Below, piece by piece: positions 1 to 64,000 of a stretch of DNA of 64,000 bases. The stretch's first letter is position 1, and every line of letters starts with the position of its first letter. Position numbers and translations under genes: made by a program. The DNA comes from Methyloversatilis sp. (lineage in GTDB: Bacteria; Pseudomonadota; Gammaproteobacteria; Burkholderiales; Rhodocyclaceae): the NCBI RefSeq assembly GCF_030698125.1, contig NZ_JAUYNV010000025.1, forward strand, positions 248,001 through 312,000, given 5' to 3'. The notes beneath the pieces were generated by a model, which saw only the letters and a list, made by a program, of their open reading frames with translations, ran no database searches and was not told the origin of the DNA.

Positions 1-1959
1 GTCGAGCTTGGCCAGCGCATCGCGGGCGTGGTTGACGTCCGGGTCGGACATGGCCGGATTCTCACCCATGACGTAACAACCGTTGAGCTTGCCGGCATGG
101 ATGGCGTCCATGATTTCGACCACGGTCAAGCCGGGGTTGGCGTCGAGGCGGCTGCCCCACAGTTCTTCGAACTTGTCGCGGATGGTCTTGTTGCCAACCG
201 CCTGATAGTCCGGGAACACCATGGGAATGAGGCCGGCGTCGGACGCTCCCTGCACGTTGTTCTGGCCGCGCAGCGGATGCAGACCGGTGCCGCGGCGACC
301 GATCTGGCCGGTCATCATGACCATCGAAATCAGGCAGCGCGCATTGTCGGTGCCATGAACATGCTGCGACACGCCCATGCCCCAAAGGATCATCGACGCC
401 TTCGAGGTCGCGAACATGCGCGCCACTTCGCGCAGCGTTTCAGCCGGAATGCCGCAGATCTTGGCCATGCGTTCCGGACTGAAATCGGCGACGTTCTTCT
501 TCAGCGCATCGAAACCCGAAGTGCGGTCGCGCACGAATGCCTCGTCGACCAGACCTTCTTCGATGATGACGTGCATCATCGCGTTCAGCATGGCCACATC
601 GGTGTCCGGCTTGAACTGCAGGAAGTGCGTGGCGTAGCGCTGCAGGTCGTTGCGGCGCGGGTCGCAGACGATGAGGCGCGCACCCTGCTTCACGGCATTC
701 TTGATCCAGGTGGCACCCACCGGGTGATTGACCAGCGGATTGGCGCCGATCAGGAAGATCACGTCGGAGTGCAGCACATCGCGCACCGGGTTGGATACCG
801 CACCCGAACCGACCGCTTCGAGCAGCGCCGCGACCGACGAGGCGTGGCACAGGCGCGTGCAGTGGTCGACGTTGTTGGTGCCGAAGCCGGTACGGATCAG
901 CTTCTGGAACAGGTAGGCCTCTTCGTTCGAGCCCTTGGCCGAACCGAAACCGGCCAGCGCATTCGGCCCCTTGGTGTCGCGGATGGTGCGCAGACGGCTC
1001 GTCGCGTACTCGATCGCCTCTTCCCAGCTGGCTTCGCGGAACGCCGACAGCGGATTGGACGGATCGACGACGAAATTCTTGTGCTTCGGGGCATCGGCGC
1101 GACGGATCAGCGGCTTCGTGAGTCGCTGCGGGTGACGCGCGTAGTCGAAGCCGAAGCGGCCCTTGACGCACAGGCGCTCTTCGTTGGCCGGACCGTCGCG
1201 GCCGCTCACCATCAGTACGCGGTCGTCCTTGACGTGATACGTCAGCTGGCAGCCGACGCCGCAGTACGGGCAGACGGAATCGACGGTCTTGTCCATCTTC
1301 ACCATGCCGACACCCCCGGCCGGCATCAGCGCGCCGGTCGGGCAGGCCTGCACGCATTCGCCGCAGGCCACGCAGGTGGACGCGCCCATCGGGTCGTCCT
1401 GGTCGAACACGATCTTCGACGCCGATCCGCGGAAGGCGTAGCCGATCACGTCATTGCCCTGCTCTTCGCGACAGGCGCGCACGCAGCGGTTGCACTGGAT
1501 GCAGGCGTCGAGGTTCACGCTCATCGCCGGATGCGACTGGTCGCATGCCGGCTGATCGCGGCCTTCGAAGCGCGACCCGGTCACGCCGAGCTTGTCCGCC
1601 CAGTGCGCCAGTTCGGAATCGGGCTTGTAGGTCTGGTCCGGCATGTCCGACAGCAGCAGTTCGACCACCATCTTCTGCGCCTTCACGGCCCGCTCCGACT
1701 CGGCCTTCACATTCATGCCGGGCGTCGGTGCGCGGCAGCAGCTCGGCGCGAGCACGCGTTCGCCGTCGATCTCGACCACGCAGGCGCGGCAGTTGCCGTC
1801 CGGACGGTAGCCGTCCTTGTAGCAAAGATGGGGGATGTCCACACCCTGGCGGGCTGCCGCCTGCAGGATGGTTTCGCCGGCACGGGCCGTCATCGACTGG
1901 CCGTCCAGCGTGAATTCGATCGATTGCGCGATCACCGAAGCATCAATGGGTGCATTCAT
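1..1959 (-). CDS. NAD-linked formate dehydrogenase, alpha (molybdopterin) subunit, 3' end outside window
   Basis: This is the catalytic subunit that oxidises formate to CO2 and feeds electrons to the beta subunit encoded just upstream. The first 653 codons are present; relatives have about 960-990, so the last third lies beyond the window edge. The N-terminus holds a [2Fe-2S] domain (CYKDGYRPDGNCRAC type), then two ferredoxin-like Cys clusters (CIQCNRCVRAC and CVACGECVQACPTGA), then the molybdopterin Fe4S4 motif (CPYCGVGC). The metal-ligand residue is Cys371, in the context VDHCTRLCHAS, so it is not selenocysteine. The start ATG (1957-1959) lies 16 nt after the beta-subunit stop with a GAAGGGA-like ribosome site. 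Gene order and the fused beta subunit resemble the tungsten enzyme Fdh1AB of Methylobacterium extorquens; the metal used here cannot be read from sequence. Confidence 0.93.
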   Translation of the reverse strand, partial: MNAPIDASVIAQSIEFTLDGQSMTARAGETILQAAARQGVDIPHLCYKDGYRPDGNCRACVVEIDGERVLAPSCCRAPTPGMNVKAESERAVKAQKMVVELLLSDMPDQTYKPDSELAHWADKLGVTGSRFEGRDQPACDQSHPAMSVNLDACIQCNRCVRACREEQGNDVIGYAFRGSASKIVFDQDDPMGASTCVACGECVQACPTGALMPAGGVGMVKMDKTVDSVCPYCGVGCQLTYHVKDDRVLMVSGRDGPANEERLCVKGRFGFDYARHPQRLTKPLIRRADAPKHKNFVVDPSNPLSAFREASWEEAIEYATSRLRTIRDTKGPNALAGFGSAKGSNEEAYLFQKLIRTGFGTNNVDHCTRLCHASSVAALLEAVGSGAVSNPVRDVLHSDVIFLIGANPLVNHPVGATWIKNAVKQGARLIVCDPRRNDLQRYATHFLQFKPDTDVAMLNAMMHVIIEEGLVDEAFVRDRTSGFDALKKNVADFSPERMAKICGIPAETLREVARMFATSKASMILWGMGVSQHVHGTDNARCLISMVMMTGQIGRRGTGLHPLRGQNNVQGASDAGLIPMVFPDYQAVGNKTIRDKFEELWGSRLDANPGLTVVEIMDAIHAGKLNGCYVMGENPAMSDPDVNHARDALAKLD

Positions 1960-1975
1960 TTGAGTTGCCGTCCCT

Positions 1976-3664
1976 TCACTTGATTTCGTCAGGGAAATAC
2001 TTGATGACGCAGCGCACCGGATTCGGTGCCGCCTGCCCCAGGCCGCAGATCGATGCGTCCACCATGGTCTGCGACAGCTCCTCGACCAGATCGGTGTCCC
2101 ACACCGGAGCTTCCATCAGCGTGTTCATCTTGGCCGTGCCGACGCGGCAGGGGGTGCACTGGCCGCACGACTCGTGTTCGAAGAAATGCATCATGTTGCG
2201 CGCTGCATCCGTTGCGCGGTCCTGGTCGGACAGGATGATGACCGCCGCTGAGCCGATGAAGCAGCCGTAGGGCTGCAGGGTGTCGAAGTCGAGCGGGATG
2301 TCGCCCAGACTGGCTGGCAGGATGCCGCCCGACGCGCCGCCCGGCAGATAGCCGTAAAGGGTGTGACCCGGCAGCATGCCGCCGCAGTATTCGTCGATCA
2401 GCTCGCGCACCGAAATGCCGGCCGGCGCCAGATGCACGCCCGGCTTCTTCACACGGCCCGACACCGAGAACGAACGCAACCCCTTGCGACCGTTGCGGCC
2501 CTGGCCGGCGAACCATTCCGCGCCCTTCTCCACGATGTCGCGAATCCAGAACACGGTTTCCATATTGTGTTCCAGCGTCGGATAACCGAACAGGCCGACC
2601 TGGGCGACGTAGGGCGGGCGCAGGCGCGGCATGCCGCGCTTGCCTTCGATGGATTCGATCATCGCCGACTCTTCGCCGCAGATGTAGGCGCCCGCGCCAC
2701 GGCGCAGGTGGATCGGCGGCAGCGCACAGGGCGGATCGGCCAGCAGCTTCTTCAGTTCCTTCTGCAGGATGTCGCGCACATGCGCGTATTCGTCGCGCAG
2801 ATAGACGTACACCTCGCCGATGCCGACGCAGTACGCGGCGATCAGCATGCCTTCGAGGAAGCGGTGCGGATCGCGTTCGAGGTACCAGCGATCCTTGAAG
2901 GTGCCCGGTTCGCCCTCGTCGATATTGATTGCCATCAGCCGCGGCGCCGCTTCGGCACGCACGATGCGCCACTTGCGGCCGGCCGGAAATCCGGCGCCGC
3001 CCAGACCGCGCAGGCCGGAATGTTCCATCGCCTGAATGACCGACTCGACATCCCGACGACCTTCGACCAGATCGCGGAACAGCTGGTAGCCACCGGCTTT
3101 GAGGTAAGCCTTGTAGCCGACGTAACGCGGCAGCGGATGGGTCGATTCATTCGCCTTCACGGCGGCCTTCACGTCCGCTTCGGTGGCGCCGCTCAGCGCG
3201 TTCTGACCGACCACGACGACCGGTGCCTGTTCGCAGCGGCCGACACAGGGGGCCGGAATGACGCGTACTTTGGTGCCCAGGATGCCCGGCAGCTTTTTCA
3301 ACAGATCGTCGGCTCCGGCCATCTTGCAGGACAGCGTGTCGCACACGCGCACGGTCAGTTCGGCCGGCGCGCCCTCGCCTTCGCGCAGCACGTCGAAGTG
3401 GTGATAGAACGTCGCCACCTCATACACCTCGGCCTGCGACATTTTCAGTTCGGCCGCCAGCGCGGCGAGATGGCGCGCATGCACCGCGCGGTAGGTGTCC
3501 TGCAGCAGGTGCAGGCATTCGATCAGCAGATCCGGACGGCGCGGCATGCGACCGAGCAGCGCCTGCACTTCTTCGACGGCAACCGGATCAAGCGCGCGCC
3601 CCTTGGGCGTGGGCTTGACCATGCGACGCATCTGCTCAAGCGGTATGGAAAACGGTTCCGACAT
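1976..3664 (-). CDS. NAD-linked formate dehydrogenase, beta subunit (fused NuoE/NuoF type)
   Basis: The 562-residue protein passes electrons from the formate dehydrogenase alpha subunit to NAD+. Residues about 1-165 are a NuoE-like thioredoxin-fold domain with [2Fe-2S] ligands in VCDTLSCKMAG and PAPCVGRCEQ. The rest is NuoF-like: the glycine-rich GLRGLGGAGFPAG and the INIDEGEPGTFKD segment bind FMN/NADH, and SCGQCTPCRVGT near residue 500 provides an Fe4S4 site. In Fds-type enzymes the two domains are separate proteins (FdsG and FdsB); fusion is the Fdh1B arrangement, and the length is close to that family's. The ATG is preceded by GAGGATGAG. The gene precedes the alpha subunit and the two are very probably co-transcribed. 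Confidence 0.94.
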   Translation of the reverse strand: MSEPFSIPLEQMRRMVKPTPKGRALDPVAVEEVQALLGRMPRRPDLLIECLHLLQDTYRAVHARHLAALAAELKMSQAEVYEVATFYHHFDVLREGEGAPAELTVRVCDTLSCKMAGADDLLKKLPGILGTKVRVIPAPCVGRCEQAPVVVVGQNALSGATEADVKAAVKANESTHPLPRYVGYKAYLKAGGYQLFRDLVEGRRDVESVIQAMEHSGLRGLGGAGFPAGRKWRIVRAEAAPRLMAINIDEGEPGTFKDRWYLERDPHRFLEGMLIAAYCVGIGEVYVYLRDEYAHVRDILQKELKKLLADPPCALPPIHLRRGAGAYICGEESAMIESIEGKRGMPRLRPPYVAQVGLFGYPTLEHNMETVFWIRDIVEKGAEWFAGQGRNGRKGLRSFSVSGRVKKPGVHLAPAGISVRELIDEYCGGMLPGHTLYGYLPGGASGGILPASLGDIPLDFDTLQPYGCFIGSAAVIILSDQDRATDAARNMMHFFEHESCGQCTPCRVGTAKMNTLMEAPVWDTDLVEELSQTMVDASICGLGQAAPNPVRCVIKYFPDEIK

Positions 3665-3738
3665 GTAGGCTCATCCTCATCGATCAATCTTGTTGTGTGG
3701 GGCACGGCTGCAGGCCGTATCCTGATCCACGCCTGACT

Positions 3739-4779
3739 TCACTGCGGGCCGAAGGCACGGGCTTCCCGGTGCAGATAGGCGAAATGCACGTTGCGGCGGT
3801 GCCACAGGGCGTAGCCGTACCAATCGCGGAATTCCGCCAGTTCGACCTGATCCAGCGCCTCCTCAAGCGTCGCGCCGCCAACGAACAGCGCATCCACACG
3901 CTCGACCAGTTGCTGCAGATAACGGCGCGGCGCGTCGAGAACTTCACGTCCGCCCGGCGCGCCATGCGCCGGCACCACCTGCCGCGCGCCCAGCGCGATC
4001 AGCGCATCGAGGGCAGCGACCCAGCCTGTTTCGCTCGCGTTGTACAGATCGGGCAGATAGTGCGTCGCCGCCAGTTCGCCCGCGAACAGCGTGCCGCTTG
4101 CCTCGTCCAGCAGCGCGGTTGCGCCGGGCTGGAAGGTGTGTCCGTAGTGCAGCAATGTCAGCCTGCGGGAGACGCCGGTCAGCCGGCCTGAATGTTCGAA
4201 GGTCACGCTTGCGGGAGTGGGTTCGGTACCTGACATCATATTTTCGCCCAGTGCCGCCGTCAGGCGCTCGACACAGGTGTGGCAACTGGCCCGGATGAAG
4301 CGGTCTGTTTCAATATGTGCTGTAACCGGCACACCCCGTGACACAAACACGCGGTTGCCCAGCACATGGTCGCCGCCACCGTAAAGATTGACCGCCGCGA
4401 TGACCGGTTTGCCCAGCTCGCGTTCGACGAAGGCGAGCAGGTGCTGCGCAAATCGCTGACTGGTGCCGGTGCCCACCAGGATGAGCCCGCGTGTATCGAC
4501 CAGCACCCCGATGTGGGTCACGAAACCGGCGTTGTCCGGACTGACTTCGAACGAGGTCGGACGCAGCACATGGACGCCATCTGCCAGCTGCGTCAGGCGC
4601 AGTTCAGGCAGCTGCTGCGCGAGCGCGGGCACTGCGCTGAACAGACATCCCGCGAAAATCACGATGACGGCACACAGCCATCGGGAAAGAATCCTGTGCA
4701 ACCCGGGTGGCAAATCGGCGGTCTGCGTTGATGTGCTAGCCTTTTTGTCGATGTTAGCCAGCGAGCCCCTGCGGTTCAT
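3739..4779 (-). CDS. Metallo-beta-lactamase-fold protein, quinoprotein relay type, with degraded metal site
   Basis: This is a secreted or membrane-anchored MBL-fold protein. A hydrophobic stretch at residues about 34-54 ends in ALAQ, a plausible signal-peptide site. It is a clear relative of the protein at 6092-7063 (shared FAGE/DL, VVPAHG/GHG and a common ending ..RRNV.FAYL/..RRNVTSAFAEL). The usual HxHxDH zinc motif reads LYGGGDH here (residues 132-138), and the preceding VIDTG reads LVGTG, so at least two metal-binding His are gone. The ATG at 4779 has no clear ribosome site; in-frame TTG codons nearer the hydrophobic segment are alternatives. The location next to a SoxYZ-like carrier fits the quinoprotein relay zinc metallohydrolase families. 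Function is inferred from that context only. Confidence 0.75.
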   Translation of the reverse strand: MNRRGSLANIDKKASTSTQTADLPPGLHRILSRWLCAVIVIFAGCLFSAVPALAQQLPELRLTQLADGVHVLRPTSFEVSPDNAGFVTHIGVLVDTRGLILVGTGTSQRFAQHLLAFVERELGKPVIAAVNLYGGGDHVLGNRVFVSRGVPVTAHIETDRFIRASCHTCVERLTAALGENMMSGTEPTPASVTFEHSGRLTGVSRRLTLLHYGHTFQPGATALLDEASGTLFAGELAATHYLPDLYNASETGWVAALDALIALGARQVVPAHGAPGGREVLDAPRRYLQQLVERVDALFVGGATLEEALDQVELAEFRDWYGYALWHRRNVHFAYLHREARAFGPQ

Positions 4780-4790
4780 CAAAAACAAAT

Positions 4791-4796
4791 GAGGAG
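4791..4796 (+). promoter_or_regulatory. Ribosome-binding site fixing a TTG start
   Basis: GAGGAG lies 7 nt before the TTG at 4804. An ATG at 4789 is in the same frame but overlaps this motif, so the motif supports translation from the TTG and gives a clean signal peptide. Confidence 0.65.
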
Positions 4797-4803
4797 ATCC
4801 GTT

Positions 4804-5157
4804 TTGAAATTTCATCGCTTCCACGTGACAGTCGCTGCGCTCGGCGCGCTGCTGATGGGTGGCCCGGCTGCGGCGGCCAACGACTACCCGACCACTTCGC
4901 GCGTCGAATTTGCGCTCGAGTGCCTGCAGGCTTATGGCAGCAACCACGAGTACATCTACAAGTGTTCATGCCTCATCGACGAAATCGCGACCAAGCTGAC
5001 GCATGACGAATACGTCGAGCTGTCGAGTTTCAGTCGCACCCAGTCGATGAGTGGCGAACGCGGCGGCGTGTTCCGCGGCACCGACGAAACAAAGGGCGCG
5101 GTCAAGAAGTACCTGGATGTCGTCGCAGCATCCAAGAAACGCTGCTTCATCAAGTAA
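4804..5157 (+). CDS. Small secreted Cys-containing protein, quinoprotein-relay neighbour
   Basis: The protein has 117 residues if begun at TTG 4804. It starts with a signal peptide (basic MKFHR, then a hydrophobic core ending in PAAAAND), so it should be periplasmic. The mature part is about 95 residues and has Cys in LECLQ, in KCSC and in the final KKRCFIK, a pattern fit for disulfides or metal/haem contact but not a CxxCH haem site. I do not recognise the family. It is divergent from the MBL-fold gene at 3739-4779 and convergent with the SoxYZ-like gene, i.e. embedded in the relay cluster, so a role with those proteins is likely. The real start could also be ATG 4789. Confidence 0.75.
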   Translation: MKFHRFHVTVAALGALLMGGPAAAANDYPTTSRVEFALECLQAYGSNHEYIYKCSCLIDEIATKLTHDEYVELSSFSRTQSMSGERGGVFRGTDETKGAVKKYLDVVAASKKRCFIK

Positions 5158-5174
5158 TCAACCGCACGCGACGC

Positions 5175-5200
5175 AGCAGTGCGGCGCCTGCCGCACTGCT
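5175..5200. terminator. Perfect 11-bp stem-loop between convergent genes
   Basis: An 11-bp perfect stem with a GCCT loop sits just after the small Cys-protein gene and reaches the stop codon of the SoxYZ-like gene. There is no T tract on either side, so it may be a weak bidirectional terminator or an mRNA-stabilising 3' hairpin. Confidence 0.5.
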
Positions 5201-6024
5201 CACGACCCGGGCAGTCCCGGCTTGATCGCCACCGAACTTTCGAAGCGCAGGTCCTTGGAATCGACGACCACCGCCTTCAGTTCGCCCGCCTTCGCCGGCA
5301 GCACGTAAAACCTGAAGTTCGGGTTTTCGCTGATCGAGAAATCGACGTCCGCGGTCATGACCGGTTCGCCGCCGAAGGTGACTTCGACGCGGCGCACGAA
5401 ATGCGGCGGTACGAACAGCCGGGTCATCTGGTCCATTGCCAGCCCGGAGCTGTTCGGGTGGCTGATCATCAATTGCGCAACGCTGGGCTGGCCGACCGCG
5501 GCCTCCTCCACCTTGAATTTCATTTTGCCGAGCCGGGCCAGCGCCTCTTCCATGTCCTTGCCGGCAGGCGCGGAACAGCCGCCCGAGGCCTTCACGAAGC
5601 GGCGCGCGACATAGACCTTCCCGTCACTCGTTTCCGCGATGGCGCGGACCCAGCTGTAGGCTTCGATGCGCACCCGGGTTTCGATATCAGCCCGTCCGGC
5701 CAGCGGCGTGAAGGTGAAGGTGCCACCGATCGGTGACGGATTCTCGTCGATCACCAGATGCACCTTGCTGACGTAGACACCACCCGGCAGCTGTTTCGTG
5801 CGCACGGAGACCGGCACCACCGCCGCGTCTTCGGCACGCACCGGCGCGTCGATCTCCAGGACCGAGCCGGTCGTGTCCTCGATCACCGGACGGTCGCCGA
5901 CCAGCAGCGTGCGCACCTTGCCCCAGATCGGGGTATCCGAACCGTCGTCGGCGGCCTGCGCGACCGGCGCAAGCAGGATCAGACATGCCGCCAGCGCCGC
6001 CGGCCATCCGTTGTTGAATTTCAT
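5200..6024 (-). CDS. Quinoprotein dehydrogenase-associated SoxYZ-like carrier protein
   Basis: This 274-residue periplasmic protein starts with a signal peptide (MKFNNGWPAALAA...VAQAAD). The first half resembles SoxY and ends with a GGC motif at Cys150 (ARRFVKASGGCSAPAG), equivalent to the cysteine on which SoxY carries sulfur intermediates. The second half (from about residue 165) is SoxZ-like with beta-sandwich features (MISHPNSSGL, FVPPHFVRRVEV, VDFSISENPNFRFYV). The SoxY-SoxZ fusion next to MBL-fold hydrolases defines the quinoprotein relay type seen near PQQ-dependent alcohol dehydrogenases. No such dehydrogenase is in this window. The start has GAGGAG 6 nt upstream. What the cysteine carries is unknown. 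Confidence 0.88.
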   Translation of the reverse strand: MKFNNGWPAALAACLILLAPVAQAADDGSDTPIWGKVRTLLVGDRPVIEDTTGSVLEIDAPVRAEDAAVVPVSVRTKQLPGGVYVSKVHLVIDENPSPIGGTFTFTPLAGRADIETRVRIEAYSWVRAIAETSDGKVYVARRFVKASGGCSAPAGKDMEEALARLGKMKFKVEEAAVGQPSVAQLMISHPNSSGLAMDQMTRLFVPPHFVRRVEVTFGGEPVMTADVDFSISENPNFRFYVLPAKAGELKAVVVDSKDLRFESSVAIKPGLPGS

Positions 6025-6091
6025 CGTATTCTCCTCGTGGTTATTCTGCAGCAGACCGCTGGCTGACGGTAATGCTGACATGCGCCATCCA

Positions 6092-7063
6092 TCATTCTTC
6101 CCATTCGAGTTCGGCAAACGCCGACGTCACGTTGCGCCGGTGGAACAGATCGATCAGAGCCCAGCCTGTTGCCTCACCCGGTCCGACTTCGCCCACCGCC
6201 TGCGACAGGGTCTTTCCGGCTTTCAACGCGGCACGGGTTTGATCGACCAGCCCCTGCAGGTAGTTCCCCTGCTTCGCAAATGCTTCGCGCCACGCTTTGC
6301 CAGCGTCGCCATGACCCGGCACCACGCGCTGCACGTCCATCGCCGCCAGGACTGCGCCCACCTTGATCCAGCCGAGTATCTTTCCGTCCACCACCGGCAG
6401 GTGTTCGACGAACAGCAGATCGCCGGCAAACAGCGTGCCGGTTGCCACGTCCAGCACGGTGAGATCGTTGTCCGTGTGCGCAGTCGGCCAGGCCCGCAGC
6501 TTCAGCGTCCGCCCGCCCAGATCGAGTTCGTCCTCGTCCGCCACGGTGCGCGAGGGCGGCACCGGCTGAAGCCCCTTGCCGGCTTCCCCCATCAGGCGTT
6601 CGGCTGCCGCCAGATAGTGGCTGCTGCGCGCCGCCAGCGCGGCCGGCAGGCGGGCATGGCCGACGAACACGGGCTTGTCGTCGATGAAGGCCTGATTGCC
6701 CAGAATGTGGTCAGGATGTACGTGGGTGTTGATCACGTAACACACCGGCAGGTCGGTCTTGCGGCGGATGCTGGCGCGCAGTGCAGCGCCCACAGCAGGC
6801 GAGCCACCGGTGTCGATGACCGCCACGCAGCGGCTGCCGACAATGAAGCCGAGGTTGGATATCGCACCCAGATTGCGCCCGTCCTGCTCGGCAATTTCGC
6901 CCTGGAACAGGAAGACGCCGGGCGCCGTCTGCCGGACCTCAAGCGCGTCCAGTGCCTGTGCCCCCGTCGCTGCCATCGTCAGCATCGCACCGACAAAACC
7001 GAGGATGCGTGAGACCCGCCGGACAGGGCTTCGTTTGCGCACAACAGCGTGCATCGTTAGCAT
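6092..7063 (-). CDS. Quinoprotein relay system zinc metallohydrolase (MBL fold)
   Basis: This is a secreted MBL-fold hydrolase with an intact dinuclear metal site: THVHPDH (His114, His116, Asp118, His119), His196 (PTAHTD), Asp215 (FAGD) and His251 (VVPGHGD), numbered from the ATG at 7063. An N-terminal RR-containing signal peptide with hydrophobic core (LGFVGAMLTMAATGAQA) precedes the domain. It is related to SoxH-type proteins and is next to the SoxYZ-like carrier, on which it may act by analogy with SoxB or SoxH. Neither ATG 7063 nor ATG 7054 has a strong ribosome site. The gene lies 37 nt from the divergent efflux operon. Confidence 0.87.
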   Translation of the reverse strand: MLTMHAVVRKRSPVRRVSRILGFVGAMLTMAATGAQALDALEVRQTAPGVFLFQGEIAEQDGRNLGAISNLGFIVGSRCVAVIDTGGSPAVGAALRASIRRKTDLPVCYVINTHVHPDHILGNQAFIDDKPVFVGHARLPAALAARSSHYLAAAERLMGEAGKGLQPVPPSRTVADEDELDLGGRTLKLRAWPTAHTDNDLTVLDVATGTLFAGDLLFVEHLPVVDGKILGWIKVGAVLAAMDVQRVVPGHGDAGKAWREAFAKQGNYLQGLVDQTRAALKAGKTLSQAVGEVGPGEATGWALIDLFHRRNVTSAFAELEWEE

Positions 7064-7099
7064 TCGGTGTTGATCAGCTGCCCAGAATAACAAATCAGG

Positions 7100-8491
7100 A
7101 TGCGGTGCCTCACCCCTCCGTTCTACTTGCTGCTTCCCTGTATCGTCCTCAGCGCATGTGCGGTGCAACAGGTGCCGCCCGCACCGCTCGATCCGCAGGC
7201 ACTGCAGACAGCCTTCCTTGGCCGTTCGCTGACCGATGACGCCACGCGCGCATTGCTTGAGCAGCGCAGCATGAATGTATCGACCTGGCCGCCGGAACGC
7301 TGGGCACCCGAGCAGCTTGTGCTGGCAGCGCTGCTGCAGCACCCCGCCGCAGCGCAGGCGCGCGCACGTGCTGCCCTGGCCCGCGCCCAGTTGCAGACCG
7401 CCGGCCTCACGCCGCGCACCGTTCTCGCACCGGAGGCCGAACGCACCAACGAACGCGACCCCGGGCAGTCGGCGTGGAGTGTCGGCCTCGCACTGGACCT
7501 CGCGCTGACCGGCGAATCGGTGCGTGAAGCCCGCATCGAGCGCGCCCGCCTGCTGGCCGACGCGGCGCTCCTCGACGAGGCCGACGCCGCCTGGGCCGTC
7601 CGCAGTGGCGCCCAGCGCGCGCTCATCGAGTTGTGGTCGGCCAATGCCGAGCTGGCGCTGCTCGACCGACTCGTCGTCACCACCCTGGAAGCCCAGGCGG
7701 TGATGCAGAAGCGCTACGACCTGGGCGCTGCCGATGCGCTCGAACTGACGCAGACACGCACCGCTGCGGCTCAGGCCGAATCGCGCTACGTGCTGGCCGA
7801 ACAGCGGCAGATCCGCGCGCGCGCCGACCTGGCGCAGGCGCTCGCCTTGCCGCTGCCTGCCCTCGACGCACTGCGCATCGATTTCACTGCCTTCGACGCG
7901 CCGGCCGCGGTGCCACCAATGGATGCGCTTCGGGCGAACGCCACGCTCGACCGCATCGACCTGCGCCGTGCGCTGGCGATGCACGACGCAGCCGAAGCGG
8001 CGCTGACGGTGGAACTGCGCGCGCAGTACCCGGAGATCCGCATCAAGCCCGGCCTGCTGTGGGATCAGGGCGCCACGGTGTGGAGCCTGGGCGCCGCATT
8101 GCCGCTGTTCGCGGCGCAGCGCCAGGCCGGACCGATCGCCGAAGCGGTCGCACGGCGCGACATGGCCGCGCAGGATTTCCTCGCGCTGCAGTCGCAGGCG
8201 CTGGTGGCGCTCGACCACGCGCGCACCCGCGTCAGGGCGGCTGAACTGGACATCGATGGCGCCGACGCCGAGCACGACGAAGCCCGCCTGCAACTGACGC
8301 GCACCGAACAACGCTACGCGCGCGGCGACGCCGACCGGCTGGATCGCCTGCTGGCGCGCGTGCGCGTGCTCGAAGCCGACATCCGCCTGCTGTATGCCCG
8401 CCAGCGCACCCTCGCGTCGCGCCTGGCTCTCGAAGATGCAGTGCAGCGCCCGCTGTCTGCAATGACGGGCCCCACGGAGACCACACGATGA
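7100..8491 (+). CDS. Outer-membrane efflux lipoprotein (TolC/CzcC-like)
   Basis: The 463-residue protein begins with a lipoprotein signal peptide (LLLPCIVLSACA, lipobox LSAC). Two long Ala/Arg/Glu-rich helical regions (about residues 90-230 and 290-450) give the internal repeat of the outer-membrane efflux protein family. It should form the outer-membrane channel of the RND system whose adaptor and pump follow. Its last 4 bases overlap the adaptor start (ATGA), indicating translational coupling. Substrate cannot be told from this subunit. Confidence 0.9.
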   Translation: MRCLTPPFYLLLPCIVLSACAVQQVPPAPLDPQALQTAFLGRSLTDDATRALLEQRSMNVSTWPPERWAPEQLVLAALLQHPAAAQARARAALARAQLQTAGLTPRTVLAPEAERTNERDPGQSAWSVGLALDLALTGESVREARIERARLLADAALLDEADAAWAVRSGAQRALIELWSANAELALLDRLVVTTLEAQAVMQKRYDLGAADALELTQTRTAAAQAESRYVLAEQRQIRARADLAQALALPLPALDALRIDFTAFDAPAAVPPMDALRANATLDRIDLRRALAMHDAAEAALTVELRAQYPEIRIKPGLLWDQGATVWSLGAALPLFAAQRQAGPIAEAVARRDMAAQDFLALQSQALVALDHARTRVRAAELDIDGADAEHDEARLQLTRTEQRYARGDADRLDRLLARVRVLEADIRLLYARQRTLASRLALEDAVQRPLSAMTGPTETTR

Positions 8492-9534
8492 ACCGCATCA
8501 CTCCCCAGCAACTGCTGTTCGCGATGGGCCTGCTGCTGATCGCACTGGTCTGGGCAGTGGTCTATTACGCCCGCGACGAGTGGAAGCTGTACGGCGAACA
8601 ACCCGACGACGATATCGAGGTGCCGTCACTGGTCGAACGCAGTCAGGACGGTCTGACCAGCGTGCGCCTGACCACCGCGGCCCAGACGGCGAGCGGCATC
8701 GAACTTGGCCAGCCGCTTGCGGTGCGGGCCGGCACCGAACACGAGGCGCAGGCGGCAGTGCTCGACCTGGAGCCACTGTTCGCGCTGCGTGGCCTGCTGC
8801 ACGAAGCGCGCGCCGACATCGCACGCCTGGCCGCCCAGCTTGCCCGCGCCGAAACCGAGCGTGATCGCGTTCAGGCGCTGTTCAACGATGACCGCAATGT
8901 ATCGGAGCGCACGCTGCAGACGGCGCGCAGCCAGGTCGAACAGGATCGTGCTGCGCTGGCCGCTGCGCGCGCCCGGGCCGACGGCTTGCATGCGCGGCTG
9001 GTTCAGGGCTGGGGCCCGCTGGCGGGATCGGCGACGGGCGAGGCGCCCGATGAACTGGAGCGGCTGGCCGACCGGCGCAATTCGCTGGTTGCCGTCGCGC
9101 TGCGCGGTTCCGGTGAGGCGCCGCCGCTGATGCTGCTGCGCCTGCCGGACGGCAACGATGCCATCGAGGCGCGCCGCATCGGTCCTGCACCGCGCAGCCT
9201 CGCCCAGGCGGCCGGCGAAACCTGGCTGTACAAGTCCGAGCGCGTATTGCCGGCCGGCACCCGCCTGGCGGCACGCGGCGTCACCGGCGAAACCATGCTG
9301 TCGCTGGTGCCCAACAGCGCCGTCGTCTGGTACGCCGGCTTGCCCTGGGTGTATGTGCGCGACGATGACGAACCGGAGGAATTCACCCGCCAGGCGCTGC
9401 CCGCCGAATCGCAGCGTCCGGACGGCTGGCTCGCACCGAAGCTGGAGGATGACGCCCGCGTGGTGACGCGCGGCGCGCAGCTGCTGCTGTCCGAAGAGCT
9501 GAAGCACACGCTGGCGGACGAGAACGATGACTGA
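8488..9534 (+). CDS. RND efflux periplasmic adaptor subunit
   Basis: The protein has 348 residues. A single N-terminal membrane anchor (LLFAMGLLLIALVWAVVYYA) is followed by an acidic linker and a coiled-coil hairpin (about residues 95-165, rich in Ala, Arg and Glu), then beta-rich domains with LYKSERVLPAGTRLAARGVTGETMLSLVPNSAVVW. This is the membrane-fusion adaptor linking the channel at 7100-8491 with the pump at 9844-12990. It is diverged from the textbook CusB/CzcB pattern, and no His/Met-rich metal site is apparent. A 309-nt gap with three repeats separates it from the pump gene. Confidence 0.85.
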   Translation: MNRITPQQLLFAMGLLLIALVWAVVYYARDEWKLYGEQPDDDIEVPSLVERSQDGLTSVRLTTAAQTASGIELGQPLAVRAGTEHEAQAAVLDLEPLFALRGLLHEARADIARLAAQLARAETERDRVQALFNDDRNVSERTLQTARSQVEQDRAALAAARARADGLHARLVQGWGPLAGSATGEAPDELERLADRRNSLVAVALRGSGEAPPLMLLRLPDGNDAIEARRIGPAPRSLAQAAGETWLYKSERVLPAGTRLAARGVTGETMLSLVPNSAVVWYAGLPWVYVRDDDEPEEFTRQALPAESQRPDGWLAPKLEDDARVVTRGAQLLLSEELKHTLADENDD

Positions 9535-9565
9535 TCGGGCACTTTCGCTACCGGGCCGCCGCCGG

Positions 9566-9598
9566 ATGTTGGGGTTCGCTGGCTCACCCCAACCTACG
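9566..9598 (-). repeat. REP-like interspersed repeat, copy 1
   Basis: This is a reverse-oriented copy of a roughly 34-bp element whose two ends (GTAGGTTGGGG and CCCAAC) are partly complementary. This copy diverges in its central part compared with the two that follow. It lies just after the adaptor stop codon. Confidence 0.75.
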
Positions 9599-9663
9599 AA
9601 AGCACCTCGACACCGCACGTCCTCAGCCCGCCTGCTTCCCGCATCTCCGTGTCACCGCCTTCC

Positions 9664-9697
9664 CGTAGGTTGGGGTGAGCGCAGCGATGCCCAACAC
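9664..9697 (+). repeat. REP-like interspersed repeat, copy 2
   Basis: This forward copy reads GTAGGTTGGGGTGAGCGCAG then CGATGCCCAACAC. It can fold using TTGGG...CCCAA, and matches copy 3 at all but one position. Confidence 0.85.
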
Positions 9698-9750
9698 CAC
9701 GCCGCAGGCCGGGGCGACCGTATCCCGGCACCTTCGGGTGAGTGGCACCC

Positions 9751-9784
9751 CGTAGGTTGGGGTGAGCGAAGCGATGCCCAACAC
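9751..9784 (+). repeat. REP-like interspersed repeat, copy 3
   Basis: This forward copy differs from copy 2 by one base (GAGCGAAG in place of GAGCGCAG). It ends about 60 nt before the pump start codon, so a folded element would sit in the operon transcript between adaptor and pump. Confidence 0.85.
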
Positions 9785-9843
9785 AGCCCCCCCGCCACCT
9801 TGCCCCCCCCAACCCAGGCAGCCTGTCCCATGGGCCGCTCCCG

Positions 9844-12800
9844 ATGATCGAAGCCATCGTCCGCTTTTCCGTGCGCCGGCCAGGCATCGTGCTGGCACTG
9901 TCACTGGTGCTCGTCCTGTACGCCATCAGCCGCATGATGGACGCCCGGCTCGACGTGTTTCCCGAGTTCGCACCGGCGCAGGTGGTAATCCAGACCGAGG
10001 CCCCCGGTCTGCCGGCCGACCTGGTCGAAACGCGGGTCACGACGCCGATCGAATCGGCCGTATCGGGCACGCGCGGCATCAAGGAATTGCGCTCGCAATC
10101 GATTCCCGGCCTGTCCGTCGTCACGGTCATCTTCGAAGAGAAATCCGACCTGTTCCGCAATCGTCAGCTGGTGTCGGAACGGCTTGGCACGCTGGGGTCG
10201 CTGTTGCCGGCCGGCGTGACGCCGGTCATCACGCCACTGACCTCGTCGGCCAGCACACTGCTCGGCATCGGCATCACGTCGGCGCAGCGCTCGCAGATGG
10301 ACATGCGCTATCTGGTCGATTCGGTGGTGCGGCCGCACCTGCTGGCGGTGCCGGGCGTGGCGGACGTGAATGTGTTCGGTGGCGAAGTGAAGCAGTGGCA
10401 GATCCAGCTCGACCCGGCGCGGCTGCGCACGCTGGGGGTGACCTTTGCCGACGTCGAACTGGCGGCGCGCGGCGCGGCTTCGGTCGCCGGCGCAGGTTTC
10501 GTCGAGAACGACAACCAGCGCCTGCTGATCGCGATCGACGCCACGCCTTCGTCGGCGCGCAGTCTGGAACAGCTGACCGTCACACTCCCTGACGGGCGTT
10601 CGCTCGCGCTCGGCGACGTCGGCCGTGTGCGCGAAGCCCCGGGCCCGGCGATCAGCGCGGCGCAGATCAACGGCACGCCCGGCGTGTTCATGATGGTGCA
10701 GGGACAGCTCGGCGCCGACACGCTCGGCGTCACGCTGGAACTGGAAAAATCGCTGGCCGAGCTGGCACCGCTGTTCGAACGCGAACAGGTCACGCTGCAC
10801 CCGGCGCTGTTCCGGCCGGCCAATTTCATCCAGACCGCGCTGGGCAATGTGCGGGCCGACGTGATGATCGGCGCCACGCTGGTGGTGATCGTGCTGTTCG
10901 TGTTCCTGTACAACCTGCGCACCGCCTTCATTTCGGCCGTCGCCATTCCGCTGTCGCTGCTGGCGGCGGTACTGGTCATGCTGGAAGCGGGCGCCAGCCT
11001 GAACATCATGGTGCTGGGCGGTCTGGCGATCGCGCTCGGCGAGGTGGTGGACGACGCCATCATCGACTGCGAAAACATCTATCGACGGCTGCGCGAGAAC
11101 CGCCATCTCGGTTCTCCGGTGGCCGCGTGGAAGGTGGTGCTCGATGCGTCGATGGAGGTGCGCAGCTCGGTGGTGTACGCCACCTTCATCGTGGCGCTGG
11201 TGTTCGTACCGCTGCTCACCCTGTCAGGCGTCGCCGGCAAGCTGTTCGCGCCGCTCGGTCTGGCCTACATCCTGGCCATCCTCGCATCGCTGGTGGTGGC
11301 GCTGACGGTCACGCCCGCGATGAGCTTCCTGATGCTCGGCAATCGCGAACTGCCCGATGAGGATCCGCCGCTGGTACGCTGGCTGCGCCCGCGCTACGAG
11401 CGGACGCTGCGCGCCATCGAGCGCCGGCCGCACGGGCTGATCGCCGGCGTCATGCTGGCGCTGGCCGGCGGGCTGGGTGTGCTGCCGCTGTTCGGCGGCG
11501 AATTCATTCCGCCGCTGCGCGAAGGTCACTACATCGTGCATCTGTCGACCATTCCGGGCACCGCGCCCGGCGAGGTGCTGCGCGTCGGCCAGCGGGTGAC
11601 GGAAAAGATCCTGCAGATCGACGGCGTGAAGTCGGTGGCGCAGTGGGTCGGGCGGGCGCAGAACGGGTTCGACCCCTTCGGCCCGCACTACAGCGAGGTC
11701 GAGATCGAAATCGGTCCGCTCGACGGTGCGACACAGGAACGCATCCTCGCCGACATCCGGCGCACGGTGACCGGCGATGACGGCGACGCAGATCGTTCGG
11801 ACGAAGAAGCCGCTGAATCGGTCGGCTTTCCCGGCCTGGCGTTCTCCGTCAACACCTTCCTGACCGAACGCATCGGCGAGACCGAATCGGGTTTTCCGGC
11901 GACGCTGGTGGTGCAGGTGTTCGGCACCAATCTCGACCGGCTGGATGCCGACGCCAGCGCCGTTGCGCGAGCGCTGGCGAAGGTGAAGGGCGCGACCGAT
12001 GTGCAGGTGCTGGCGCCGCCCGGCACGCCGGAAATCATCGTCCGGCCGCGCCTGGACAAGCTCGCAGTGTGGCGACTGACGCCCGAAGACGTGCTGTCGG
12101 CGACCAGCACCGCCTTCGCCGGGCGCAAGGTGAGCGAGGTGTATCGCGGCACGCTGGCGACGCCGCTGGTCGTGACGCTGGATCCGGACCACCGCCGCTC
12201 GCCGAACGAGATTGGCCGCCTGCCGCTGCGCACCCCGGATGGCCGGTTGGTCGAACTGCGCGACGTGGCCGACATCAGCGTCGAGAACGGTCGCTACAAA
12301 ATCCTGCACTCGGGTGGCAAGCGGGTGCAGACCATCACCGCAAATCTGGCCAGCGGCCACGATCTGGGCGCGTTCAGCGAGGCCGTCGAGCGTACCTTGC
12401 GCGACGACGTGAAACTCAACGCAGGCAGTTACTACACGGTGACCGGTGCTGCCGAAGCACAGGCACAGGCGCGACGTGAGCTGGTCACGCATTCGGCGCT
12501 GGCCGCGGCGGCCATTGCCATCCTGTTGATGCTGGCGTTTTCGAGCTCGCGCAATCTGGTGATCACCTTCGTGAACCTGCCGTTTGCGCTGATCGGCGGC
12601 GTGCTGGCTGCGCTGGCCGGCGGCGGCTGGCTGTCACTCGGCTCGGTGGTCGGCTTCGTCACGCTGTTCGGCATCACGCTGCGCAACTCGATCATGCTGG
12701 TGTCGCACTTCCAGCATCTGGTTGAGCGGGAGGGGCATCCGTGGAACCTCGACACCGCCATCCTGGGCGCCTCGCAGCGTCTGCCGTCCATCCTGATGAC

Positions 12801-12990
12801 CGCGCTGGTGACCGGCCTGGGTCTGATGCCCCTGGTACTGGGCTCGGGCGAACCCGGTCGGGAGATCGAAGGACCGATGGCCGCCATCATCGTCGGCGGC
12901 CTGACGACCTCGACGATACTGAATCTGCTGGTACTGCCGACGCTGTTGCTGCACTACGGCCGCTTTGCCAAAGCCCCGCAGGACGCCTGA
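9844..12990 (+). CDS. RND-family efflux pump (CzcA/CusA-like inner-membrane subunit)
   Basis: The 1048-residue protein has the RND layout: a first membrane helix at residues about 12-30, a large periplasmic domain, membrane helices 2-6 (about 335-500), helix 7 (about 523-540), a second periplasmic domain and a final helix group (about 865-1040). The helix-4 region reads ALGEVVDDAIIDCENIYRRL, near but not identical to the DFGxxVDGAxxxxEN of heavy-metal pumps, so export of a metal or another cation is likely but not certain. The channel-adaptor-pump order makes a complete tripartite system. The gene ends in a palindrome shared with the convergent PEP-CTERM gene. Confidence 0.9.
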   Translation: MIEAIVRFSVRRPGIVLALSLVLVLYAISRMMDARLDVFPEFAPAQVVIQTEAPGLPADLVETRVTTPIESAVSGTRGIKELRSQSIPGLSVVTVIFEEKSDLFRNRQLVSERLGTLGSLLPAGVTPVITPLTSSASTLLGIGITSAQRSQMDMRYLVDSVVRPHLLAVPGVADVNVFGGEVKQWQIQLDPARLRTLGVTFADVELAARGAASVAGAGFVENDNQRLLIAIDATPSSARSLEQLTVTLPDGRSLALGDVGRVREAPGPAISAAQINGTPGVFMMVQGQLGADTLGVTLELEKSLAELAPLFEREQVTLHPALFRPANFIQTALGNVRADVMIGATLVVIVLFVFLYNLRTAFISAVAIPLSLLAAVLVMLEAGASLNIMVLGGLAIALGEVVDDAIIDCENIYRRLRENRHLGSPVAAWKVVLDASMEVRSSVVYATFIVALVFVPLLTLSGVAGKLFAPLGLAYILAILASLVVALTVTPAMSFLMLGNRELPDEDPPLVRWLRPRYERTLRAIERRPHGLIAGVMLALAGGLGVLPLFGGEFIPPLREGHYIVHLSTIPGTAPGEVLRVGQRVTEKILQIDGVKSVAQWVGRAQNGFDPFGPHYSEVEIEIGPLDGATQERILADIRRTVTGDDGDADRSDEEAAESVGFPGLAFSVNTFLTERIGETESGFPATLVVQVFGTNLDRLDADASAVARALAKVKGATDVQVLAPPGTPEIIVRPRLDKLAVWRLTPEDVLSATSTAFAGRKVSEVYRGTLATPLVVTLDPDHRRSPNEIGRLPLRTPDGRLVELRDVADISVENGRYKILHSGGKRVQTITANLASGHDLGAFSEAVERTLRDDVKLNAGSYYTVTGAAEAQAQARRELVTHSALAAAAIAILLMLAFSSSRNLVITFVNLPFALIGGVLAALAGGGWLSLGSVVGFVTLFGITLRNSIMLVSHFQHLVEREGHPWNLDTAILGASQRLPSILMTALVTGLGLMPLVLGSGEPGREIEGPMAAIIVGGLTTSTILNLLVLPTLLLHYGRFAKAPQDA

Positions 12991-12999
12991 ATTCAGGCG
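12984..12999. other. 16-bp perfect palindrome covering two convergent stop codons
   Basis: CGCCTGAATTCAGGCG contains the TGA of the pump gene and the TGA (as TCA) of the PEP-CTERM gene. It may act as a small bidirectional 3' hairpin. No T tract follows on either strand. Confidence 0.5.
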
Positions 13000-13526
13000 C
13001 GCGGAGAGCGACGCGATGCGGCAATCCCGATCAGGCCGAGGCCGGCGAGCATCAGCGTAAAGGCTTCCGGCTCGGGCACGACGCCGGTGACGAATTGAGC
13101 GCTCAGAAAGGCGCCCTGGGAAACGGGCTGGTCGGTCCAGGAAAATTCAGCGAACGTCGGTCCGACAGTCACTTTGACATTGCTCAGGATCGTGATCAGC
13201 ACAACATCCTTCAGCACGATCGACGGGCCGAATTCGAGGCCCGACAGCTTCAGGGTCATTTGTTCCCGCGCTTCTCCGCAACTGCGGATGCCGCAGAAGT
13301 CGCGCGGCGACCCCAGGGAGAACCCCGAGTCGGAATAGTCGAACGGCAACATGCCACCGACCAGACTGCCCTCTACGCCAGCGCCGACGACCGCGGAAAA
13401 GCTGCCGTAATCAACCGTTTCGGCGCGCAGCGCAGTGGTGACGATATCGCCGTTGAGTCCGGCTGCCGCCGGAAAGGAAAGCACGGCCCCGAGCGCCGCC
13501 AGACCAAACAGGGTGGGAAATTTCAT
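12993..13526 (-). CDS. PEP-CTERM sorting-domain protein
   Basis: This 177-residue exported protein has an N-terminal signal peptide (MKFPTLFGLAALGAVLSFPAAAG) and the tripartite C-terminal sorting signal: VPEP, a hydrophobic stretch (AFTLMLAGLGLIGIAA) and the basic SRRSPRA tail. Such tails are recognised by exosortase (EpsH/XrtA) in exopolysaccharide-producing Gram-negative bacteria. The middle has two Cys (DFCGIRSCGEA) that could form a disulfide and no domain I can name. The start is preceded by GCGAGGT. No exosortase gene lies in the window; these proteins are usually scattered. Confidence 0.88.
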   Translation of the reverse strand: MKFPTLFGLAALGAVLSFPAAAGLNGDIVTTALRAETVDYGSFSAVVGAGVEGSLVGGMLPFDYSDSGFSLGSPRDFCGIRSCGEAREQMTLKLSGLEFGPSIVLKDVVLITILSNVKVTVGPTFAEFSWTDQPVSQGAFLSAQFVTGVVPEPEAFTLMLAGLGLIGIAASRRSPRA

Positions 13527-13753
13527 GGAGTACCTCGCATCACGATCCGCAACACAGCCGCGGCAAATCAGAGGGAAGGAATATCGATCTGAATGAATGC
13601 AAGCAGAGAACGAGCCAATAGCGGGAAAAAATAACAAAGTCGCATCAAATCAGTGACCTCGCAGACGCCTTCCGCACGCCTCCCGGGGCAACGTCACCCG
13701 GGCTGGTGCGAATGTAAAAAGCGTCGACACAATCCAGGTGCGCCAGCTATCCC

Positions 13754-13972
13754 TCACCGGACGGCGATGCATATTCCGTCACACACGACCTTCTGGCCGC
13801 TGCGGATCTTGGCTGTCTTGCGGGTTTCGGTCCGCCCGTCCACCTGCACGTCTCCCCGAGCCACCCGCACCTTCCCTTCGCCGCCACTGCTGGCAAGGCC
13901 CGCAAGCTTCAAAAGATCGCACAGCGCTACGTATTCGCCGGTCAGCGTGAAATCAACGGTTTGCATGTTCAT
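13754..13972 (-). CDS. S4-like RNA-binding protein (YbcJ type)
   Basis: The 72-residue protein is essentially one S4 domain: LCDLLKLAGLASSGGEGKVRVARGDVQVDGRTETRKTAKIRSGQ. This matches the small YbcJ-like group (about 70 residues), thought to bind structured RNA. The gene lies 3 nt before the stop-side end of the aminotransferase reading frame on the same strand, so it is probably the last gene of that transcript. Its specific RNA partner is unknown. Confidence 0.85.
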   Translation of the reverse strand: MNMQTVDFTLTGEYVALCDLLKLAGLASSGGEGKVRVARGDVQVDGRTETRKTAKIRSGQKVVCDGICIAVR

Positions 13973-13975
13973 CCT

Positions 13976-15133
13976 TCAGTAGGCACGCAGACGCTCGACC
14001 GCCTGCGCAATGACGGCTTCAGTCTTGGCGAAGCAGAAGCGGATCAGCCTCGCATCGTGGCCGTCGTGGTGGAAGGCCGACACCGGAATCGCCGCCACAC
14101 CGGCTTCGCGCATCAGGCGACGCACGAAGGACTGATCCGGTTCGTCGCTGATGGCGCGATACGACGCCAGCTGAAAATAACTGCCGGCGCAGTCCGGCAG
14201 TTCGAAGCGCGAGCCGGCCAGACCGGCGCGGAAGGCATCGCGCTTGGCCTGGTAGAAACGGCCCAGTTCAAGGTAGCGCTCGGGCTCGGCCATGTAGTCG
14301 GCCAGCCCGAGTTGGCAAGGTGTGTTCACTGCGAACACGTTGAACTGGTGCACGCGGCGGAACTCGGCGCTCAGTGCAGGGGGGGCACAGACGAAACCGA
14401 CCTTCCAGCCGGTCACGTGAAAGGTCTTGCCGAAACTCGACACCAGCACGGTACGCGCCGCCAGTTCCGGCAGCCGCGCGGCACTGGCGTGTTCGCGGCC
14501 GTCGAACACGATGTGCTCGTACACCTCGTCGGAAATCACCACGATGTCGCGGCCGTCGCACAGTCGGGCAAGTGCGCGCTGATCGTCCATCGTCCACGCG
14601 GCTCCCGTTGGATTGTGCGGCGTATTGGTGATGATGAGCCGGGTGCGCGGCGTGATGCAGCGCGCCACCGCGTCCCAGTCGGGCAGGAAATGCGGGGCTT
14701 CGAGGCGCACGAACACCGGCGTGGCGCCGGCGAGCCGGATGCCCGGCAGGTAGCTGTCGAACGCCGGTTCGAACACGATGACTTCGTCGCCCGGCCCGGC
14801 GAAAGCAGTGATCGCCGTATAGACCGCCTGGGTTGCACCGGCGGTGATCGTGATTTCTTCTTCGGCGTCGTAGTCGGCGCCATACACCGCGCGCATCTTC
14901 CGGGCCACTGCCTCGCGCAGCGCGGGCTGCCCGGTCATCGGCGAATACTGGTTGCGGCCGGCCCGCATGTGCGCCGCCACCGCGTCGAACAGTGGCGGAT
15001 CGGCGCTGAAGTCCGGAAACCCCTGGGCGAGGTTGATCGCACCGCAGGCCTGCGCCTCGCGCGAAATGACGGTGAATATGGTCGTGCCGACGTCGGGCAG
15101 TTTCGACGTCAGATGGCCGGAGAAGACGTGCAT
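13976..15133 (-). CDS. PLP-dependent aminotransferase, methionine aminotransferase-like (YbdL group)
   Basis: This is a fold-type I aminotransferase of 385 residues. It shows the FPDF segment, NPTGA, SDEVYEHIVFDG and the PLP lysine in SSFGKTFHVTGWKVGF. The YbdL-like family prefers methionine, converting 2-oxo-4-methylthiobutyrate to methionine at the end of the salvage pathway. It is divergent from mtnA with 62 nt between the starts, which supports a sulfur-amino-acid role. The start ATG 15133 gives MHVFSGHLTSKLPDVGTTIF, the usual beginning for this group. Substrate preference is inferred. Confidence 0.87.
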   Translation of the reverse strand: MHVFSGHLTSKLPDVGTTIFTVISREAQACGAINLAQGFPDFSADPPLFDAVAAHMRAGRNQYSPMTGQPALREAVARKMRAVYGADYDAEEEITITAGATQAVYTAITAFAGPGDEVIVFEPAFDSYLPGIRLAGATPVFVRLEAPHFLPDWDAVARCITPRTRLIITNTPHNPTGAAWTMDDQRALARLCDGRDIVVISDEVYEHIVFDGREHASAARLPELAARTVLVSSFGKTFHVTGWKVGFVCAPPALSAEFRRVHQFNVFAVNTPCQLGLADYMAEPERYLELGRFYQAKRDAFRAGLAGSRFELPDCAGSYFQLASYRAISDEPDQSFVRRLMREAGVAAIPVSAFHHDGHDARLIRFCFAKTEAVIAQAVERLRAY

Positions 15134-15195
15134 GGCGGGTGACGGTGTCGCGTGTCGCCGGATTATGCTTGAAGCCCCGCCCATCCCGACCCGAC

Positions 15196-16275
15196 ATGAA
15201 CGACACACCCAGCCCGTTGCGCCTCGACGGCGACCGCCTCTTCATCCTCGACCAGACGCTGCTGCCCTTTGCCAAGCAGGAAGTGGCGCTTGAAACCGGT
15301 GCGCAGGCGGCCCGCGCCATCGCGACGATGCAGGTTCGCGGCGCACCGCTGATCGGCGCCATCGGTGCTTTCGGCCTGGCGCTGGCGCTGCGCGAAGCGG
15401 CCGACGATGCCGCGCTCGAGAGGGCGGTACGCGCACTCGGTGCAACCCGCCCTACCGCGGTCAATCTCGCGTGGGCGCTGCATCGCGTCGGCACGCATGT
15501 GCGGCCGCTGCCACCGGCCGCACGCGCCGCTGCGGCGTGGCGCGAGGCGCTCGCGATCTGCGATGAAGACCGCGCCGCAAACCGGCGCATCGGCGAACTG
15601 ACGCTCCAACTGATGCAGGCGATCACGCCACGGTCCGACCGGATGAACCTGATGACCCACTGCAACGCGGGCTGGCTCGCCACAACAGGCTGGGGCACGG
15701 CGCTGGCCGGCATCTATCTCGCACACGCCGCCGGCATCGACCTGCACGTGTGGGTCTCGGAAACCCGGCCGCGCAACCAGGGCCTGCTGACCGCATGGGA
15801 ACTGGCCGGCGCCGGCGTGCCGCATACGGTCATCGCCGACAACGCCGCCGGCCAGCTGATGCGAGAGGGGGAGGTCGACGCAGTCATCATCGGCGCCGAC
15901 CGCGTCGCCGCCAACGGCGACGTTGCCAACAAGGTCGGCAGCTATCTGAAGGCGCTGGCGGCGCGCGACAGCGGGCTGCCGTTCTGGGTCGCGGCACCGT
16001 GGTCGACGGTGGATGAGGGCTGCGCTGGTGGAGCGTCGATTCCGATCGAGGCACGCGACGGCGAAGAACTGCGCTTGGTGCGCGGCGCCGCCGGCCGCGT
16101 CCGCCAGCTCGGCCGGGACAGTCCGGTCGCCAATCCGGCATTCGACATCACGCCAGCGCACCTTGTGACGGCACTCATCACCGAACGCGGCATCGTTGAT
16201 CCGGCTCAGGGAATGCCTGAGGGAGTGCATTTCGCAAACACATCCGAGCGGAATGATCCACAGAACCTCAAGTGA
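15196..16275 (+). CDS. mtnA: S-methyl-5-thioribose-1-phosphate isomerase
   Basis: This 359-residue protein converts methylthioribose-1-phosphate to methylthioribulose-1-phosphate. It has the family landmarks MQVRGAPLIGAIGAFG, the catalytic Cys in MTHCNAG, VSETRPRNQG and the catalytic Asp in GADRVAANGDVANKVGSY. The start chosen is ATG 15196 (MNDTPSPLRLDGDRLF). The in-frame ATG at 15139 would overlap the divergent promoter region. The class II aldolase gene follows 156 nt downstream and could use the product. No mtnK or mtnP lies in the window. Confidence 0.93.
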   Translation: MNDTPSPLRLDGDRLFILDQTLLPFAKQEVALETGAQAARAIATMQVRGAPLIGAIGAFGLALALREAADDAALERAVRALGATRPTAVNLAWALHRVGTHVRPLPPAARAAAAWREALAICDEDRAANRRIGELTLQLMQAITPRSDRMNLMTHCNAGWLATTGWGTALAGIYLAHAAGIDLHVWVSETRPRNQGLLTAWELAGAGVPHTVIADNAAGQLMREGEVDAVIIGADRVAANGDVANKVGSYLKALAARDSGLPFWVAAPWSTVDEGCAGGASIPIEARDGEELRLVRGAAGRVRQLGRDSPVANPAFDITPAHLVTALITERGIVDPAQGMPEGVHFANTSERNDPQNLK

Positions 16276-16295
16276 ATTCTAGGAGCGTGAAACCC

Positions 16296-16340
16296 ATGAC
16301 AACAAAGCTTCTCCGCGATGTTGCATCGCGAAACACCTGA
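16296..16340 (+). other. Possible 14-codon leader ORF with internal hairpin
   Basis: A 14-codon frame (MTTKLLRDVASRNT) has GGAG 10 nt upstream. It contains a perfect 7-bp inverted repeat, CGCGATG-TTG-CATCGCG (16314-16330). It sits between mtnA and the aldolase. It may be a leader or only a hairpin after mtnA; nothing proves translation. Confidence 0.25.
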
Positions 16341-16431
16341 TCCATCGTCAATTTTTAATGTAAACCCGCTTGTATTCTGGGCTCCGGTCAGGATAATCCA
16401 CCGTTAATCCACAATACAGGGGCACACCCTG

Positions 16432-17061
16432 ATGAACGAGGTCAGCGGCAGCGATGTGCTTGAAGCAGCGCGCCGGTTGGAAGTTTGCGGACTTAACCGC
16501 GGCTCGGCTGGCAACGTCAGCGCGCGCCGCGGTCCCGCATTCCTGATCACTCCGAGCGGGCTCGAACCTGCCGACTGCACCGCTGACGACATGGTGGAAG
16601 TGTTCAGTGACGGCCGCAGCAGCGGCTGCCGCAAACCCTCGTCCGAATGGCGCATCCATCGGGACATCTACGCCGCCCGCCCCGACGCCGACGCCATCGT
16701 GCATGCGCACTCGCCATTTGCCACGGCGCTGGCCTGCGTCGGTGAATACATTCCGCCCTTTCACTACATGATCGCCCGCTTCGGCGGCAGCACCGTGCGC
16801 TGTGCGCGCTATGGGACCTTCGGCGAGCAGGCCTTGTCCGACGCGGTACTCGACGCCCTGCCCGGCCGCTGCGCATGCCTGATGGCGAACCACGGCATGC
16901 TGGTTTTCGGTCGCGACCTGCGCCACGCGGTCGCGCTCGCGGTGGAACTCGAAACGCTGTGCGAACAGTACTGGCGTGCGCTGCAGGTCGGCAGGCCGAA
17001 GTTGCTCGACGACGACGAGATGGAGCGGGTGCTTGGCAAGTTCGCGGGGTACGGCCAGTGA
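16432..17061 (+). CDS. Class II aldolase/adducin family protein, probable methylthioribulose-phosphate aldolase (Ald2-like)
   Basis: The 209-residue zinc aldolase has the family metal-site pattern: Glu in KPSSEWRIH, HxH in [11 protein letters not shown] and a further His in [13 protein letters not shown]-fuculose-phosphate aldolases and MtnB-type dehydratases share this fold. The aldolase-like PSSEW and the lack of any mtnC or mtnD nearby favour an aldolase that splits methylthioribulose-1-phosphate (or the 5-deoxy analogue) into DHAP and an aldehyde, as in the DHAP shunt of Rhodospirillum rubrum and some E. coli. That reading rests mainly on mtnA being next to it. Confidence 0.82.
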
Positions 17062-17161
17062 GCATGAAGGCAGCGCGGCATGCTCCGGTTCAAGAACGGC
17101 GCTTCGCAGCCGTGAACCCTGTCAGCCTCCGGCGTTGCAATCCGGCGGCGATTCGCCCCTG

Positions 17162-19792
<2,631 letters not shown>

Positions 19793-19839
19793 CCGACGCG
19801 TCGCCGGCTGCGCGCGACGCGACACTCCGGGAGCGCGCC

Positions 19840-20424
19840 ATGAACAAATCACTGATCCCCCTGCTGTTCTTCCTGTGCGGCAGCGCGTCGGCGATCGATG
19901 TATCCGAAGTGCCGGCCGACAAGCGCACCACGCTCGATCGCTATCTGACGGCCGCAGAAGCGCACCGGATGGTCAGCGAACGCGCGGCAAATATCCTGTT
20001 TCTCGATGTGCGCACCCAGGCCGAGGTGAGCTATGTCGGCGCACCGGCAGGCATGGATGCCAACATTCCTTTCATGCTGGTCGATTTCGACCACTTCGAC
20101 ACCCGGTCGCGCCGCTTCACATTGCACAAGAATCCATCCTTCGTCAGCGCCGTCGAGGAGCGCCTCAAGGCCAAGGGCCTCGACAGGACGGCCGACGTGG
20201 TGTTGATCTGTCGTTCCGGTGACCGCACGACGCGCGCCGTCAATGCGCTGGCAGCGGCTGGTTTTACCCGCGTGTGGACGGTAATCGACGGCTTCGAGGG
20301 CGATGCCGCGTCGGCGGGTGCGGATCGCGGCAAGCGCACCGTCAACGGCTGGAAGAATGCGGGCCTGCCGTGGACCTATGCGCTGGACAGCTCGCAGGTC
20401 TGGCTGCCGACGGGCGCGCGCTGA
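19840..20424 (+). CDS. Secreted rhodanese-domain protein
   Basis: This 194-residue protein has a signal peptide (MNKSLIPLLFFLCGSASA), so it is periplasmic. It carries one rhodanese domain: FLDVRTQAEVSYVGAPAG and the active-site loop CRSGDRT with its Cys and Arg residues. Periplasmic single-domain rhodaneses transfer sulfane sulfur or act in redox handling; the acceptor here is not known. GGGAG precedes the ATG. The gene is convergent with, and abuts, the cytochrome b561 gene. It lacks the CxxCW motif of the PQQ-associated rhodanese family. Confidence 0.88.
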   Translation: MNKSLIPLLFFLCGSASAIDVSEVPADKRTTLDRYLTAAEAHRMVSERAANILFLDVRTQAEVSYVGAPAGMDANIPFMLVDFDHFDTRSRRFTLHKNPSFVSAVEERLKAKGLDRTADVVLICRSGDRTTRAVNALAAAGFTRVWTVIDGFEGDAASAGADRGKRTVNGWKNAGLPWTYALDSSQVWLPTGAR

Positions 20425-20430
20425 TCAGCG
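20419..20430. other. 12-bp palindrome at convergent stop codons
   Basis: CGCTGATCAGCG spans the rhodanese TGA and the cytochrome b561 stop, which abut with no gap. The central 6 bp are forced by the two stop codons; the outer 3 bp on each side are not. Confidence 0.4.
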
Positions 20431-20949
20431 GCCGGGCAGCATGCGCGACAGCAGACCGTCGCGATCGATGAAGTGGTGCTTGATCGCTGCCAGGATGTGC
20501 CCGATCACGACCGCCATGAAGAAGTAGTTGAGGAAGCGGTGCACCAGCAGCAGCGCGTCACCCAGAGTCTCGTTCTTGTCCAGCAGATCGGGCAGCGGCA
20601 GCACGCCGAACCACACCGTCTGGAACCCCTTGGCCGAACTCATCAGCCAGCCTGACAGCGGCGCTGCGATCATCAGTACATAGAGCAGATGATGTCCGGC
20701 GGCAGCAGCCCTGGCCTGCCATGCCGGTGTACTGCTCGGCAGAGCGGGCGGCGTGTGCGTGACGCGCCAGCCCAGACGCAGCAGTACGAACAGGAAAAGC
20801 GTGACGCCGGCCCACTTGTGATACGAGTACAGCTTGAGTTTGGTCGGGGACAGCGGCAGTTCGGTCATGTACAGGCCGAGTCCGAACATGCCGAACAGCA
20901 TCAGGGCGATCAGCCAGTGCAGGGACATCGCGGTGCGGGTGTAGCGCAT
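20425..20949 (-). CDS. Cytochrome b561 family protein
   Basis: This 174-residue protein has four transmembrane helices and paired His on the helices (SLHWLIALMLFG, YHKWAGVTLFL, GHHLLYVLMI, HRFLNYFFMAVVIGHILAAIKHHF), the layout of b561-type dihaem quinol oxidoreductases of bacterial type (YceJ/CybB). It moves electrons between the quinone pool and a periplasmic partner, possibly superoxide in the CybB case. A good AAGGAAA ribosome site lies before ATG 20949. The partner is unknown. Confidence 0.9.
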   Translation of the reverse strand: MRYTRTAMSLHWLIALMLFGMFGLGLYMTELPLSPTKLKLYSYHKWAGVTLFLFVLLRLGWRVTHTPPALPSSTPAWQARAAAAGHHLLYVLMIAAPLSGWLMSSAKGFQTVWFGVLPLPDLLDKNETLGDALLLVHRFLNYFFMAVVIGHILAAIKHHFIDRDGLLSRMLPGR

Positions 20950-21089
20950 GGTTTTCCTTTTTGGGGTGGCGTCGCAGACTTTGCCGACCCGGGGTTCGAT
21001 GGCCGGGCGCCGACCCTGGTCTGTCATTGTCGCAGCCCGGCAGTTCCCGTACGACACCGGCACGCGCACAACCGAACGCCATGCACGCT

Positions 21090-22967
21090 TCAGAGGCTGA
21101 TCTGCGTGCCCAGTTCGACCACCCGGTTCGGCGGCAGATGGAAGTAATTTGCCGGCCCCTCTGACTGCCTGAGCATCCAGCCGAACAACGCGCGGCGCCA
21201 TGCCGACAGGTCACCGACGCCTTCGACGACGGTCGAGCGCGCGACGAAATAGGTCGTATCCATCGCCTCGAGCTCCAGCACCTCGGGCGGCAGCGCCTGC
21301 AGCGCTTCGGGAATGTCAGGCTCCTCGCGGAAGCCGTAGCGCACTTCGATCGCCCAGGTGTTGTCGGCCAGCCGTTGCACGGTCATCCGCTGTTCCGCCG
21401 CCACCCGTGGCACTTCTTCGATCCGTACGTGAAGGAACAGTACGGACTCGTGCAACACCTTGAAATGCTTGAGGTTATGGAACAGCGCACTGGGAACGGT
21501 TTCCGGATCCGAAGTCAGGTAGATCGCGGTACCCGGTACGCGCGGCACCTCGGGAATCGGGCTGGCAAGGAAATCCTCCATCGGGATGTTGATGCGCCGG
21601 CGCTCGCGCGCCAGCAGCTCGCTGCCCCGCTTCCAGGTGGTCAGCATGGTGAACAGCGCCGCGCCCAGCAGCATCGGCAGCCAGCCGCCATCGAGGAATT
21701 TCGTCAGGTTGGACGCGAAGAACAGCAGTTCGACGACGAAGAACACCCCCAGCACGGCAAGCAGTGCAATCTTCAGGCGCCGCTGCGACATGCTGGTGAT
21801 GAAGATCATCAGCAGCGTCGTGATGATCATGTCACCCGATACGGCGATGCCGTAGGCCGCCGCCAGATCGCTGGAGGTGTCGAATTCCAGCACCAGCACG
21901 ACCACGCCGATCAGCATCAGCCAGTTTACGGCCGGAATGTAGATCTGCCCGCGCTCGGTGTCCGAAGTGTGCAGCTGGCGCAAGCGCGGCAGATAGCCCA
22001 GTCGCGAGGCCTGTGCGGTGATCGAGAAGGCGCCGGAAATGACCGCCTGCGACGCGATCACGGTCGCCATCGTGGCCAGCAGCACCAACGGCAGGCGCAG
22101 CGCCTCGGGTGCCAGATTGAAGAAGGGATTGCTGACCGTTTCGGACGCCCGCAACACCAGTGCGCCCTGACCGAAATAATTGATCAGCAGCGCCGGCGAC
22201 ACGATGAAATACCAGGCCAGCCGCACCGGTCGCTTGCCGAAATGCCCCATGTCGGCGTACAGCGCCTCGCCGCCGGTCAGCGCCAGAAACACGGCACCGA
22301 GCAGCAGGAAAGCCTGCGCGGGATTGTCGATCGCGAACACGATGGCGTAGGTCGGATCGAGTGCGCGCAACACGTCGGGTGTCTGCACGATGCTGTTGAT
22401 TCCAAGCAGCGCAAGCACCGCGAACCACACGATGGTGATCGGTCCGAAAAAGCGGCCGACCAGCGCTGTCCCCTTTCGCTGCACTGAAAACAGCACGATG
22501 ATGATGACGATGGTGATCGGCTCGATCCAGTGCTCGAGCGTCGGCGCCACGACCGACAGGCCCTCGACCGCAGCCAGTACGGAAATGGCTGGCGTGATGA
22601 CCGCATCGCCGTAGAACATCGCCGCCGCGAACACGCCGGCGGCGGTCACTGCCGCCACCCGTCGGCGCACCCCTGCGCGGGCGGCCCGCTGCGCCAGCGA
22701 CGCCAGCGCGAGCGCGCCGCCTTCGCCGTCGTTGTCGAAGCGAAGCACGATGAACACGTACTTGAACGAAATGATCAGCGTGACGGACCAGAACAGCGCC
22801 GACAGCGCGGCGAGCACGTTTGCTTCCGAAAGTGGCAGGCCGTGATTGCCGGTAAAGGCTTCCTTGAAGGCGTACAGCGGACTGGTGCCGATGTCGCCGA
22901 AAACCACGCCCAGTGCCGCCAGCATCAGCGGTCCGAGCGCCTTCGCGCCGTCTGTTTGTCGAGTCAT
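21090..22967 (-). CDS. kup: Low-affinity potassium transporter Kup
   Basis: This is a 625-residue K+/H+ symporter, the normal length. Twelve membrane helices fill residues about 10-460, with the family markers GVVFGDIGTSPLYAFKEAF, MFYGDAVITPAISVLAAVEGL, GGEALYADMGHFG and QAVISGAFSITAQASRLGYLPR. A cytoplasmic C-terminal domain follows. The start ATG 22967 gives MTRQTDGAKALG; longer in-frame starts add a segment without family resemblance. It is divergent from the MazG-like gene with 136 nt between. Confidence 0.95.
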   Translation of the reverse strand: MTRQTDGAKALGPLMLAALGVVFGDIGTSPLYAFKEAFTGNHGLPLSEANVLAALSALFWSVTLIISFKYVFIVLRFDNDGEGGALALASLAQRAARAGVRRRVAAVTAAGVFAAAMFYGDAVITPAISVLAAVEGLSVVAPTLEHWIEPITIVIIIVLFSVQRKGTALVGRFFGPITIVWFAVLALLGINSIVQTPDVLRALDPTYAIVFAIDNPAQAFLLLGAVFLALTGGEALYADMGHFGKRPVRLAWYFIVSPALLINYFGQGALVLRASETVSNPFFNLAPEALRLPLVLLATMATVIASQAVISGAFSITAQASRLGYLPRLRQLHTSDTERGQIYIPAVNWLMLIGVVVLVLEFDTSSDLAAAYGIAVSGDMIITTLLMIFITSMSQRRLKIALLAVLGVFFVVELLFFASNLTKFLDGGWLPMLLGAALFTMLTTWKRGSELLARERRRINIPMEDFLASPIPEVPRVPGTAIYLTSDPETVPSALFHNLKHFKVLHESVLFLHVRIEEVPRVAAEQRMTVQRLADNTWAIEVRYGFREEPDIPEALQALPPEVLELEAMDTTYFVARSTVVEGVGDLSAWRRALFGWMLRQSEGPANYFHLPPNRVVELGTQISL

Positions 22968-23103
22968 TTCTGCGTCGTGGAATGACAGGTCGCCGATATT
23001 GCGCCGCAACATATGCAAGATCAAGCGGTCCTGTCCGTCCCGCGTCACATTTGCAACAATCCCCCCGACTTCCCATGTCGAACCCACCATCGCCCCGCAC
23101 ACC

Positions 23104-23457
23104 ATGGATGACACCGCCGACCTGCTTTCACTGCGCAACCTGATCCGACAGTTCGTCGCCGAGCGCGACTGGGCGCAGTTCCATACCCCGAAGAATCTCG
23201 CGATGGCGATGAGCATCGAAGCCGCCGAAGTGATGGAACACTTCCAGTGGCTGGTCACCGGCCATGAACTGTCTGACGCCAAAAAGCGGGCGGTCGGCCA
23301 CGAACTGGCCGACACGCTGGTCTATCTTGTCCGGCTGGCGGACACGCTGGACATCGACCTGCCCGCCGCCATCGCCGAAAAGATGCAGATCAACCGGGAC
23401 AAATACCCTGCCGAGCGGGTGCGCGGCGACGCGCGCAAATACGACGAGTACGAGTGA
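23104..23457 (+). CDS. MazG-like nucleotide pyrophosphohydrolase (RS21-C6 type)
   Basis: The 117-residue all-alpha NTP pyrophosphohydrolase carries the metal-binding EAAEVMEHF and HELADTLVYL motifs (ExxE...ExxD) and the NRDKYPAERVRG ending typical of the dCTPase/RS21-C6 group. It would hydrolyse non-canonical or excess dNTPs to monophosphates. It lies 119 nt upstream of mfd on the same strand, and the two may be co-transcribed. Confidence 0.88.
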   Translation: MDDTADLLSLRNLIRQFVAERDWAQFHTPKNLAMAMSIEAAEVMEHFQWLVTGHELSDAKKRAVGHELADTLVYLVRLADTLDIDLPAAIAEKMQINRDKYPAERVRGDARKYDEYE

Positions 23458-23576
23458 GGCGGCCGGCTGCCGTTTCCGCGATAATCCCCCCCTTCGTCAC
23501 GCCCTTCGCCGCCCGGCGTCCTCAAGCTTTTTCTCGGTGCGCGAACCTTGGCGTACCGCAGTGTTCCCAGCTGCCC

Positions 23577-26500
23577 ATGACTACATCGCCCTCCCTCCTG
23601 AAAGCCCTGTCACGCCCGCGCCCGGCCAGCCGCATCGATTGGCCGCCGCTGCCCGGTGGTGCCCAGGCGCTCGCGCTCGCGGGACTTGCGAAAGACGCCG
23701 GTGCGCCGCTGGTCGTCGTCGCTGCACGGCCTATGGACGCACAGCGTCTGGTCGACGAACTGCGCTGGTTCGCGCCGACGCTGCGCAGCTTCCAGCTGCC
23801 GGACTGGGAAACCCTGCCATACGACCAGTTCTCGCCGCACAACGACCTGGTGTCCGAGCGACTGGAAACGCTTTACGCGCTGATGCGCGGCGAACTGGAC
23901 GTGCTGGTCGTGCCGGCCTCGACCGCGCTGTACCGGCTGGCGCCACGCGAATACCTCGCCGCCCACACCTTCTTCGTCAAGCAGGGCGAAAAGCTCGACG
24001 TCGAGCGCCTGCGCCTGCAGCTGACGGTGGCCGGCTACGGCCCGGTGACCCAGGTGGTGGCGCCGGGCGAATACAGCGTGCGCGGCGGTCTGGTCGACCT
24101 GTATCCGATGGGCGCCGCCCTGCCCTACCGCATCGACCTGTTCGATGACGAAGTGGAAAGCATCCGCACGTTCGACGTGGACACCCAGCGCACCGTGTTC
24201 CCGACCAAGGAAATCCGCCTGCTGCCGGCGCGCGAATTCCCGATGGACGACAAGGCGCGCACCGCCTTCCGCTCGCGCTTCCGCGAAGCGTTCGAGGGTG
24301 ACCCTTCGAAGTCGGTCATCTACAAGGATGTGTCCAACGGCGTACCGACGGCCGGCATCGAGTACTACATTCCGCTGTTCTTCGAACACACCGACACGCT
24401 GTTCGACTATCTGCCGGTCAACGCGCTGGTGGCGCTCGACGCCGAGGTGAATGACGCGATCGGCGACTTCTGGCGCGACACGAAGAGCCGCTTCGACCTG
24501 ATGAAAGGCGAACGTGCGCGCCCCATCCTGCCGCCGGCCGAGCTGTTTCTGTCGGAAGAACAGTTCCACGTTTCGCTGGCCAATCGCGCCATCGTGCGTC
24601 TCGGGCGCGGCGCACCGGACACGTCGGCGGGTGCGTCGCCCTTGCCGGAGCTGGGCATCGAGCGGAAGGCGGCCGACCCGCTGCACCGGCTGCGCGCGCA
24701 GGTCGCGGCACAGCGCGTCGTGGTGATCGCCGAATCGGCCGGGCGACGCGAAACGCTGATCGACTACTTCGCCGAATACGGGCTGGCGAGTGCGCCGGTC
24801 GATGGCTTCGACGCCGCCATCGCCGCAGACGCCGCCCTGACGGTTGCCATCGGTCCGCTGGTCGAGGGCTTTGCGCTGTCATCACCCGCGATCGCGCTGG
24901 TGACCGAAACCGAGCTGTACCCGACGCAGGCGCGTTCGCGCGGCAAGCGCGACGGCCGCAAGGTCACCGCCGAGAACTTCCTGCGCGACCTGACCGAGCT
25001 GAAGATCGGCGATCCGGTGGTGCATCTGCAGCACGGCATCGGGCGCTACATCGGCCTGACCCACATGGATCTGGGCGAAGGCGAAACAGAGTTCCTGCAT
25101 CTGGAATACGCCGACGGCGACAAGCTGTATGTGCCGGTGTCGCAGCTGCACCAGATCAGCCGCTACAGCGGCGCGCCGGGCGACCAGGTGCATCTGCACA
25201 AGCTCGGTTCCGGCCAGTGGGACAAGGCGAAGAAGCGCGCCGCCGCCCAGGTGCGCGACACCGCCGCCGAACTGCTGGCGCTGTACGCCCAGCGCTCGGC
25301 GCGCAAGGGCCATACCTTCGGTTTCAAGCAACACGACATGGATGCCTTCGCCGAAGGTTTCGGCTTCGAGGAAACGCCGGACCAGATGGGCGCGATCAAC
25401 GCGGTGGTCGGCGACATGACGTCCGGCCGGCCGATGGACCGCCTGGTGTGCGGCGACGTCGGCTTCGGCAAGACCGAAGTCGCGCTGCGCGCCGCCTTCG
25501 TCGCGGTGGCCGACGGCAAGCAGGTGGCCGTGCTGGCACCGACCACGCTGCTGGCCGAACAGCACTACCAGACCTTCAGCGATCGCTTCGCCCAGGTGGC
25601 GCACGAATGGCCCGCACGCATCGCCGAAATCTCGCGCTTCAAGAGCGCGAAGGAACAGACGCAGGCGCTGAAGGAAGCCGCCGAAGGCAAGATCGACGTG
25701 CTGATCGGCACGCACCGCCTGCTGCAGAAGGACGTGAGCTTCGCCCGCCTGGGCCTCGTCATCATCGACGAGGAACACCGCTTCGGCGTGCGCCAGAAGG
25801 AGGCGCTGAAGTCGCTGCGCGCCGAGGTCGACGTGCTGACGCTGACCGCGACGCCGATCCCGCGCACGCTGGCCATGTCGCTCGAAGGCATCCGCGATTT
25901 TTCGGTCATTGCCACCGCGCCGCAGAAGCGGCTGGCCATCAAGACCTTCGTCAGCCCGTGGTCGCGCGGCCTGATCCGCGAGGCGGTGCTGCGCGAATTC
26001 AAGCGCGGCGGGCAGGTGTATTTCCTGCACAACGAGGTCGACACCATCGAAGAGATGGGTTCAAGACTCGCCGACCTGCTGCCCGAGGCGCGCATCGTCA
26101 TCGGCCACGGCCAGTTGCCCGAGCGCGAGCTGGAGCGCGTGATGCGCGAATTCACGCAGCGCCGGCACAACCTGCTGCTGTGCACGACCATCATCGAAAC
26201 CGGCATCGACAACCCGAACGCCAACACCATCATCATCAATCGCGCCGACCGCTTCGGTCTCGCCCAGCTGCATCAGTTGCGCGGCCGGGTCGGCCGCAGC
26301 CACCACCAGGCCTACGCCTACCTGCTGACCGACGCGCACGCCAAGCCGACCGAACAGGGTCGCCGCCGGCTGGAAGCCATCACGATGATGGAAGAGCTGG
26401 GATCGGGCTTCTATCTCGCGATGCACGACCTGGAAATCCGCGGCGCCGGCGAGGTGCTGGGCGAATCGCAATCCGGCGAAATGCAGGAAATCGGCTTCAA

Positions 26501-27014
26501 CCTCTACACCGACATGCTCAAGAGCGCGGTCAAGTCGCTGCAGAAGGGCGAAGACGCCGACCTCACGCAGCCACTCGACATCGTGTCGGAAATCAACCTG
26601 CACACGCCGGCGCTGCTGCCGACCGCCTACTGTCCGGACGTGCACGAGCGCCTGACGCTGTACAAACGCCTGGCCAACTGCGAAACGGTCGACGAGGTGT
26701 CGGCGCTGCGCGAAGAACTGGTCGACCGCTTCGGCCAGATGCCCGACCAGACGCGCGCCCTGCTCGAAACGCACCGCCTGCGCATCGCCGCAAAACCGCT
26801 CGGCATCACCAAGATCGACGCGCACGACACGCAGATCCTGGTCACCTTCGTACCCAACCCGCCGATCGAGCCGATCCGCATCATCCAGCTCGTGCAGAAG
26901 GACCGGAACTTCAAGCTGGCCGGGCAGGACCGGCTGTCGTGGAAGCGATCGAGCGTCGATCTGGACGCCCGCGTGGCGGGCGTGCGCGAGTTGATGAAGA
27001 AGCTGACCGGCTGA
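23577..27014 (+). CDS. mfd: Transcription-repair coupling factor
   Basis: The 1145-residue DNA translocase removes RNA polymerase stalled at lesions and recruits UvrA. An N-terminal UvrB-homology module (LPDWETLPYDQFSPH) is followed by the RNA-polymerase-interacting region (GDPVVHLQHGIGRYIGL) and the helicase core: GDVGFGKTEVALRAAF (Walker A), DEEHRFGVRQKE (DExH), LTATPIPRTL and QLHQLRGRVGRS. The C-terminal TRCF domain ends at LMKKLTG. ATG 23577 is chosen because MTTSPSLLKAL fits the family; frames further upstream are low-quality. uvrC, another part of excision repair, is at 52.8 kb. Confidence 0.97.
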   Translation: MTTSPSLLKALSRPRPASRIDWPPLPGGAQALALAGLAKDAGAPLVVVAARPMDAQRLVDELRWFAPTLRSFQLPDWETLPYDQFSPHNDLVSERLETLYALMRGELDVLVVPASTALYRLAPREYLAAHTFFVKQGEKLDVERLRLQLTVAGYGPVTQVVAPGEYSVRGGLVDLYPMGAALPYRIDLFDDEVESIRTFDVDTQRTVFPTKEIRLLPAREFPMDDKARTAFRSRFREAFEGDPSKSVIYKDVSNGVPTAGIEYYIPLFFEHTDTLFDYLPVNALVALDAEVNDAIGDFWRDTKSRFDLMKGERARPILPPAELFLSEEQFHVSLANRAIVRLGRGAPDTSAGASPLPELGIERKAADPLHRLRAQVAAQRVVVIAESAGRRETLIDYFAEYGLASAPVDGFDAAIAADAALTVAIGPLVEGFALSSPAIALVTETELYPTQARSRGKRDGRKVTAENFLRDLTELKIGDPVVHLQHGIGRYIGLTHMDLGEGETEFLHLEYADGDKLYVPVSQLHQISRYSGAPGDQVHLHKLGSGQWDKAKKRAAAQVRDTAAELLALYAQRSARKGHTFGFKQHDMDAFAEGFGFEETPDQMGAINAVVGDMTSGRPMDRLVCGDVGFGKTEVALRAAFVAVADGKQVAVLAPTTLLAEQHYQTFSDRFAQVAHEWPARIAEISRFKSAKEQTQALKEAAEGKIDVLIGTHRLLQKDVSFARLGLVIIDEEHRFGVRQKEALKSLRAEVDVLTLTATPIPRTLAMSLEGIRDFSVIATAPQKRLAIKTFVSPWSRGLIREAVLREFKRGGQVYFLHNEVDTIEEMGSRLADLLPEARIVIGHGQLPERELERVMREFTQRRHNLLLCTTIIETGIDNPNANTIIINRADRFGLAQLHQLRGRVGRSHHQAYAYLLTDAHAKPTEQGRRRLEAITMMEELGSGFYLAMHDLEIRGAGEVLGESQSGEMQEIGFNLYTDMLKSAVKSLQKGEDADLTQPLDIVSEINLHTPALLPTAYCPDVHERLTLYKRLANCETVDEVSALREELVDRFGQMPDQTRALLETHRLRIAAKPLGITKIDAHDTQILVTFVPNPPIEPIRIIQLVQKDRNFKLAGQDRLSWKRSSVDLDARVAGVRELMKKLTG

Positions 27015-27073
27015 AGCGATCGTCCAGGCGTGTCGACGGATTCGCCCGATCACACAGCCGCCGCGACCTTGCA

Positions 27074-27395
27074 GCTTGGGCTGAGCCAACGGCGATGCCC
27101 AACGAGCCCCCGTCGATGATGCACCCGCTCAGGCCGAAGGACGGCGTTGGGCATCGCCTGCGGCTCAGCCCAACCTACGGGGCGCTGATTCACCCGACCG
27201 CGCGACTGCAACGGACGGTGTTGGGCATCGCCTGCGGCTCACCCCAACCTACGACGCGCTGATTCACCCGACTGCGCGACTGCACCGGACGGCGTTGGGC
27301 ATCGCCTGCGGCTCAGCCCAACCTACGACGGACTGATTCACTTGATGGACCGGGACGGAGCCGTAGGTTGGGGTGAGCCGCAGGCGATGCCCAAC
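27074..27395. repeat. Array of five REP-like repeats after mfd
   Basis: These five copies belong to the same family as those at 9.57-9.78 kb: 27074-27103 (+, truncated), 27146-27179 (-), 27220-27253 (-), 27294-27327 (-) and 27362-27395 (+). The conserved ends are GTTGGGCATCGCCTGCGGCT and CCCAACCTACG. Copies in both orientations lie after mfd and before the PanE-like gene. The rest of 27015-27659 holds no gene I can support. Confidence 0.88.
27146..27340. repeat. 74-bp tandem repeat, about 2.6 units
   Basis: Three REP-like cores start exactly 74 bp apart (27146, 27220, 27294). The intervening spacer (CTGATTCACCCGAC, GCGCGACTGCA, CGGACGG) is repeated as well, with the third unit decaying after CTGATTCAC. 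The repeated unit is thus core plus spacer. Confidence 0.85.
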
Positions 27396-27659
27396 AACAA
27401 CTGTGTCGATCGCAAGGCGCGCCAACATGCAGATCGCTGGGCAGACACATCGGCCCGGCTCCCGCTCAGGCGCGCAACACGGTGATTCATGGCTGGCGCC
27501 TGAACGGAATGTGGCGATCCATGTCGATCCACCGATGCGAAAGAAGCGAAAAGCCGGGCGGGTCGTGCAGGACCTACGGCGCTGCGGTGCGCCGACCGGT
27601 GAACAAATTGACGGGCCGAGCGCGTACATTCACGCAGCGGGATCGACGGGAGAACAACC

Positions 27660-28598
27660 ATGCGCATGCTGATACTCGGTGCCGGCGGCATCGGCGGCTA
27701 TTTCGGGGCGCGACTTCAGCAAGCGGGCGCCGACGTGCGTTTTCTGGTGCGCCCTGCGCGGGCGCGCGTGCTGCACGACCGTGGGCTGCGCGTGTTCAGC
27801 CCGCTCGGCGATGTCGAGGTGACACCCGAACTGCTGACGGCCGTGGACGACGGCGATCATTTCGATCTGGTGCTGCTGTCGTGCAAGGCCTACGACCTCG
27901 TCTCGGCGATTGATGCCATCACACCTGCAGTCGGACCACACAGCGTCGTCGTGCCGCTGCTCAATGGCATTGCGCACCTTGACCGGCTTGACGCGCGCTT
28001 CGGTCGCGTGCGCGTGGCAGGCGGCGTCGCGCATCTGGCGCTCACGGCGGACGAGACGGGTGCCATCCGCCACCTGAATGCAACACAGCGCCTGATCATC
28101 GGGGCGCGCACCGAGCCCGCCCCGCCAGCGTTTGACTGGCTCGGCGCGCTGATCACACGCATGTCGCCCGACTACACCGTTTCCCCCGACATCGAACAGG
28201 ACATGTGGGACAAGCTGGTTTTCATCAGTGTTCTGGCCGGCACCACCTGCCTGATGCGGGCGACCATCGGCGACATTCTCGCTACGCGCGCCGGCCGGGC
28301 GCTCATCGAAGGCATGCTGCAAGAAAGCGCGACCATTGCGGCTTCCTGCGGGCATGCACCCTCCGCCAGCCGTCTGGCCGGCTATCGGGCCCAACTGACC
28401 GAAACCGGCTCGTCGCTGACGGCATCGATGCTGCGCGACATGCTGCGCGGCGCACCCACTGAAGCGGACCACGTGTTCGGCAATCTGATAGAGCGTGCTG
28501 CAGAGTTCGCGCTGCCGACTCCACTGCTCGACCTGGCCATGTCGGCGCTGCAGGCCTACGAAATCTCACGGCGGCGTCTGTCAGCATCGTCCGGCTGA
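27660..28598 (+). CDS. Ketopantoate reductase family protein (PanE/ApbA-like)
   Basis: This 312-residue NADPH-dependent reductase has the Rossmann motif GAGGIGGYFGARL at the N-terminus, the catalytic-Lys segment LLSCKAYDL, and the C-terminal helical domain with EQDMWDKLVFISVLAG and SLTASMLRDMLRGAPTEADHVFGNL. PanE makes pantoate for coenzyme A; many bacteria carry several paralogues with other 2-oxo acid substrates, so panE is not assigned. GGGAG precedes the ATG. It sits directly after the repeat array and upstream of the lipid-kinase group. Confidence 0.88.
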   Translation: MRMLILGAGGIGGYFGARLQQAGADVRFLVRPARARVLHDRGLRVFSPLGDVEVTPELLTAVDDGDHFDLVLLSCKAYDLVSAIDAITPAVGPHSVVVPLLNGIAHLDRLDARFGRVRVAGGVAHLALTADETGAIRHLNATQRLIIGARTEPAPPAFDWLGALITRMSPDYTVSPDIEQDMWDKLVFISVLAGTTCLMRATIGDILATRAGRALIEGMLQESATIAASCGHAPSASRLAGYRAQLTETGSSLTASMLRDMLRGAPTEADHVFGNLIERAAEFALPTPLLDLAMSALQAYEISRRRLSASSG

Positions 28599-28662
28599 TT
28601 AAGCTCAGCGGCTTCCCTATCATGTGAGATTCCCGGGTTCCAACCCGCACCCGGTACATCCG

Positions 28663-29601
28663 ATGTCCCCCCCGCTTTCGTCGCAGGCCGCGCCGCTTTT
28701 CATCGTGCTCAACGCCGCCTCCGGCAGCAGCGATGCCGCGCAGACCTGCGCCACCATCGCTGCGGTGTTGACCGCCGCCGGTCGTACGCACCACATCCTG
28801 ATGGTCGAATCGGGACAGACGCTGCCCGAACTGGCGCGCGACGCCGTGGCACGGGCGGGCGCCGAACAAGGCATCGTCGTTGCGGCAGGCGGCGATGGCA
28901 CGATCAATACCGTTGCCCAGGCGATGCTGGGCAGCGGTCTGACCTTTGGCGTGGTCCCACAGGGCACGTTCAACTACTTCAGCCGCGAACACGGCATTCC
29001 GGCCGACACCGAAGCCGCCGTACGACTGCTGCTCGACGGCGAGGTGCGGCCGGTGCAGGTGGGGCGGGTGAATGACCGGGTGTTCCTGGTGAACGCCAGT
29101 CTTGGCCTGTATCCGGCGCTGCTGGAAAACCGCGAGGAGTGGAAACGACAGCTTGGCCGCAGCCGCCTCGTCGCTTTCTGGGCCGGCCTGCTGACGCTGC
29201 TGCGCGAACATCGCCGACTGACGCTGGACATTGAACACGGCGGCGCGCGGCGCACCATCCGTACGGTGACGCTGTTCGTCGGCAACAACCGTCTGCAGCT
29301 GGAACAACTTGGCCTGCCCGAGGCGTCGGACCTCGCCCGCGGCAGGCTGGCCGGCATCACGCTGCGCCCGACCGGCAAGCTGGCCATGCTGTGGCTGCTG
29401 GTGCGCGGTGCGCTGGGTCGACTGGGCGACGCAGACCGCGTGGTCAATTTCAGTTTCCGATCGATCAACCTGAGTTCGCGCCGGCGCCGGCACATCAAGG
29501 TGGCCACCGACGGCGAAGTTGCCTGGATGAATACGCCGCTGCATTTCGAGGCGCTGCCGGACGCGCTGAATCTCATCGTGCCGCGGGGCCCGACGGCATG
29601 A
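28663..29601 (+). CDS. Diacylglycerol kinase catalytic-domain protein (YegS/DgkB-like lipid kinase)
   Basis: The 312-residue protein has the lipid-kinase fold: FIVLNAASGSS at the start, the nucleotide loop VVAAGGDGTINTVAQAM, GVVPQGTFNYFSREHGIP and the C-terminal TDGE motif (KVATDGEVAW). Family members phosphorylate diacylglycerol or related lipids. The stop overlaps the phosphoesterase start (ATGA), so the two are coupled. A PAP2 phosphatase follows, suggesting lipid or undecaprenyl-type phosphate turnover. The exact substrate is unknown. Confidence 0.88.
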   Translation: MSPPLSSQAAPLFIVLNAASGSSDAAQTCATIAAVLTAAGRTHHILMVESGQTLPELARDAVARAGAEQGIVVAAGGDGTINTVAQAMLGSGLTFGVVPQGTFNYFSREHGIPADTEAAVRLLLDGEVRPVQVGRVNDRVFLVNASLGLYPALLENREEWKRQLGRSRLVAFWAGLLTLLREHRRLTLDIEHGGARRTIRTVTLFVGNNRLQLEQLGLPEASDLARGRLAGITLRPTGKLAMLWLLVRGALGRLGDADRVVNFSFRSINLSSRRRRHIKVATDGEVAWMNTPLHFEALPDALNLIVPRGPTA

Positions 29602-30407
29602 GCGCACTGCTGATGCAGATTTCCGACACCCATTTCGGCGTGGAACGCCCGGCGGTGTGCGACGCCCTGCGCCGGCTGGCGCAGGCGCAGCGGCCCGGCG
29701 TGCTGCTGCTGTCGGGCGACATCACGCAGCGCGCGCGCGCCAGCCAGTTTGCCGCTGCGCGCACCTTCGTCGACAGCCTGGGCATTGCGGCGCAGGTCAC
29801 CCTGCCCGGCAATCACGACATCGCACTGTTCAACGTCTTCGAGCGTCTGCTGGTGCCCTACCGCAGCTACCGGCGCGCCTTCGGCGCTGCGCACGATGCG
29901 GTGTTCGATGCCGAAGGCGTGCGCATCGTCAGCGTCGATTCGACGCGCGCCTACCGCCATGTCGATGGCGAACTGTCGGCCGATCAGATCGAAGCGGTCG
30001 CGCGCGCGCTCGACGGCGCACCGGCCGACGCACTGCGCATCGTCATGCTGCATCACCCGGTGGCGGTGAGCCGACCCGACGAAAAGCACAACCGCGTGCA
30101 CGGCCATCGCGAGGCGGTCGTCCGCTGGCGGGCCGCCGGCGCCGATCTCATTCTGGGCGGCCACATCCACCTGCCCTTCGTGCGCCGGCTCGACGGCGAC
30201 GGCCTGCGCACCGCGTGGGCCGTTCAGGCCGGTACGGCCGTATCTGAGCGCACGCGACAGGAAGCCGGCAACTCGGTCAATCTGATCCGCGCGACCAGGC
30301 TGCGTGGCGCGCGTACTGCTGTTGTTGAGCGCTGGGACTACTGCGCGGAAAGCGATTGCTTCGAGCCTGGCGCGCTGAGCGCGCTGGCGCTGGATGCGCA
30401 CCGCTGA
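29598..30407 (+). CDS. Calcineurin-like metallophosphoesterase
   Basis: The 269-residue protein contains the ordered metal-site motifs of the family: QISDTHFG (DxH), LLLSGDITQ (GD), LPGNHDI (GNHD), VMLHHP and GGHIHLPF (GHxH). It is expected to be cytoplasmic, with no signal peptide. Such enzymes cleave phosphomonoesters or phosphodiesters such as UDP-diacylglucosamine or cyclic nucleotides. The translational coupling to a lipid kinase points to lipid phosphate metabolism. The substrate is not determinable here. Confidence 0.88.
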   Translation: MSALLMQISDTHFGVERPAVCDALRRLAQAQRPGVLLLSGDITQRARASQFAAARTFVDSLGIAAQVTLPGNHDIALFNVFERLLVPYRSYRRAFGAAHDAVFDAEGVRIVSVDSTRAYRHVDGELSADQIEAVARALDGAPADALRIVMLHHPVAVSRPDEKHNRVHGHREAVVRWRAAGADLILGGHIHLPFVRRLDGDGLRTAWAVQAGTAVSERTRQEAGNSVNLIRATRLRGARTAVVERWDYCAESDCFEPGALSALALDAHR

Positions 30408-30414
30408 GCCATCG

Positions 30415-31266
30415 ATGAATGCCTTGCTTGCCGACCCGCAGCCGCTGGCCGACTTCATCGCGCAGCATGCGGTGCCGCTCTGCCTGGGTGCGCTCGGTGT
30501 TGCCTTCGCACTGGCACTCGCCGGTCAAGCCACCGCCCGCCGCCTGTGGCCAACCGGCAGCCGCACCCCGGCGCAGATCGCGACGACCGGCGCCGTCTGC
30601 CTGCTGTGCGCGCTGTTGCTGTTCATCGCGATCGCCTCCGCGGTGTCTGCCGACGGCGATCTGGTGCGCCTCGACCACGCGCTGGCCGATGCCATGGCGG
30701 CACATCAGTCCGCCGGCGCGCTGCGTGTGTTCGCCCTCTTTACGCACTTTGGCGACACCATCGTGCTGACCGGGCTGTGCATCGCGGGTGCAGCAGCGCT
30801 GCTGGCGGGCAGGGAGCGTCTGCTCGCCGCTGCGCTGGTGGCGGCCATCGGCGGCAATTCGCTGCTGAATCACTCCTTGAAGGCGATGTTCGCGCGCGTG
30901 CGTCCATTGCACGAACACGGCCAGACCTGGGAAACCAGCTGGAGCTTCCCGAGCGGTCACAGCTCGGGCACGCTGGTGGCGTACGGCATGGCGGCCTGGA
31001 TATTGATGCAGTTGATGCCGGCGCGCTGGCATCTGCCGGTGCTGCTGAGCGCCGTCGCCATCGCGCTCGTGACCGCGCTGAGCCGCGTCGTGCTGCACGT
31101 GCATTACGCGAGCGATGTGATGGCGGGTTTCGCATCCGGCTCCGCGTGGCTGACGCTGTGCATCACCGTCGCCGCGCTGCTTCGTCGACGCTCGGCCCCC
31201 TCATGCAACCAACCGGCCGGCGAAATGCCTGAACGCACAGCGGTCCACAAGGAGCAGCAATCATGA
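30415..31266 (+). CDS. PAP2-family membrane phosphatase
   Basis: The 283-residue membrane protein has about six hydrophobic helices. The phosphatase signature is complete: KAMFARVRP (KxxxxxxRP), SFPSGHSSG (PSGH) and SRVVLHVHYASDV (SRxxxxxHxxxD). These enzymes remove phosphate from phosphatidate, PG-phosphate or undecaprenyl pyrophosphate on the periplasmic face. The gene starts 7 nt after the phosphoesterase stop and overlaps the start of the ADP-ribosylglycohydrolase gene by 4 bases, so the group from 28663 to 32294 is one operon. Confidence 0.9.
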   Translation: MNALLADPQPLADFIAQHAVPLCLGALGVAFALALAGQATARRLWPTGSRTPAQIATTGAVCLLCALLLFIAIASAVSADGDLVRLDHALADAMAAHQSAGALRVFALFTHFGDTIVLTGLCIAGAAALLAGRERLLAAALVAAIGGNSLLNHSLKAMFARVRPLHEHGQTWETSWSFPSGHSSGTLVAYGMAAWILMQLMPARWHLPVLLSAVAIALVTALSRVVLHVHYASDVMAGFASGSAWLTLCITVAALLRRRSAPSCNQPAGEMPERTAVHKEQQS

Positions 31267-32294
31267 TCGATCACTCGCGCCTCGAAGCGGCCTGGTGGGC
31301 CAGCTTCATCGGCGACGCACTGGCCATGCCGGTGCACTGGTATTACACGCGCAGCCGCATCGCCGCCGACTATGGCGAGATCGACCACTACATGGCGCCG
31401 CACAATCCGCACCCGGACAGCATCCTGTGGCGCAGCACGTACCGGCACACCGACGCGACCGACGACATCCTGCATGACCAGGCCCGCTTCTGGGGCGGGC
31501 CGCGCGGCATTCATTACCACCAGTTCCTGCACGCCGGCGAAAACACGCTGAACATCCGGCTCGCCGCACTGCTTGCCGAGTCGCTGGTCGAATGCGGCCA
31601 GTACGACCGCGATGATTTTGCGCGCCGCTACCTGGACTTCATGCTGACGCCCGGCACGCATGGCGATACCTACGTCGAGGAATACCACCGCGCCTTCTTC
31701 AAGCACTATGCCGAAGGCCGCGAACTGGACCATTGCGGCATCGAGGACATCCACATCGGCGGTCTGGCGACGCTGACACCGCTCATCCTGTTCCACGCGG
31801 CCAACCGTCACGCGATGCACGATGCCGTGGCGTCGCACATCGATCTGACGCACAAGGGACCGGTCGCCGCCGAGGCGGCGAAAGTATTCGCGGACCTGAT
31901 GTATTTCCTGCTGCAGGGCGCGCCGCTCGATGACGCCATCGAGCGCGCGGGCGGCGCTGCGCACACTGCGCTGACGTGGCCGTACCGCTCCTGGGTGCCC
32001 ACGCGCCCGGACGACGAAGTCGTCGGCGCTCAGTTCAGCCCGGCCTGCTATCTGGAAGATTCACTGCCGGCGACGCTCTTCCTGGCCGTGAAATACGGGT
32101 CTGATCTGCGCGCGGGACTGATTTCAAACGCTAAGCTGGGCGGAGACAACTGCCACCGCGGCGTCGTGCTCGGCGCACTGCTCGGCGCCCAGGGCGGCAT
32201 GGCTCAAGTGCCGCCGGCATGGGTGACCGGACTGCATGAGCACGCGCGTTATCGCGCACTGATCGATGCGATCCTGAAAATTTCGCTCAGCTGA
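31263..32294 (+). CDS. ADP-ribosylglycohydrolase family protein
   Basis: This 343-residue all-alpha protein starts with the family pattern SFIGDALAMPVHWYY and has YRHTDATDDILHDQ and LGGDNCHRGVVLGALLGAQGG. These align with the two metal-binding blocks of DraG/ARH hydrolases, which remove ADP-ribose from modified Arg or other residues. The second block is normally GGDxDT; here the second Asp-Thr pair reads CHRG, so the metal site may differ or the activity may have changed. It is the last gene of the lipid-phosphate operon. Its substrate is unknown. Confidence 0.82.
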   Translation: MIDHSRLEAAWWASFIGDALAMPVHWYYTRSRIAADYGEIDHYMAPHNPHPDSILWRSTYRHTDATDDILHDQARFWGGPRGIHYHQFLHAGENTLNIRLAALLAESLVECGQYDRDDFARRYLDFMLTPGTHGDTYVEEYHRAFFKHYAEGRELDHCGIEDIHIGGLATLTPLILFHAANRHAMHDAVASHIDLTHKGPVAAEAAKVFADLMYFLLQGAPLDDAIERAGGAAHTALTWPYRSWVPTRPDDEVVGAQFSPACYLEDSLPATLFLAVKYGSDLRAGLISNAKLGGDNCHRGVVLGALLGAQGGMAQVPPAWVTGLHEHARYRALIDAILKISLS

Positions 32295-32296
32295 GC
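32285..32296. other. 12-bp palindrome at overlapping convergent stops
   Basis: GCTCAGCTGAGC contains the stop codons of the ADP-ribosylglycohydrolase and the GGDEF gene, which overlap by 8 bases tail to tail. Confidence 0.4.
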
Positions 32297-33225
32297 ACGC
32301 AGCCGTTGCGTCCACGTTCCTTGGCGATGTAAAGGCGTTCGTCGGCCGCGCGGAAAAGCGTCGCCAGTGTGTCGTCCGCCTGCATCACGAAAGCGCCGCC
32401 GATCGAAAGGGTCACGATACCCCAGTCGGCGTTGTGTTGATGCGACACCGCGATGCCTCGCACCGCGTCGAGCAGGGCGCCTGCAAGTCCGTGGTAAAGC
32501 TCGCGCGTAGCCAGCGGCATCACGACCGCGAACTCCTCGCCGCCGTAACGGGCGGCAAACGGGCTGGCGGCTTCGCGTTCGGCGCGATATCGATCGACCA
32601 CCGATCCGATCGTACCGGCCACCTTGCGCAGGCAATCGTCGCCGGCGAGATGACCGTAATGGTCGTTGTATTTCTTGAAGTGGTCGATGTCGAGCATCAG
32701 CAGACCGAAAGAGGTGCTGTCGCGTTTCGCCTCGCTCCAGGCCAGATCCAGCTTCATGTCCATATAGCGCCGGTTATACAGACCGGTCAGGCCGTCGCGG
32801 CTGGCCTGTTCGAGCAGCAGCCGGTTCGCCACCGTCAACCGGCTGCGCAGCGCCGCGATGCGCGCCATCGCCTTCATCTTTGCCTGCAGAACGTCTTCCG
32901 ATACCGATTTGACGATGAAATCATCGCCGCCGGCTTCGATCGCCGTGACAAGGTTCTCCCGTGTATCCGATGCCGTGAGGAACAGGATGGGTGTCCACGC
33001 CCAGTCCTGTGTCGTCTCGATCGCGCGGATCCGCGCCGTGGCTTCGAAACCGTTCATCACCGGCATTTCGATGTCCATCAGGATCAGGTCGGGCGCCTGC
33101 TCAATGAATAACGCCAGCGCAATCTCGCCGTTCTCTGCCACGGTGACCTCGTGGCCGAAAGACGAAAGCCGCACAGACATCACCGCCACGATGGCGCGGC
33201 TGTCCTCAACCAGCAGTATTTTCAT
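32287..33225 (-). CDS. Response regulator with GGDEF domain (diguanylate cyclase)
   Basis: The 312-residue protein joins an N-terminal receiver (DLILMDIEMPVMNG, phospho-Asp near residue 53; Lys in DFIVKSV) and a GGDEF domain with the active motif GGEEF (ARYGGEEFAVV) and the RDGLTGLYNRRY entry segment. It should make cyclic di-GMP under control of a histidine kinase. I see no RxxD inhibitory site just before the GGEEF. A partner kinase is not adjacent; the hybrid kinase at 17-20 kb is a possible but unproven source. The chosen start ATG 33225 gives MKILLVEDSRAIV. Confidence 0.92.
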   Translation of the reverse strand: MKILLVEDSRAIVAVMSVRLSSFGHEVTVAENGEIALALFIEQAPDLILMDIEMPVMNGFEATARIRAIETTQDWAWTPILFLTASDTRENLVTAIEAGGDDFIVKSVSEDVLQAKMKAMARIAALRSRLTVANRLLLEQASRDGLTGLYNRRYMDMKLDLAWSEAKRDSTSFGLLMLDIDHFKKYNDHYGHLAGDDCLRKVAGTIGSVVDRYRAEREAASPFAARYGGEEFAVVMPLATRELYHGLAGALLDAVRGIAVSHQHNADWGIVTLSIGGAFVMQADDTLATLFRAADERLYIAKERGRNGCVLS

Positions 33226-33623
33226 GGTGTGCCTGAAGGAATCCCGTAAGAAACATATGGTCTTGATGTCGGCAATCGGTTGATTCGACTTGAACCCTGA
33301 TTGCGGCAGATCCGGATGATCCGCGACTGCGGCACGACGCAGGTGGGCGCCCCGCCCGCTGAAGCCGCTCCGACAACTTTCCCATAACGCGTCAATTGCT
33401 GCCAGCACGAGGATTTCGACTGCAGCATTTCCGACGGCTCCTTCAGCCGCTCCCCGCGCGCTCCGGGCACGAGCTTCAATGCCCGGGGCGGCGGCGGTAT
33501 CGACGAGCGCGGCACGGTCCGCGCCCCTGGCGAGCGGTTCACCGCGTGTCCTGACAGGCGACGACGCGGCACGACACGACCACCTTCACGGTGTCATCGA
33601 CCGCTACACCGCTACCCGCACGT
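33226..33623. other. Gene-free stretch
   Basis: About 400 bp between the GGDEF gene start and the DUF971 stop. Both neighbours are on the minus strand. I see no credible coding frame, RNA gene or repeat. The part next to 33225 presumably holds the GGDEF gene promoter. Confidence 0.5.
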
Positions 33624-33938
33624 TCACGATGCGACGTCCCCGGCTTCGCTCAGCGCACCCAGTTCGCGCAGATAGGCCCACGGATAGATGCCGCGCCGGT
33701 GGCCGTCGGAGAACACGAGGTTCAGGCCGGTACCCGCCATTGCGTGCGCCTCGGTCAGCGCGACTTCGCTGCAGTCCTCCGGTGGCGCACCGGCGCGCGC
33801 CGCCTTCGTGCAGAAAGCGCAGCGGCAGCGCGCGCGCAGCAGTGCATGGGGGAGCGCGCTGGCGCTGTCGTCATCCCACTCGATGCGCAGCAGCCGCGAC
33901 GCGCTGAGTAAGGTGACGCTCCGTGGCAGCGCACTCAC
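33624..33938 (-). CDS. DUF971 (gamma-butyrobetaine hydroxylase-like N-terminal) domain protein
   Basis: This 104-residue protein consists of one DUF971 domain: LRIEWDDDSASALPHALLRARCRCAFC...GIYPWAYLREL. The Cys-rich RCRCAFC segment resembles the zinc or Fe-S site of the N-terminal domain of gamma-butyrobetaine hydroxylase. The start is GTG at 33938, overlapping the stop of the ABC ATPase by 4 bases (GTGA), so it is the tail gene of the sulfur-island operon. DUF971 proteins are often linked to Fe-S assembly; the role here is not known. Confidence 0.85.
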   Translation of the reverse strand: MSALPRSVTLLSASRLLRIEWDDDSASALPHALLRARCRCAFCTKAARAGAPPEDCSEVALTEAHAMAGTGLNLVFSDGHRRGIYPWAYLRELGALSEAGDVAS

Positions 33939-34804
33939 AGCATCGCTCCCACGCCTTCGGCGCCGACGTGCCAGTCGTGCCCGGCCAGACCGCCCTCCTT
34001 CAGCTCACCGCCCATTGCCGCGAGACTTTCTTCGCGAATGAGCGCCTTCAACTGACGGTGCAGCGCGACAAAGGTCGGCGACGAGGTCATTTCAGGTGTG
34101 CGCGGTCGCGGCAGCGGCACCGGGATTTCCGCCTTGATGCGACCCGGGCGCGCGGTCATCACATAGATCTTGTCAGACAGGAAGATGGCCTCTTCGATGT
34201 CGTGGGTGATGAACAGCACCGACAGCTGCAACTGCTGCCACATATTGGTCAGGATTTCCTGCATCACCACGCGCGTCTGCGAGTCGAGCGCTCCGAAGGG
34301 CTCGTCCATCAGCATCACCTGCGGACTGGTGGCCAGCGCGCGCACGATGCCGACGCGCTGCTTCATGCCGCCGGACAATTGCTCCGGGTAGTGATTCTCG
34401 AACGACAGCAGGCCCGCCAGCCCGAGCAGCGTGCGCGCTTTTGTTTCGCGCGCGCTGCGGCTGACGCCTTTCATCTTCAGGCCGAATTCGACGTTCTCCC
34501 GCACGCGCAGCCATGGAAACAGCGAATACTGCTGGAACACGACGCCGCGGTCCGCCCCCGGGCCGCCGACCGGCGAGCCATCGACCGAAACGATGCCCTG
34601 ATGCGGCTTCAGGAAACCCGCGACAATGTTGAGCAAGGTCGATTTGCCGCATCCGGACGGCCCGACGATGGATACGAATTCACCCGGCTTCACGTCGAGC
34701 GACACCTCGCTCACCGCATCGAGCGGCACACCGTTCTGGGTGAAGCGGACGCAGACATCGCGGATTTCGATGTGACCCTTGCCCGGGACGGAAGTGGCGT
34801 TCAT
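33935..34804 (-). CDS. ABC transporter ATP-binding protein, nitrate/sulfonate/taurine type
   Basis: The 289-residue ATPase has Walker A GPSGCGKST, Q-loop VFQQYSLFPW, signature LSGGMKQR, Walker B VMLMDEPFGALD and the H-loop THDIEEA. The sequence is closest to the SsuB/TauB/NrtD group. It energises import with the permease and binding protein encoded before it. Its ATG overlaps the permease stop by 4 bases. A C-terminal extension of about 25 residues ends in a Gly-rich tail. Confidence 0.92.
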   Translation of the reverse strand: MNATSVPGKGHIEIRDVCVRFTQNGVPLDAVSEVSLDVKPGEFVSIVGPSGCGKSTLLNIVAGFLKPHQGIVSVDGSPVGGPGADRGVVFQQYSLFPWLRVRENVEFGLKMKGVSRSARETKARTLLGLAGLLSFENHYPEQLSGGMKQRVGIVRALATSPQVMLMDEPFGALDSQTRVVMQEILTNMWQQLQLSVLFITHDIEEAIFLSDKIYVMTARPGRIKAEIPVPLPRPRTPEMTSSPTFVALHRQLKALIREESLAAMGGELKEGGLAGHDWHVGAEGVGAML

Positions 34805-35766
34805 CGCGTGTTCTCCTTGCCGACCGATACCTGCCAGGGCATGGCGAGCCGGGCCAGCAGGCGGATGGCACCGCTGCACAGCAGACCCAGTACGCCGATG
34901 ACCAGCATGCCGATCACGATGTGTGAATACTCGATCAGCGAATACGCTTCCCAGGTGAAGTAGCCGACGCCGTACTGACCTGAAATCATTTCCGCCGCGA
35001 TCAGCGACACCCAAGCCACCCCCATGCCCACGGACAGTCCGGTGAAGATGTGGGGCATCGCGCCGCGCAGCACCACCTGGGTCATGAGTGCGAACTCGTT
35101 GGCCCCCAGGCAGCGCGCCGCCCGCACCAGCACGCTGTCCATCGTCGCCACCCCGTGCATGGTGTTGAGCAGGATGGGAAAGAACGCGCCGAGGAAGGTG
35201 ATGAACACGATGCTGGTTTCGGTGGTCGGCCACAGCATGATGGACATCGGCACCCAGGCGATGGCCGGTATCGGACGCAGGATTTCCATGGCGGGAAAAA
35301 GCAGACCGCGCGCCGCACGGTAGCGTCCGATCAGCAGGCCGAAGCCCACGCCCAGCACCGTGGCCACGACGAAGCCGAACATGATGCGACGCAGGCTGAT
35401 CGTGATGTTGGTCATGAACTTCGGGTCGCCGAACAGCGCCAGCGCATCGCGATAGACCTCGACCGGACCCGGGATGTGCGTGAAGCGGATGTAGAAATCC
35501 CAGCGATAGGCGGTCGCCAGGTACCAGAAACCGATCAGCAGACCGATGGAAACGACGGCCAGCAGCATTGCCGGCCCTTCGCTGCACAACAATCGCCACC
35601 ATGCCGATGACCTGAGTGTGCCCGCGGGAGCCGCTGTATCGGACCGTTCCGCGCGCCTGACGACGGGCACGACCGGCACCTCACGCAGCGATGTCGCACC
35701 ATCGTCCTGCTTCGGCGCAAACGACCCCACGTCATCCGCGGGCTGAATCCTGATAGCGGTTCCCAT
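34801..35766 (-). CDS. ABC transporter permease, nitrate/sulfonate/taurine type
   Basis: The 321-residue inner-membrane protein has a cytoplasmic N-terminal extension of about 65 residues rich in Pro/Asp, then six helices. The coupling EAA-like loop reads RAARCLGANEFALMTQVVLRGAMPHIFTGL. The family is SsuC/TauC/NrtB. An AAGGAAG ribosome site sits inside the end of the preceding binding-protein gene, 3 nt away. Together with the ATPase and binding protein it forms a full importer. Confidence 0.92.
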   Translation of the reverse strand: MGTAIRIQPADDVGSFAPKQDDGATSLREVPVVPVVRRAERSDTAAPAGTLRSSAWWRLLCSEGPAMLLAVVSIGLLIGFWYLATAYRWDFYIRFTHIPGPVEVYRDALALFGDPKFMTNITISLRRIMFGFVVATVLGVGFGLLIGRYRAARGLLFPAMEILRPIPAIAWVPMSIMLWPTTETSIVFITFLGAFFPILLNTMHGVATMDSVLVRAARCLGANEFALMTQVVLRGAMPHIFTGLSVGMGVAWVSLIAAEMISGQYGVGYFTWEAYSLIEYSHIVIGMLVIGVLGLLCSGAIRLLARLAMPWQVSVGKENTR

Positions 35767-35769
35767 GGC

Positions 35770-37215
35770 TCACTTCCTTACGGTTGCGACGGCCAGTGCA
35801 TCGGCATAGAGCCCTGCCTTGCCGCCGTTGGCGGCGGCATGCGCCTCTGCATCCTTCTTCAGCAGGAAGGGCACGATCTGCGTGGCGCCATCCTTGCTGA
35901 CCAGCGAGTAGAAGGCCTTGTCGGCGAACAGCTTGATCTTGAAGGTCTGATCGAACACGAAGGCCACCCCGACCTTCTTGCCCGATTCCGTTGCCTTGCG
36001 GACCGCCGCCAGCGTGCAGTTGGCCGATTTGTAGGCGGTCAGCGCCCCGCCCTCGATCCACACCTCACCCGCCTCGCGCGGCGCCGTGATGGTGCCGCCG
36101 CACAAGGGGTCGGTGCCCGAGATTTCATAACTCGAATAGCCGGCCTTCTGCGCCGCGTAGTCGAGCCCGAGTTCCTTGTAGGCCTGCATCACATAGGTTT
36201 CATCGACCCACGCGTCGGCGTCGAATTCCTTCACCCGGCCCATGCGGCTCAGCACGCCGTGGTCGTACTTCACCGTTTCGACCCACTTCGGCTTGATGGT
36301 GGGATCCAGCGTATGCACGCCGCCCGGGCCAAGAAACATGTAGGCGACTTCCTTCTCGACTCGCGTCCATTCCTCGATTTTCGTTGCCGCTTCAACCGGG
36401 TTCTTGCGCACCCAGTCGTTGGCTTCCATCAGCGCCTTGATGTAGGCGACGACGAATTCCGGATACTTTCTGGCGAAATCTTCGCGTACCACCACGCCAT
36501 GAAAGGTCGGAACCTTGGTTTCGACGCCGTCGAAAATCTTTCGCGCAAAGCCCCGATAGGGCAGCAACTCGGCGAACGGCACGAAGTCGGCATGGCCGTC
36601 GATGCGCTTTTCCTGCAGGTTCGACGTGCCGACCTCGGGGCTCTGACTCGCCAGTTCCCAGTAGTCCGACTTCCAGCCGCGGTCTTCCATCGCCTTGAGC
36701 AGCATGCCGTGCGCGGCGGAGCCGAACGGCACCGACACCTTCTTGCCCTTCAGGTCGGACAACTGGAAATACGGTGAATCCTTGTGCACCACCATGCCGT
36801 TTCCGGCACCGTCGATGTTGTAGGCGATCAATGCGATCAACCGGCTCTTCGTTTCAGGGCCGGCCTGGAAGGTGGCACCGTTCACCAGCAGCGGATAATC
36901 ACCCATCATGCCGATCTGCAGGGTGTTGGCCACCATGCCGTTGGTCACCGGCGGGCCCGAGGTGAAGTTCTGCCACTCGATCTTGAACTGCAGGTCCTTG
37001 TACTTGCCGGTCTTCGGCAGATGCTTTTCGAGCAGACCCATTTCCTTGATGACGATGCCGCCGGTCACGGTATTGGTCGTCGTGTTCTGTGTGCCGATTC
37101 CCACCGTGATCACCTCGGCCAGCGCTGCCGGCGCACAGACGGCGATGGACATGCCCAGTGCGAGCATGCGCGATGCGGCAGCCAATCGATCGAAACCTGC
37201 ATTCAGTGCATTCAT
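35770..37215 (-). CDS. ABC transporter substrate-binding protein (SsuA/TauA-like) with extra C-terminal domain
   Basis: The 481-residue periplasmic protein has a signal peptide (cleaved near ALAEV) and then an SsuA/TauA/NrtA-type binding domain (about residues 30-365: IGTQNTTTNTVTGG, IGMMGDYPLLVNG, KGKKVSVPFGSAAHGMLL). From Cys372 about 110 residues are added. This part (CGGTITAPREAGEVWIEGG...CTLAAVRK...VPFLLKKDAEAHAAANGG) looks like the NosL fold, but lacks the CGM metal motif. Normal binding proteins stop near 330-370 residues. ATG 37215 has an AGAGGTG ribosome site; GTG 37224 is an in-frame alternative. The ligand is probably a sulfonate-like anion. Confidence 0.86.
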   Translation of the reverse strand: MNALNAGFDRLAAASRMLALGMSIAVCAPAALAEVITVGIGTQNTTTNTVTGGIVIKEMGLLEKHLPKTGKYKDLQFKIEWQNFTSGPPVTNGMVANTLQIGMMGDYPLLVNGATFQAGPETKSRLIALIAYNIDGAGNGMVVHKDSPYFQLSDLKGKKVSVPFGSAAHGMLLKAMEDRGWKSDYWELASQSPEVGTSNLQEKRIDGHADFVPFAELLPYRGFARKIFDGVETKVPTFHGVVVREDFARKYPEFVVAYIKALMEANDWVRKNPVEAATKIEEWTRVEKEVAYMFLGPGGVHTLDPTIKPKWVETVKYDHGVLSRMGRVKEFDADAWVDETYVMQAYKELGLDYAAQKAGYSSYEISGTDPLCGGTITAPREAGEVWIEGGALTAYKSANCTLAAVRKATESGKKVGVAFVFDQTFKIKLFADKAFYSLVSKDGATQIVPFLLKKDAEAHAAANGGKAGLYADALAVATVRK

Positions 37216-37315
37216 GGCGTTCACCTCTCCCAGTCAGTCAAATGAAAAACGACGAAGTGCTGCTGCGGTTGTTGTTGCGGAAGCCTGTCTCCTGCCCAGC
37301 CCATCCACCGCTTGT

Positions 37316-37651
37316 TCATGCGCCCTGAAGGGCGTCGAGGTACTGCCTTTTTTCGCTCACTTCCGCCCAGGCCTCTGCATCGGCGAGTGGTTCATGCGCC
37401 TCGGCGATCACCGGCCACTGCGCGGCGAGGCGCGCATTGAGCTCGATGAACACTTCCTGCCCCGCGGGCAGATCGTCCTGCGCGTAGATCGCACTGACCG
37501 GGCACTCGCTGACGCACACGCCGCAATCGATGCAGATGTCCGGGTTGATGACCAGGAACTCGGGGCCCTCGTGAAAACACTCCACCGGGCAGATATCCAC
37601 GCAGTCGGTGTACTTGCAGCGCACGCATGCTTCGGTCACGACATAGGTCAT
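37316..37651 (-). CDS. 7Fe-type ferredoxin (FdxA-like)
   Basis: This 111-residue electron carrier has Cys9, 12, 17, 21 and 25, then Cys40, 43, 46 and 50. With one residue of shift this is the arrangement of Azotobacter ferredoxin I, which holds a [3Fe-4S] and a [4Fe-4S] cluster. The C-terminal half ([28 protein letters not shown]) is the usual FdxA tail. It lies between the HEAT-repeat and the binding-protein genes, so it is likely the electron partner of the flavoprotein module rather than a free-standing housekeeping ferredoxin. Confidence 0.9.
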
Positions 37652-37661
37652 GGCTTTCTCC

Positions 37662-38609
37662 TTACTTCTGCGCCAGGGTGATGGCGGTGAGCGCAAGCCG
37701 CGACAGCTTGCGCACATCGGGATCGGCATCGCCGAGCGCGGCCTCGAGCGCCGGAATCGCACGCGGGTCGGCAATTTCGCCGAGCGCGATGGCGGCTTCC
37801 TTGCGCACGTTTCCTATCGTGTGGGTCAGCGCTTCGATCAGCGCCGGCAGCGCTGCGACCGCCTTCAGCAGACCGAGCGCGCGCGCGGCTTTCACGCGCA
37901 CCTGCCAGTACTCGTCATGCATGGCGCGGATCAGATCGGGAATGGCCAGACCGAGCCGCAACTTGCCCAAGGTCTGCGCCGCCTCGTCGCGCACCATCCA
38001 TGAGGTGTCGGCAAGACCGCGCGTCAGCGCCGGCAGCACACTCACCTCGCTGGAATAGCCGATGGCACCGATGGCGATGCGCCGCACGTCGGCGTCCGCA
38101 TCGAGCGCCGCCACCTGGGCCAGCGCACCGATCGCCTCCGGCATGCGCAGGTAGCCGAGCACACCGACCGCCTCGCGCCGCACGCCGGCGTCCGTGTCAC
38201 TCAATGCCTCCATTGCCGGGGCAAAGGCTTCCGGCACACGCAGCGCCCGGACGGCACGAAGGGCCAGCATGCGCACCTCGGCCGAGTGGCCGCGCAGAAA
38301 CGGCAGCAGTGGCACGGCGGACGCGCTTTCCTTCAGCTCGGACAGCACGACACCCGCCGCGGCGCGGACATCGGCATCGGCATCGAGCAGCATCGGGGCC
38401 AGCGCCGAAACCACCTCGGGCTCTTCGTAGCCTTCGAGCGCACGCACCGCTTCGGTCCGCACCGATGCGTCCGGGTCGGCCAGGCGCGGCAGCAGCAGCG
38501 GCACGATGTCGTCCTCGTCGCCGTACGGCAGGTCGATCACGGCAAGGCGCCGCACTTCGGCGTCGGCGCTGCCGAGGCGCTCGGCGACTGAACAGTTCTG
38601 GATATCCAT
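37662..38609 (-). CDS. HEAT-repeat protein (PBS lyase-like repeats)
   Basis: The 315-residue protein is made almost wholly of about nine 31-residue helical repeats with the pattern D.D..VR..A..ALG ([51 protein letters not shown] and others). There is no signal peptide, Cys or catalytic motif. Such repeats form protein-binding solenoids or, in phycobilin lyases, cofactor chaperones. Lying between two ferredoxin genes behind an AprA-like flavoprotein, it may act as scaffold or assembly factor. That role is a guess from context. Confidence 0.87.
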
Positions 38610-38620
38610 CGTCGGGCTCC

Positions 38621-38854
38621 TCAGCGCAACAGGTAGGGAATCGACACGCTGACTGCACCGGTCGGGCAATCCGTCTCGCACGGCAGGCAGTACCAGCACT
38701 CGTCGAATTTCATGAAGGCCTTCTTGGTCAGCATGTCGATGGCGAGCACGTCGAGCGGACAGACATCGACGCAGACGGTGCAGCCCTTCTCGGCGATGCA
38801 TTTGTCGTTATCGACATTCACCGGAACCTGGGTCTGCGTGGTGGCTATGGTCAT
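38621..38854 (-). CDS. Short AprB-like 2[4Fe-4S] ferredoxin
   Basis: The 77-residue protein has two clusters of Cys: 19, 25, 28, 32 and 53, 56, 59, 63. The segment FDECWYCLPCETDCPTGAV followed by SVSIPYLL resembles the ferredoxin part of APS reductase beta subunit (AprB: ECWECYSCIKICPQGAI). It stops where AprB would continue with its long C-terminal tail, which wraps around AprA. It is encoded directly after the AprA-like gene, so it is presumably that protein's small subunit. GAGGAG lies 7 nt before the ATG. Confidence 0.88.
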   Translation of the reverse strand: MTIATTQTQVPVNVDNDKCIAEKGCTVCVDVCPLDVLAIDMLTKKAFMKFDECWYCLPCETDCPTGAVSVSIPYLLR

Positions 38855-38893
38855 GGCGTAACTCCTCTGGATTCGGGCGATGTGATCGGGGTG

Positions 38894-40624
38894 TCAGGCG
38901 GCTTCGGCGTTGTGCGCGACGCGCAGCCGCTGATAGGCGCTGCGCTCTTCCTCGTCGATCGGCACGATGTAGGGCTCGATGGCCTTCTTGCGCATCTGCA
39001 TGCGGCCTTCCGCGCTCTTGCTCAGCAGCGAATGGCAGAACCAGTTCTCGTCGTCGCGCTCCGGGTGATCGAGGAAATAGTGGTAGAGGCCCCAGCGGCT
39101 TTCGGTGCGGAACATCGATGCCCGCGCCGCCATTTCCGCGCAGTCGAGAATGGAATGCGCTTCCATCGCACGCATCAGTTCGTGCGGGTTGGCCGCGAAC
39201 ATCGACTCGGCGTCTTCGCGGATCTCGTCGAAGCGACGCAGTGCGATCTCGTACTTGCGCGTGATCTTCGGCGGCTGCAGGTAGTCATTCACCAGGCGGC
39301 GCGTCTTGTACTCGATCTGGTAAGGCGTCAGCCCGTCGGTCCGGCCCAGCGGCGCGAGAATGCGTCGCTCCTCGGCGGCGACGTCTCCTGCATCGACCAC
39401 GCCCTGGCCGTGGCCGGCGCAGTAGGCGGCGGCGTTCTCGCCGCACAGCCGACCGTAGACGAAGGCCCCCAGCATGTAGTTGTGCGGCACGCTGGCGCAG
39501 TCGCCGGCGGCATACAGACCGGGCACCGACGTCTCACCCATCGCGTTCGTGTGGATGCCCGACGCGCTGTGACCGCTGCAGAAGCCGATTTCCGAAATGT
39601 GCATCTCCACCATCTGCTTGCGGTAATCGTTGCCGCGATTCTCGTGGAAGCGACCGCGGCTGGGCCGCTCGTTGGTATGCAGGATGGTTTCGATCTCCTG
39701 GATCGTTTCTTCCGCCAGGTGGTCGAGCTTAAGGAAGACCGGGCCGTTGCCGCCTTCGAGTTCGTTGTAGAACTCCATCATCATCTGGCCGCTCCAGTAG
39801 TCGCATTCGATGAAGCGCTCGCCCTTGGAGTTGGCGGTGAAGCCGCCGAAGGGGCCGGTCACGTAGGCGCAGGCCGGTCCGTTGTAGTCCTTGATCAGGG
39901 GATTGATCTGGAAGCACTCGAGATTGGCCAGATCGGCGCCGGCGTGGTAAGCCATCGCATGGCCGTCACCGCAGTTGGTCGGGTTTTCGTAGGTGCCCAT
40001 CAGATAACCCGATGCCGGCAGGCCGATGCGCCCGGCCGCACCGGTACACAGCACCGCCGCCTTCGTGCGGATGACATAGGTGTCGGCGGTACGACAGTCG
40101 AAGCCCATGACGGCCACCACTTCCCCGTCCGCGCCGGTCAGCACGCGCGTCACGACCACCCGGTTGGTCACCTCGACACGCGCCTTCTTCAACTGGCGGT
40201 AGAGGATCTTCTTCATGTGATGCCCCTCGGGCATCGGCAGCACGTAACTGCCGAGGTGATGCACCTTGCGCACCGCGTAGTCGCCGGTTTCGTCCTTCTC
40301 GAACTTGACGCCCCACTGATCGAGCTGGTTGATCATGTCGAAGCTGTTCGCGGCGTAGGCCATCACCGCTTCCTGATCGACGATGCCGTCATTGGCGATG
40401 GTGATTTCCTTGACGTACTGCTCGGGCGTCGCGTGGCCCGGAATGACCGCGTTGTTCAGGCCGTCCATGCCCATCGAGATCGCGCCGCTGCGCTTCACGT
40501 TGGCCTTGTCGACCAGCAGCACGCGCAGCTTCGGGTTCTTCTCCTTCGCCTTCACCGCGGCCATCGGGCCGCCTGTCCCGCCGCCGATGACGACGAGATC
40601 GAATTCCAGGTCAATGCGCTTCAT
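38894..40624 (-). CDS. AprA-like FAD oxidoreductase (fumarate reductase/APS reductase flavoprotein family)
   Basis: The 576-residue flavoprotein has the FAD motif VVIGGGTGGPMAA at residues 11-23, KRSGAISMGMDGLNN, and a second FAD segment GLYAAGDCASVPHNY. The C-terminal domain (PHELMRAMEAHSILDCAEMAARASMFRTESRWGLYHYFLDHPERDD) matches the AprA pattern rather than SdhA/FrdA, and the gene is followed by an AprB-like ferredoxin. From memory of AprA structures, a Trp and an Arg that hold AMP are not conserved (the region reads INPLIKDYNGPACAY), while a His in SGHSASG is. It is therefore unlikely to be a true APS reductase. The substrate is unknown; a sulfur compound brought in by the ABC importer is the leading guess. 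Confidence 0.85.
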   Translation of the reverse strand: MKRIDLEFDLVVIGGGTGGPMAAVKAKEKNPKLRVLLVDKANVKRSGAISMGMDGLNNAVIPGHATPEQYVKEITIANDGIVDQEAVMAYAANSFDMINQLDQWGVKFEKDETGDYAVRKVHHLGSYVLPMPEGHHMKKILYRQLKKARVEVTNRVVVTRVLTGADGEVVAVMGFDCRTADTYVIRTKAAVLCTGAAGRIGLPASGYLMGTYENPTNCGDGHAMAYHAGADLANLECFQINPLIKDYNGPACAYVTGPFGGFTANSKGERFIECDYWSGQMMMEFYNELEGGNGPVFLKLDHLAEETIQEIETILHTNERPSRGRFHENRGNDYRKQMVEMHISEIGFCSGHSASGIHTNAMGETSVPGLYAAGDCASVPHNYMLGAFVYGRLCGENAAAYCAGHGQGVVDAGDVAAEERRILAPLGRTDGLTPYQIEYKTRRLVNDYLQPPKITRKYEIALRRFDEIREDAESMFAANPHELMRAMEAHSILDCAEMAARASMFRTESRWGLYHYFLDHPERDDENWFCHSLLSKSAEGRMQMRKKAIEPYIVPIDEEERSAYQRLRVAHNAEAA

Positions 40625-40709
40625 GTTCTCTCCTTGATTGGGGCTGCACTGTCACGCTTCGGCGCGCAGCTGCGAACGAAGAATTCCTGCGTTGCTTTCC
40701 AGTGGTGGA

Positions 40710-41489
40710 TCAACTTCGGTCGATGCGCAGGCGGTACTGGAAGGCGTCGCCGCGGTAATAGAGAAATTCGAAATCGATGGGCCGGTCGTCGGCCCAGGTC
40801 AGTCGCTCTATGCGCAGCAACGGCGAGGCCTCGGCGATGTCGAGATGGCGGGCAAGCGACTCGTCGGACGAGATCGCCTCGATCTGCACGTCGGCGTGCG
40901 TGAGGTTGCGGCCGAGGTCGTTTTCGAGAATGACGAAGATGTCGCGGGTGGCCAGGTCTTCCTGGGTGAGCCGCTCGCCGATGTCCGGCGGGAAGTAGCT
41001 CACGTCGACCGAGATCGGTTCGCGGTTCAGGTAGCGCAGACGCTGGATTTCGAACACCGGCGCCTCCGCCTTGAGCTGCAGCCGCTGTGCCACGAGGGCG
41101 CTCGCGGGGACCTGTCTGGCGCTGAGCAGCAGGGAGTAGGTTTCGTAGCCGGAAGTGGACATCGCCTCGCCGAATCCCTGCAGCCGCGACAGACTCTGGA
41201 AGGCCTTGGGCTTGGCGACGAAGCTGCCCTTGCCCATCACCTTGAAGATGAGCCCTTCCTTCTGCAGGTCGCCCAATGCCTGCCGGATCGTGATGCGGCT
41301 GACGGCGAATGCCGAAATCATCTGGCTCTCGGACGGCATCTGCGAATGCGGCGGATAGCTGCCGTCGAGAATGCGCCGGCGCAGGATTTCGCGGATCTGC
41401 GTGTACAGCGGCATCTGCGATACCGGTGACAACGCATCCGCGACCTTGGCGGCGCCCGGGGGCGCGATCTGCTTGCGGTGGGGTGCCAT
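40710..41489 (-). CDS. GntR-family regulator (HutC/UTRA type)
   Basis: The 259-residue repressor-type regulator has an N-terminal winged helix (YTQIREILRRRILDGSYPPHSQMPSESQMISAFAVSRITIRQALGDLQKEGLI) and a C-terminal UTRA ligand domain ending RLTWADDRPIDFEFLYYRGDAFQYRLRIDRS. CAGGAG lies 7 nt before ATG 41489. It heads the run of genes down to the DUF971 gene on the same strand, and a 22-bp candidate operator lies just upstream, so it likely autoregulates and controls the operon. The ligand would be the imported compound or a product; it is not known. Confidence 0.92.
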   Translation of the reverse strand: MAPHRKQIAPPGAAKVADALSPVSQMPLYTQIREILRRRILDGSYPPHSQMPSESQMISAFAVSRITIRQALGDLQKEGLIFKVMGKGSFVAKPKAFQSLSRLQGFGEAMSTSGYETYSLLLSARQVPASALVAQRLQLKAEAPVFEIQRLRYLNREPISVDVSYFPPDIGERLTQEDLATRDIFVILENDLGRNLTHADVQIEAISSDESLARHLDIAEASPLLRIERLTWADDRPIDFEFLYYRGDAFQYRLRIDRS

Positions 41490-41510
41490 GTTCGATCTCC
41501 TGTTCGGGAA

Positions 41511-41532
41511 CCTGTTATGACGGGTCATGTCA
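41511..41532. promoter_or_regulatory. Candidate GntR operator, copy 1 (upstream of gntR)
   Basis: The site contains TGACGGGTCATGTCA at 41518-41532 preceded by CCTGTTA. It matches the site at 42503-42524 at 20 of 22 positions and lies 22 nt before the gntR start codon. Confidence 0.7.
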
Positions 41533-41592
41533 TGCAAGGTCAGTGCCAATCTTTCCGCCTCGCACCACATATCTATAAACCTTTGATTTGAA

Positions 41593-42447
41593 TCAACTTT
41601 TCAGACTTGAAAGCACATCTCCCGCAGTGATGCACGCACCGGTTTGCTGCACCGCGACAGGCGCTTGCACCAAAGCGGTCGCGTGCGACGGCCAGGCCGC
41701 GACCGCACCGGTGGCCATCAGCAGGCACAGCACGACGCGACGGAAATGTCGCGGGTCCAGACCTCGATAAAGGCGCTCGCCGAGCAGGCCGCCGCCATGA
41801 AAAAGGGGCGCCAGCAGCAGCCCCTGCAGCAGCAGCGACAGGCCGAACAAGCCCGACAGCACGATGGCAATCAGTGCCAGCGGATACAGGCATCCGAAGT
41901 AGACGAGGAAGCTGGCTCGCGCGCGATGACTGTCGGTTTCCACGCCCAGCAGGTAGAGGATGGCCGGCGGTCCGCCGACACCGCCGAAGCCGGTGAGCAA
42001 CCCGCTGAACAGTCCCGCTCCGATGGAACCGGCATGACTGGGGCCGCGCACCAGGCGTACGCCGGTCAGCAAGACCGCTGCGCTGGCAATGACCGCAAAG
42101 CCGATCACCTGCCCGAACAGTCGCGCCGGCAGCACGCTCACCAGCCACAGACCGAGCGGAATGCCGAAGCACGCGGCGCCGAGCATGGGCAGCAGCACGC
42201 GGTGATCGACCATCCGGCGTACCGACGGCGCCAGTGCGTGAGTCAGCGGCAGCGCGTTCAGCAAGGTGACGATGCACAGCGTGTCGCGCGCCGACGCCAC
42301 CGTGGACAGCAGGGGCGCCATCAGCAGCGCCGCGCCGAAGCCGGTCATGCCACGCAGCACGCCGCCTGCGACCACTGCGCCGGCAATCACCGCCCAGCTC
42401 GCGATGTCGCGGTCCGGCCACAGCGTGTTCAGCAGCGAAGCATCCAA
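41593..42447 (-). CDS. TauE/SafE-family sulfite/organosulfur exporter
   Basis: The inner-membrane protein has about 284 residues from TTG 42447. It contains two TauE/SafE halves, each with paired helices (GAVVAGGVLRGMTGFGAALLMAPLL and LTGFGGVGGPPAILYLLGV). Members export sulfite, sulfoacetate or related anions. TTG 42447 has GGGAG 6 nt upstream and gives a short N-terminus before the first helix. ATG 42510 lies inside the shared operator and ATG 42480 lacks a ribosome site. It is likely under GntR control through that site. Confidence 0.86.
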   Translation of the reverse strand: MDASLLNTLWPDRDIASWAVIAGAVVAGGVLRGMTGFGAALLMAPLLSTVASARDTLCIVTLLNALPLTHALAPSVRRMVDHRVLLPMLGAACFGIPLGLWLVSVLPARLFGQVIGFAVIASAAVLLTGVRLVRGPSHAGSIGAGLFSGLLTGFGGVGGPPAILYLLGVETDSHRARASFLVYFGCLYPLALIAIVLSGLFGLSLLLQGLLLAPLFHGGGLLGERLYRGLDPRHFRRVVLCLLMATGAVAAWPSHATALVQAPVAVQQTGACITAGDVLSSLKS

Positions 42448-42502
42448 TCGGTTCTCCCGGGCGGGACAGGCGGCGCGCATTCCGCGTCGGTGCGACGCCA
42501 AA

Positions 42503-42524
42503 CCTGTCATGACAGGTCATGTCA
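42503..42524. promoter_or_regulatory. Candidate GntR operator, copy 2 (upstream of tauE-like gene)
   Basis: The site contains TGACAGGTCATGTCA preceded by CCTGTCA, and has TGACA...TGTCA symmetry. It lies about 56 nt before the proposed TTG start of the TauE-like gene. Confidence 0.7.
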
Positions 42525-42527
42525 AGC

Positions 42528-42550
42528 AAAAGCCGGGCCGGTGATCCGGC
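42528..42550 (-). terminator. Possible weak terminator of the YeiH-like gene
   Basis: On the minus strand a GCCGG-ATCA-CCGGC stem is followed by CCGGCTTTT. It lies about 130 nt after the YeiH-like stop. The 5-bp stem is short, so this is tentative. Confidence 0.3.
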
Positions 42551-42675
42551 GAACCACCCCTCCACCGCAAGGCCTTGCCAGCCGTGCCTTCGCCTTATCT
42601 GCCCGGACTTGCCCTGCGACGCCGGCATGGACCGCAGCGGTGCGTCGGCACGATCTGCGCTCTGCTTTCGTGCAT

Positions 42676-43686
42676 TCATGACAGCGCCCCGAGGCTGACC
42701 AGGCCGAAGCCGGCAAGCAACAGCCATATCCAGAGCAGCGCAGCGAGCGCCCACACCCGCCAGCCCGCTAGCGCCATGTCGGCCAACCGGGTGTTGGCAC
42801 CGAGCGCCGCCAGACCGACCGCCAGCAGCGCCTGCGCCGCTTCGGCACCCAGGGCGTGCAGCCACGCCGGCAGCAGACCGGACGCATTGAGCGCCATTGT
42901 TGCGATGAAGCCGTACAGGAAAAGCGGAACGCCCGGGCTGCACGAGCCCGTCGTGCCGCCATTGCGCCATCGGGCAGCGATCAGCATGACGACCGGCGCC
43001 AGCAACATCACGCGCATCATTTTCTCGACCAGCGCACTGGCCGCAGCCTCCGGCCCGGCCGCCGCAGCGCCGGCCACGACATGGCCGAGTTCGTGCACCG
43101 TCAGCCCCACCCACAGGCCGAAGGACAGATCGCTCAAGCCCGTCAGGGGATGGAGAATGGGCAGCAGATACATGCCCAGCGTGCCGAACACCACCACCGC
43201 CAGCACCGCCGCGGACACATGGCGCGCCCGGGCACCGATCACGCTGTCGGCGGCCGCAACCGCCGCGGCACCGCAGATCGCGCTGCCGCAGCCGACCAGC
43301 ACGGCCACTTCGGGGTCGAGTCCGAGACGACGCCCAAGTGCCAGCGCCAGCCCGAGGGTGCTGAGCACAACGACCACCGCCATCAGCAGACCGCTCCAGC
43401 CCACCCGGCCCAGTTCGTCGATGCCGATGCGCAGTCCGTACAAGGCGATGCCGGCGCGCATCAGGGTGCCGCGCGCCAGACGGAATCCTTCGGCGCCGCG
43501 CGACGGCAGCGAAGGCCACAGATTGCCAATCACGATGCCCAGGGAGACCGCCAGGGGCAGCCAGCCGAAACCGTATGCCGACACACCGGGCAGGCCGGAA
43601 AGGGCCGCCGCTGCACCGGCAACCGCGACCGACGCAGCAAGACCGGTCGGCAGGCTGGGCGGTGTGAGGGCAGTCGTCGTATTCAT
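42676..43686 (-). CDS. YeiH-family putative sulfate/sulfite exporter
   Basis: The 336-residue membrane protein has about ten helices and the UPF0324/YeiH markers GIALYGLRIGIDELGRVGW, GCGSAICGAAAVAA and VGLTVHELGHVVAGA. The family is annotated as putative sulfate exporters; in enterobacteria yeiH is divergent from the LysR gene yeiE, as it is here from the LysR gene at 43786. ATG 43686 is chosen; ATG 43740 is in frame but gives an unsupported N-terminal extension. No strong ribosome site is visible for either. Confidence 0.88.
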   Translation of the reverse strand: MNTTTALTPPSLPTGLAASVAVAGAAAALSGLPGVSAYGFGWLPLAVSLGIVIGNLWPSLPSRGAEGFRLARGTLMRAGIALYGLRIGIDELGRVGWSGLLMAVVVVLSTLGLALALGRRLGLDPEVAVLVGCGSAICGAAAVAAADSVIGARARHVSAAVLAVVVFGTLGMYLLPILHPLTGLSDLSFGLWVGLTVHELGHVVAGAAAAGPEAAASALVEKMMRVMLLAPVVMLIAARWRNGGTTGSCSPGVPLFLYGFIATMALNASGLLPAWLHALGAEAAQALLAVGLAALGANTRLADMALAGWRVWALAALLWIWLLLAGFGLVSLGALS

Positions 43687-43768
43687 GGGCGGGTCGCGGG
43701 CTGCAGAAAGTGAATGCAGCGTACGCGGCGAGCCATTCATTCTTCTATATCATGCAAATCACTGTTCG

Positions 43769-43783
43769 ATTACCTTGGGTAAT
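43769..43783. promoter_or_regulatory. Candidate LysR operator (ATTACCTTGGGTAAT)
   Basis: This is a perfect 6-bp inverted repeat with a TTG centre and a T-N11-A pattern. It lies 2 nt before the LysR start codon, in the space between lysR and the divergent YeiH-like gene. Confidence 0.65.
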
Positions 43784-43785
43784 GC

Positions 43786-44691
43786 ATGAACCTGCATCTT
43801 CTGCGCATCTACGTGAAGGTCGTCGAAGTTCAGAGCTTCTCCCGCGCGGCCGAAGGGCTGAACATCACGCAGCCTGCGGTATCGAAGGCGGTGCGTGAGC
43901 TCGAATCGCAGCTCGAAACCGTGCTGCTCGACCGCCGTGGCAAAACATTCAAGCCAAGCGAGTCGGGCCGCGCGCTGTACGAATACGGGCGCAGCATCCT
44001 GGCGCTCGAACGGGAGGCGACCGAAACCATCCGCGCCTACAGTTCGCTCGAACGCGGGCGGCTGACCATAGGCGCCAGCACCACCATCGCCACCTACTGG
44101 CTGCCGCCCTTCCTGGTCGATTTCCACGCCCGCCATCCGCAGGTCGAACTGCAGGTGATCAGCGGCAACACGCGGCAGATCGCCGATCTGTTGCTGGAGT
44201 GCCGGATCGACGTGGCACTGGTCGAAGGCGATGTGGACGATGCGCGACTGAACCGCCGCGTCTGGCGCCGCGACGAAATGGTGATCATCGCGCCGCGCGA
44301 TGCCGAGTTGCCGACCGGCGGCGCCCTGCGGCCGGCCGATCTGGCCGATCACAGCTGGATCGTGCGTGAACGCGGCTCCGGCAGTCGCGCCGCCACCGAC
44401 CGTGTGCTCGATGAAATGGGGCTGACGCCGGCACGCACGATAGAGGTGGGCAGCAATGAGGCGATCGTGCAGACCGTGGCGGCGGGACGCGGTCTGGGCA
44501 TGGTGCCGCGCATCTGTGCGCGCGACCAGCTGGCACTGGGCCGCATACGCCGTCTGCACCCGGGCGGGGCCGCGATACAGCGCACGCTCTACCGCATCCG
44601 CCTGCCCGAACGCCCGATCAGCCCGGCCGCCCTCGCCTTCGAAGCCTTGTTGGCGAACGCGCAAGCGACGGCCGACGATGCGTCCAGGTAG
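43786..44691 (+). CDS. LysR-family regulator (YeiE/CysB-like neighbour of YeiH)
   Basis: The 301-residue regulator has the N-terminal winged helix (LRIYVKVVEVQSFSRAAEGLNITQPAVSKAVRELESQLETVLLDRRG) and a PBP2-type ligand domain (ERGRLTIGASTTIATYWLPPFLVDFHARHPQVELQVISGNT). It is divergent from the YeiH-like exporter, the standard layout of a LysR gene and its target. In Salmonella YeiE is linked to sulfite handling, which fits the surrounding genes. The ligand here is inferred, not shown. Confidence 0.9.
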   Translation: MNLHLLRIYVKVVEVQSFSRAAEGLNITQPAVSKAVRELESQLETVLLDRRGKTFKPSESGRALYEYGRSILALEREATETIRAYSSLERGRLTIGASTTIATYWLPPFLVDFHARHPQVELQVISGNTRQIADLLLECRIDVALVEGDVDDARLNRRVWRRDEMVIIAPRDAELPTGGALRPADLADHSWIVRERGSGSRAATDRVLDEMGLTPARTIEVGSNEAIVQTVAAGRGLGMVPRICARDQLALGRIRRLHPGGAAIQRTLYRIRLPERPISPAALAFEALLANAQATADDASR

Positions 44692-44788
44692 GAGCCTGCC
44701 CTGCAGGCGATCAGCCGTGCATCAGGTGCCTGCGAAGGTCATCAGCTCCCGCCACCACCACCCTGCTCCGCCGATATCCACCGGAACG

Positions 44789-44811
44789 AAAAAGCCGGCT
44801 CACGGCCGGCT
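44789..44811 (-). terminator. Rho-independent terminator of purL
   Basis: On the minus strand AGCCGGC-CGTGA-GCCGGCT is followed by TTTTT. It lies 25 nt after the purL stop. Confidence 0.85.
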
Positions 44812-44835
44812 CCTTCATGGTTCCGGGCGCGGCGC

Positions 44836-47800
44836 TCAGCCCACCCACACCCGCGCATTCCTGAACATGCGCATCCAGGGGCTGTCTTCGCCCCAGTGCT
44901 CCGGGTGCCAGCTCATCTGAACGGTGCGGAACACGCGTTCCGGGTGCGGCATCAGGATGGTGGCTCGGCCGTCATCCGTGGTGACCGACGTGATGCCGTC
45001 GGGCGAGCCGTTCGGGTTGCGCGGATAGCGCGTCGCGACCTTGCCGTCGTGATCGATGTAGCGCATCGCGACCCGGGCCAGCGACTGCGCTTGCAGGTCG
45101 TCGAACACTGCGCGCCCTTCGCCGTGCGACACCACGATGGGCAGCTTCGAGCCGGACATGCCGCGGAAGAAAATGGAAGGCGACTCGACCAGTTCGACCA
45201 TCGTGAAGCGCGCCTCGAACTGCTCCGAGCGGTTGCGCTCGAAGCGCGGCCAGTGTGCCGCGCCCGGAATGATGTCGCGCAACTGGCTCATCATCTGGCA
45301 GCCGTTGCACACGCCCAGTGCAAACGTGTCTTCGCGGTTGAAATACTCGGCGAAGGCGTCGCGCAGCTGTGCATTGAACAGGATGGACTTGGCCCAGCCG
45401 GCGCCGGCGCCCAGCACGTCGCCGTATGAAAAACCACCGCAGGCGGCCAGACCCTTGAAGTCGGCCAGTTTCACGCGTCCCGCCATCAGGTCGGACATGT
45501 GCACGTCGTGCGCTTCGAAGCCGGCGCGGTCGAAGGCGGCCGCCATTTCGACCTGGCCGTTCACGCCCTGCTCGCGCAGGATGGCAATCCTCGGCCGCTT
45601 TCCGCTGCTCACAAAGGGCGCTGCAATATCTTCCTGCGGATCGAAGGTCAGCGCAGCGAACAGGCCGGTGTCATCCTTGTCGTCGAGCAGCGCGAACGCC
45701 TCTTCGGCGCAACTCGCGTCGTCGCGCAGTGCGGCGATGCGGTGGCTGACTTCGCTCCACGCCTTCAGCAGATCGCTGCGCGCTTCGCTGAAGATGACCT
45801 TGGCGTTGTGCCACAGACGGATTTCGTCGCGGTCATTCGGGCTGCCGATGCCGTGCGTGACGCCGGACAGTCCGGCTTCGCGCAGCACATCCATCACTTT
45901 CGAACGCTCCGCGACGCGGATCTGGATCACCGCGCCCAGTTCTTCCGCGAACAGCGCCGAGAAGGTGCGGTCATTGAAGCGGCCGCGCACGGCGTCCGGT
46001 TTCTTGGCCAGCGAATCGACGTCGACCAGCAGCGGGTCGTAGGCCAGCGTGTCGAGGTTGATCGACAGGCCGACCCGCGATGCAAACGCCATTTCGCACA
46101 GGGTGGCGAACAGGCCGCCGTCCGAGCGGTCGTGATACGCCAGCAGATAGCCTTCGTCGCGCAGGCGGTTGATCGCCGGCAGGAAGCGGCCCAGCAGCAC
46201 CGCGTCGGCGTCCGGGGCGTGTTCGCCCACCACGCCATAGGCCTGGGCAAACGCCGAGCCGCCGAGGCGGTTCTTCATCTGGCCGAGATCGAGCAACAGC
46301 AGTTCGGTGTCGACTTCGGGGTCGATCAGCAGCTGCGGTGTGACTGTCTTGCGCACGTCACCGACCGGCGCAAACGCGGTGATGACCAGCGACAGCGGTG
46401 ACACCACCTCCTTCTGCTTCGCCTCATCCCCCTCACCTGCGGTCCAGCGCGTCTTCATCGACAGGCTGTCCTTGCCGACCGGAATCGACAGGCCGAGTCC
46501 GGGGCAGAAATCCATCGCCACGGCCTTCACCGTGTCGAACAGCGCGGCGTCTTCGCCCTTGTGACCGGCCGCGGCCATCCAGTTGGCCGACAGCTTGATG
46601 CGGTCGAAGCTGCGCACGTCGGCGGCGACAAGATTGGTGATCGCCTCGCCGATCGCCATGCGGCCGGAAGCCGGGCCGCTCAGCAGCGCCACCGGCGTGC
46701 GTTCGCCCATCGCGAACGCTTCGCCCTGGTAGCCGCTGAACCCTGCGCTGGTCACGGCCACATCGGCCACCGGCATCTGCCAGGGGCCGACGAACTGGTC
46801 GCGCGCCGTCAGGCCGCCGACCGATCGGTCGCCGATGGTGATCAGGAAGGACTTGCTGGCGACCGACGGCATGCTCAGCACGCGGTAGGCGGTGTCCTTC
46901 AGGTCATAGCCGGCGACGTCCATCGGCGGCGCGAAGGCCGGGCGGCGCTGCACGGTACGGTGCATCTTCGGCGGCTTGCCGAGCAGCACGTCCATCGACA
47001 TGTCGACCGGCTTCGTACCGAAGTGCGGATCTTCGACCGTGAGCTGACCGTCCGGCGTCGCCTCGCCGAGCACGGCATACGGGCAGCGCTCGCGCTCGCA
47101 CAGCGCACGGAAGTCATCAACGCGTTCGGGCGCGATCGCCAGCACGTAACGCTCCTGCGATTCGTTGCACCACAGCTCGGCCGGACTCATGCCCGATTCT
47201 TCGCTCAGGATGGCGCGCAGATCGAACCACGCGCCGTGACCGGCACCGTGGGCCAGTTCGGGCAGTGCGTTCGACAGACCGCCGGCGCCGACATCGTGCA
47301 CCGCAAGAATGGGGTTGTCGTCCTGCATCTGCCAGCAGCGGTCGATCACTTCCTGCGCGCGGCGCTCGATTTCCGGGTTGCCCCGCTGCACCGACGCAAA
47401 GTCGAGGTCGGCGGTGTTGGTGCCGGTGGTCATGCTCGACGCCGCGCCGCCACCCAGTCCGATCAGCATGGCCGGGCCGCCCAGCACGATCAGTTTTGTA
47501 CCGGCCGGAAACACGATCTTCAGCGCGTCGCGCGCGCTGATGTTGCCGATGCCGCCGGCGATCATGATCGGCTTGTGATAACCCCGCATCTCGCCCATGA
47601 AGGACAGTTCGAAGGTGCGGAAGTAGCCGGCGAGATTGGGCCGGCCGAATTCGTTGTTGAATGCAGCCGCACCCAGCGGACCGTCGATCATGATCTGCAG
47701 CGCGGAGGCGATGCGCTCGGGCTTGCCGTAAAGCTCGCCGTCGACCCGCTCCCACGGCTGCTCGAAGCCCGGAATGTTGAGGTTGGAAACGGAAAATCCG

Positions 47801-48834
47801 GCCAGCCCCGCCTTGGGCTTTGCACCCCGGCCGGTCGCGCCCTCGTCGCGGATTTCGCCGCCGGCGCCGGTCGCAGCGCCGGCAAATGGTGAAATCGCGG
47901 TCGGATGGTTGTGCGTCTCGACCTTGGCCAGGAAGTGCATCGACTCGGCATGCCAGCCCCAGCGGCCGTCGCGGTCCGGGTAGAAGCGGTCGACCGGCGC
48001 AGTCGTTGCGCCTTCAATCACCGCCGCATTGTCCGAATACGCCACCACGGTATGCTGCGGGGTCGCGCGGTGGGTTTCGCGGATCATGCCGAACAGGCTC
48101 AGTTCCTGCGTCGCGTAGTCGATGTTCCAGCTCGCGTTGAATATCTTGTGCCGGCAGTGCTCCGAATTGGCCTGCGCGAACATCATCAGTTCGACGTCGG
48201 TAGGGTCGCGGCCGAGCTTCGAATACGCCGCGAAAAGATAGTCGATCTCGTCGTCGGACAGCGCCAGACCGAGTGCGCTGTTGGCGTGCACCAGCGAGGC
48301 GCGGCCCTGCTCCTTGTCACCGTCTCCGAGCGCCACGCTGACCAGAGGACGCGGCGGCACATGGCTGAACAGCGCATCGGCGTCGTCAAGACTGCCCAGC
48401 ACCGATTCGGTCATGCGGTCGTGCAGCTTCGCCGACAGCGCCGCGCGCTCGGTCGCGTCGAGCGACGCCGCGCCCAGCAGGCCGCGTGACAGCTCGATTT
48501 CGTACAGCACACCGCGCTCGATGCGCAGCACGCTGGTCAGGCCGCAATTGCGCGCGATGTCGGTTGCCTTCGACGACCAGGGCGAAATGGTGCCCAGCCG
48601 TGGCGTCACCAGCAGCGCAACCGCAGCCGGCGTGACCGCCGGTTCGGCGGCCAGCAGCGCGTGCAGCTGCGCCAACTCGCCAGCGCCCGGTGCTGCGCTG
48701 CATTCGACGAAGAAGTGCTGCGTCGCGCGCATTTCGCGCACCTTGCCGACCGTCGCGCGACAGTCGTCGGCCAGGCGTGCCAGACGCGCCTCGGAAAAGG
48801 CAGGGGTACCGCGGAGCTTCAGAATGAGGGTCAT
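44836..48834 (-). CDS. purL: Phosphoribosylformylglycinamidine synthase
   Basis: The 1332-residue single-chain enzyme makes FGAM from FGAR, glutamine and ATP in purine synthesis. It has an N-terminal PurS-like part, two AIRS-like ATP domains ([61 protein letters not shown]) and a C-terminal class I glutaminase (Cys in [20 protein letters not shown]). The large form is typical of proteobacteria. It is a single-gene unit with its own terminator. Confidence 0.97.
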
Positions 48835-49182
48835 GAGGGGAAACTGGAGGAAAGGACGCCGGACACCGCCACGCGGATCCGAATTCGCAATTATATATAG
48901 GGGGCACCGATCACCGCAGTCGGATCGTTGCGCCGGCGTTTTGTTCGCAGTTCGCGCGAGGCGCAGTCAGCGTGCCCTTGCGGACGGCCCGCGGGCCGTT
49001 ACCGCCCAGGGCGCAGGGTTGCCGCGGAGCCTGTGGGGCTGTTCCTGTGGGAACGACGTCCTCGCACGCCCCCGGCGCAACATCGGCCCCCCGCCCGGGC
49101 TTGATGTTTGTATGCTCCATGGCATCTGAAGCTGCGGGCTGCAGACTGCAGTCCGGATCGACGATTTTCACAAGGAATGAAC
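48835..49182. other. Gene-free region between divergent purL and the thioredoxin gene
   Basis: About 350 bp with no credible ORF. It holds a candidate purL -10 box (48890-48895) and a 16-bp perfect palindrome, ACGGCCCGCGGGCCGT, at 48984-48999. The remainder is GC-rich without other signals I can name. Confidence 0.5.
48890..48895 (-). promoter_or_regulatory. Candidate purL -10 box (TATAAT)
   Basis: The minus strand has a perfect TATAAT in an AT-rich patch about 56 nt before the purL start codon. The -35 region at the right spacing is poor (TGCGGT), so an activator or an extended element would be needed. Confidence 0.4.
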
Positions 49183-50064
49183 ATGCATCCCGACGCCCCC
49201 GACGCGACAGGTGGCGACGTCATCGAAGTCACCCTGACCAATTTCCAGCGCGATGTGATCGACATGTCACAGCGCATGCCGGTGCTGGTCGATTTCTGGG
49301 CGCCCTGGTGTCAGCCCTGTCAGGCGCTGACGCCGCGGCTCGAAGCGCTGGCCGCCAGCTACGCCGGCCGGGTGCGCCTGGCCAGGATCAACTCGGACGA
49401 CAACCCCGAACTGGCGCGCCGCTTCGGCGTACGTGGCATTCCGAATGTGAAAGCCTTCGTCGGCGGCGTGATGGTGGATGAATTCACCGGCGTGCTGCCG
49501 GATCGCGAACTGCGCGAATTCGTCGACGCCCTGCTGCCGTCGCCGGCAGAACCGACCTGCGATGAAGCGCGCGCCGCGCTGCTGCGCGGTGATGCTGATG
49601 CCGCGCTGGCGCTGAACGAGGCCGCGCTCGGCCTCGATCCGCTGTTCGAACCGGCCATGCTCGGCCGGGTCGAGGCGCTGATTGCGCAGGCCCGGCTCGA
49701 CGAAGCCCAGGCTGCACTCGACGCGCTGCCGGAAGACATGACGGACCGCGCCCGCATCGGCACGCTGTACGCGCGCATCGCGGTCGCGCGACGCCAGCCC
49801 GGAGATGCCGACCACGACTACGCGGCGCGCATCGCGCGCAATCCGGACGATCTGGCTGCACGCCTCGAATGGTCGGCACTGCACGCAGCGGAAGAAGACT
49901 GGGAGGGCGCGATGAAGCAGGCGCTCGAAGTGGTCAGACGCGACCGCGATTTCGGCGACGATGCCGGCCGGCGCACGCTGATCGATCTGTTCGACCTGCT
50001 CGGCAGCGACCACCCGCTGGTGCGCCACTATCGCCGCGAACTGGCGGCCGTGCTGAACAAGTGA
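49183..50064 (+). CDS. Thioredoxin-domain co-chaperone, YbbN/CnoX-like
   Basis: The 293-residue protein has an N-terminal thioredoxin fold with an intact CxxC (FWAPWCQPCQALTP) and a C-terminal region of TPR-like helices (about residues 125-290), the layout of YbbN. E. coli CnoX has SxxC, so the CQPC here suggests redox activity as well as holdase function. ATG 49183 has AAGGA 6 nt before it; ATG 49177 is too close to that motif. The stop overlaps the glycosylase start (TGATG). Confidence 0.9.
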   Translation: MHPDAPDATGGDVIEVTLTNFQRDVIDMSQRMPVLVDFWAPWCQPCQALTPRLEALAASYAGRVRLARINSDDNPELARRFGVRGIPNVKAFVGGVMVDEFTGVLPDRELREFVDALLPSPAEPTCDEARAALLRGDADAALALNEAALGLDPLFEPAMLGRVEALIAQARLDEAQAALDALPEDMTDRARIGTLYARIAVARRQPGDADHDYAARIARNPDDLAARLEWSALHAAEEDWEGAMKQALEVVRRDRDFGDDAGRRTLIDLFDLLGSDHPLVRHYRRELAAVLNK

Positions 50065-50588
50065 TGCCGGACGGCGCTTGCATCCGCTGCTTCGCCCCGG
50101 TGGCCGATCCGGCCACCGCGCGCGTCCTCATCCTGGGCTCGATGCCCGGAGCGGCATCGCTGGACGCCAACCAGTACTACGCGCATCCGCGCAACCAGTT
50201 CTGGTCCATCATGGGCACGCTCGTCGGTGCTCACCCCGCACTGCCCTACGCCGAACGGCTGGCCGTGCTGACCCGCGCCGGCCTCGCGCTGTGGGACGTG
50301 TTGTCGAGCTGCGAGCGGCGCGGCAGCCTCGATTCGGCGATCGATCTGCGCTCGGCCCAGGCGAACGACTTCGTTACGTTTCTCGCGTGCCACGCCGGCA
50401 TCCGTCGCGTGCTGTTCAATGGCGCGCTGGCCGAAACCTGCTTCCGGCGCGACGTGATGCCGCACATTCGCCCGGTCGAAATGCTCAGACTGCCATCAAC
50501 CAGCCCGGCCCACGCCGGCCTGTCGGCAACCGACAAGCTGCTTGTCTGGCGGACCGCCCTGCAACCCTCGGCCATGGACGTGGTCTGA
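50064..50588 (+). CDS. DNA-deoxyinosine/uracil glycosylase (family 6, HDG-like)
   Basis: The 174-residue protein of the uracil-DNA glycosylase superfamily has GSMPGAASLDANQYYAHPRNQFWSIMG at the N-terminal active site, LWDVLSSCERRGSLDSAI in the middle and LPSTSPAHAG as the second motif. Family 6 removes hypoxanthine and sometimes uracil from DNA. Translation is coupled to the thioredoxin gene before it by stop-start overlap. Confidence 0.88.
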   Translation: MPDGACIRCFAPVADPATARVLILGSMPGAASLDANQYYAHPRNQFWSIMGTLVGAHPALPYAERLAVLTRAGLALWDVLSSCERRGSLDSAIDLRSAQANDFVTFLACHAGIRRVLFNGALAETCFRRDVMPHIRPVEMLRLPSTSPAHAGLSATDKLLVWRTALQPSAMDVV

Positions 50589-50617
50589 GCGGCCTTGAAT
50601 TCTATGGATACGACTAC

Positions 50618-51712
50618 ATGACTTTCCTGCTGTTCGGCCTCGGCCTTGTCGCGTTGATCGCAGGCGCCGAGCTGCTGGTGCGCGGCGCCTCGAAACTGGC
50701 GCTGTCCTTCGGCCTTTCGCCGCTGGTGGTCGGGCTCACCATCGTCGCCTTCGGCACCAGTTCGCCGGAACTGGCGGTGTCGGTGCAGTCGGCCTGGAAC
50801 GGCAAGACCGACATGGCGGTCGCCAATGTTGTCGGCAGCAACATCTTCAACGTGCTGTTCATCCTCGGTCTGTCGGCGATGATCACGCCGCTGCTGGTCG
50901 ACAAGCAGCTCATCCGCCAGGAAGTGCCGATCATGATCGGCGTATCACTGCTGTTCGCCGCACTGACGCTGGATGGCGGCGTATCGTTTTTTGACGGCGC
51001 GATTTTCGTCGCGCTGATGATTGGCTACACCACCTTCCTGATCGTGCAGAGCCGCCGCCAGACCAAGGCGCAGCATGACGCACTCGACGACGAATACGCG
51101 GAAAGCATGGGTGAGAGCGCAACCGGCTGGGACTCGAAGCTGCCGGTGCAGATCGTACTCATTCTGGCCGGCCTGGGCCTGCTGGTACTCGGCTCAAACC
51201 TGCTGGTCGAAGCGGCCATCGTGTTCGCGCGTTACCTGGGCCTGAGCGAAGCGGTGATCGGCCTGACCATTGTCGCTGCCGGCACCTCGCTGCCCGAGGT
51301 CGCCGCGTCGGTCACGGCGGCGCTGCGCGGCCAGCGCGACATCGCGGTGGGCAATGTTGTCGGCAGCAATACCTTCAACATCCTGGGCGCGCTCGGCGTG
51401 TCGGCGATGGTGGCACCGAGTGCGCTTACGCTGCCGCCTTCGATGCTGGCTTTCGACATCCCGGTGATGACCGCTGTCGCCATCGCCTGCCTGCCCATCT
51501 TCATGACCGGCAACCTGATCGCGCGCTGGGAAGGGGGGGTGTTCTTCGCCTACTACATCGCCTATACGCTATACGTCATCATGGCCGCCAAGGACCACGA
51601 CGCGCTCGGCGACTACGCCTTCGTGATGCAGACCATCGCCCTGCCACTGACCGCCATCACGCTGGCCATCATCGTCGTGCGGCACGCCCGGAGGCGCAGA
51701 CCGGCGACATAG
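50618..51712 (+). CDS. Calcium/sodium antiporter (YrbG-type CaCA exchanger)
   Basis: The 364-residue inner-membrane exchanger has two inverted halves, each with the alpha-repeat: GLTIVAFGTSSPELAVSV...NVVGSNIFNVLFILG and GLTIVAAGTSLPEVAASV...NVVGSNTFNILGALG. The conserved Glu residues of the ion sites are present in both (SSPE, SLPE). A short acidic loop (DALDDEYAESMGESA) separates the halves. A bidirectional terminator follows, shared with the opposing tRNA cluster. Confidence 0.93.
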   Translation: MTFLLFGLGLVALIAGAELLVRGASKLALSFGLSPLVVGLTIVAFGTSSPELAVSVQSAWNGKTDMAVANVVGSNIFNVLFILGLSAMITPLLVDKQLIRQEVPIMIGVSLLFAALTLDGGVSFFDGAIFVALMIGYTTFLIVQSRRQTKAQHDALDDEYAESMGESATGWDSKLPVQIVLILAGLGLLVLGSNLLVEAAIVFARYLGLSEAVIGLTIVAAGTSLPEVAASVTAALRGQRDIAVGNVVGSNTFNILGALGVSAMVAPSALTLPPSMLAFDIPVMTAVAIACLPIFMTGNLIARWEGGVFFAYYIAYTLYVIMAAKDHDALGDYAFVMQTIALPLTAITLAIIVVRHARRRRPAT

Positions 51713-51741
51713 CGAGACGTCAGGACGTCGTACCGTGAACG

Positions 51742-51771
51742 AAAAAAAGGGAAGCAAGCTTCCCTTTTTTT
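51742..51771. terminator. Bidirectional intrinsic terminator
   Basis: A7-GGGAAG-CAAG-CTTCCC-T7: a symmetric hairpin flanked by A and T runs, serving the antiporter gene on the plus strand and the tRNA cluster on the minus strand. Confidence 0.9.
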
Positions 51772-51778
51772 GTCATGC

Positions 51779-51854
<76 letters not shown>

Positions 51855-51892
51855 GCTGCGGGTGACCCGGGCGGGTCGTCCGACTGATGTAC

Positions 51893-51966
51893 TGGAGGCG
51901 AGGGTCGGAATCGAACCGGCGTCCACGGCTTTGCAGGCCGCTGCATGACCACTCTGCCACCTCGCC
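51893..51966 (-). tRNA. tRNA-Cys (GCA)
   Basis: This is a 74-nt tRNA with CCA end. The acceptor is GGCGAGG/CCTCGCC, the anticodon loop CTGCAAA gives GCA, and the T arm has GGTTCGATTCC. It lies between two identical tRNA-Gly genes. Confidence 0.96.
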
Positions 51967-51999
51967 GGTGGTGCAGCCCGTCCGAAGGGCTGCAAACAG

Positions 52000-52025
52000 A
52001 AAGGGGAAGACAAACTTCCCCTTTT
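52000..52025 (-). terminator. Terminator-like hairpin between tRNA-Gly and tRNA-Cys
   Basis: On the minus strand AAAAAGGGGAAG-TTTGT-CTTCCCCTTT follows the first tRNA-Gly after 8 nt. It resembles the terminator after the second tRNA-Gly. The T run on this strand is short (TTT), so read-through to tRNA-Cys is plausible. Confidence 0.6.
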
Positions 52026-52033
52026 TCAAATCT

Positions 52034-52109
<76 letters not shown>

Positions 52110-52122
52110 AAGACAGGCGCGC

Positions 52123-52150
52123 ATTATAGGTCTGGCAGGAAACCTGTCAA
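52123..52150 (-). promoter_or_regulatory. Consensus sigma-70 promoter of the Gly-Cys-Gly tRNA cluster
   Basis: On the minus strand a perfect TTGACA (52145-52150) and perfect TATAAT (52123-52128) are 16 bp apart. A GC-only discriminator (GCGCGCC) follows, a feature of stringently controlled stable-RNA promoters. The tRNA-Gly 5' end is 13 nt after the -10 box. Confidence 0.9.
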
Positions 52151-52191
52151 GACATGGGGCGAACAATTTCGCCGGCTCGGCAAGACTCCCC

Positions 52192-52764
52192 CTATAGCGC
52201 CTTGCGCGCGCGCAGTTCGGGCCAGGCGCGGCGCATGTAATAGACCATCGAATAGACGGTGAGCACCGCCGCAATCCAGATCAGCCAGCGGCCGATGAAC
52301 GCGATGTCGATGCCGAGCAGCGGTTCGTAATAAAGCAGCATCGGTATGGCCGTCATCTGCGCGGTCGTCTTGATCTTGCCGATCATCGACACTGCGACAC
52401 TGCGTGATGCGCCGACCTTGGCCATCCATTCGCGCAGCGCCGAGATGGTGATTTCGCGACCGATGATGACGAAGGCGATGACCGTGCTGGTACGGTCGAG
52501 CTCGACCAGCATGATCAATGCCGCAGCCACCATGAGCTTGTCGGCCACCGGATCGAGGAAGGCACCGAAGGCGGTGGTCTGGTTCAGCGTGCGCGCGAGG
52601 TAGCCGTCGAGCCAGTCGGTCACCGCGGCGATGACGAACACCAGCGTTGCGGTGAGGTTCTTGTCGGCCATCACCAGCGTACGCTCGGGCAGGAAGAAGA
52701 CACCGACGAACAGGGGAATCAGCAGGATGCGCGCCCAGGTGAGCGCGGTCGGTACGGTGAACAT
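52192..52764 (-). CDS. pgsA: CDP-diacylglycerol-glycerol-3-phosphate 3-phosphatidyltransferase
   Basis: The 190-residue membrane enzyme makes phosphatidylglycerol-phosphate. It has the CDP-alcohol transferase motif DWLDGYLARTLNQTTAFGAFLDPVADK with all the Asp residues, and four or five helices. It is the gene after uvrC (4 nt apart) and before the tRNA cluster, an order conserved in many proteobacteria. Confidence 0.95.
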   Translation of the reverse strand: MFTVPTALTWARILLIPLFVGVFFLPERTLVMADKNLTATLVFVIAAVTDWLDGYLARTLNQTTAFGAFLDPVADKLMVAAALIMLVELDRTSTVIAFVIIGREITISALREWMAKVGASRSVAVSMIGKIKTTAQMTAIPMLLYYEPLLGIDIAFIGRWLIWIAAVLTVYSMVYYMRRAWPELRARKAL

Positions 52765-52768
52765 GGAG

Positions 52769-54550
52769 TCAGTTTAACTGCCGCTGTATCTGTTCGGCCA
52801 GTTTGCGACTGATGCCTTCGACTCGGCACAGGTCTTCGACCGTGGCATTGCGCACGCCGCTCAGTCCGCCGAAGGTTGTCAGCAGTCGTTTGCGGCGCGC
52901 AGGACCGATGCCCGGTATGTCTTCCAGCGTCGAGGTGAGCCGCTTCTTTTCGCGCCGCGCACGGTGGCCGGCGATGGCAAAACGGTGTGCTTCGTCACGG
53001 ATTTCTGCGATCAGGTGCAGCGCCGGATGTTCCGGCCCGAGCACCAGCCCCGCCTCGACGCCCGGACGGATCAGCTCTTCCGCACCCATCTTGCGCTCCA
53101 CGCCCTTGGCCACGCCGACCAGCGGCAGATCGAGCCCGAGTTCGATCATCACCTCGACCGCGATGCCCAACTGCCCCTTGCCGCCATCGATCAGCACCAG
53201 ATCGGGCCGCACGCCTTCGCCGGTGACCACCTTCTCGTAGCGGCGCGTCAGCACCTGGCGCATCGCGGCGTAGTCATCGCCGGGGGTCACGCCTTCGATG
53301 TTGTAGCGGCGGTATTCGCTGTTGCGCATCGCGCCGTTTGCCCACACGACGCAGGACGCCACCGTGGCTTCGCCCATCGTGTGGCTGATGTCGAAGCATT
53401 CGATGCGCTCGGGGGCCACATCCAGCTCCAGCGCCTCGACCAGCGCCCGGACACGGTGCGTGGCGCGCGCGCCGGCGTCGAGCTTCACGCGCAGCGCGAT
53501 CTCGGCGTTCTTCAGCGCCATGTCGGCCCAGGCGCGCTCGCGCTCGTTGCGCGCCAGTGCGAGCGCCGTGCCGGGGATGGGCGCTTCGGCATCGTCGTCC
53601 GGCAGCACATTCACGATGACACGACCCGGCGGCGGCTGGGTGGCGAAATGCTGGGCAAGGAAGGCACACAGCATGTCGGCTTCGCTGCCCTGCCCGGCAG
53701 CCGGGAAATGCGCATGATCGCCCAGGTGGCGACCGCCGCGCACCATGGCGTGATTGACGCAGGCGGTGCCGTCACGCTCGACCGCGACCACGATGTCGAT
53801 ATCCTCGTCGCGCGCGCTGTCGGCGTACTGCTTGTGCAGCACACGGCTCAGCGCCTTGATCTGGTCGCGCACCTGGGCCGCCTTCTCGAACGCAAGCGCC
53901 TCGGCGGCAGCGTTCATCTGGTCGGACAGCCGGTCGATCACTTCGCTGTGCCGCCCGCTCAGGAACAGGCTGGTCAGCCGCACATCCTCGTCGTAATCGG
54001 CCTTCGACACCTTGCCGACACAGGGCGCGGAACAGCGGTGGATCTGGTGCAGCAGGCAGGGCCGCGAGCGGTTGGCGAACACGCTGTTTTCGCAGGTGCG
54101 CAGCAGGAAGGCGCGCTGCACCAGCTGTATCGTTTCGCGCACCGCCCACACGCTGGGCAGCGGCCCGAAATAGCGCGCATCGCGTCCCACCGTGCCGCGG
54201 AAGAAGGCGATGCGCGGAAACGCATCCTGCGTGAGCTTGATGTAGGGGTAGGACTTGTCGTCCCTGAACAGGATGTTGTACTTCGGCCGCAGGCTCTTGA
54301 TGAGGTTGTTTTCGAGGATGAGCGCTTCAGCTTCCGAACGCACGACCGTGGTGTCGACCCGCTGCACCTGCGACACCATCATGCCGATGCGCGGGCTCGA
54401 CGCGGTGCGCTGGAAATACGACGACACGCGCCGCTTCAGGTTTTTCGCCTTGCCGACGTAGAGCACTTCTTCGTCGGCACCGATCATGCGATAGACGCCG
54501 GGCGCCTCGCTCAGCGTCTGCAGATAGGTCCTGGCGTCGAACACGCTCAT
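52769..54550 (-). CDS. uvrC: Excinuclease ABC subunit C
   Basis: The 593-residue nuclease subunit makes the incisions in nucleotide excision repair. It has the N-terminal GIY-YIG domain (PGVYRMIGADEEVLYVGKAKNLKRRVSSYF), the Cys-rich region (CLLHQIHRCSAPCVG), the UvrB-binding motif region, the RNase H-like domain (ECFDISHTMGEATVASCVVW, DLVLIDGGKGQL) and C-terminal helix-hairpin-helix (IPGIGPARRKRLLTTFGG). Length is normal. Confidence 0.97.
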   Translation of the reverse strand: MSVFDARTYLQTLSEAPGVYRMIGADEEVLYVGKAKNLKRRVSSYFQRTASSPRIGMMVSQVQRVDTTVVRSEAEALILENNLIKSLRPKYNILFRDDKSYPYIKLTQDAFPRIAFFRGTVGRDARYFGPLPSVWAVRETIQLVQRAFLLRTCENSVFANRSRPCLLHQIHRCSAPCVGKVSKADYDEDVRLTSLFLSGRHSEVIDRLSDQMNAAAEALAFEKAAQVRDQIKALSRVLHKQYADSARDEDIDIVVAVERDGTACVNHAMVRGGRHLGDHAHFPAAGQGSEADMLCAFLAQHFATQPPPGRVIVNVLPDDDAEAPIPGTALALARNERERAWADMALKNAEIALRVKLDAGARATHRVRALVEALELDVAPERIECFDISHTMGEATVASCVVWANGAMRNSEYRRYNIEGVTPGDDYAAMRQVLTRRYEKVVTGEGVRPDLVLIDGGKGQLGIAVEVMIELGLDLPLVGVAKGVERKMGAEELIRPGVEAGLVLGPEHPALHLIAEIRDEAHRFAIAGHRARREKKRLTSTLEDIPGIGPARRKRLLTTFGGLSGVRNATVEDLCRVEGISRKLAEQIQRQLN

Positions 54551-54583
54551 CGGGCCGGCATGCGGGACTTCACGGCCGGCCGG

Positions 54584-55618
54584 TCAGGCGGTGAGCCGCT
54601 GCACCTGATCGAGCGCATCGCGATAACGTGTGTCCTGCGCGAGCTGCGTACGGTCGCCGAACGGCTGCTTCGGCAGCAGCGACGCGACGCGCGCGCTGCG
54701 CTCGGCGTCGGGCGCCGGATGCCAGCCGTCTATGAGCCGGATCGCCTGATCTCGTGCATTGCACACCAGCACCATGTCGCAGCCGGCGTCCCACGCCGCT
54801 TCCGCGCGCGCGACGACGTCACCGACGACCGATGCACCCTCCATCGACAGGTCATCACTGAACACCACGCCGTCGAATTCGAGCCGGCCGCGCAGGATGT
54901 CCTGCACCCACTTGCGTGAGAAACCCGCCGGCAGCGCATCGACTGCCGGGTAGATGACGTGCGCCGGCATCACGGCATCGATCTGCCGGCCCAGCTGCAG
55001 ATAGGGCTGGATGTCGGTGCGCCAGATCGTGTCGAAATCGCGTTCGTCGACCGGGATGGCGACATGCGAATCGGCGGCGACGAAGCCGTGACCGGGGAAG
55101 TGCTTGCCGACCGACTTCATGCCGGCCGCGCGCAGCCCCTCTGCCAGTGCACCGGCCAGTGCGGCGACGATGGCCGGATCGCCGTGAAAGGCACGGTCGC
55201 CGATGACGGCGCTGGCACCGAAATCGAGATCGAGCACCGGCGTGAATGACAGATCGACGCCCAGCGCACGCAGTTCGGCGGCCAGCACGAATCCGGCGGC
55301 GCGCGCTTCGCCCAGCGCTGCGGTGGCATCGGCTTCGTAGCGTGTGCCCAGCGTGCGCATCGCCGGCAGATGGGTGAAGCCATCGCTGCGAAAACGCTGT
55401 ACGCGACCGCCCTCGTGGTCGACCGCGATCAGCAGCGGCGGTGTGCGCACGGCGTGAATGGCTTCCGTCAGCGCGGCGAGCTGGCGTGCGTCGCTGAAGT
55501 TGCGGGCAAACAGGATGAGCCCGCCGACCGAAGGATGGGCGAGCAGTTCGCGGTCTTCGGCGTCCAGTTCGAAGCCGGCCACGTCGAGCATGACCGGGCC
55601 GGGAGGGGCGTGTCTCAT
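54584..55618 (-). CDS. nagZ: Beta-N-acetylhexosaminidase
   Basis: The 344-residue cytoplasmic family 3 glycosidase removes GlcNAc from anhydromuropeptides in cell-wall recycling. It has LIAVDHEGGRVQRF, the catalytic His loop KHFPGHGFVAADSHV and the nucleophile Asp in VVFSDDLSMEGA. ATG 55618 ([15 protein letters not shown]) overlaps the acpS stop by 4 bases, so it is the last gene of this operon; longer in-frame starts run into acpS. Confidence 0.95.
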   Translation of the reverse strand: MRHAPPGPVMLDVAGFELDAEDRELLAHPSVGGLILFARNFSDARQLAALTEAIHAVRTPPLLIAVDHEGGRVQRFRSDGFTHLPAMRTLGTRYEADATAALGEARAAGFVLAAELRALGVDLSFTPVLDLDFGASAVIGDRAFHGDPAIVAALAGALAEGLRAAGMKSVGKHFPGHGFVAADSHVAIPVDERDFDTIWRTDIQPYLQLGRQIDAVMPAHVIYPAVDALPAGFSRKWVQDILRGRLEFDGVVFSDDLSMEGASVVGDVVARAEAAWDAGCDMVLVCNARDQAIRLIDGWHPAPDAERSARVASLLPKQPFGDRTQLAQDTRYRDALDQVQRLTA

Positions 55619-56004
55619 GCTGCGGTCTCCGTGCGCTCGACCACGACGAAAGCCAGCGCGTACGCGACTTCGTCCGACAGCGACAGATGCGGATGCAGAC
55701 CACGCTGCTCCAGCCACTGCATCAGCAGCTCGTCGAACAGGAACACCGGCTTGCCGAGGTCGTCGTGCGTTACGGCGATCGAGCGCAGCAGCACCGGCGC
55801 GCGCACCCCCGTGCCAAGTGCCTTGCCGAGCGCTTCCTTGGCGGCGAAGCGCTTGGCGAGAAAGCGTGCCGGTTCGCGCGCGCGCTCGAATTCAACCATT
55901 TCGGACACGGCCAGAATGCGCCGTGCCAGCGCTTCGCCATTGCGCGTGACCAGCCGTTCCAGCCGCGCGATGCTGCACAGGTCAGTGCCCACACCGAAAA
56001 TCAT
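55615..56004 (-). CDS. acpS: Holo-[acyl-carrier-protein] synthase
   Basis: The 129-residue enzyme transfers 4'-phosphopantetheine to acyl carrier protein. It has [17 protein letters not shown] at the start, the [20 protein letters not shown] motif with the metal-site Glu, and [16 protein letters not shown] at the end. It overlaps pdxJ and nagZ by 4 bases each. Confidence 0.95.
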
Positions 56005-56756
56005 GCCACCCTCCCCGCCGCCTCTCGCATCAGTTGCTTCATTTCGCGCACCGCCTCACGCAGGCCGACGAACACCGAACGGCTGACGATGGCATGACCG
56101 ATGTGCAGTTCGCGCACGCCCGGCAGCTCCGCCACCGGCTGAACATTGGCGTAGTTCAACGCGTGACCGGCGTTGAAGCGCATGCCCAGATCGCGGATCG
56201 CCTTGCCGGCAGCGCGCACCTTGTCCAGTTCGACCGCCACCGGCTGCGATTCGCGATCGCGGCCGAAACCGTGGAAGGCATGCGCGTACGGGCCGGTGTG
56301 CACCTCGCACACCTGGGCACCGATACGCGCCGCTGCTTCGATCTGCGGCAGTTCGGCGTCGATGAACACGCTGGTGACGATGCCGGCGTCGCGCAGGCGC
56401 CCGACCACGCCGTGCAGACGCTCTTCCTGCGACACGATGTCCAGCCCGCCCTCGGTGGTCACCTCGTGCCGCCCTTCCGGCACCAGCATGGCCATCTCGG
56501 GCTTGAGGTTGCAGGCGATGCCCACCATTTCATCGATGGCCGCCATTTCGAGATTGAGCTTGATGTGCACCAGATCGCGCAGCCGGCGCACGTCGTCGTC
56601 CTGGATGTGACGACGGTCTTCGCGCAGATGCACGGTGATGCCGTCGGCACCGCCCAGATGCGCCTCCACGGCGGCCCACACCGGATCCGGCTCGTAGGTG
56701 CGGCGCGCCTGGCGCAATGTGGCAACGTGGTCGATATTGACGCCAAGTTCGATCAT
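56001..56756 (-). CDS. pdxJ: Pyridoxine 5'-phosphate synthase
   Basis: The 251-residue TIM-barrel enzyme performs the last condensation in DXP-dependent vitamin B6 synthesis. Key motifs: [28 protein letters not shown], the Glu of TTEGGLD and [16 protein letters not shown] near the C-terminus. It lies 3 nt after recO and overlaps acpS. Confidence 0.96.
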
Positions 56757-56759
56757 GAG

Positions 56760-57494
56760 TCAGAGATCCTGTAATTCGATGAATACACGCCGGGTTCGCA
56801 GTTCCTGCCCCTGCAGATAGTGGGCGATCAGCGTGCGCATCAGTGTTCGTGCCAGACGCGCGACCTGCGGATCGCCGTAATCGTCACCGCTGATCGCCAG
56901 CGCCTGCGCGCCAGTCAGGCTGACAACGTCAGGCGCGCCCGCGTCGCCCGCCACCAGGCCCTGATCGGGCACGTAATGGTACGAAGCATCTACAGCCAGC
57001 GCGTCGCCGTGCGCGTCGACGTCCAGCGTCAGCCCGTAACCCAGTTCCTGCAGCAGCGATTTCTCGAAGCTGCGCAACAGCACCTGATGGCTGGCCGTTT
57101 CGCCCGGTGCCAGCGCCAGCTTCTGCAACGTGTCGGCATAGCGGTCGAACAGCGCCGGGTGCGCATCCTCGCGTGCCAGCAGGCGCTGCAGCAATTCGTT
57201 CAGATAGTAGCCCAGCAGCAGCCGCGGGCCGGACAGCATGGGCCATGCGCGCTGCCATTCGGCGCGCGCCAGCGTACGCAACTCCCCCTGGCCGAACCAG
57301 CCCAGTTCGAGCGGCTGGAATTCCACCAGCACGCCACGCAGCGCCGCACGCGGTCGCTTGGCACCGCGCGCCACCAGGCCGATACGGCCGAAATCGCGGC
57401 TGAATACATCGACCACCAGGCTGGTTTCGCGGTAGGGGTGGGCCTGCAGCAGGAAGGCGGGCTGGCCGTCCACCCGCTGCTTGCCAGAATTCAC
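56760..57494 (-). CDS. recO: DNA repair protein RecO
   Basis: The 244-residue mediator loads RecA on gapped DNA with RecR. It has the N-terminal OB fold (AFLLQAHPYRETSLVVDVFSRDFGRIGLVARGAK) and a C-terminal helical domain (LLRSFEKSLLQELGYGLTLD). The zinc Cys seen in some RecO proteins are absent, as is common in beta- and gammaproteobacteria. It lies between era and pdxJ, the standard order. Confidence 0.93.
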   Translation of the reverse strand: MNSGKQRVDGQPAFLLQAHPYRETSLVVDVFSRDFGRIGLVARGAKRPRAALRGVLVEFQPLELGWFGQGELRTLARAEWQRAWPMLSGPRLLLGYYLNELLQRLLAREDAHPALFDRYADTLQKLALAPGETASHQVLLRSFEKSLLQELGYGLTLDVDAHGDALAVDASYHYVPDQGLVAGDAGAPDVVSLTGAQALAISGDDYGDPQVARLARTLMRTLIAHYLQGQELRTRRVFIELQDL

Positions 57495-57552
57495 CTGACC
57501 GCCTTCCGGCGACCTTGGCTGCGCCGCCTCGCGGCAGACAGCACCACTGCGC

Positions 57553-58503
57553 TCACGGCTCGAAACCCAGGCTCTTCAGCGCGCGTTCGTCGTCGGCCCA
57601 GCCGCTGCGCACCTTCACGTGCAGCTCCAGGAATACCTTCGAGTCGAACACCTTTTCCATGTCGTGGCGCGCCGCGCTGCCGACGGTTTTCAGCACTTCG
57701 CCATTGCGGCCGATCACGATGCCCTTGTGCGCCTCGCGGCCGACGATGACCGCCGCCGCGATACGGCGCAGATTGCCTTCCGCCTCGAAGCGCTCGATCT
57801 CGACCGCCAGCCCGTACGGCAGCTCGTCGCCCAGTTGCCGGAACAGTTTTTCGCGGATGTACTCGGCGGCAAGAAACCGTTCGCTGCGGTCGGTGAAGTC
57901 GTCGGCGTCGAACATGGCCTGACCTTCGGGCAGCAGGTCGCCCGCCACCTTCATCAGTGCATCCAGCCCGTCGCCGCGCTGCGCACTGACCGGCAGGATG
58001 GCGTGGAAATCGTGCAGCTTCGCAATGCGCTCGACGAAGGGCAGCAACTTTGCGCGATCACCCGCCTTGTCGGTCTTGTTCAGCAGCAACAGCACCGGCC
58101 GGTCTTTCGGCAGCAGCGCAATCACTTCCTGATCGGCTTCGGTCAGCTTGCCCGCTTCGATGACGAACACGATCACGTCGACGTCGGCCAGCGCCTGCGT
58201 GACCGAGCGGTTCATCACGCGGTTCAGCGCATTGCGGTGCTTGGTCTGGAAGCCGGGCGTGTCGACGAACACGAACTGACGGGCGTCGCGGGTCAGCACC
58301 CCGTGTATGCGGTGCCGCGTGGTCTGCGCCTTGGCCGAGGTGATGCTCACCTTCTGGCCGATCAGACGGTTCATCAACGTCGATTTGCCGACATTGGGCC
58401 GACCGACGATGGCGATGAAGCCGCAGTGGGTGATCGGCGGCGTGGTCGGTGATGTATCGGGCGGCGTGTCCGGCAATTCGCCGTCCGCAATGGAATCGGT
58501 CAT
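57553..58503 (-). CDS. era: GTPase Era
   Basis: The 316-residue GTPase binds the 3' end of 16S rRNA in 30S assembly. It has an N-terminal Thr/Pro-rich extension of about 27 residues, then G1 GRPNVGKST, G3 DTPGF, G4 NKTDK and a C-terminal KH domain (LHVKVRSGWADDERALKSLG). It overlaps rnc by 4 bases (ATGA). Confidence 0.96.
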   Translation of the reverse strand: MTDSIADGELPDTPPDTSPTTPPITHCGFIAIVGRPNVGKSTLMNRLIGQKVSITSAKAQTTRHRIHGVLTRDARQFVFVDTPGFQTKHRNALNRVMNRSVTQALADVDVIVFVIEAGKLTEADQEVIALLPKDRPVLLLLNKTDKAGDRAKLLPFVERIAKLHDFHAILPVSAQRGDGLDALMKVAGDLLPEGQAMFDADDFTDRSERFLAAEYIREKLFRQLGDELPYGLAVEIERFEAEGNLRRIAAAVIVGREAHKGIVIGRNGEVLKTVGSAARHDMEKVFDSKVFLELHVKVRSGWADDERALKSLGFEP

Positions 58504-59177
58504 GTCTGTCCCTGCAGTTGTTCGAGCGCGCGCGATGCGGCGGCCTGTTCGGCGGTGCGCCGGTTGCTGCCCTCGCCTTCGGTCGCGAGGCCCAGTGCCT
58601 CGACGCGGCAGCGCGCACGGAAAGCCTGGGCATGTGCCGCGCCGGTCACGGCGCTGATTTCATAGACCGGGAGCGGCTTGTGTCGTGCCTGCAGCCACTC
58701 CTGCAATGCGGTTTTCGGGTCGCGCGAATCGAGCTCAGGGTTCAGACCGGTCAGGCGCGCGCCGAACAGCTGCGCGACCGTCTGCCGCGCCGCGCCGTAG
58801 CCGGCTTCGGTGAAGACAGCGCCGATCAAGGCTTCGAGTGCATCGGCGAGGATGGACGGTCGGGAACGGCCACCGGTCTTCACTTCGCCATCGCCCAGAC
58901 GGAGCGCGCTGCCGAGATCGAGTTCGCCCGCCATGTCGGCCAGCGTGTCCTGCTTGACCAGGTTGGCGCGCAAGCGGGACAGCACGCCTTCCGGGAGATC
59001 GGGGAAGCGCTCGCACAGCAGGTCCGAGGCGATGCAGTCGAGCACGGCATCGCCGAGAAATTCGAGCCGTTCGTTGTGCGTGGCGGAAAAACTGCGATGG
59101 GTCAGCGCCTGGGCAAGCAGGTGCTTCGACAGGAAGACGTGGCCGAGCCCCTGCTCGATCTGCCCGGCGGAGGTCAC
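58500..59177 (-). CDS. rnc: Ribonuclease III
   Basis: The 225-residue endonuclease cleaves double-stranded RNA. It has the signature NERLEFLGDAVLD with the catalytic Glu/Asp, a second acidic site (LADALEALIGAVFTEAG) and a C-terminal double-stranded-RNA-binding domain (DPKTALQEWLQARHKPLPVYEISAVTG). It is translationally coupled to era. Confidence 0.96.
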   Translation of the reverse strand: MTSAGQIEQGLGHVFLSKHLLAQALTHRSFSATHNERLEFLGDAVLDCIASDLLCERFPDLPEGVLSRLRANLVKQDTLADMAGELDLGSALRLGDGEVKTGGRSRPSILADALEALIGAVFTEAGYGAARQTVAQLFGARLTGLNPELDSRDPKTALQEWLQARHKPLPVYEISAVTGAAHAQAFRARCRVEALGLATEGEGSNRRTAEQAAASRALEQLQGQT

Positions 59178-59181
59178 GACG

Positions 59182-59562
59182 TCAGTTCGGCCCGATGGCC
59201 GCCCCTTCGAATTCGAACAGGATGCTCACCGGCCCGAACATATGCACCTTGCGGTCGTAGGCGAACGAGACCTCGACGCCGTTCGAGTCCTTGATGATGT
59301 CGAGATCCGCCGGCGTGACGCTGGACATTTCATCCATGATGGATCGCTTGGCGAAGGCGTTGCGGTAGTCAGCTACCGTGCCGCCCTTGATTTCGCCGTT
59401 CTTCACGATGGCATTCACGTTCTTCAGGATGGTGTAGTACTCGATGACCGCCGGAATCGTCTTCATTGCGAGTACCAGAACGATGCCGGCGATGCCCGCA
59501 ACGAACAGGAAACCCACCAGACTCAGACCGGATTGCTTGCGCAGCATCTGTTGACTCCTCAT
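59182..59562 (-). CDS. DUF4845 membrane protein
   Basis: The 126-residue protein has one N-terminal transmembrane helix (SLVGFLFVAGIAGIVLVLAM) after a pilin-like GLSLVGF start, and a small exported domain (MDEMSSVTPADLDIIKDSNGVEVSFAYDRKV). The family regularly sits between lepB and rnc in betaproteobacteria, as here. Its function is unknown; the pseudopilin-like N-terminus and the proximity to signal peptidase are suggestive only. Confidence 0.88.
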   Translation of the reverse strand: MRSQQMLRKQSGLSLVGFLFVAGIAGIVLVLAMKTIPAVIEYYTILKNVNAIVKNGEIKGGTVADYRNAFAKRSIMDEMSSVTPADLDIIKDSNGVEVSFAYDRKVHMFGPVSILFEFEGAAIGPN

Positions 59563-59574
59563 GGTGCGATCAAA

Positions 59575-60387
59575 CTACCTGAAGCTGCCGATACGTCCGA
59601 AATCGATGCCCTTCGGCGGCAGGATGGTGTCCGCGTGGAACCAGATGAAAAAAGCCTTGCCCACGATGTTCTTGTCCGGCACGAAACCCCAGATGCGGCT
59701 GTCGGCACTCTGATCACGGTTATCACCCAGCACCAGGTAGTGGCCCACCGGCACTTCGCAGCGCACCCCTTCGCGATTGTAGACGCAGTTTTCGCGCCCC
59801 GGAAAATCGAGTGCGGTCGGAATGTCGGCACGTGCGTCACGGTCGTTCAGGATGTGATGCTGCACGTCGCCCAGCGTTTCGCTGTAGCGATTGGAGTAGT
59901 AGGCGCGCTCGCTGTGGAAGTAGTCTTCCGCCGGTTCAAGCGGGACTTCGACACCGTTGATGGTCAGCCGCTTGTTCTGGTAGGCCACCGTGTCGCCCGG
60001 CAGGCCGACCACGCGCTTGATGTAATCGACCGACGGATCGGCCGGGTAACGGAACACCATGACATCTCCGCGCTGCGGATCATTCATCGGAATGATCTTG
60101 TCGTGCAGCACCGGCAGACGCACGCCGTAGGTGAACTTGTTCACCAGGATGAAATCTCCGATCAGCAGCGTCGGGATCATCGACCCGGACGGGATGCGGA
60201 ACGGCTCGACGACAAAACTGCGCAGCCCGAACACGACGATGATGACGGGGAAGAAGCTTGCGCCGTATTCAACCCACCAGGGGTCCGGCGCGCCGGCCGG
60301 CCGCTTGCGCGCGAATACCATGCGGTCCAGGCCCCACAGGATGCCGGTGACCACGCACAGCACGAAAAGGATGAGTGCAAAATTCAA
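59575..60387 (-). CDS. lepB: Signal peptidase I
   Basis: The 270-residue inner-membrane protease removes signal peptides. It has two N-terminal membrane segments, the catalytic Ser in RIPSGSMIPTLLIGD, the catalytic Lys in DYIKRVVGLPGD and the GDNRDQSADSRIWGFVP box. It lies 18 nt after lepA and is probably co-transcribed. Confidence 0.96.
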   Translation of the reverse strand: MNFALILFVLCVVTGILWGLDRMVFARKRPAGAPDPWWVEYGASFFPVIIVVFGLRSFVVEPFRIPSGSMIPTLLIGDFILVNKFTYGVRLPVLHDKIIPMNDPQRGDVMVFRYPADPSVDYIKRVVGLPGDTVAYQNKRLTINGVEVPLEPAEDYFHSERAYYSNRYSETLGDVQHHILNDRDARADIPTALDFPGRENCVYNREGVRCEVPVGHYLVLGDNRDQSADSRIWGFVPDKNIVGKAFFIWFHADTILPPKGIDFGRIGSFR

Positions 60388-60405
60388 GATTCGGGTCCAG
60401 TCTTT

Positions 60406-62199
60406 TTATTTGTCGTCGACACGCAGTACCGCGAGGAACGCCTCCTGCGGTATTTCGACGTTGCCTACCTGCTTCATGCGTTTCTTGCCGGCCTTCTGCT
60501 TTTCGAGCAGCTTCTTCTTGCGTGAAATGTCGCCGCCGTAGCACTTGGCCAGCACGTTCTTGCGCAGCGCCTTGATGGTTTCGCGCGCAATGATGTGCAC
60601 CCCGATCGCCGCCTGCACGGGCACGTCGAACATCTGGCGCGGAATCAGCTCGCGCATCTTGGCCGCCACTTCGCGGCCGCGGTACTGCGCGTTGGCCCGG
60701 TGCACGATGACCGACAGGGCGTCGACCTTTTCGCCCGCCACCATGATGTCGAGCTTCACCACGTCCGCTGCGCGGTATTCCTTGAATTCGTAGTCGAGCG
60801 AAGCGTAGCCGCGCGACACCGATTTGAGCTTGTCGAAGAAATCGAACACCACCTCGGCCATCGGCAGGTCGTAGGTGAGCTGCACCTGACGGCCGTGATA
60901 CAGCATGTTCACCTGCTGCCCGCGCTTCTGCTCGCACAGCGTGATCACCGCACCCAGATATTCCTGCGGCAGGAAGATGACCGCCTTGATGATGGGCTCG
61001 CGGATCTCCGACATCTTCGATACTTCGGGCAGCTTGGCCGGGTTCTCGACCATGACGATGCTGCCGTCGTTCATCAGCACCTCGTACACCACTGTCGGTG
61101 CCGTGGTGATGAGGTCCATGTCGAATTCCCGTTCCAGCCGCTCCTGCACGATTTCCATGTGCAGCATGCCGAGGAAGCCGCAGCGGAAACCGAAACCCAG
61201 TGCCTGCGATACTTCCGGCTCGTACTGCAGCGAGGCGTCGTTGAGCTTGAGTTTCTCCAGCGACTCGCGCAGCTGGTCGTACTCGCTGGCTTCCACCGGA
61301 TACAGCCCGGCAAACACCTGCGGCTTGATTTCCTTGAAGCCGGGCAGCGGCTCGGGCGCACGGTGATCCGCCAGCGTGATGGTGTCGCCGACCTTGGCTG
61401 CCTTCAGTTCCTTCAGGCCGCAGATGACGAAACCGACCTCGCCCGCCGACAGGCTTTCGCGCGGCAGGGACTTGGGCGTGAACACGCCGACCTGATCGAC
61501 CTGGTACTGCGCACCGGTCGACATGAACAACATCCGGTCCTTCGGTTTCAATGCGCCATCGACCACGCGCACCAGCATGACGACGCCGACGTAGTTGTCG
61601 AACCAGGAATCGATGATCAGTGCCTTCAGCGGCCCCGCCGGATCACCCTTGGGCGGCGGAATGCGCACTACGATCATTTCGAGGATGTCGTCGATACCCA
61701 GTCCGGTCTTGGCGGAACACTGGATCGCATCGGTCGCGTCGATGCCGATGACGTCCTCGATTTCCTGCCGCGCATTCTCCGGATCCGCCTGCGGCAGATC
61801 GATCTTGTTCAGCACCGGCACCACTTCCACGCCCAGATCAAGCGCGGTGTAGCAGTTGGCCACCGTCTGCGCCTCGACGCCCTGCGACGCGTCGACCACC
61901 AGCAGCGCACCTTCGCAGGCGGACAGCGAGCGGCTCACCTCATAGGAGAAATCGACGTGACCCGGGGTGTCGATCAGGTTGAACTGATAGATCTGACCGT
62001 CGTTGGCCTTGTAACGCAGGGCCGCGGTCTGTGCCTTGATCGTGATGCCGCGCTCGCGCTCCAGATCCATCGAATCAAGGACCTGCGCCTCCATTTCGCG
62101 ATCGGACAGACCGCCGCAGCGCTGGATCAGACGGTCGGCCAGCGTAGACTTGCCGTGGTCGATGTGGGCAATGATGGAAAAGTTTCGGATGTGCTGCAT
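60406..62199 (-). CDS. lepA: Elongation factor 4
   Basis: The 597-residue translational GTPase acts on stalled or mis-translocated ribosomes. It has G1 [33 protein letters not shown]-like domains III and V and the LepA C-terminal domain ending [24 protein letters not shown] 62199 ([12 protein letters not shown]) is the family start. A terminator hairpin lies 22 nt upstream. Confidence 0.97.
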
Positions 62200-62221
62200 C
62201 GTCAGAGTGGAAACAGGAATG

Positions 62222-62248
62222 AAAAAGGGTGCCCATGGCGGCACCCTT
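62222..62248 (-). terminator. Rho-independent terminator between the glutaredoxin gene and lepA
   Basis: On the minus strand a perfect 9-bp stem (AAGGGTGCC / GGCACCCTT, 6-nt loop GCCATG) is followed by TTTC. It lies only about 22 nt before the lepA start codon, leaving little room for a lepA promoter downstream of it. Confidence 0.75.
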
Positions 62249-62272
62249 GTCTGGTCAGCCGGACCGACGAGA

Positions 62273-62536
62273 TCAAGCGCGCGATTCTAGCAGATAGGCC
62301 TGCACCGCCTGCGGATCAAGCCGGTGACGGCACAGTTCGCGCTCGCCCGCGCACAGCACCGGGATGTGTTCGCCATAGGCGGCTTCGAATTCCGGGTGCT
62401 CGTCGATGTCGATTTCACGCACTTCGACGCCAAGCGGCGCGATCATCGGCGTCAGCTGCTCGAGCAGATCGTCGCACAGATGGCACCAGCGACGCAGATA
62501 GAGCGTCAGCGCCGGCGCATTCGGCGGCAGATTCAC
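62273..62536 (-). CDS. Glutaredoxin-family protein
   Basis: The 87-residue thioredoxin-fold protein has the redox motif WCHLC ([17 protein letters not shown]) and the cis-Pro segment EHIPVLCAG. It belongs to the small YruB/glutaredoxin-like group found after mucD/degP genes in betaproteobacteria. The start is GTG 62536, overlapping the degP stop (GTGA), with a GGAG ribosome site just upstream. Its partner is unknown. Confidence 0.87.
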
Positions 62537-63987
62537 TTCTCCGCGTCCTGACCATTCGGCACGCGCAATGTCAGGAAGGTCTGGTTGGTGCCCCGCCGGA
62601 CCAGAACGGTCAGGCCGATCTTCGGTTCCATGCTGGACAGGATGCTGTTGAACTGATCCAGCGTGGACACCGGTGTCTGCTTGCCACGCGCAATGACGGC
62701 CAGGATGACGTCGCCGATGCGCAGGTCGGACCGGACGCCGCCGGTGATGTTTTCCACCCGCAGGCCACCTTCGATCTGCATGCCGCGCCGCTGCTGTGGC
62801 GTCACTTCGGACAGCACCAGACCCAGGCGGTTGGACTGCGGTGCTGCTTCCGGCGCACCGCCGCCACGACGGCCGCGTCGCGGATCGGCCAGATCGTCGT
62901 TCAGCTCGGCCACGGTGACCGCAATGTCGCGCGTGGCGCCATTGCGCCACACCTGGGCGATCGACGATGCGCCCGGCTTGGTACCGCCGACCAGTCGCGG
63001 CAGGTCGCCCGATCCTTCCACCGGTTTGCCGTCGAAACGCAGGATGACATCCCCCGGCACGATGCCCGCGACTTCGGCCGGGCCGCGCGGTTCGACCGAA
63101 CTGACCAGGGCGCCTTCCGGCCGCTTCATGCCGAAGGAATCGGCCAGTTCCTTCGTCACCTCCTGGATCACGACGCCGATGCGCCCGCGCTGCACGCGCC
63201 CGTTGGCGCGCAGTTGCGACTGGATGTCCATCGCGACGTCGATCGGGATCGCAAACGACAGTCCCATGAAGCCACCGTTGCGGCTGTAGATCTGGGAGTT
63301 GATGCCCACCACTTCGCCGCGCAGGTTGAACAGCGGTCCGCCGGAATTGCCCGGATTGATCGCCACGTCGGTCTGGATGAAGGGCACGAAGTTTTCCTGC
63401 GGCAGCGAGCGCCCCTTGGCCGACACGATGCCGGCCGTGACCGAACTTTCGAAGCCGAACGGCGAACCGATGGCCACCACCCACTCGCCGACGCGCAGCT
63501 TGGTCGCATCTCCGAATTTCACCATCGGCAAGCCGCTGGCGTCGATCTTCAGCACCGCAATGTCGGTGCGCTTGTCGGCGCCGATGACGCGCGCCTTGAA
63601 CTCACGCTTGTCGCTGAGCTTGACGGTGATTTCCTCCGCCTCGTCAACGACGTGCGCGTTGGTCAGCAGATAGCCGTCGGCCGACACGATGAAGCCGGAT
63701 CCCAGCGAGCGCGCATCCGGCGACCCCGGGCCGCCGGGCTGCTGGGGCACAAAGCGACGGAAGAAGTCGTACATCGGGTCATTTTCGTCCATGCCGGGTG
63801 GCATCTGAGGCATGGCGCGCGTGCTGACCTTCTGCGTCGTGCTGATGTTCACGACCGCCTGCCCCTGCCGCTCGACCAGCTCGGAAAAATCCGGCAACTG
63901 GCGTGGTGCGGGCGGCTGCGCCGGCGCCGCCGCCATGGCAAACGTCGTGACAAAACTCAGGAACAGCGCGGCAATGAATGCTTTCAT
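62533..63987 (-). CDS. Do-family periplasmic serine protease/chaperone (DegP/MucD-like)
   Basis: The 484-residue exported protease has a signal peptide (MKAFIAALFLSFVTTFAMAAAPA), the catalytic triad His in TNAHVVDEA, Asp in TDIAVLKI and Ser in NPGNSGGPLF, and two PDZ domains (GRIGVVIQEV..., RLGLVLSEVTPQQRRGMQIEGGLRVENI). A Gly/Pro-rich loop follows the first strands. It acts in envelope quality control. The rpoE/mucAB genes that normally precede mucD would lie beyond the window. Confidence 0.94.
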   Translation of the reverse strand: MKAFIAALFLSFVTTFAMAAAPAQPPAPRQLPDFSELVERQGQAVVNISTTQKVSTRAMPQMPPGMDENDPMYDFFRRFVPQQPGGPGSPDARSLGSGFIVSADGYLLTNAHVVDEAEEITVKLSDKREFKARVIGADKRTDIAVLKIDASGLPMVKFGDATKLRVGEWVVAIGSPFGFESSVTAGIVSAKGRSLPQENFVPFIQTDVAINPGNSGGPLFNLRGEVVGINSQIYSRNGGFMGLSFAIPIDVAMDIQSQLRANGRVQRGRIGVVIQEVTKELADSFGMKRPEGALVSSVEPRGPAEVAGIVPGDVILRFDGKPVEGSGDLPRLVGGTKPGASSIAQVWRNGATRDIAVTVAELNDDLADPRRGRRGGGAPEAAPQSNRLGLVLSEVTPQQRRGMQIEGGLRVENITGGVRSDLRIGDVILAVIARGKQTPVSTLDQFNSILSSMEPKIGLTVLVRRGTNQTFLTLRVPNGQDAEK

Positions 63988-64000
63988 GATTCCGGACGGG

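Follow-up and report, generated by a model that had tools for sequence, protein, structure and literature searches.

An APS reductase-related flavoprotein operon with an ABC importer and neighbouring sulfite exporters in Methyloversatilis sp., and its possible role in sulfur scavenging

Gene content and conservation of the locus

The window, by which we mean the whole 64,000-nucleotide stretch of Methyloversatilis sp. DNA that was analysed, contains an operon on the minus strand that starts with a GntR/UTRA regulator (positions 40710–41489; PF07702 and PF00392). It is followed by an AprA-like FAD flavoprotein (38894–40624), a short AprB-like ferredoxin (38621–38854), a HEAT-repeat protein (37662–38609), an FdxA-type 7Fe ferredoxin (37316–37651; NF045490, 154.9 bits, cut-off 135), the substrate-binding protein (SBP) of an ABC importer (35770–37224), a permease of the TauC/SsuC type (34801–35766) and an ATPase of the TauB/SsuB/NrtD type (33935–34804), the last two assigned by profile matches, and a DUF971/GBBH-like_N protein (33624–33938; PF06155, 69.9 bits). 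The intergenic gaps from GntR through DUF971 are 85, 39, 11, 10, 91, 3, −4 and −4 nt. Upstream on the same strand lie a TauE/SafE-family sulfite exporter (41593–42510; PF01925, 84.7 bits) and a YeiH-family membrane protein, a family linked to sulfite resistance (42676–43740; PF03601, 238.7 bits; TIGR00698, 205.5 bits, below the cut-off of 232.6), and a LysR regulator (43786–44691, plus strand) is divergent from YeiH. All of these genes were found where the sequence-only reading had placed them. The ORF-finder starts of GntR (41570, revised here to 41489) and TauE lie at or beyond the promoter and palindrome sites described below, so the true starts are probably further downstream, that of TauE within the ORF.

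Relatives of the locus were collected in a single scan of genome contigs, some too short to hold the full gene set. The AprA-like, AprB-like and HEAT genes were kept in 80 of 80 loci, GntR in 78, DUF971 in 63 and a related SBP in 58. The gene grouping is far from chance, and the neighbours, whose joint conservation the sequence-only reading depended on, do travel together. Plasmid records place the AprA-like module on plasmids of cyanobacteria, actinobacteria, A. caldus and rhizobia. A ferredoxin-NADP reductase gene stands beside the operon in many relatives, though not in this window; with our own gene caller and one cluster member scanned, an FNR-like gene was detected in 24 of 100 loci, and in M. 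radiotolerans one is annotated adjoining FdxA. The operon is widespread and has apparently escaped attention so far, as nothing on it turned up in literature searches.

The flavoprotein and its iron–sulfur partners

The flavoprotein belongs to the NCBIfam family PRK08275 (NF006131; 1063.7 bits vs a cut-off of 587) and misses the aprA cut-off (161.5 bits vs 641.75). Its closest solved structures are the alpha subunit of the PAPS reductase of Methanothermococcus thermolithotrophicus (MtPAPSR; 4e-54) and then APS reductase (APSR). In the tree, AprA and PAPSR are set apart with support of 100/99, and the AprA-like family takes its own side (89/93, moderate), also apart from SDH. The protein that the sequence-only reading had singled out as a possible catalyst hence falls outside the AprA/PAPSR and SDH clades.

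Alignment of active-site positions points in the same direction. Where APSR has its catalytic arginine, which we take to be R265 of A. fulgidus and to serve the sulfo group, leucine is found in the window protein and in 10 of 10 relatives aligned; the arginine is kept in A. fulgidus, MtPAPSR and seven other AprA sequences, four of which were confirmed as aprA over the cut-off. Given this loss, the chemistry may differ from that of APSR. The columns of W234, G274, Q145 and E141 (A. fulgidus AprA numbering), presumably APS substrate-contact residues, hold Tyr, Cys, Val and Lys/Arg in the AprA-like family, the first two replacements, like the leucine, being present in all ten relatives. MtPAPSR keeps Arg, Trp and Gly, and has Ser in place of Q145 and Arg in place of E141. 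Two presumed active-site residues are retained: the asparagine column (N74) is kept in the AprA-like family, and H352 of the window protein aligns with the histidine of MtPAPSR and environmental AprA, which we take to correspond to A. fulgidus H398 (the aligned part of A. fulgidus AprA stops short of this residue). The structure model of the flavoprotein is too poor at residues 238–352 for the substrate pocket to be read.

Neither the active-site residues nor the tree bears out the database name of PRK08275, 'fumarate reductase/succinate dehydrogenase flavoprotein subunit'. The motifs QFHP and GARGEGG, which we take to carry the SDH/FRD active-site His and Arg, are absent from the AprA-like proteins, where QINP and TGPFGG stand instead (three of four SDH alignment rows were confirmed over the sdhA_frdA cut-off). 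The operon also has no membrane anchor or SdhB-type partner and sits in an importer and sulfite-exporter context, so that a succinate dehydrogenase or fumarate reductase, suggested by the name, has a negligible chance of being right. Another reading is that the flavoprotein transfers hydride to a C=C or C=O bond and so reduces the organic portion of its substrate, as in fumarate or urocanate reductases, with sulfite released later or elsewhere. Membership in the fumarate reductase superfamily and a family-specific loop with His122, Gly125 and Tyr127, unlike APSR, are compatible with this, but the SDH/FRD motif residues are missing and the operon has no other gene that could be recognised as desulfonating, and we regard this reading as improbable.

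The second subunit resembles AprB (D. gigas AprB, 5e-9) without reaching the NCBIfam aprB cut-off (35.3 bits vs 135.65). Its eight cysteines, as for two [4Fe-4S] clusters, and Trp54 are invariant in 101 of 101 sequences, the window included, so it has both the cluster ligands and the neighbouring tryptophan typical of AprB. A Trp occupies the equivalent position in D. gigas AprB, and Trp54 may be the counterpart of MtPAPSR Trp42, which is proposed for electron transfer in the MtPAPSR report (PMC10322725). The pair thus shares with AprAB of A. fulgidus and D. gigas the alpha/beta gene arrangement, the flavin, two [4Fe-4S] clusters and the beta-subunit Trp beside the cluster cysteines, but differs in the unconserved APS-site residues and in a beta subunit of 77 aa, compared with 150–166 aa in solved AprB chains.

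With MtPAPSR (PDB 8a8o), a dissimilatory-type enzyme, the likeness extends to an FAD alpha subunit of ∼570 aa with a ferredoxin-like beta subunit carrying two [4Fe-4S] clusters, to the retained His and Asn, and to the assimilatory role that its authors proposed and that we propose here. Identity in the fold match is, however, 24%, the catalytic Arg is lost and the substrate loop is another one, and the operon here has a dedicated importer, HEAT and FdxA, with no sulfate-activation genes. That the enzyme is an altered APS or PAPS reductase serving sulfate assimilation, as these structures and the gene pair might suggest, is therefore very unlikely: the three replacements common to all ten relatives speak against it, an ABC importer would be unexpected as a supplier of APS, and the genome already has a CysH-like protein.

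The HEAT protein (PF13646) matches the C-terminal part of PRK13800 with 92 bits. In PRK13800 (NCBIfam), the AprA-like flavoprotein and HEAT parts are joined in one chain, and in Tsukamurella there is an 893-aa flavoprotein; because of the PRK13800 fusion, HEAT is probably a subunit or scaffold. In three cyanobacterial relatives (L122, L128 and L140), an Mrp/NBP35 ATPase follows HEAT in place of DUF971, for which reason DUF971 probably acts in Fe-S cluster handling.

Importer, exporters and a shared palindrome

The SBP scores 116.3 bits against SsuA_fam, under the cut-off of 163.5. A Foldseek search with its predicted model (mean pLDDT 81.7) ranked TauA first (8e-21) and SsuA next, and the eight best-ranked PDB chains are all TauA/SsuA. 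By structure the importer thus goes with TauA/SsuA, and the modelled fold suggests that the SBP may bind a sulfonate. At its C-terminus it carries an extra, NosL-like domain (∼residues 365–484); the window protein itself stays below the cut-off of 24 bits (19 bits, E 0.0018), and 16 of 28 members match at E≤0.01 (best 1.6e-5). P. putida PP_0170 was considered as a lead for co-regulation and rejected, as it belongs to a different ABC system. The importer is not obligatory: among the 76 loci whose downstream sequence runs for 6.5 kb or more, 20 are without it, and 18 of the 19 genomes searched among these 20 had no close SBP elsewhere. The substrate may therefore enter by another way or come from within the cell.

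In the window genome, neither PF00296 (the luciferase family, SsuD type) nor PF02668 (TauD) gave a match at E≤0.001, with E. coli as a positive control for both; the absence of SsuD and TauD asserted for the locus extends to the whole genome, which does contain CysH-like and NIR_SIR proteins. The importer class and a likely sulfur-scavenging role are shared with SsuABC/TauABC and their SsuD and TauD, whereas the redox module here includes ferredoxins and has no recognised oxygenase gene.

TauE was found in only 4 of the 80 loci and YeiH in 20, all with an SBP >50% identical. YeiH lies at most 8 kb away in 5 of 15 genomes, or 4 of 14 when that of the window is left aside, where 0.06 would be expected; it recurs in several proteobacterial lineages and accompanies TauE on two cyanobacterial plasmids. 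In A. caldus, neither exporter is listed within 18 kb. In comparisons with E. coli, the window YeiH shares 38.6% of 319 aligned residues with YeiH, and the LysR protein shares 31.3% of 281 with YeiE (E 1e-38), which scores higher than Nac and Cbl, so the divergent pair has the yeiE-yeiH layout. In Salmonella, yeiE-yeiH confers sulfite resistance (PMC12880088). The pair differs from the Salmonella one in its neighbours, which are an operon of organosulfur type and a TauE gene that bears the operon's palindrome.

This 16-bp palindrome, consensus ACTTGTCATAACAAGT, lies upstream of the AprA-like gene in 76 of 80 loci, with a sigma-54-type promoter ahead of it in 30. The window genome has the motif only twice. 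The first copy (41510–41525) precedes GntR and the operon and, with the promoter TGGCAC-N5-TTGC (41534–41548), falls within 41510–41548, upstream of the revised GntR start. The second (42502–42517) precedes TauE, with a degenerate sigma-54-like promoter (42526–42540) at the same spacing; all four sites are on the minus strand. A search of 28 whole genomes for ACYTGTYATRACARGT, allowing at most one mismatch, gave 38 positions. Of these, 36 belong to GntR/AprA-like, to TauE or to an SsuA-type ABC operon; with the motif reversed as a control there were three matches. The palindromes are presumed GntR operators, and GntR would bind them. One Rubrivivax MAG has this promoter and palindrome ahead of genes for an SsuA_fam SBP (180 bits, cut-off 163.5), ABC components, and DUF971-like and FNR-like proteins. 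The motif was not found in alphaproteobacterial, cyanobacterial and actinobacterial plasmid loci (best 4–6 mismatches).

TauE has the palindrome in six of the seven GntR-type clusters that contain it (the window, L039, L040, L045, L048 and L199). This tie between exporter and operon is seen in the window and its five same-type relatives, but the TauE beside GntR in Aquabacterium L125 has no site of its own. That all six sites come from a single cluster type counts against our preferred reading, as do the low counts of TauE and YeiH among the 80 loci, the lack of the palindrome in the plasmid loci, and amidase and allophanate hydrolase genes that recur near some loci and point toward nitrogen compounds. 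Nitrate, bicarbonate and pyrimidines are also among the substrates of NitT/TauT importers, and sigma-54 promoters are common in nitrogen control. Together with the exporter-free A. caldus neighbourhood, these points would fit a nitrogenous or other non-sulfur anion, the sulfite exporters being a lineage-specific addition. We consider this unlikely in view of the shared TauE palindrome, the spread of YeiH and its pairing with TauE on plasmids, and a second palindrome target that is an SsuA_fam importer above the cut-off. A palindrome before both the operon and a sulfite exporter suggests ferredoxin-driven stripping of sulfite from an imported sulfur compound.

A candidate route from an imported anion to sulfite

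In our preferred reading, to which we give slightly under even confidence, the products of the operon form an AprAB-like flavoenzyme complex that is driven by ferredoxin. It would free sulfite from a sulfonate-like anion that the cell has imported, and the sulfite would serve sulfur assimilation. For the substrate, the direction of electron flow and the catalytic step, we infer the following route. The NosL-tailed, TauA/SsuA-like importer would take up the anion. Electrons would pass from NADPH through ferredoxin-NADP reductase and FdxA to the two [4Fe-4S] clusters of the AprB-like subunit, and its invariant Trp would hand them to the FAD of the AprA-like subunit, with HEAT as a scaffold and DUF971 in Fe-S loading. 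In a re-made active site, with His and Asn kept and the catalytic Arg lost, reduced FAD may attack or reduce the sulfo group in the way that N5 acts on APS, so that sulfite and a desulfonated product are formed. Sulfite would go to sulfite reductase and any surplus leave via TauE and YeiH. GntR would repress the operon, and TauE in this cluster type, at sigma-54-type promoters until an effector appears, and the YeiE-like LysR may sense sulfite for YeiH.

The nature of the bond that is cleaved could also be different. The sulfo group of the substrate might be bound to something that leaves more readily than carbon, as in a sulfate ester, a sulfamate, an S-sulfonate (Bunte salt) or thiosulfate, and flavin N5 would remove SO3 as in APS reductase to yield sulfite and an alcohol, amine or thiol. 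This would retain the N5-on-sulfur mechanism, as given in the MtPAPSR report (PMC10322725), and would fit the kept His and Asn. In eight loci, seven from Caballeronia or named relatives, a sulfate/thiosulfate-binding protein cluster (one member scanned) adjoins GntR. The importer, however, resembles sulfonate binders, the neighbour clusters scanned included no recognisable sulfatase, and the Arg that serves the sulfo group in APSR is Leu here, which leaves this a minority possibility. The sequence-only reading of an operon that imports an organosulfur anion, acts on it by redox chemistry and expels sulfite or sulfate is thus upheld in part, by the distinct clade, conserved neighbourhood, importer fold, TauE palindrome and lack of SsuD and TauD, and weakened by the dispensable importer.

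The aerobic desulfonases SsuD and TauD require oxygen, and to our knowledge oxygen-free acquisition of sulfonate sulfur by ordinary bacteria is poorly known. It is possible, and we put it forward with clear reserve, that an APS-reductase-related, ferredoxin-fed flavoprotein complex of proteobacteria, cyanobacteria and actinobacteria reductively cleaves sulfite from organosulfonates in a new oxygen-independent form of sulfur scavenging, and that in some lineages a GntR repressor at sigma-54-type promoters also commands a sulfite exporter. If the complex is a reductive desulfonase, it would represent a new enzyme class, the database name would be corrected in many genomes, and the small regulon would provide a genetic handle on how soil, rhizobial, cyanobacterial and methylotroph bacteria use organosulfur compounds. 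Even with another anion as substrate, an APS-reductase-like clade that has lost the catalytic Arg and has a dedicated importer would point to an unrecognised chemistry of this fold.

Sequence relationships of the flavoprotein and its partner subunits

By sequence, the flavoprotein encoded in the window fits neither the standard APS reductases nor succinate dehydrogenase (SDH). It scored 1064 bits against NCBIfam PRK08275 (the AprA-like family, annotated as 'fumarate reductase/succinate dehydrogenase') and 161.5 bits against aprA, for which the cut-off is 641.75. The closest solved structure is the alpha subunit of the PAPS reductase of M. thermolithotrophicus (MtPAPSR; 4e-54), followed by APS reductase. 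A maximum-likelihood tree of 50 sequences, with several long outgroup branches, placed the 37 family members on one side (support 89/93) and, apart from them, AprA together with PAPSR (100/99) and an SDH-like group (100/100). Among open-licence articles, mostly judged at title level, no study on this family or operon was found.

Because residues 238–352 of the AprA-like structure model, for which the input sequences all came from one beta-proteobacterial scan, had pLDDT values below 50, the active-site comparison was made by alignment. The window's protein and ten relatives were aligned with AprA proteins, including seven environmental AprA rows, four of which were confirmed as aprA; rows L001, L002, L030, L032, L036 and L037 were left out, and L001 was included in the tree. 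In AprA numbering, R265 is replaced by Leu, W234 by Tyr, G274 by Cys, Q145 by Val and E141 by Lys or Arg in the window's protein and the ten relatives, whereas MtPAPSR keeps R265, W234 and G274 and departs, like the AprA-like family, at Q145 and E141. In the same alignment the family retains the active-site His and N74, lacks the SDH motifs QFHP and GARGEGG, and carries a loop, VH(H/R)xGxYVLPMP, that is absent from the AprA and SDH rows. Across 78 family sequences from three phyla, 198 positions are conserved at 98.5% or above.

The AprB-like ferredoxin, which has 77 residues in the window, contains eight Cys and one Trp that are invariant in 101 sequences. D. gigas AprB has a Trp at the position of this invariant Trp, and in MtPAPSR a Trp has been proposed as a participant in electron transfer (PMC10322725). 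The flavoprotein of Tsukamurella comprises 893 residues and is similar to the AprA-like–HEAT model PRK13800 (898 positions), and this agreement in length argues that the HEAT protein is a subunit. In three cyanobacteria an Mrp/NBP35 ATPase gene lies 3' of HEAT, and DUF971 is not among the annotated genes. Since the Fe-S carrier HCF101 contains a DUF971 domain, both DUF971 and the cyanobacterial ATPase probably serve Fe-S cluster assembly.

FdxA is encoded within the window's operon. Members of a cluster of FNR-like genes (best NCBIfam match of the one member scanned: ferredoxin-NADP reductase, 157.6 bits, cut-off 390) were located near the flavoprotein gene in at least 24 of 100 loci by our own gene caller; 18 of these 24 loci are beta-proteobacterial, and there the FNR-like gene directly follows DUF971. 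In M. radiotolerans, FdxA adjoins an annotated ferredoxin-NADP reductase. Together, FdxA in the operon and the FNR-like neighbours suggest a reduction powered from NADPH, and it is from them that we infer the direction of electron flow.

Layout, conservation and spread of the operon

In the window's genome (4.2 Mb), the genes for GntR, the AprA-like and AprB-like proteins, HEAT, FdxA, the substrate-binding protein (SBP), permease, ATPase and DUF971 occupy the minus strand in this order between 41489 and 33624, with intergenic gaps of 91 to −4 nt. TauE and YeiH are located 5' of the operon on the same strand, with a LysR gene divergent from both. The next gene past DUF971 encodes a GGDEF response regulator, and at 31263–32294 an ADP-ribosylglycohydrolase-family gene adjoins a PAP2 phosphatase gene, without a visible tie to the operon. 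The AprA-like protein is 100% identical to its counterpart in a Methyloversatilis MAG (L039).

Relatives were collected in one scan of genome contigs that gave at least 587 matches; among the matches listed, all records giving a genus or sub-phylum group were beta-proteobacterial. Neighbours were counted by tblastn in 80 loci kept from these relatives, in preference to our own gene caller, which loses genes in GC-rich DNA, so that its counts are lower bounds. AprB-like and HEAT genes were present downstream of the flavoprotein gene in all 80 loci and GntR upstream in 78; 63 loci had DUF971, 58 a related SBP and 20 YeiH. Downstream sequence of at least 6.5 kb was available for 76 loci, which fell into three types: an SBP more than 50% identical to that of the window (31 loci, 30 of them with FdxA), an SBP at most 50% identical and no FdxA (25 loci), and no SBP (20 loci). 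An operon of the window's type is also carried by Variovorax paradoxus DS1452, Azoarcus indigens and Parazoarcus communis. Amidase/allophanate-hydrolase-like genes recur near the module in L046, L051, L098, L110, L127, L128 and L132.

Of 299 genomes drawn evenly across the phylum, 15, among them that of the window, encoded a PRK08275 protein above the curated cut-off. A search of plasmids at E 1e-100 returned 51 records, 17 of which were examined (one of them without annotation), and the module was found on plasmids of Acidithiobacillus caldus, rhizobia, Bradyrhizobium, Methylobacterium, Methylocystis, Aquabacterium, Cupriavidus, Acinetobacter, three cyanobacteria and Tsukamurella. On the A. 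caldus plasmid pTcM1 (L119, 10574–14035) the module is followed by a gene for a 1153-residue protein whose sole match is Pyr_redox_2, and on a Sinorhizobium americanum plasmid (L141, 1–7176) sulfate ABC, sulfonate ABC and TauD-family genes lie directly upstream of it. A Methyloversatilis discipulorum MAG carries two module copies (L199 and L083), one per SBP type and each with the palindrome described below, and Albitalea terrae (L196) has elsewhere a second GntR–AprA-like–AprB-like–SBP copy with a palindrome of its own.

A palindrome shared by the operon and TauE

The upstream regions of the GntR genes have in common a 16-bp palindrome, ACTTGTCATAACAAGT, which GntR would be expected to bind. 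In 76 of the 80 loci it occurred, with up to four mismatches, in the 1.6 kb preceding the flavoprotein gene, mostly about 800–900 nt from that gene (before GntR) and in a minority of loci near it; in L092, L093, L100 and L107 it was not found within the 1.6 kb searched. The best match in 140 control stretches mostly had six or seven mismatches, and three stretches had four. A sigma-54-type promoter directly precedes the palindrome in 28 of 32 FdxA-type loci versus 2 of 48 others, at a distance of 8 nt in 25 of the 30 promoter-bearing loci, and the same loose sigma-54 pattern matched 0.3% of control segments. The window contains two palindromes with the same layout: the first lies ahead of GntR, the second at the TauE start, where the sigma-54-type promoter is degenerate.

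A search of 28 whole genomes with ACYTGTYATRACARGT, one mismatch allowed, gave 38 positions versus 3 for the reversed control, and in the window's genome the GntR and TauE sites were the sole matches. Judged by position or by the content of the locus, 36 of these positions correspond to GntR/AprA-like loci, TauE, the second copy in Albitalea terrae or a separate importer in a Rubrivivax MAG, whose SBP scores above the SsuA_fam cut-off and which has DUF971-like (48% identity) and FNR-like genes behind it. The remaining two sites (L197, and L198 at the position of L185) were dismissed as chance matches, without a promoter and with unrelated neighbours. The TauE site is present in six GntR-type clusters with TauE (the window, L039, L040, L045, L048 and L199), all of one cluster type; a seventh such cluster, on an Aquabacterium plasmid (L125), has the palindrome at GntR only, and two TauE-bearing cyanobacterial plasmids have no palindrome site. 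The L125 result slightly lowers the standing of the sulfite-release reading proposed below and slightly raises that of a non-sulfur substrate.

In 20 loci beyond the 80, the palindrome was found with one to three mismatches in L124, L125, L129, L138 and L144, with four in L119, L127, L128, L130 and L143, and with five or six in the rest. It occurs there in Pseudomonas-type, Cupriavidus and, more weakly, Acinetobacter loci, and no clear palindrome was seen on the alphaproteobacterial, cyanobacterial and actinobacterial plasmids. A Crp/Fnr-family regulator gene adjoins the module in the alphaproteobacterial-type loci L120, L121, L126, L131–L134, L137, L141, L142, L145 and L146, which suggests oxygen-linked control.

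Import, sulfite export and the proposed reaction

When the SBP model (mean pLDDT 81.7) was compared with solved structures, TauA and SsuA chains filled ranks 1 to 8; the sequence score is below the SsuA_fam cut-off. Its C-terminal domain (35770–36130) resembles NosL (16 of 28 members, best E 1.6e-5), with two Cys that are kept in alignment rows near the window's SBP and lost in distant ones. The importer is not obligatory for the module: for the 20 importer-less loci 19 genomes were searched, 18 of which had no close SBP elsewhere, and both positive controls were detected. In a cyanobacterial locus (L122, 6388–8424) a LysR gene beside the module encodes a C-terminally fused NMT1-like binding domain, related (36%) to the operon's own SBP; this regulator may sense the transporter's ligand. 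A LysR gene of similar size and position is located beside the module in another cyanobacterial locus (L140, 5661–7661).

GH31, MFS and porin genes are located upstream of the module in three Paraburkholderia/Burkholderia loci (L096, L108 and L113), and sulfoquinovose was considered and set aside: the L096 GH31 protein had its highest scores, none reaching cut-off, against alpha-glucosidase and alpha-xylosidase, and scored even lower against PRK10426, which we take to be the YihQ model. A YtfQ-type (galactofuranose-like) SBP gene (one member scanned) adjoins six loci, L072, L073, L077, L081, L134 and L137, which are Ralstonia-type loci and two others. P. putida PP_0170 had also been presumed to belong to the operon. 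The forward primer for this gene matched 0 of 25 genomes of one Pseudomonas-type genus and 6 of 398 of another. In the five of these six examined, both primers were present, the SBP at the primer sites was about 21% identical to that of the window in four genomes and gave no match in the fifth, and the surrounding 15–19 kb contained no AprA-like gene. The assignment was therefore withdrawn, and with it the lead from this ABC binding-protein gene, which rises together with tau, ssu and lsfA genes (PMC2703642).

TauE matches the profile of a named sulfite exporter family, and the LysR/YeiH pair of the window resembles E. coli yeiE/yeiH in arrangement and sequence. In Salmonella, yeiE–yeiH confers resistance to sulfite (PMC12880088). 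In neighbourhood counts, for which one genome set comprised 59 distinct genomes, YeiH was within 8 kb of the flavoprotein gene in 5 of 15 genomes (0.06 expected) and, leaving out the window's own, in 4 of 14 (naive P 2.6e-7); three of these four come from a single family, and with the four reduced to two lineages P is ~0.0015. Two of the three cyanobacterial plasmids also contain YeiH and TauE. The window's genome has three PAPS_reduct matches, of which two resemble CysD (73–74% to E. coli) and the third CysH (27.5%). The CysH-like match adjoins an ORF with two NIR_SIR domains that is presumably a sulfite reductase. The genome contains no match to luciferase-type or TauD families.

Release of sulfite from a sulfonate-like anion has, in our estimate, slightly under an even chance of being the reaction. 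It is weakened by the many relatives without a nearby exporter, the restriction of the TauE site to one cluster type, the importer-free loci, the nitrogen-type neighbours of a few loci and the withdrawal of PP_0170. Because the N5 mechanism of APS reductase works badly with carbon as the leaving group, the substrate would have an activated C–S bond (e.g. alpha to a carbonyl) or be an N-, O- or S-sulfo compound. The simplest account is that a sulfo compound would be imported into the cell, the flavoenzyme would free sulfite from it, and surplus sulfite would be exported, in some lineages by an exporter under the operon's regulator.
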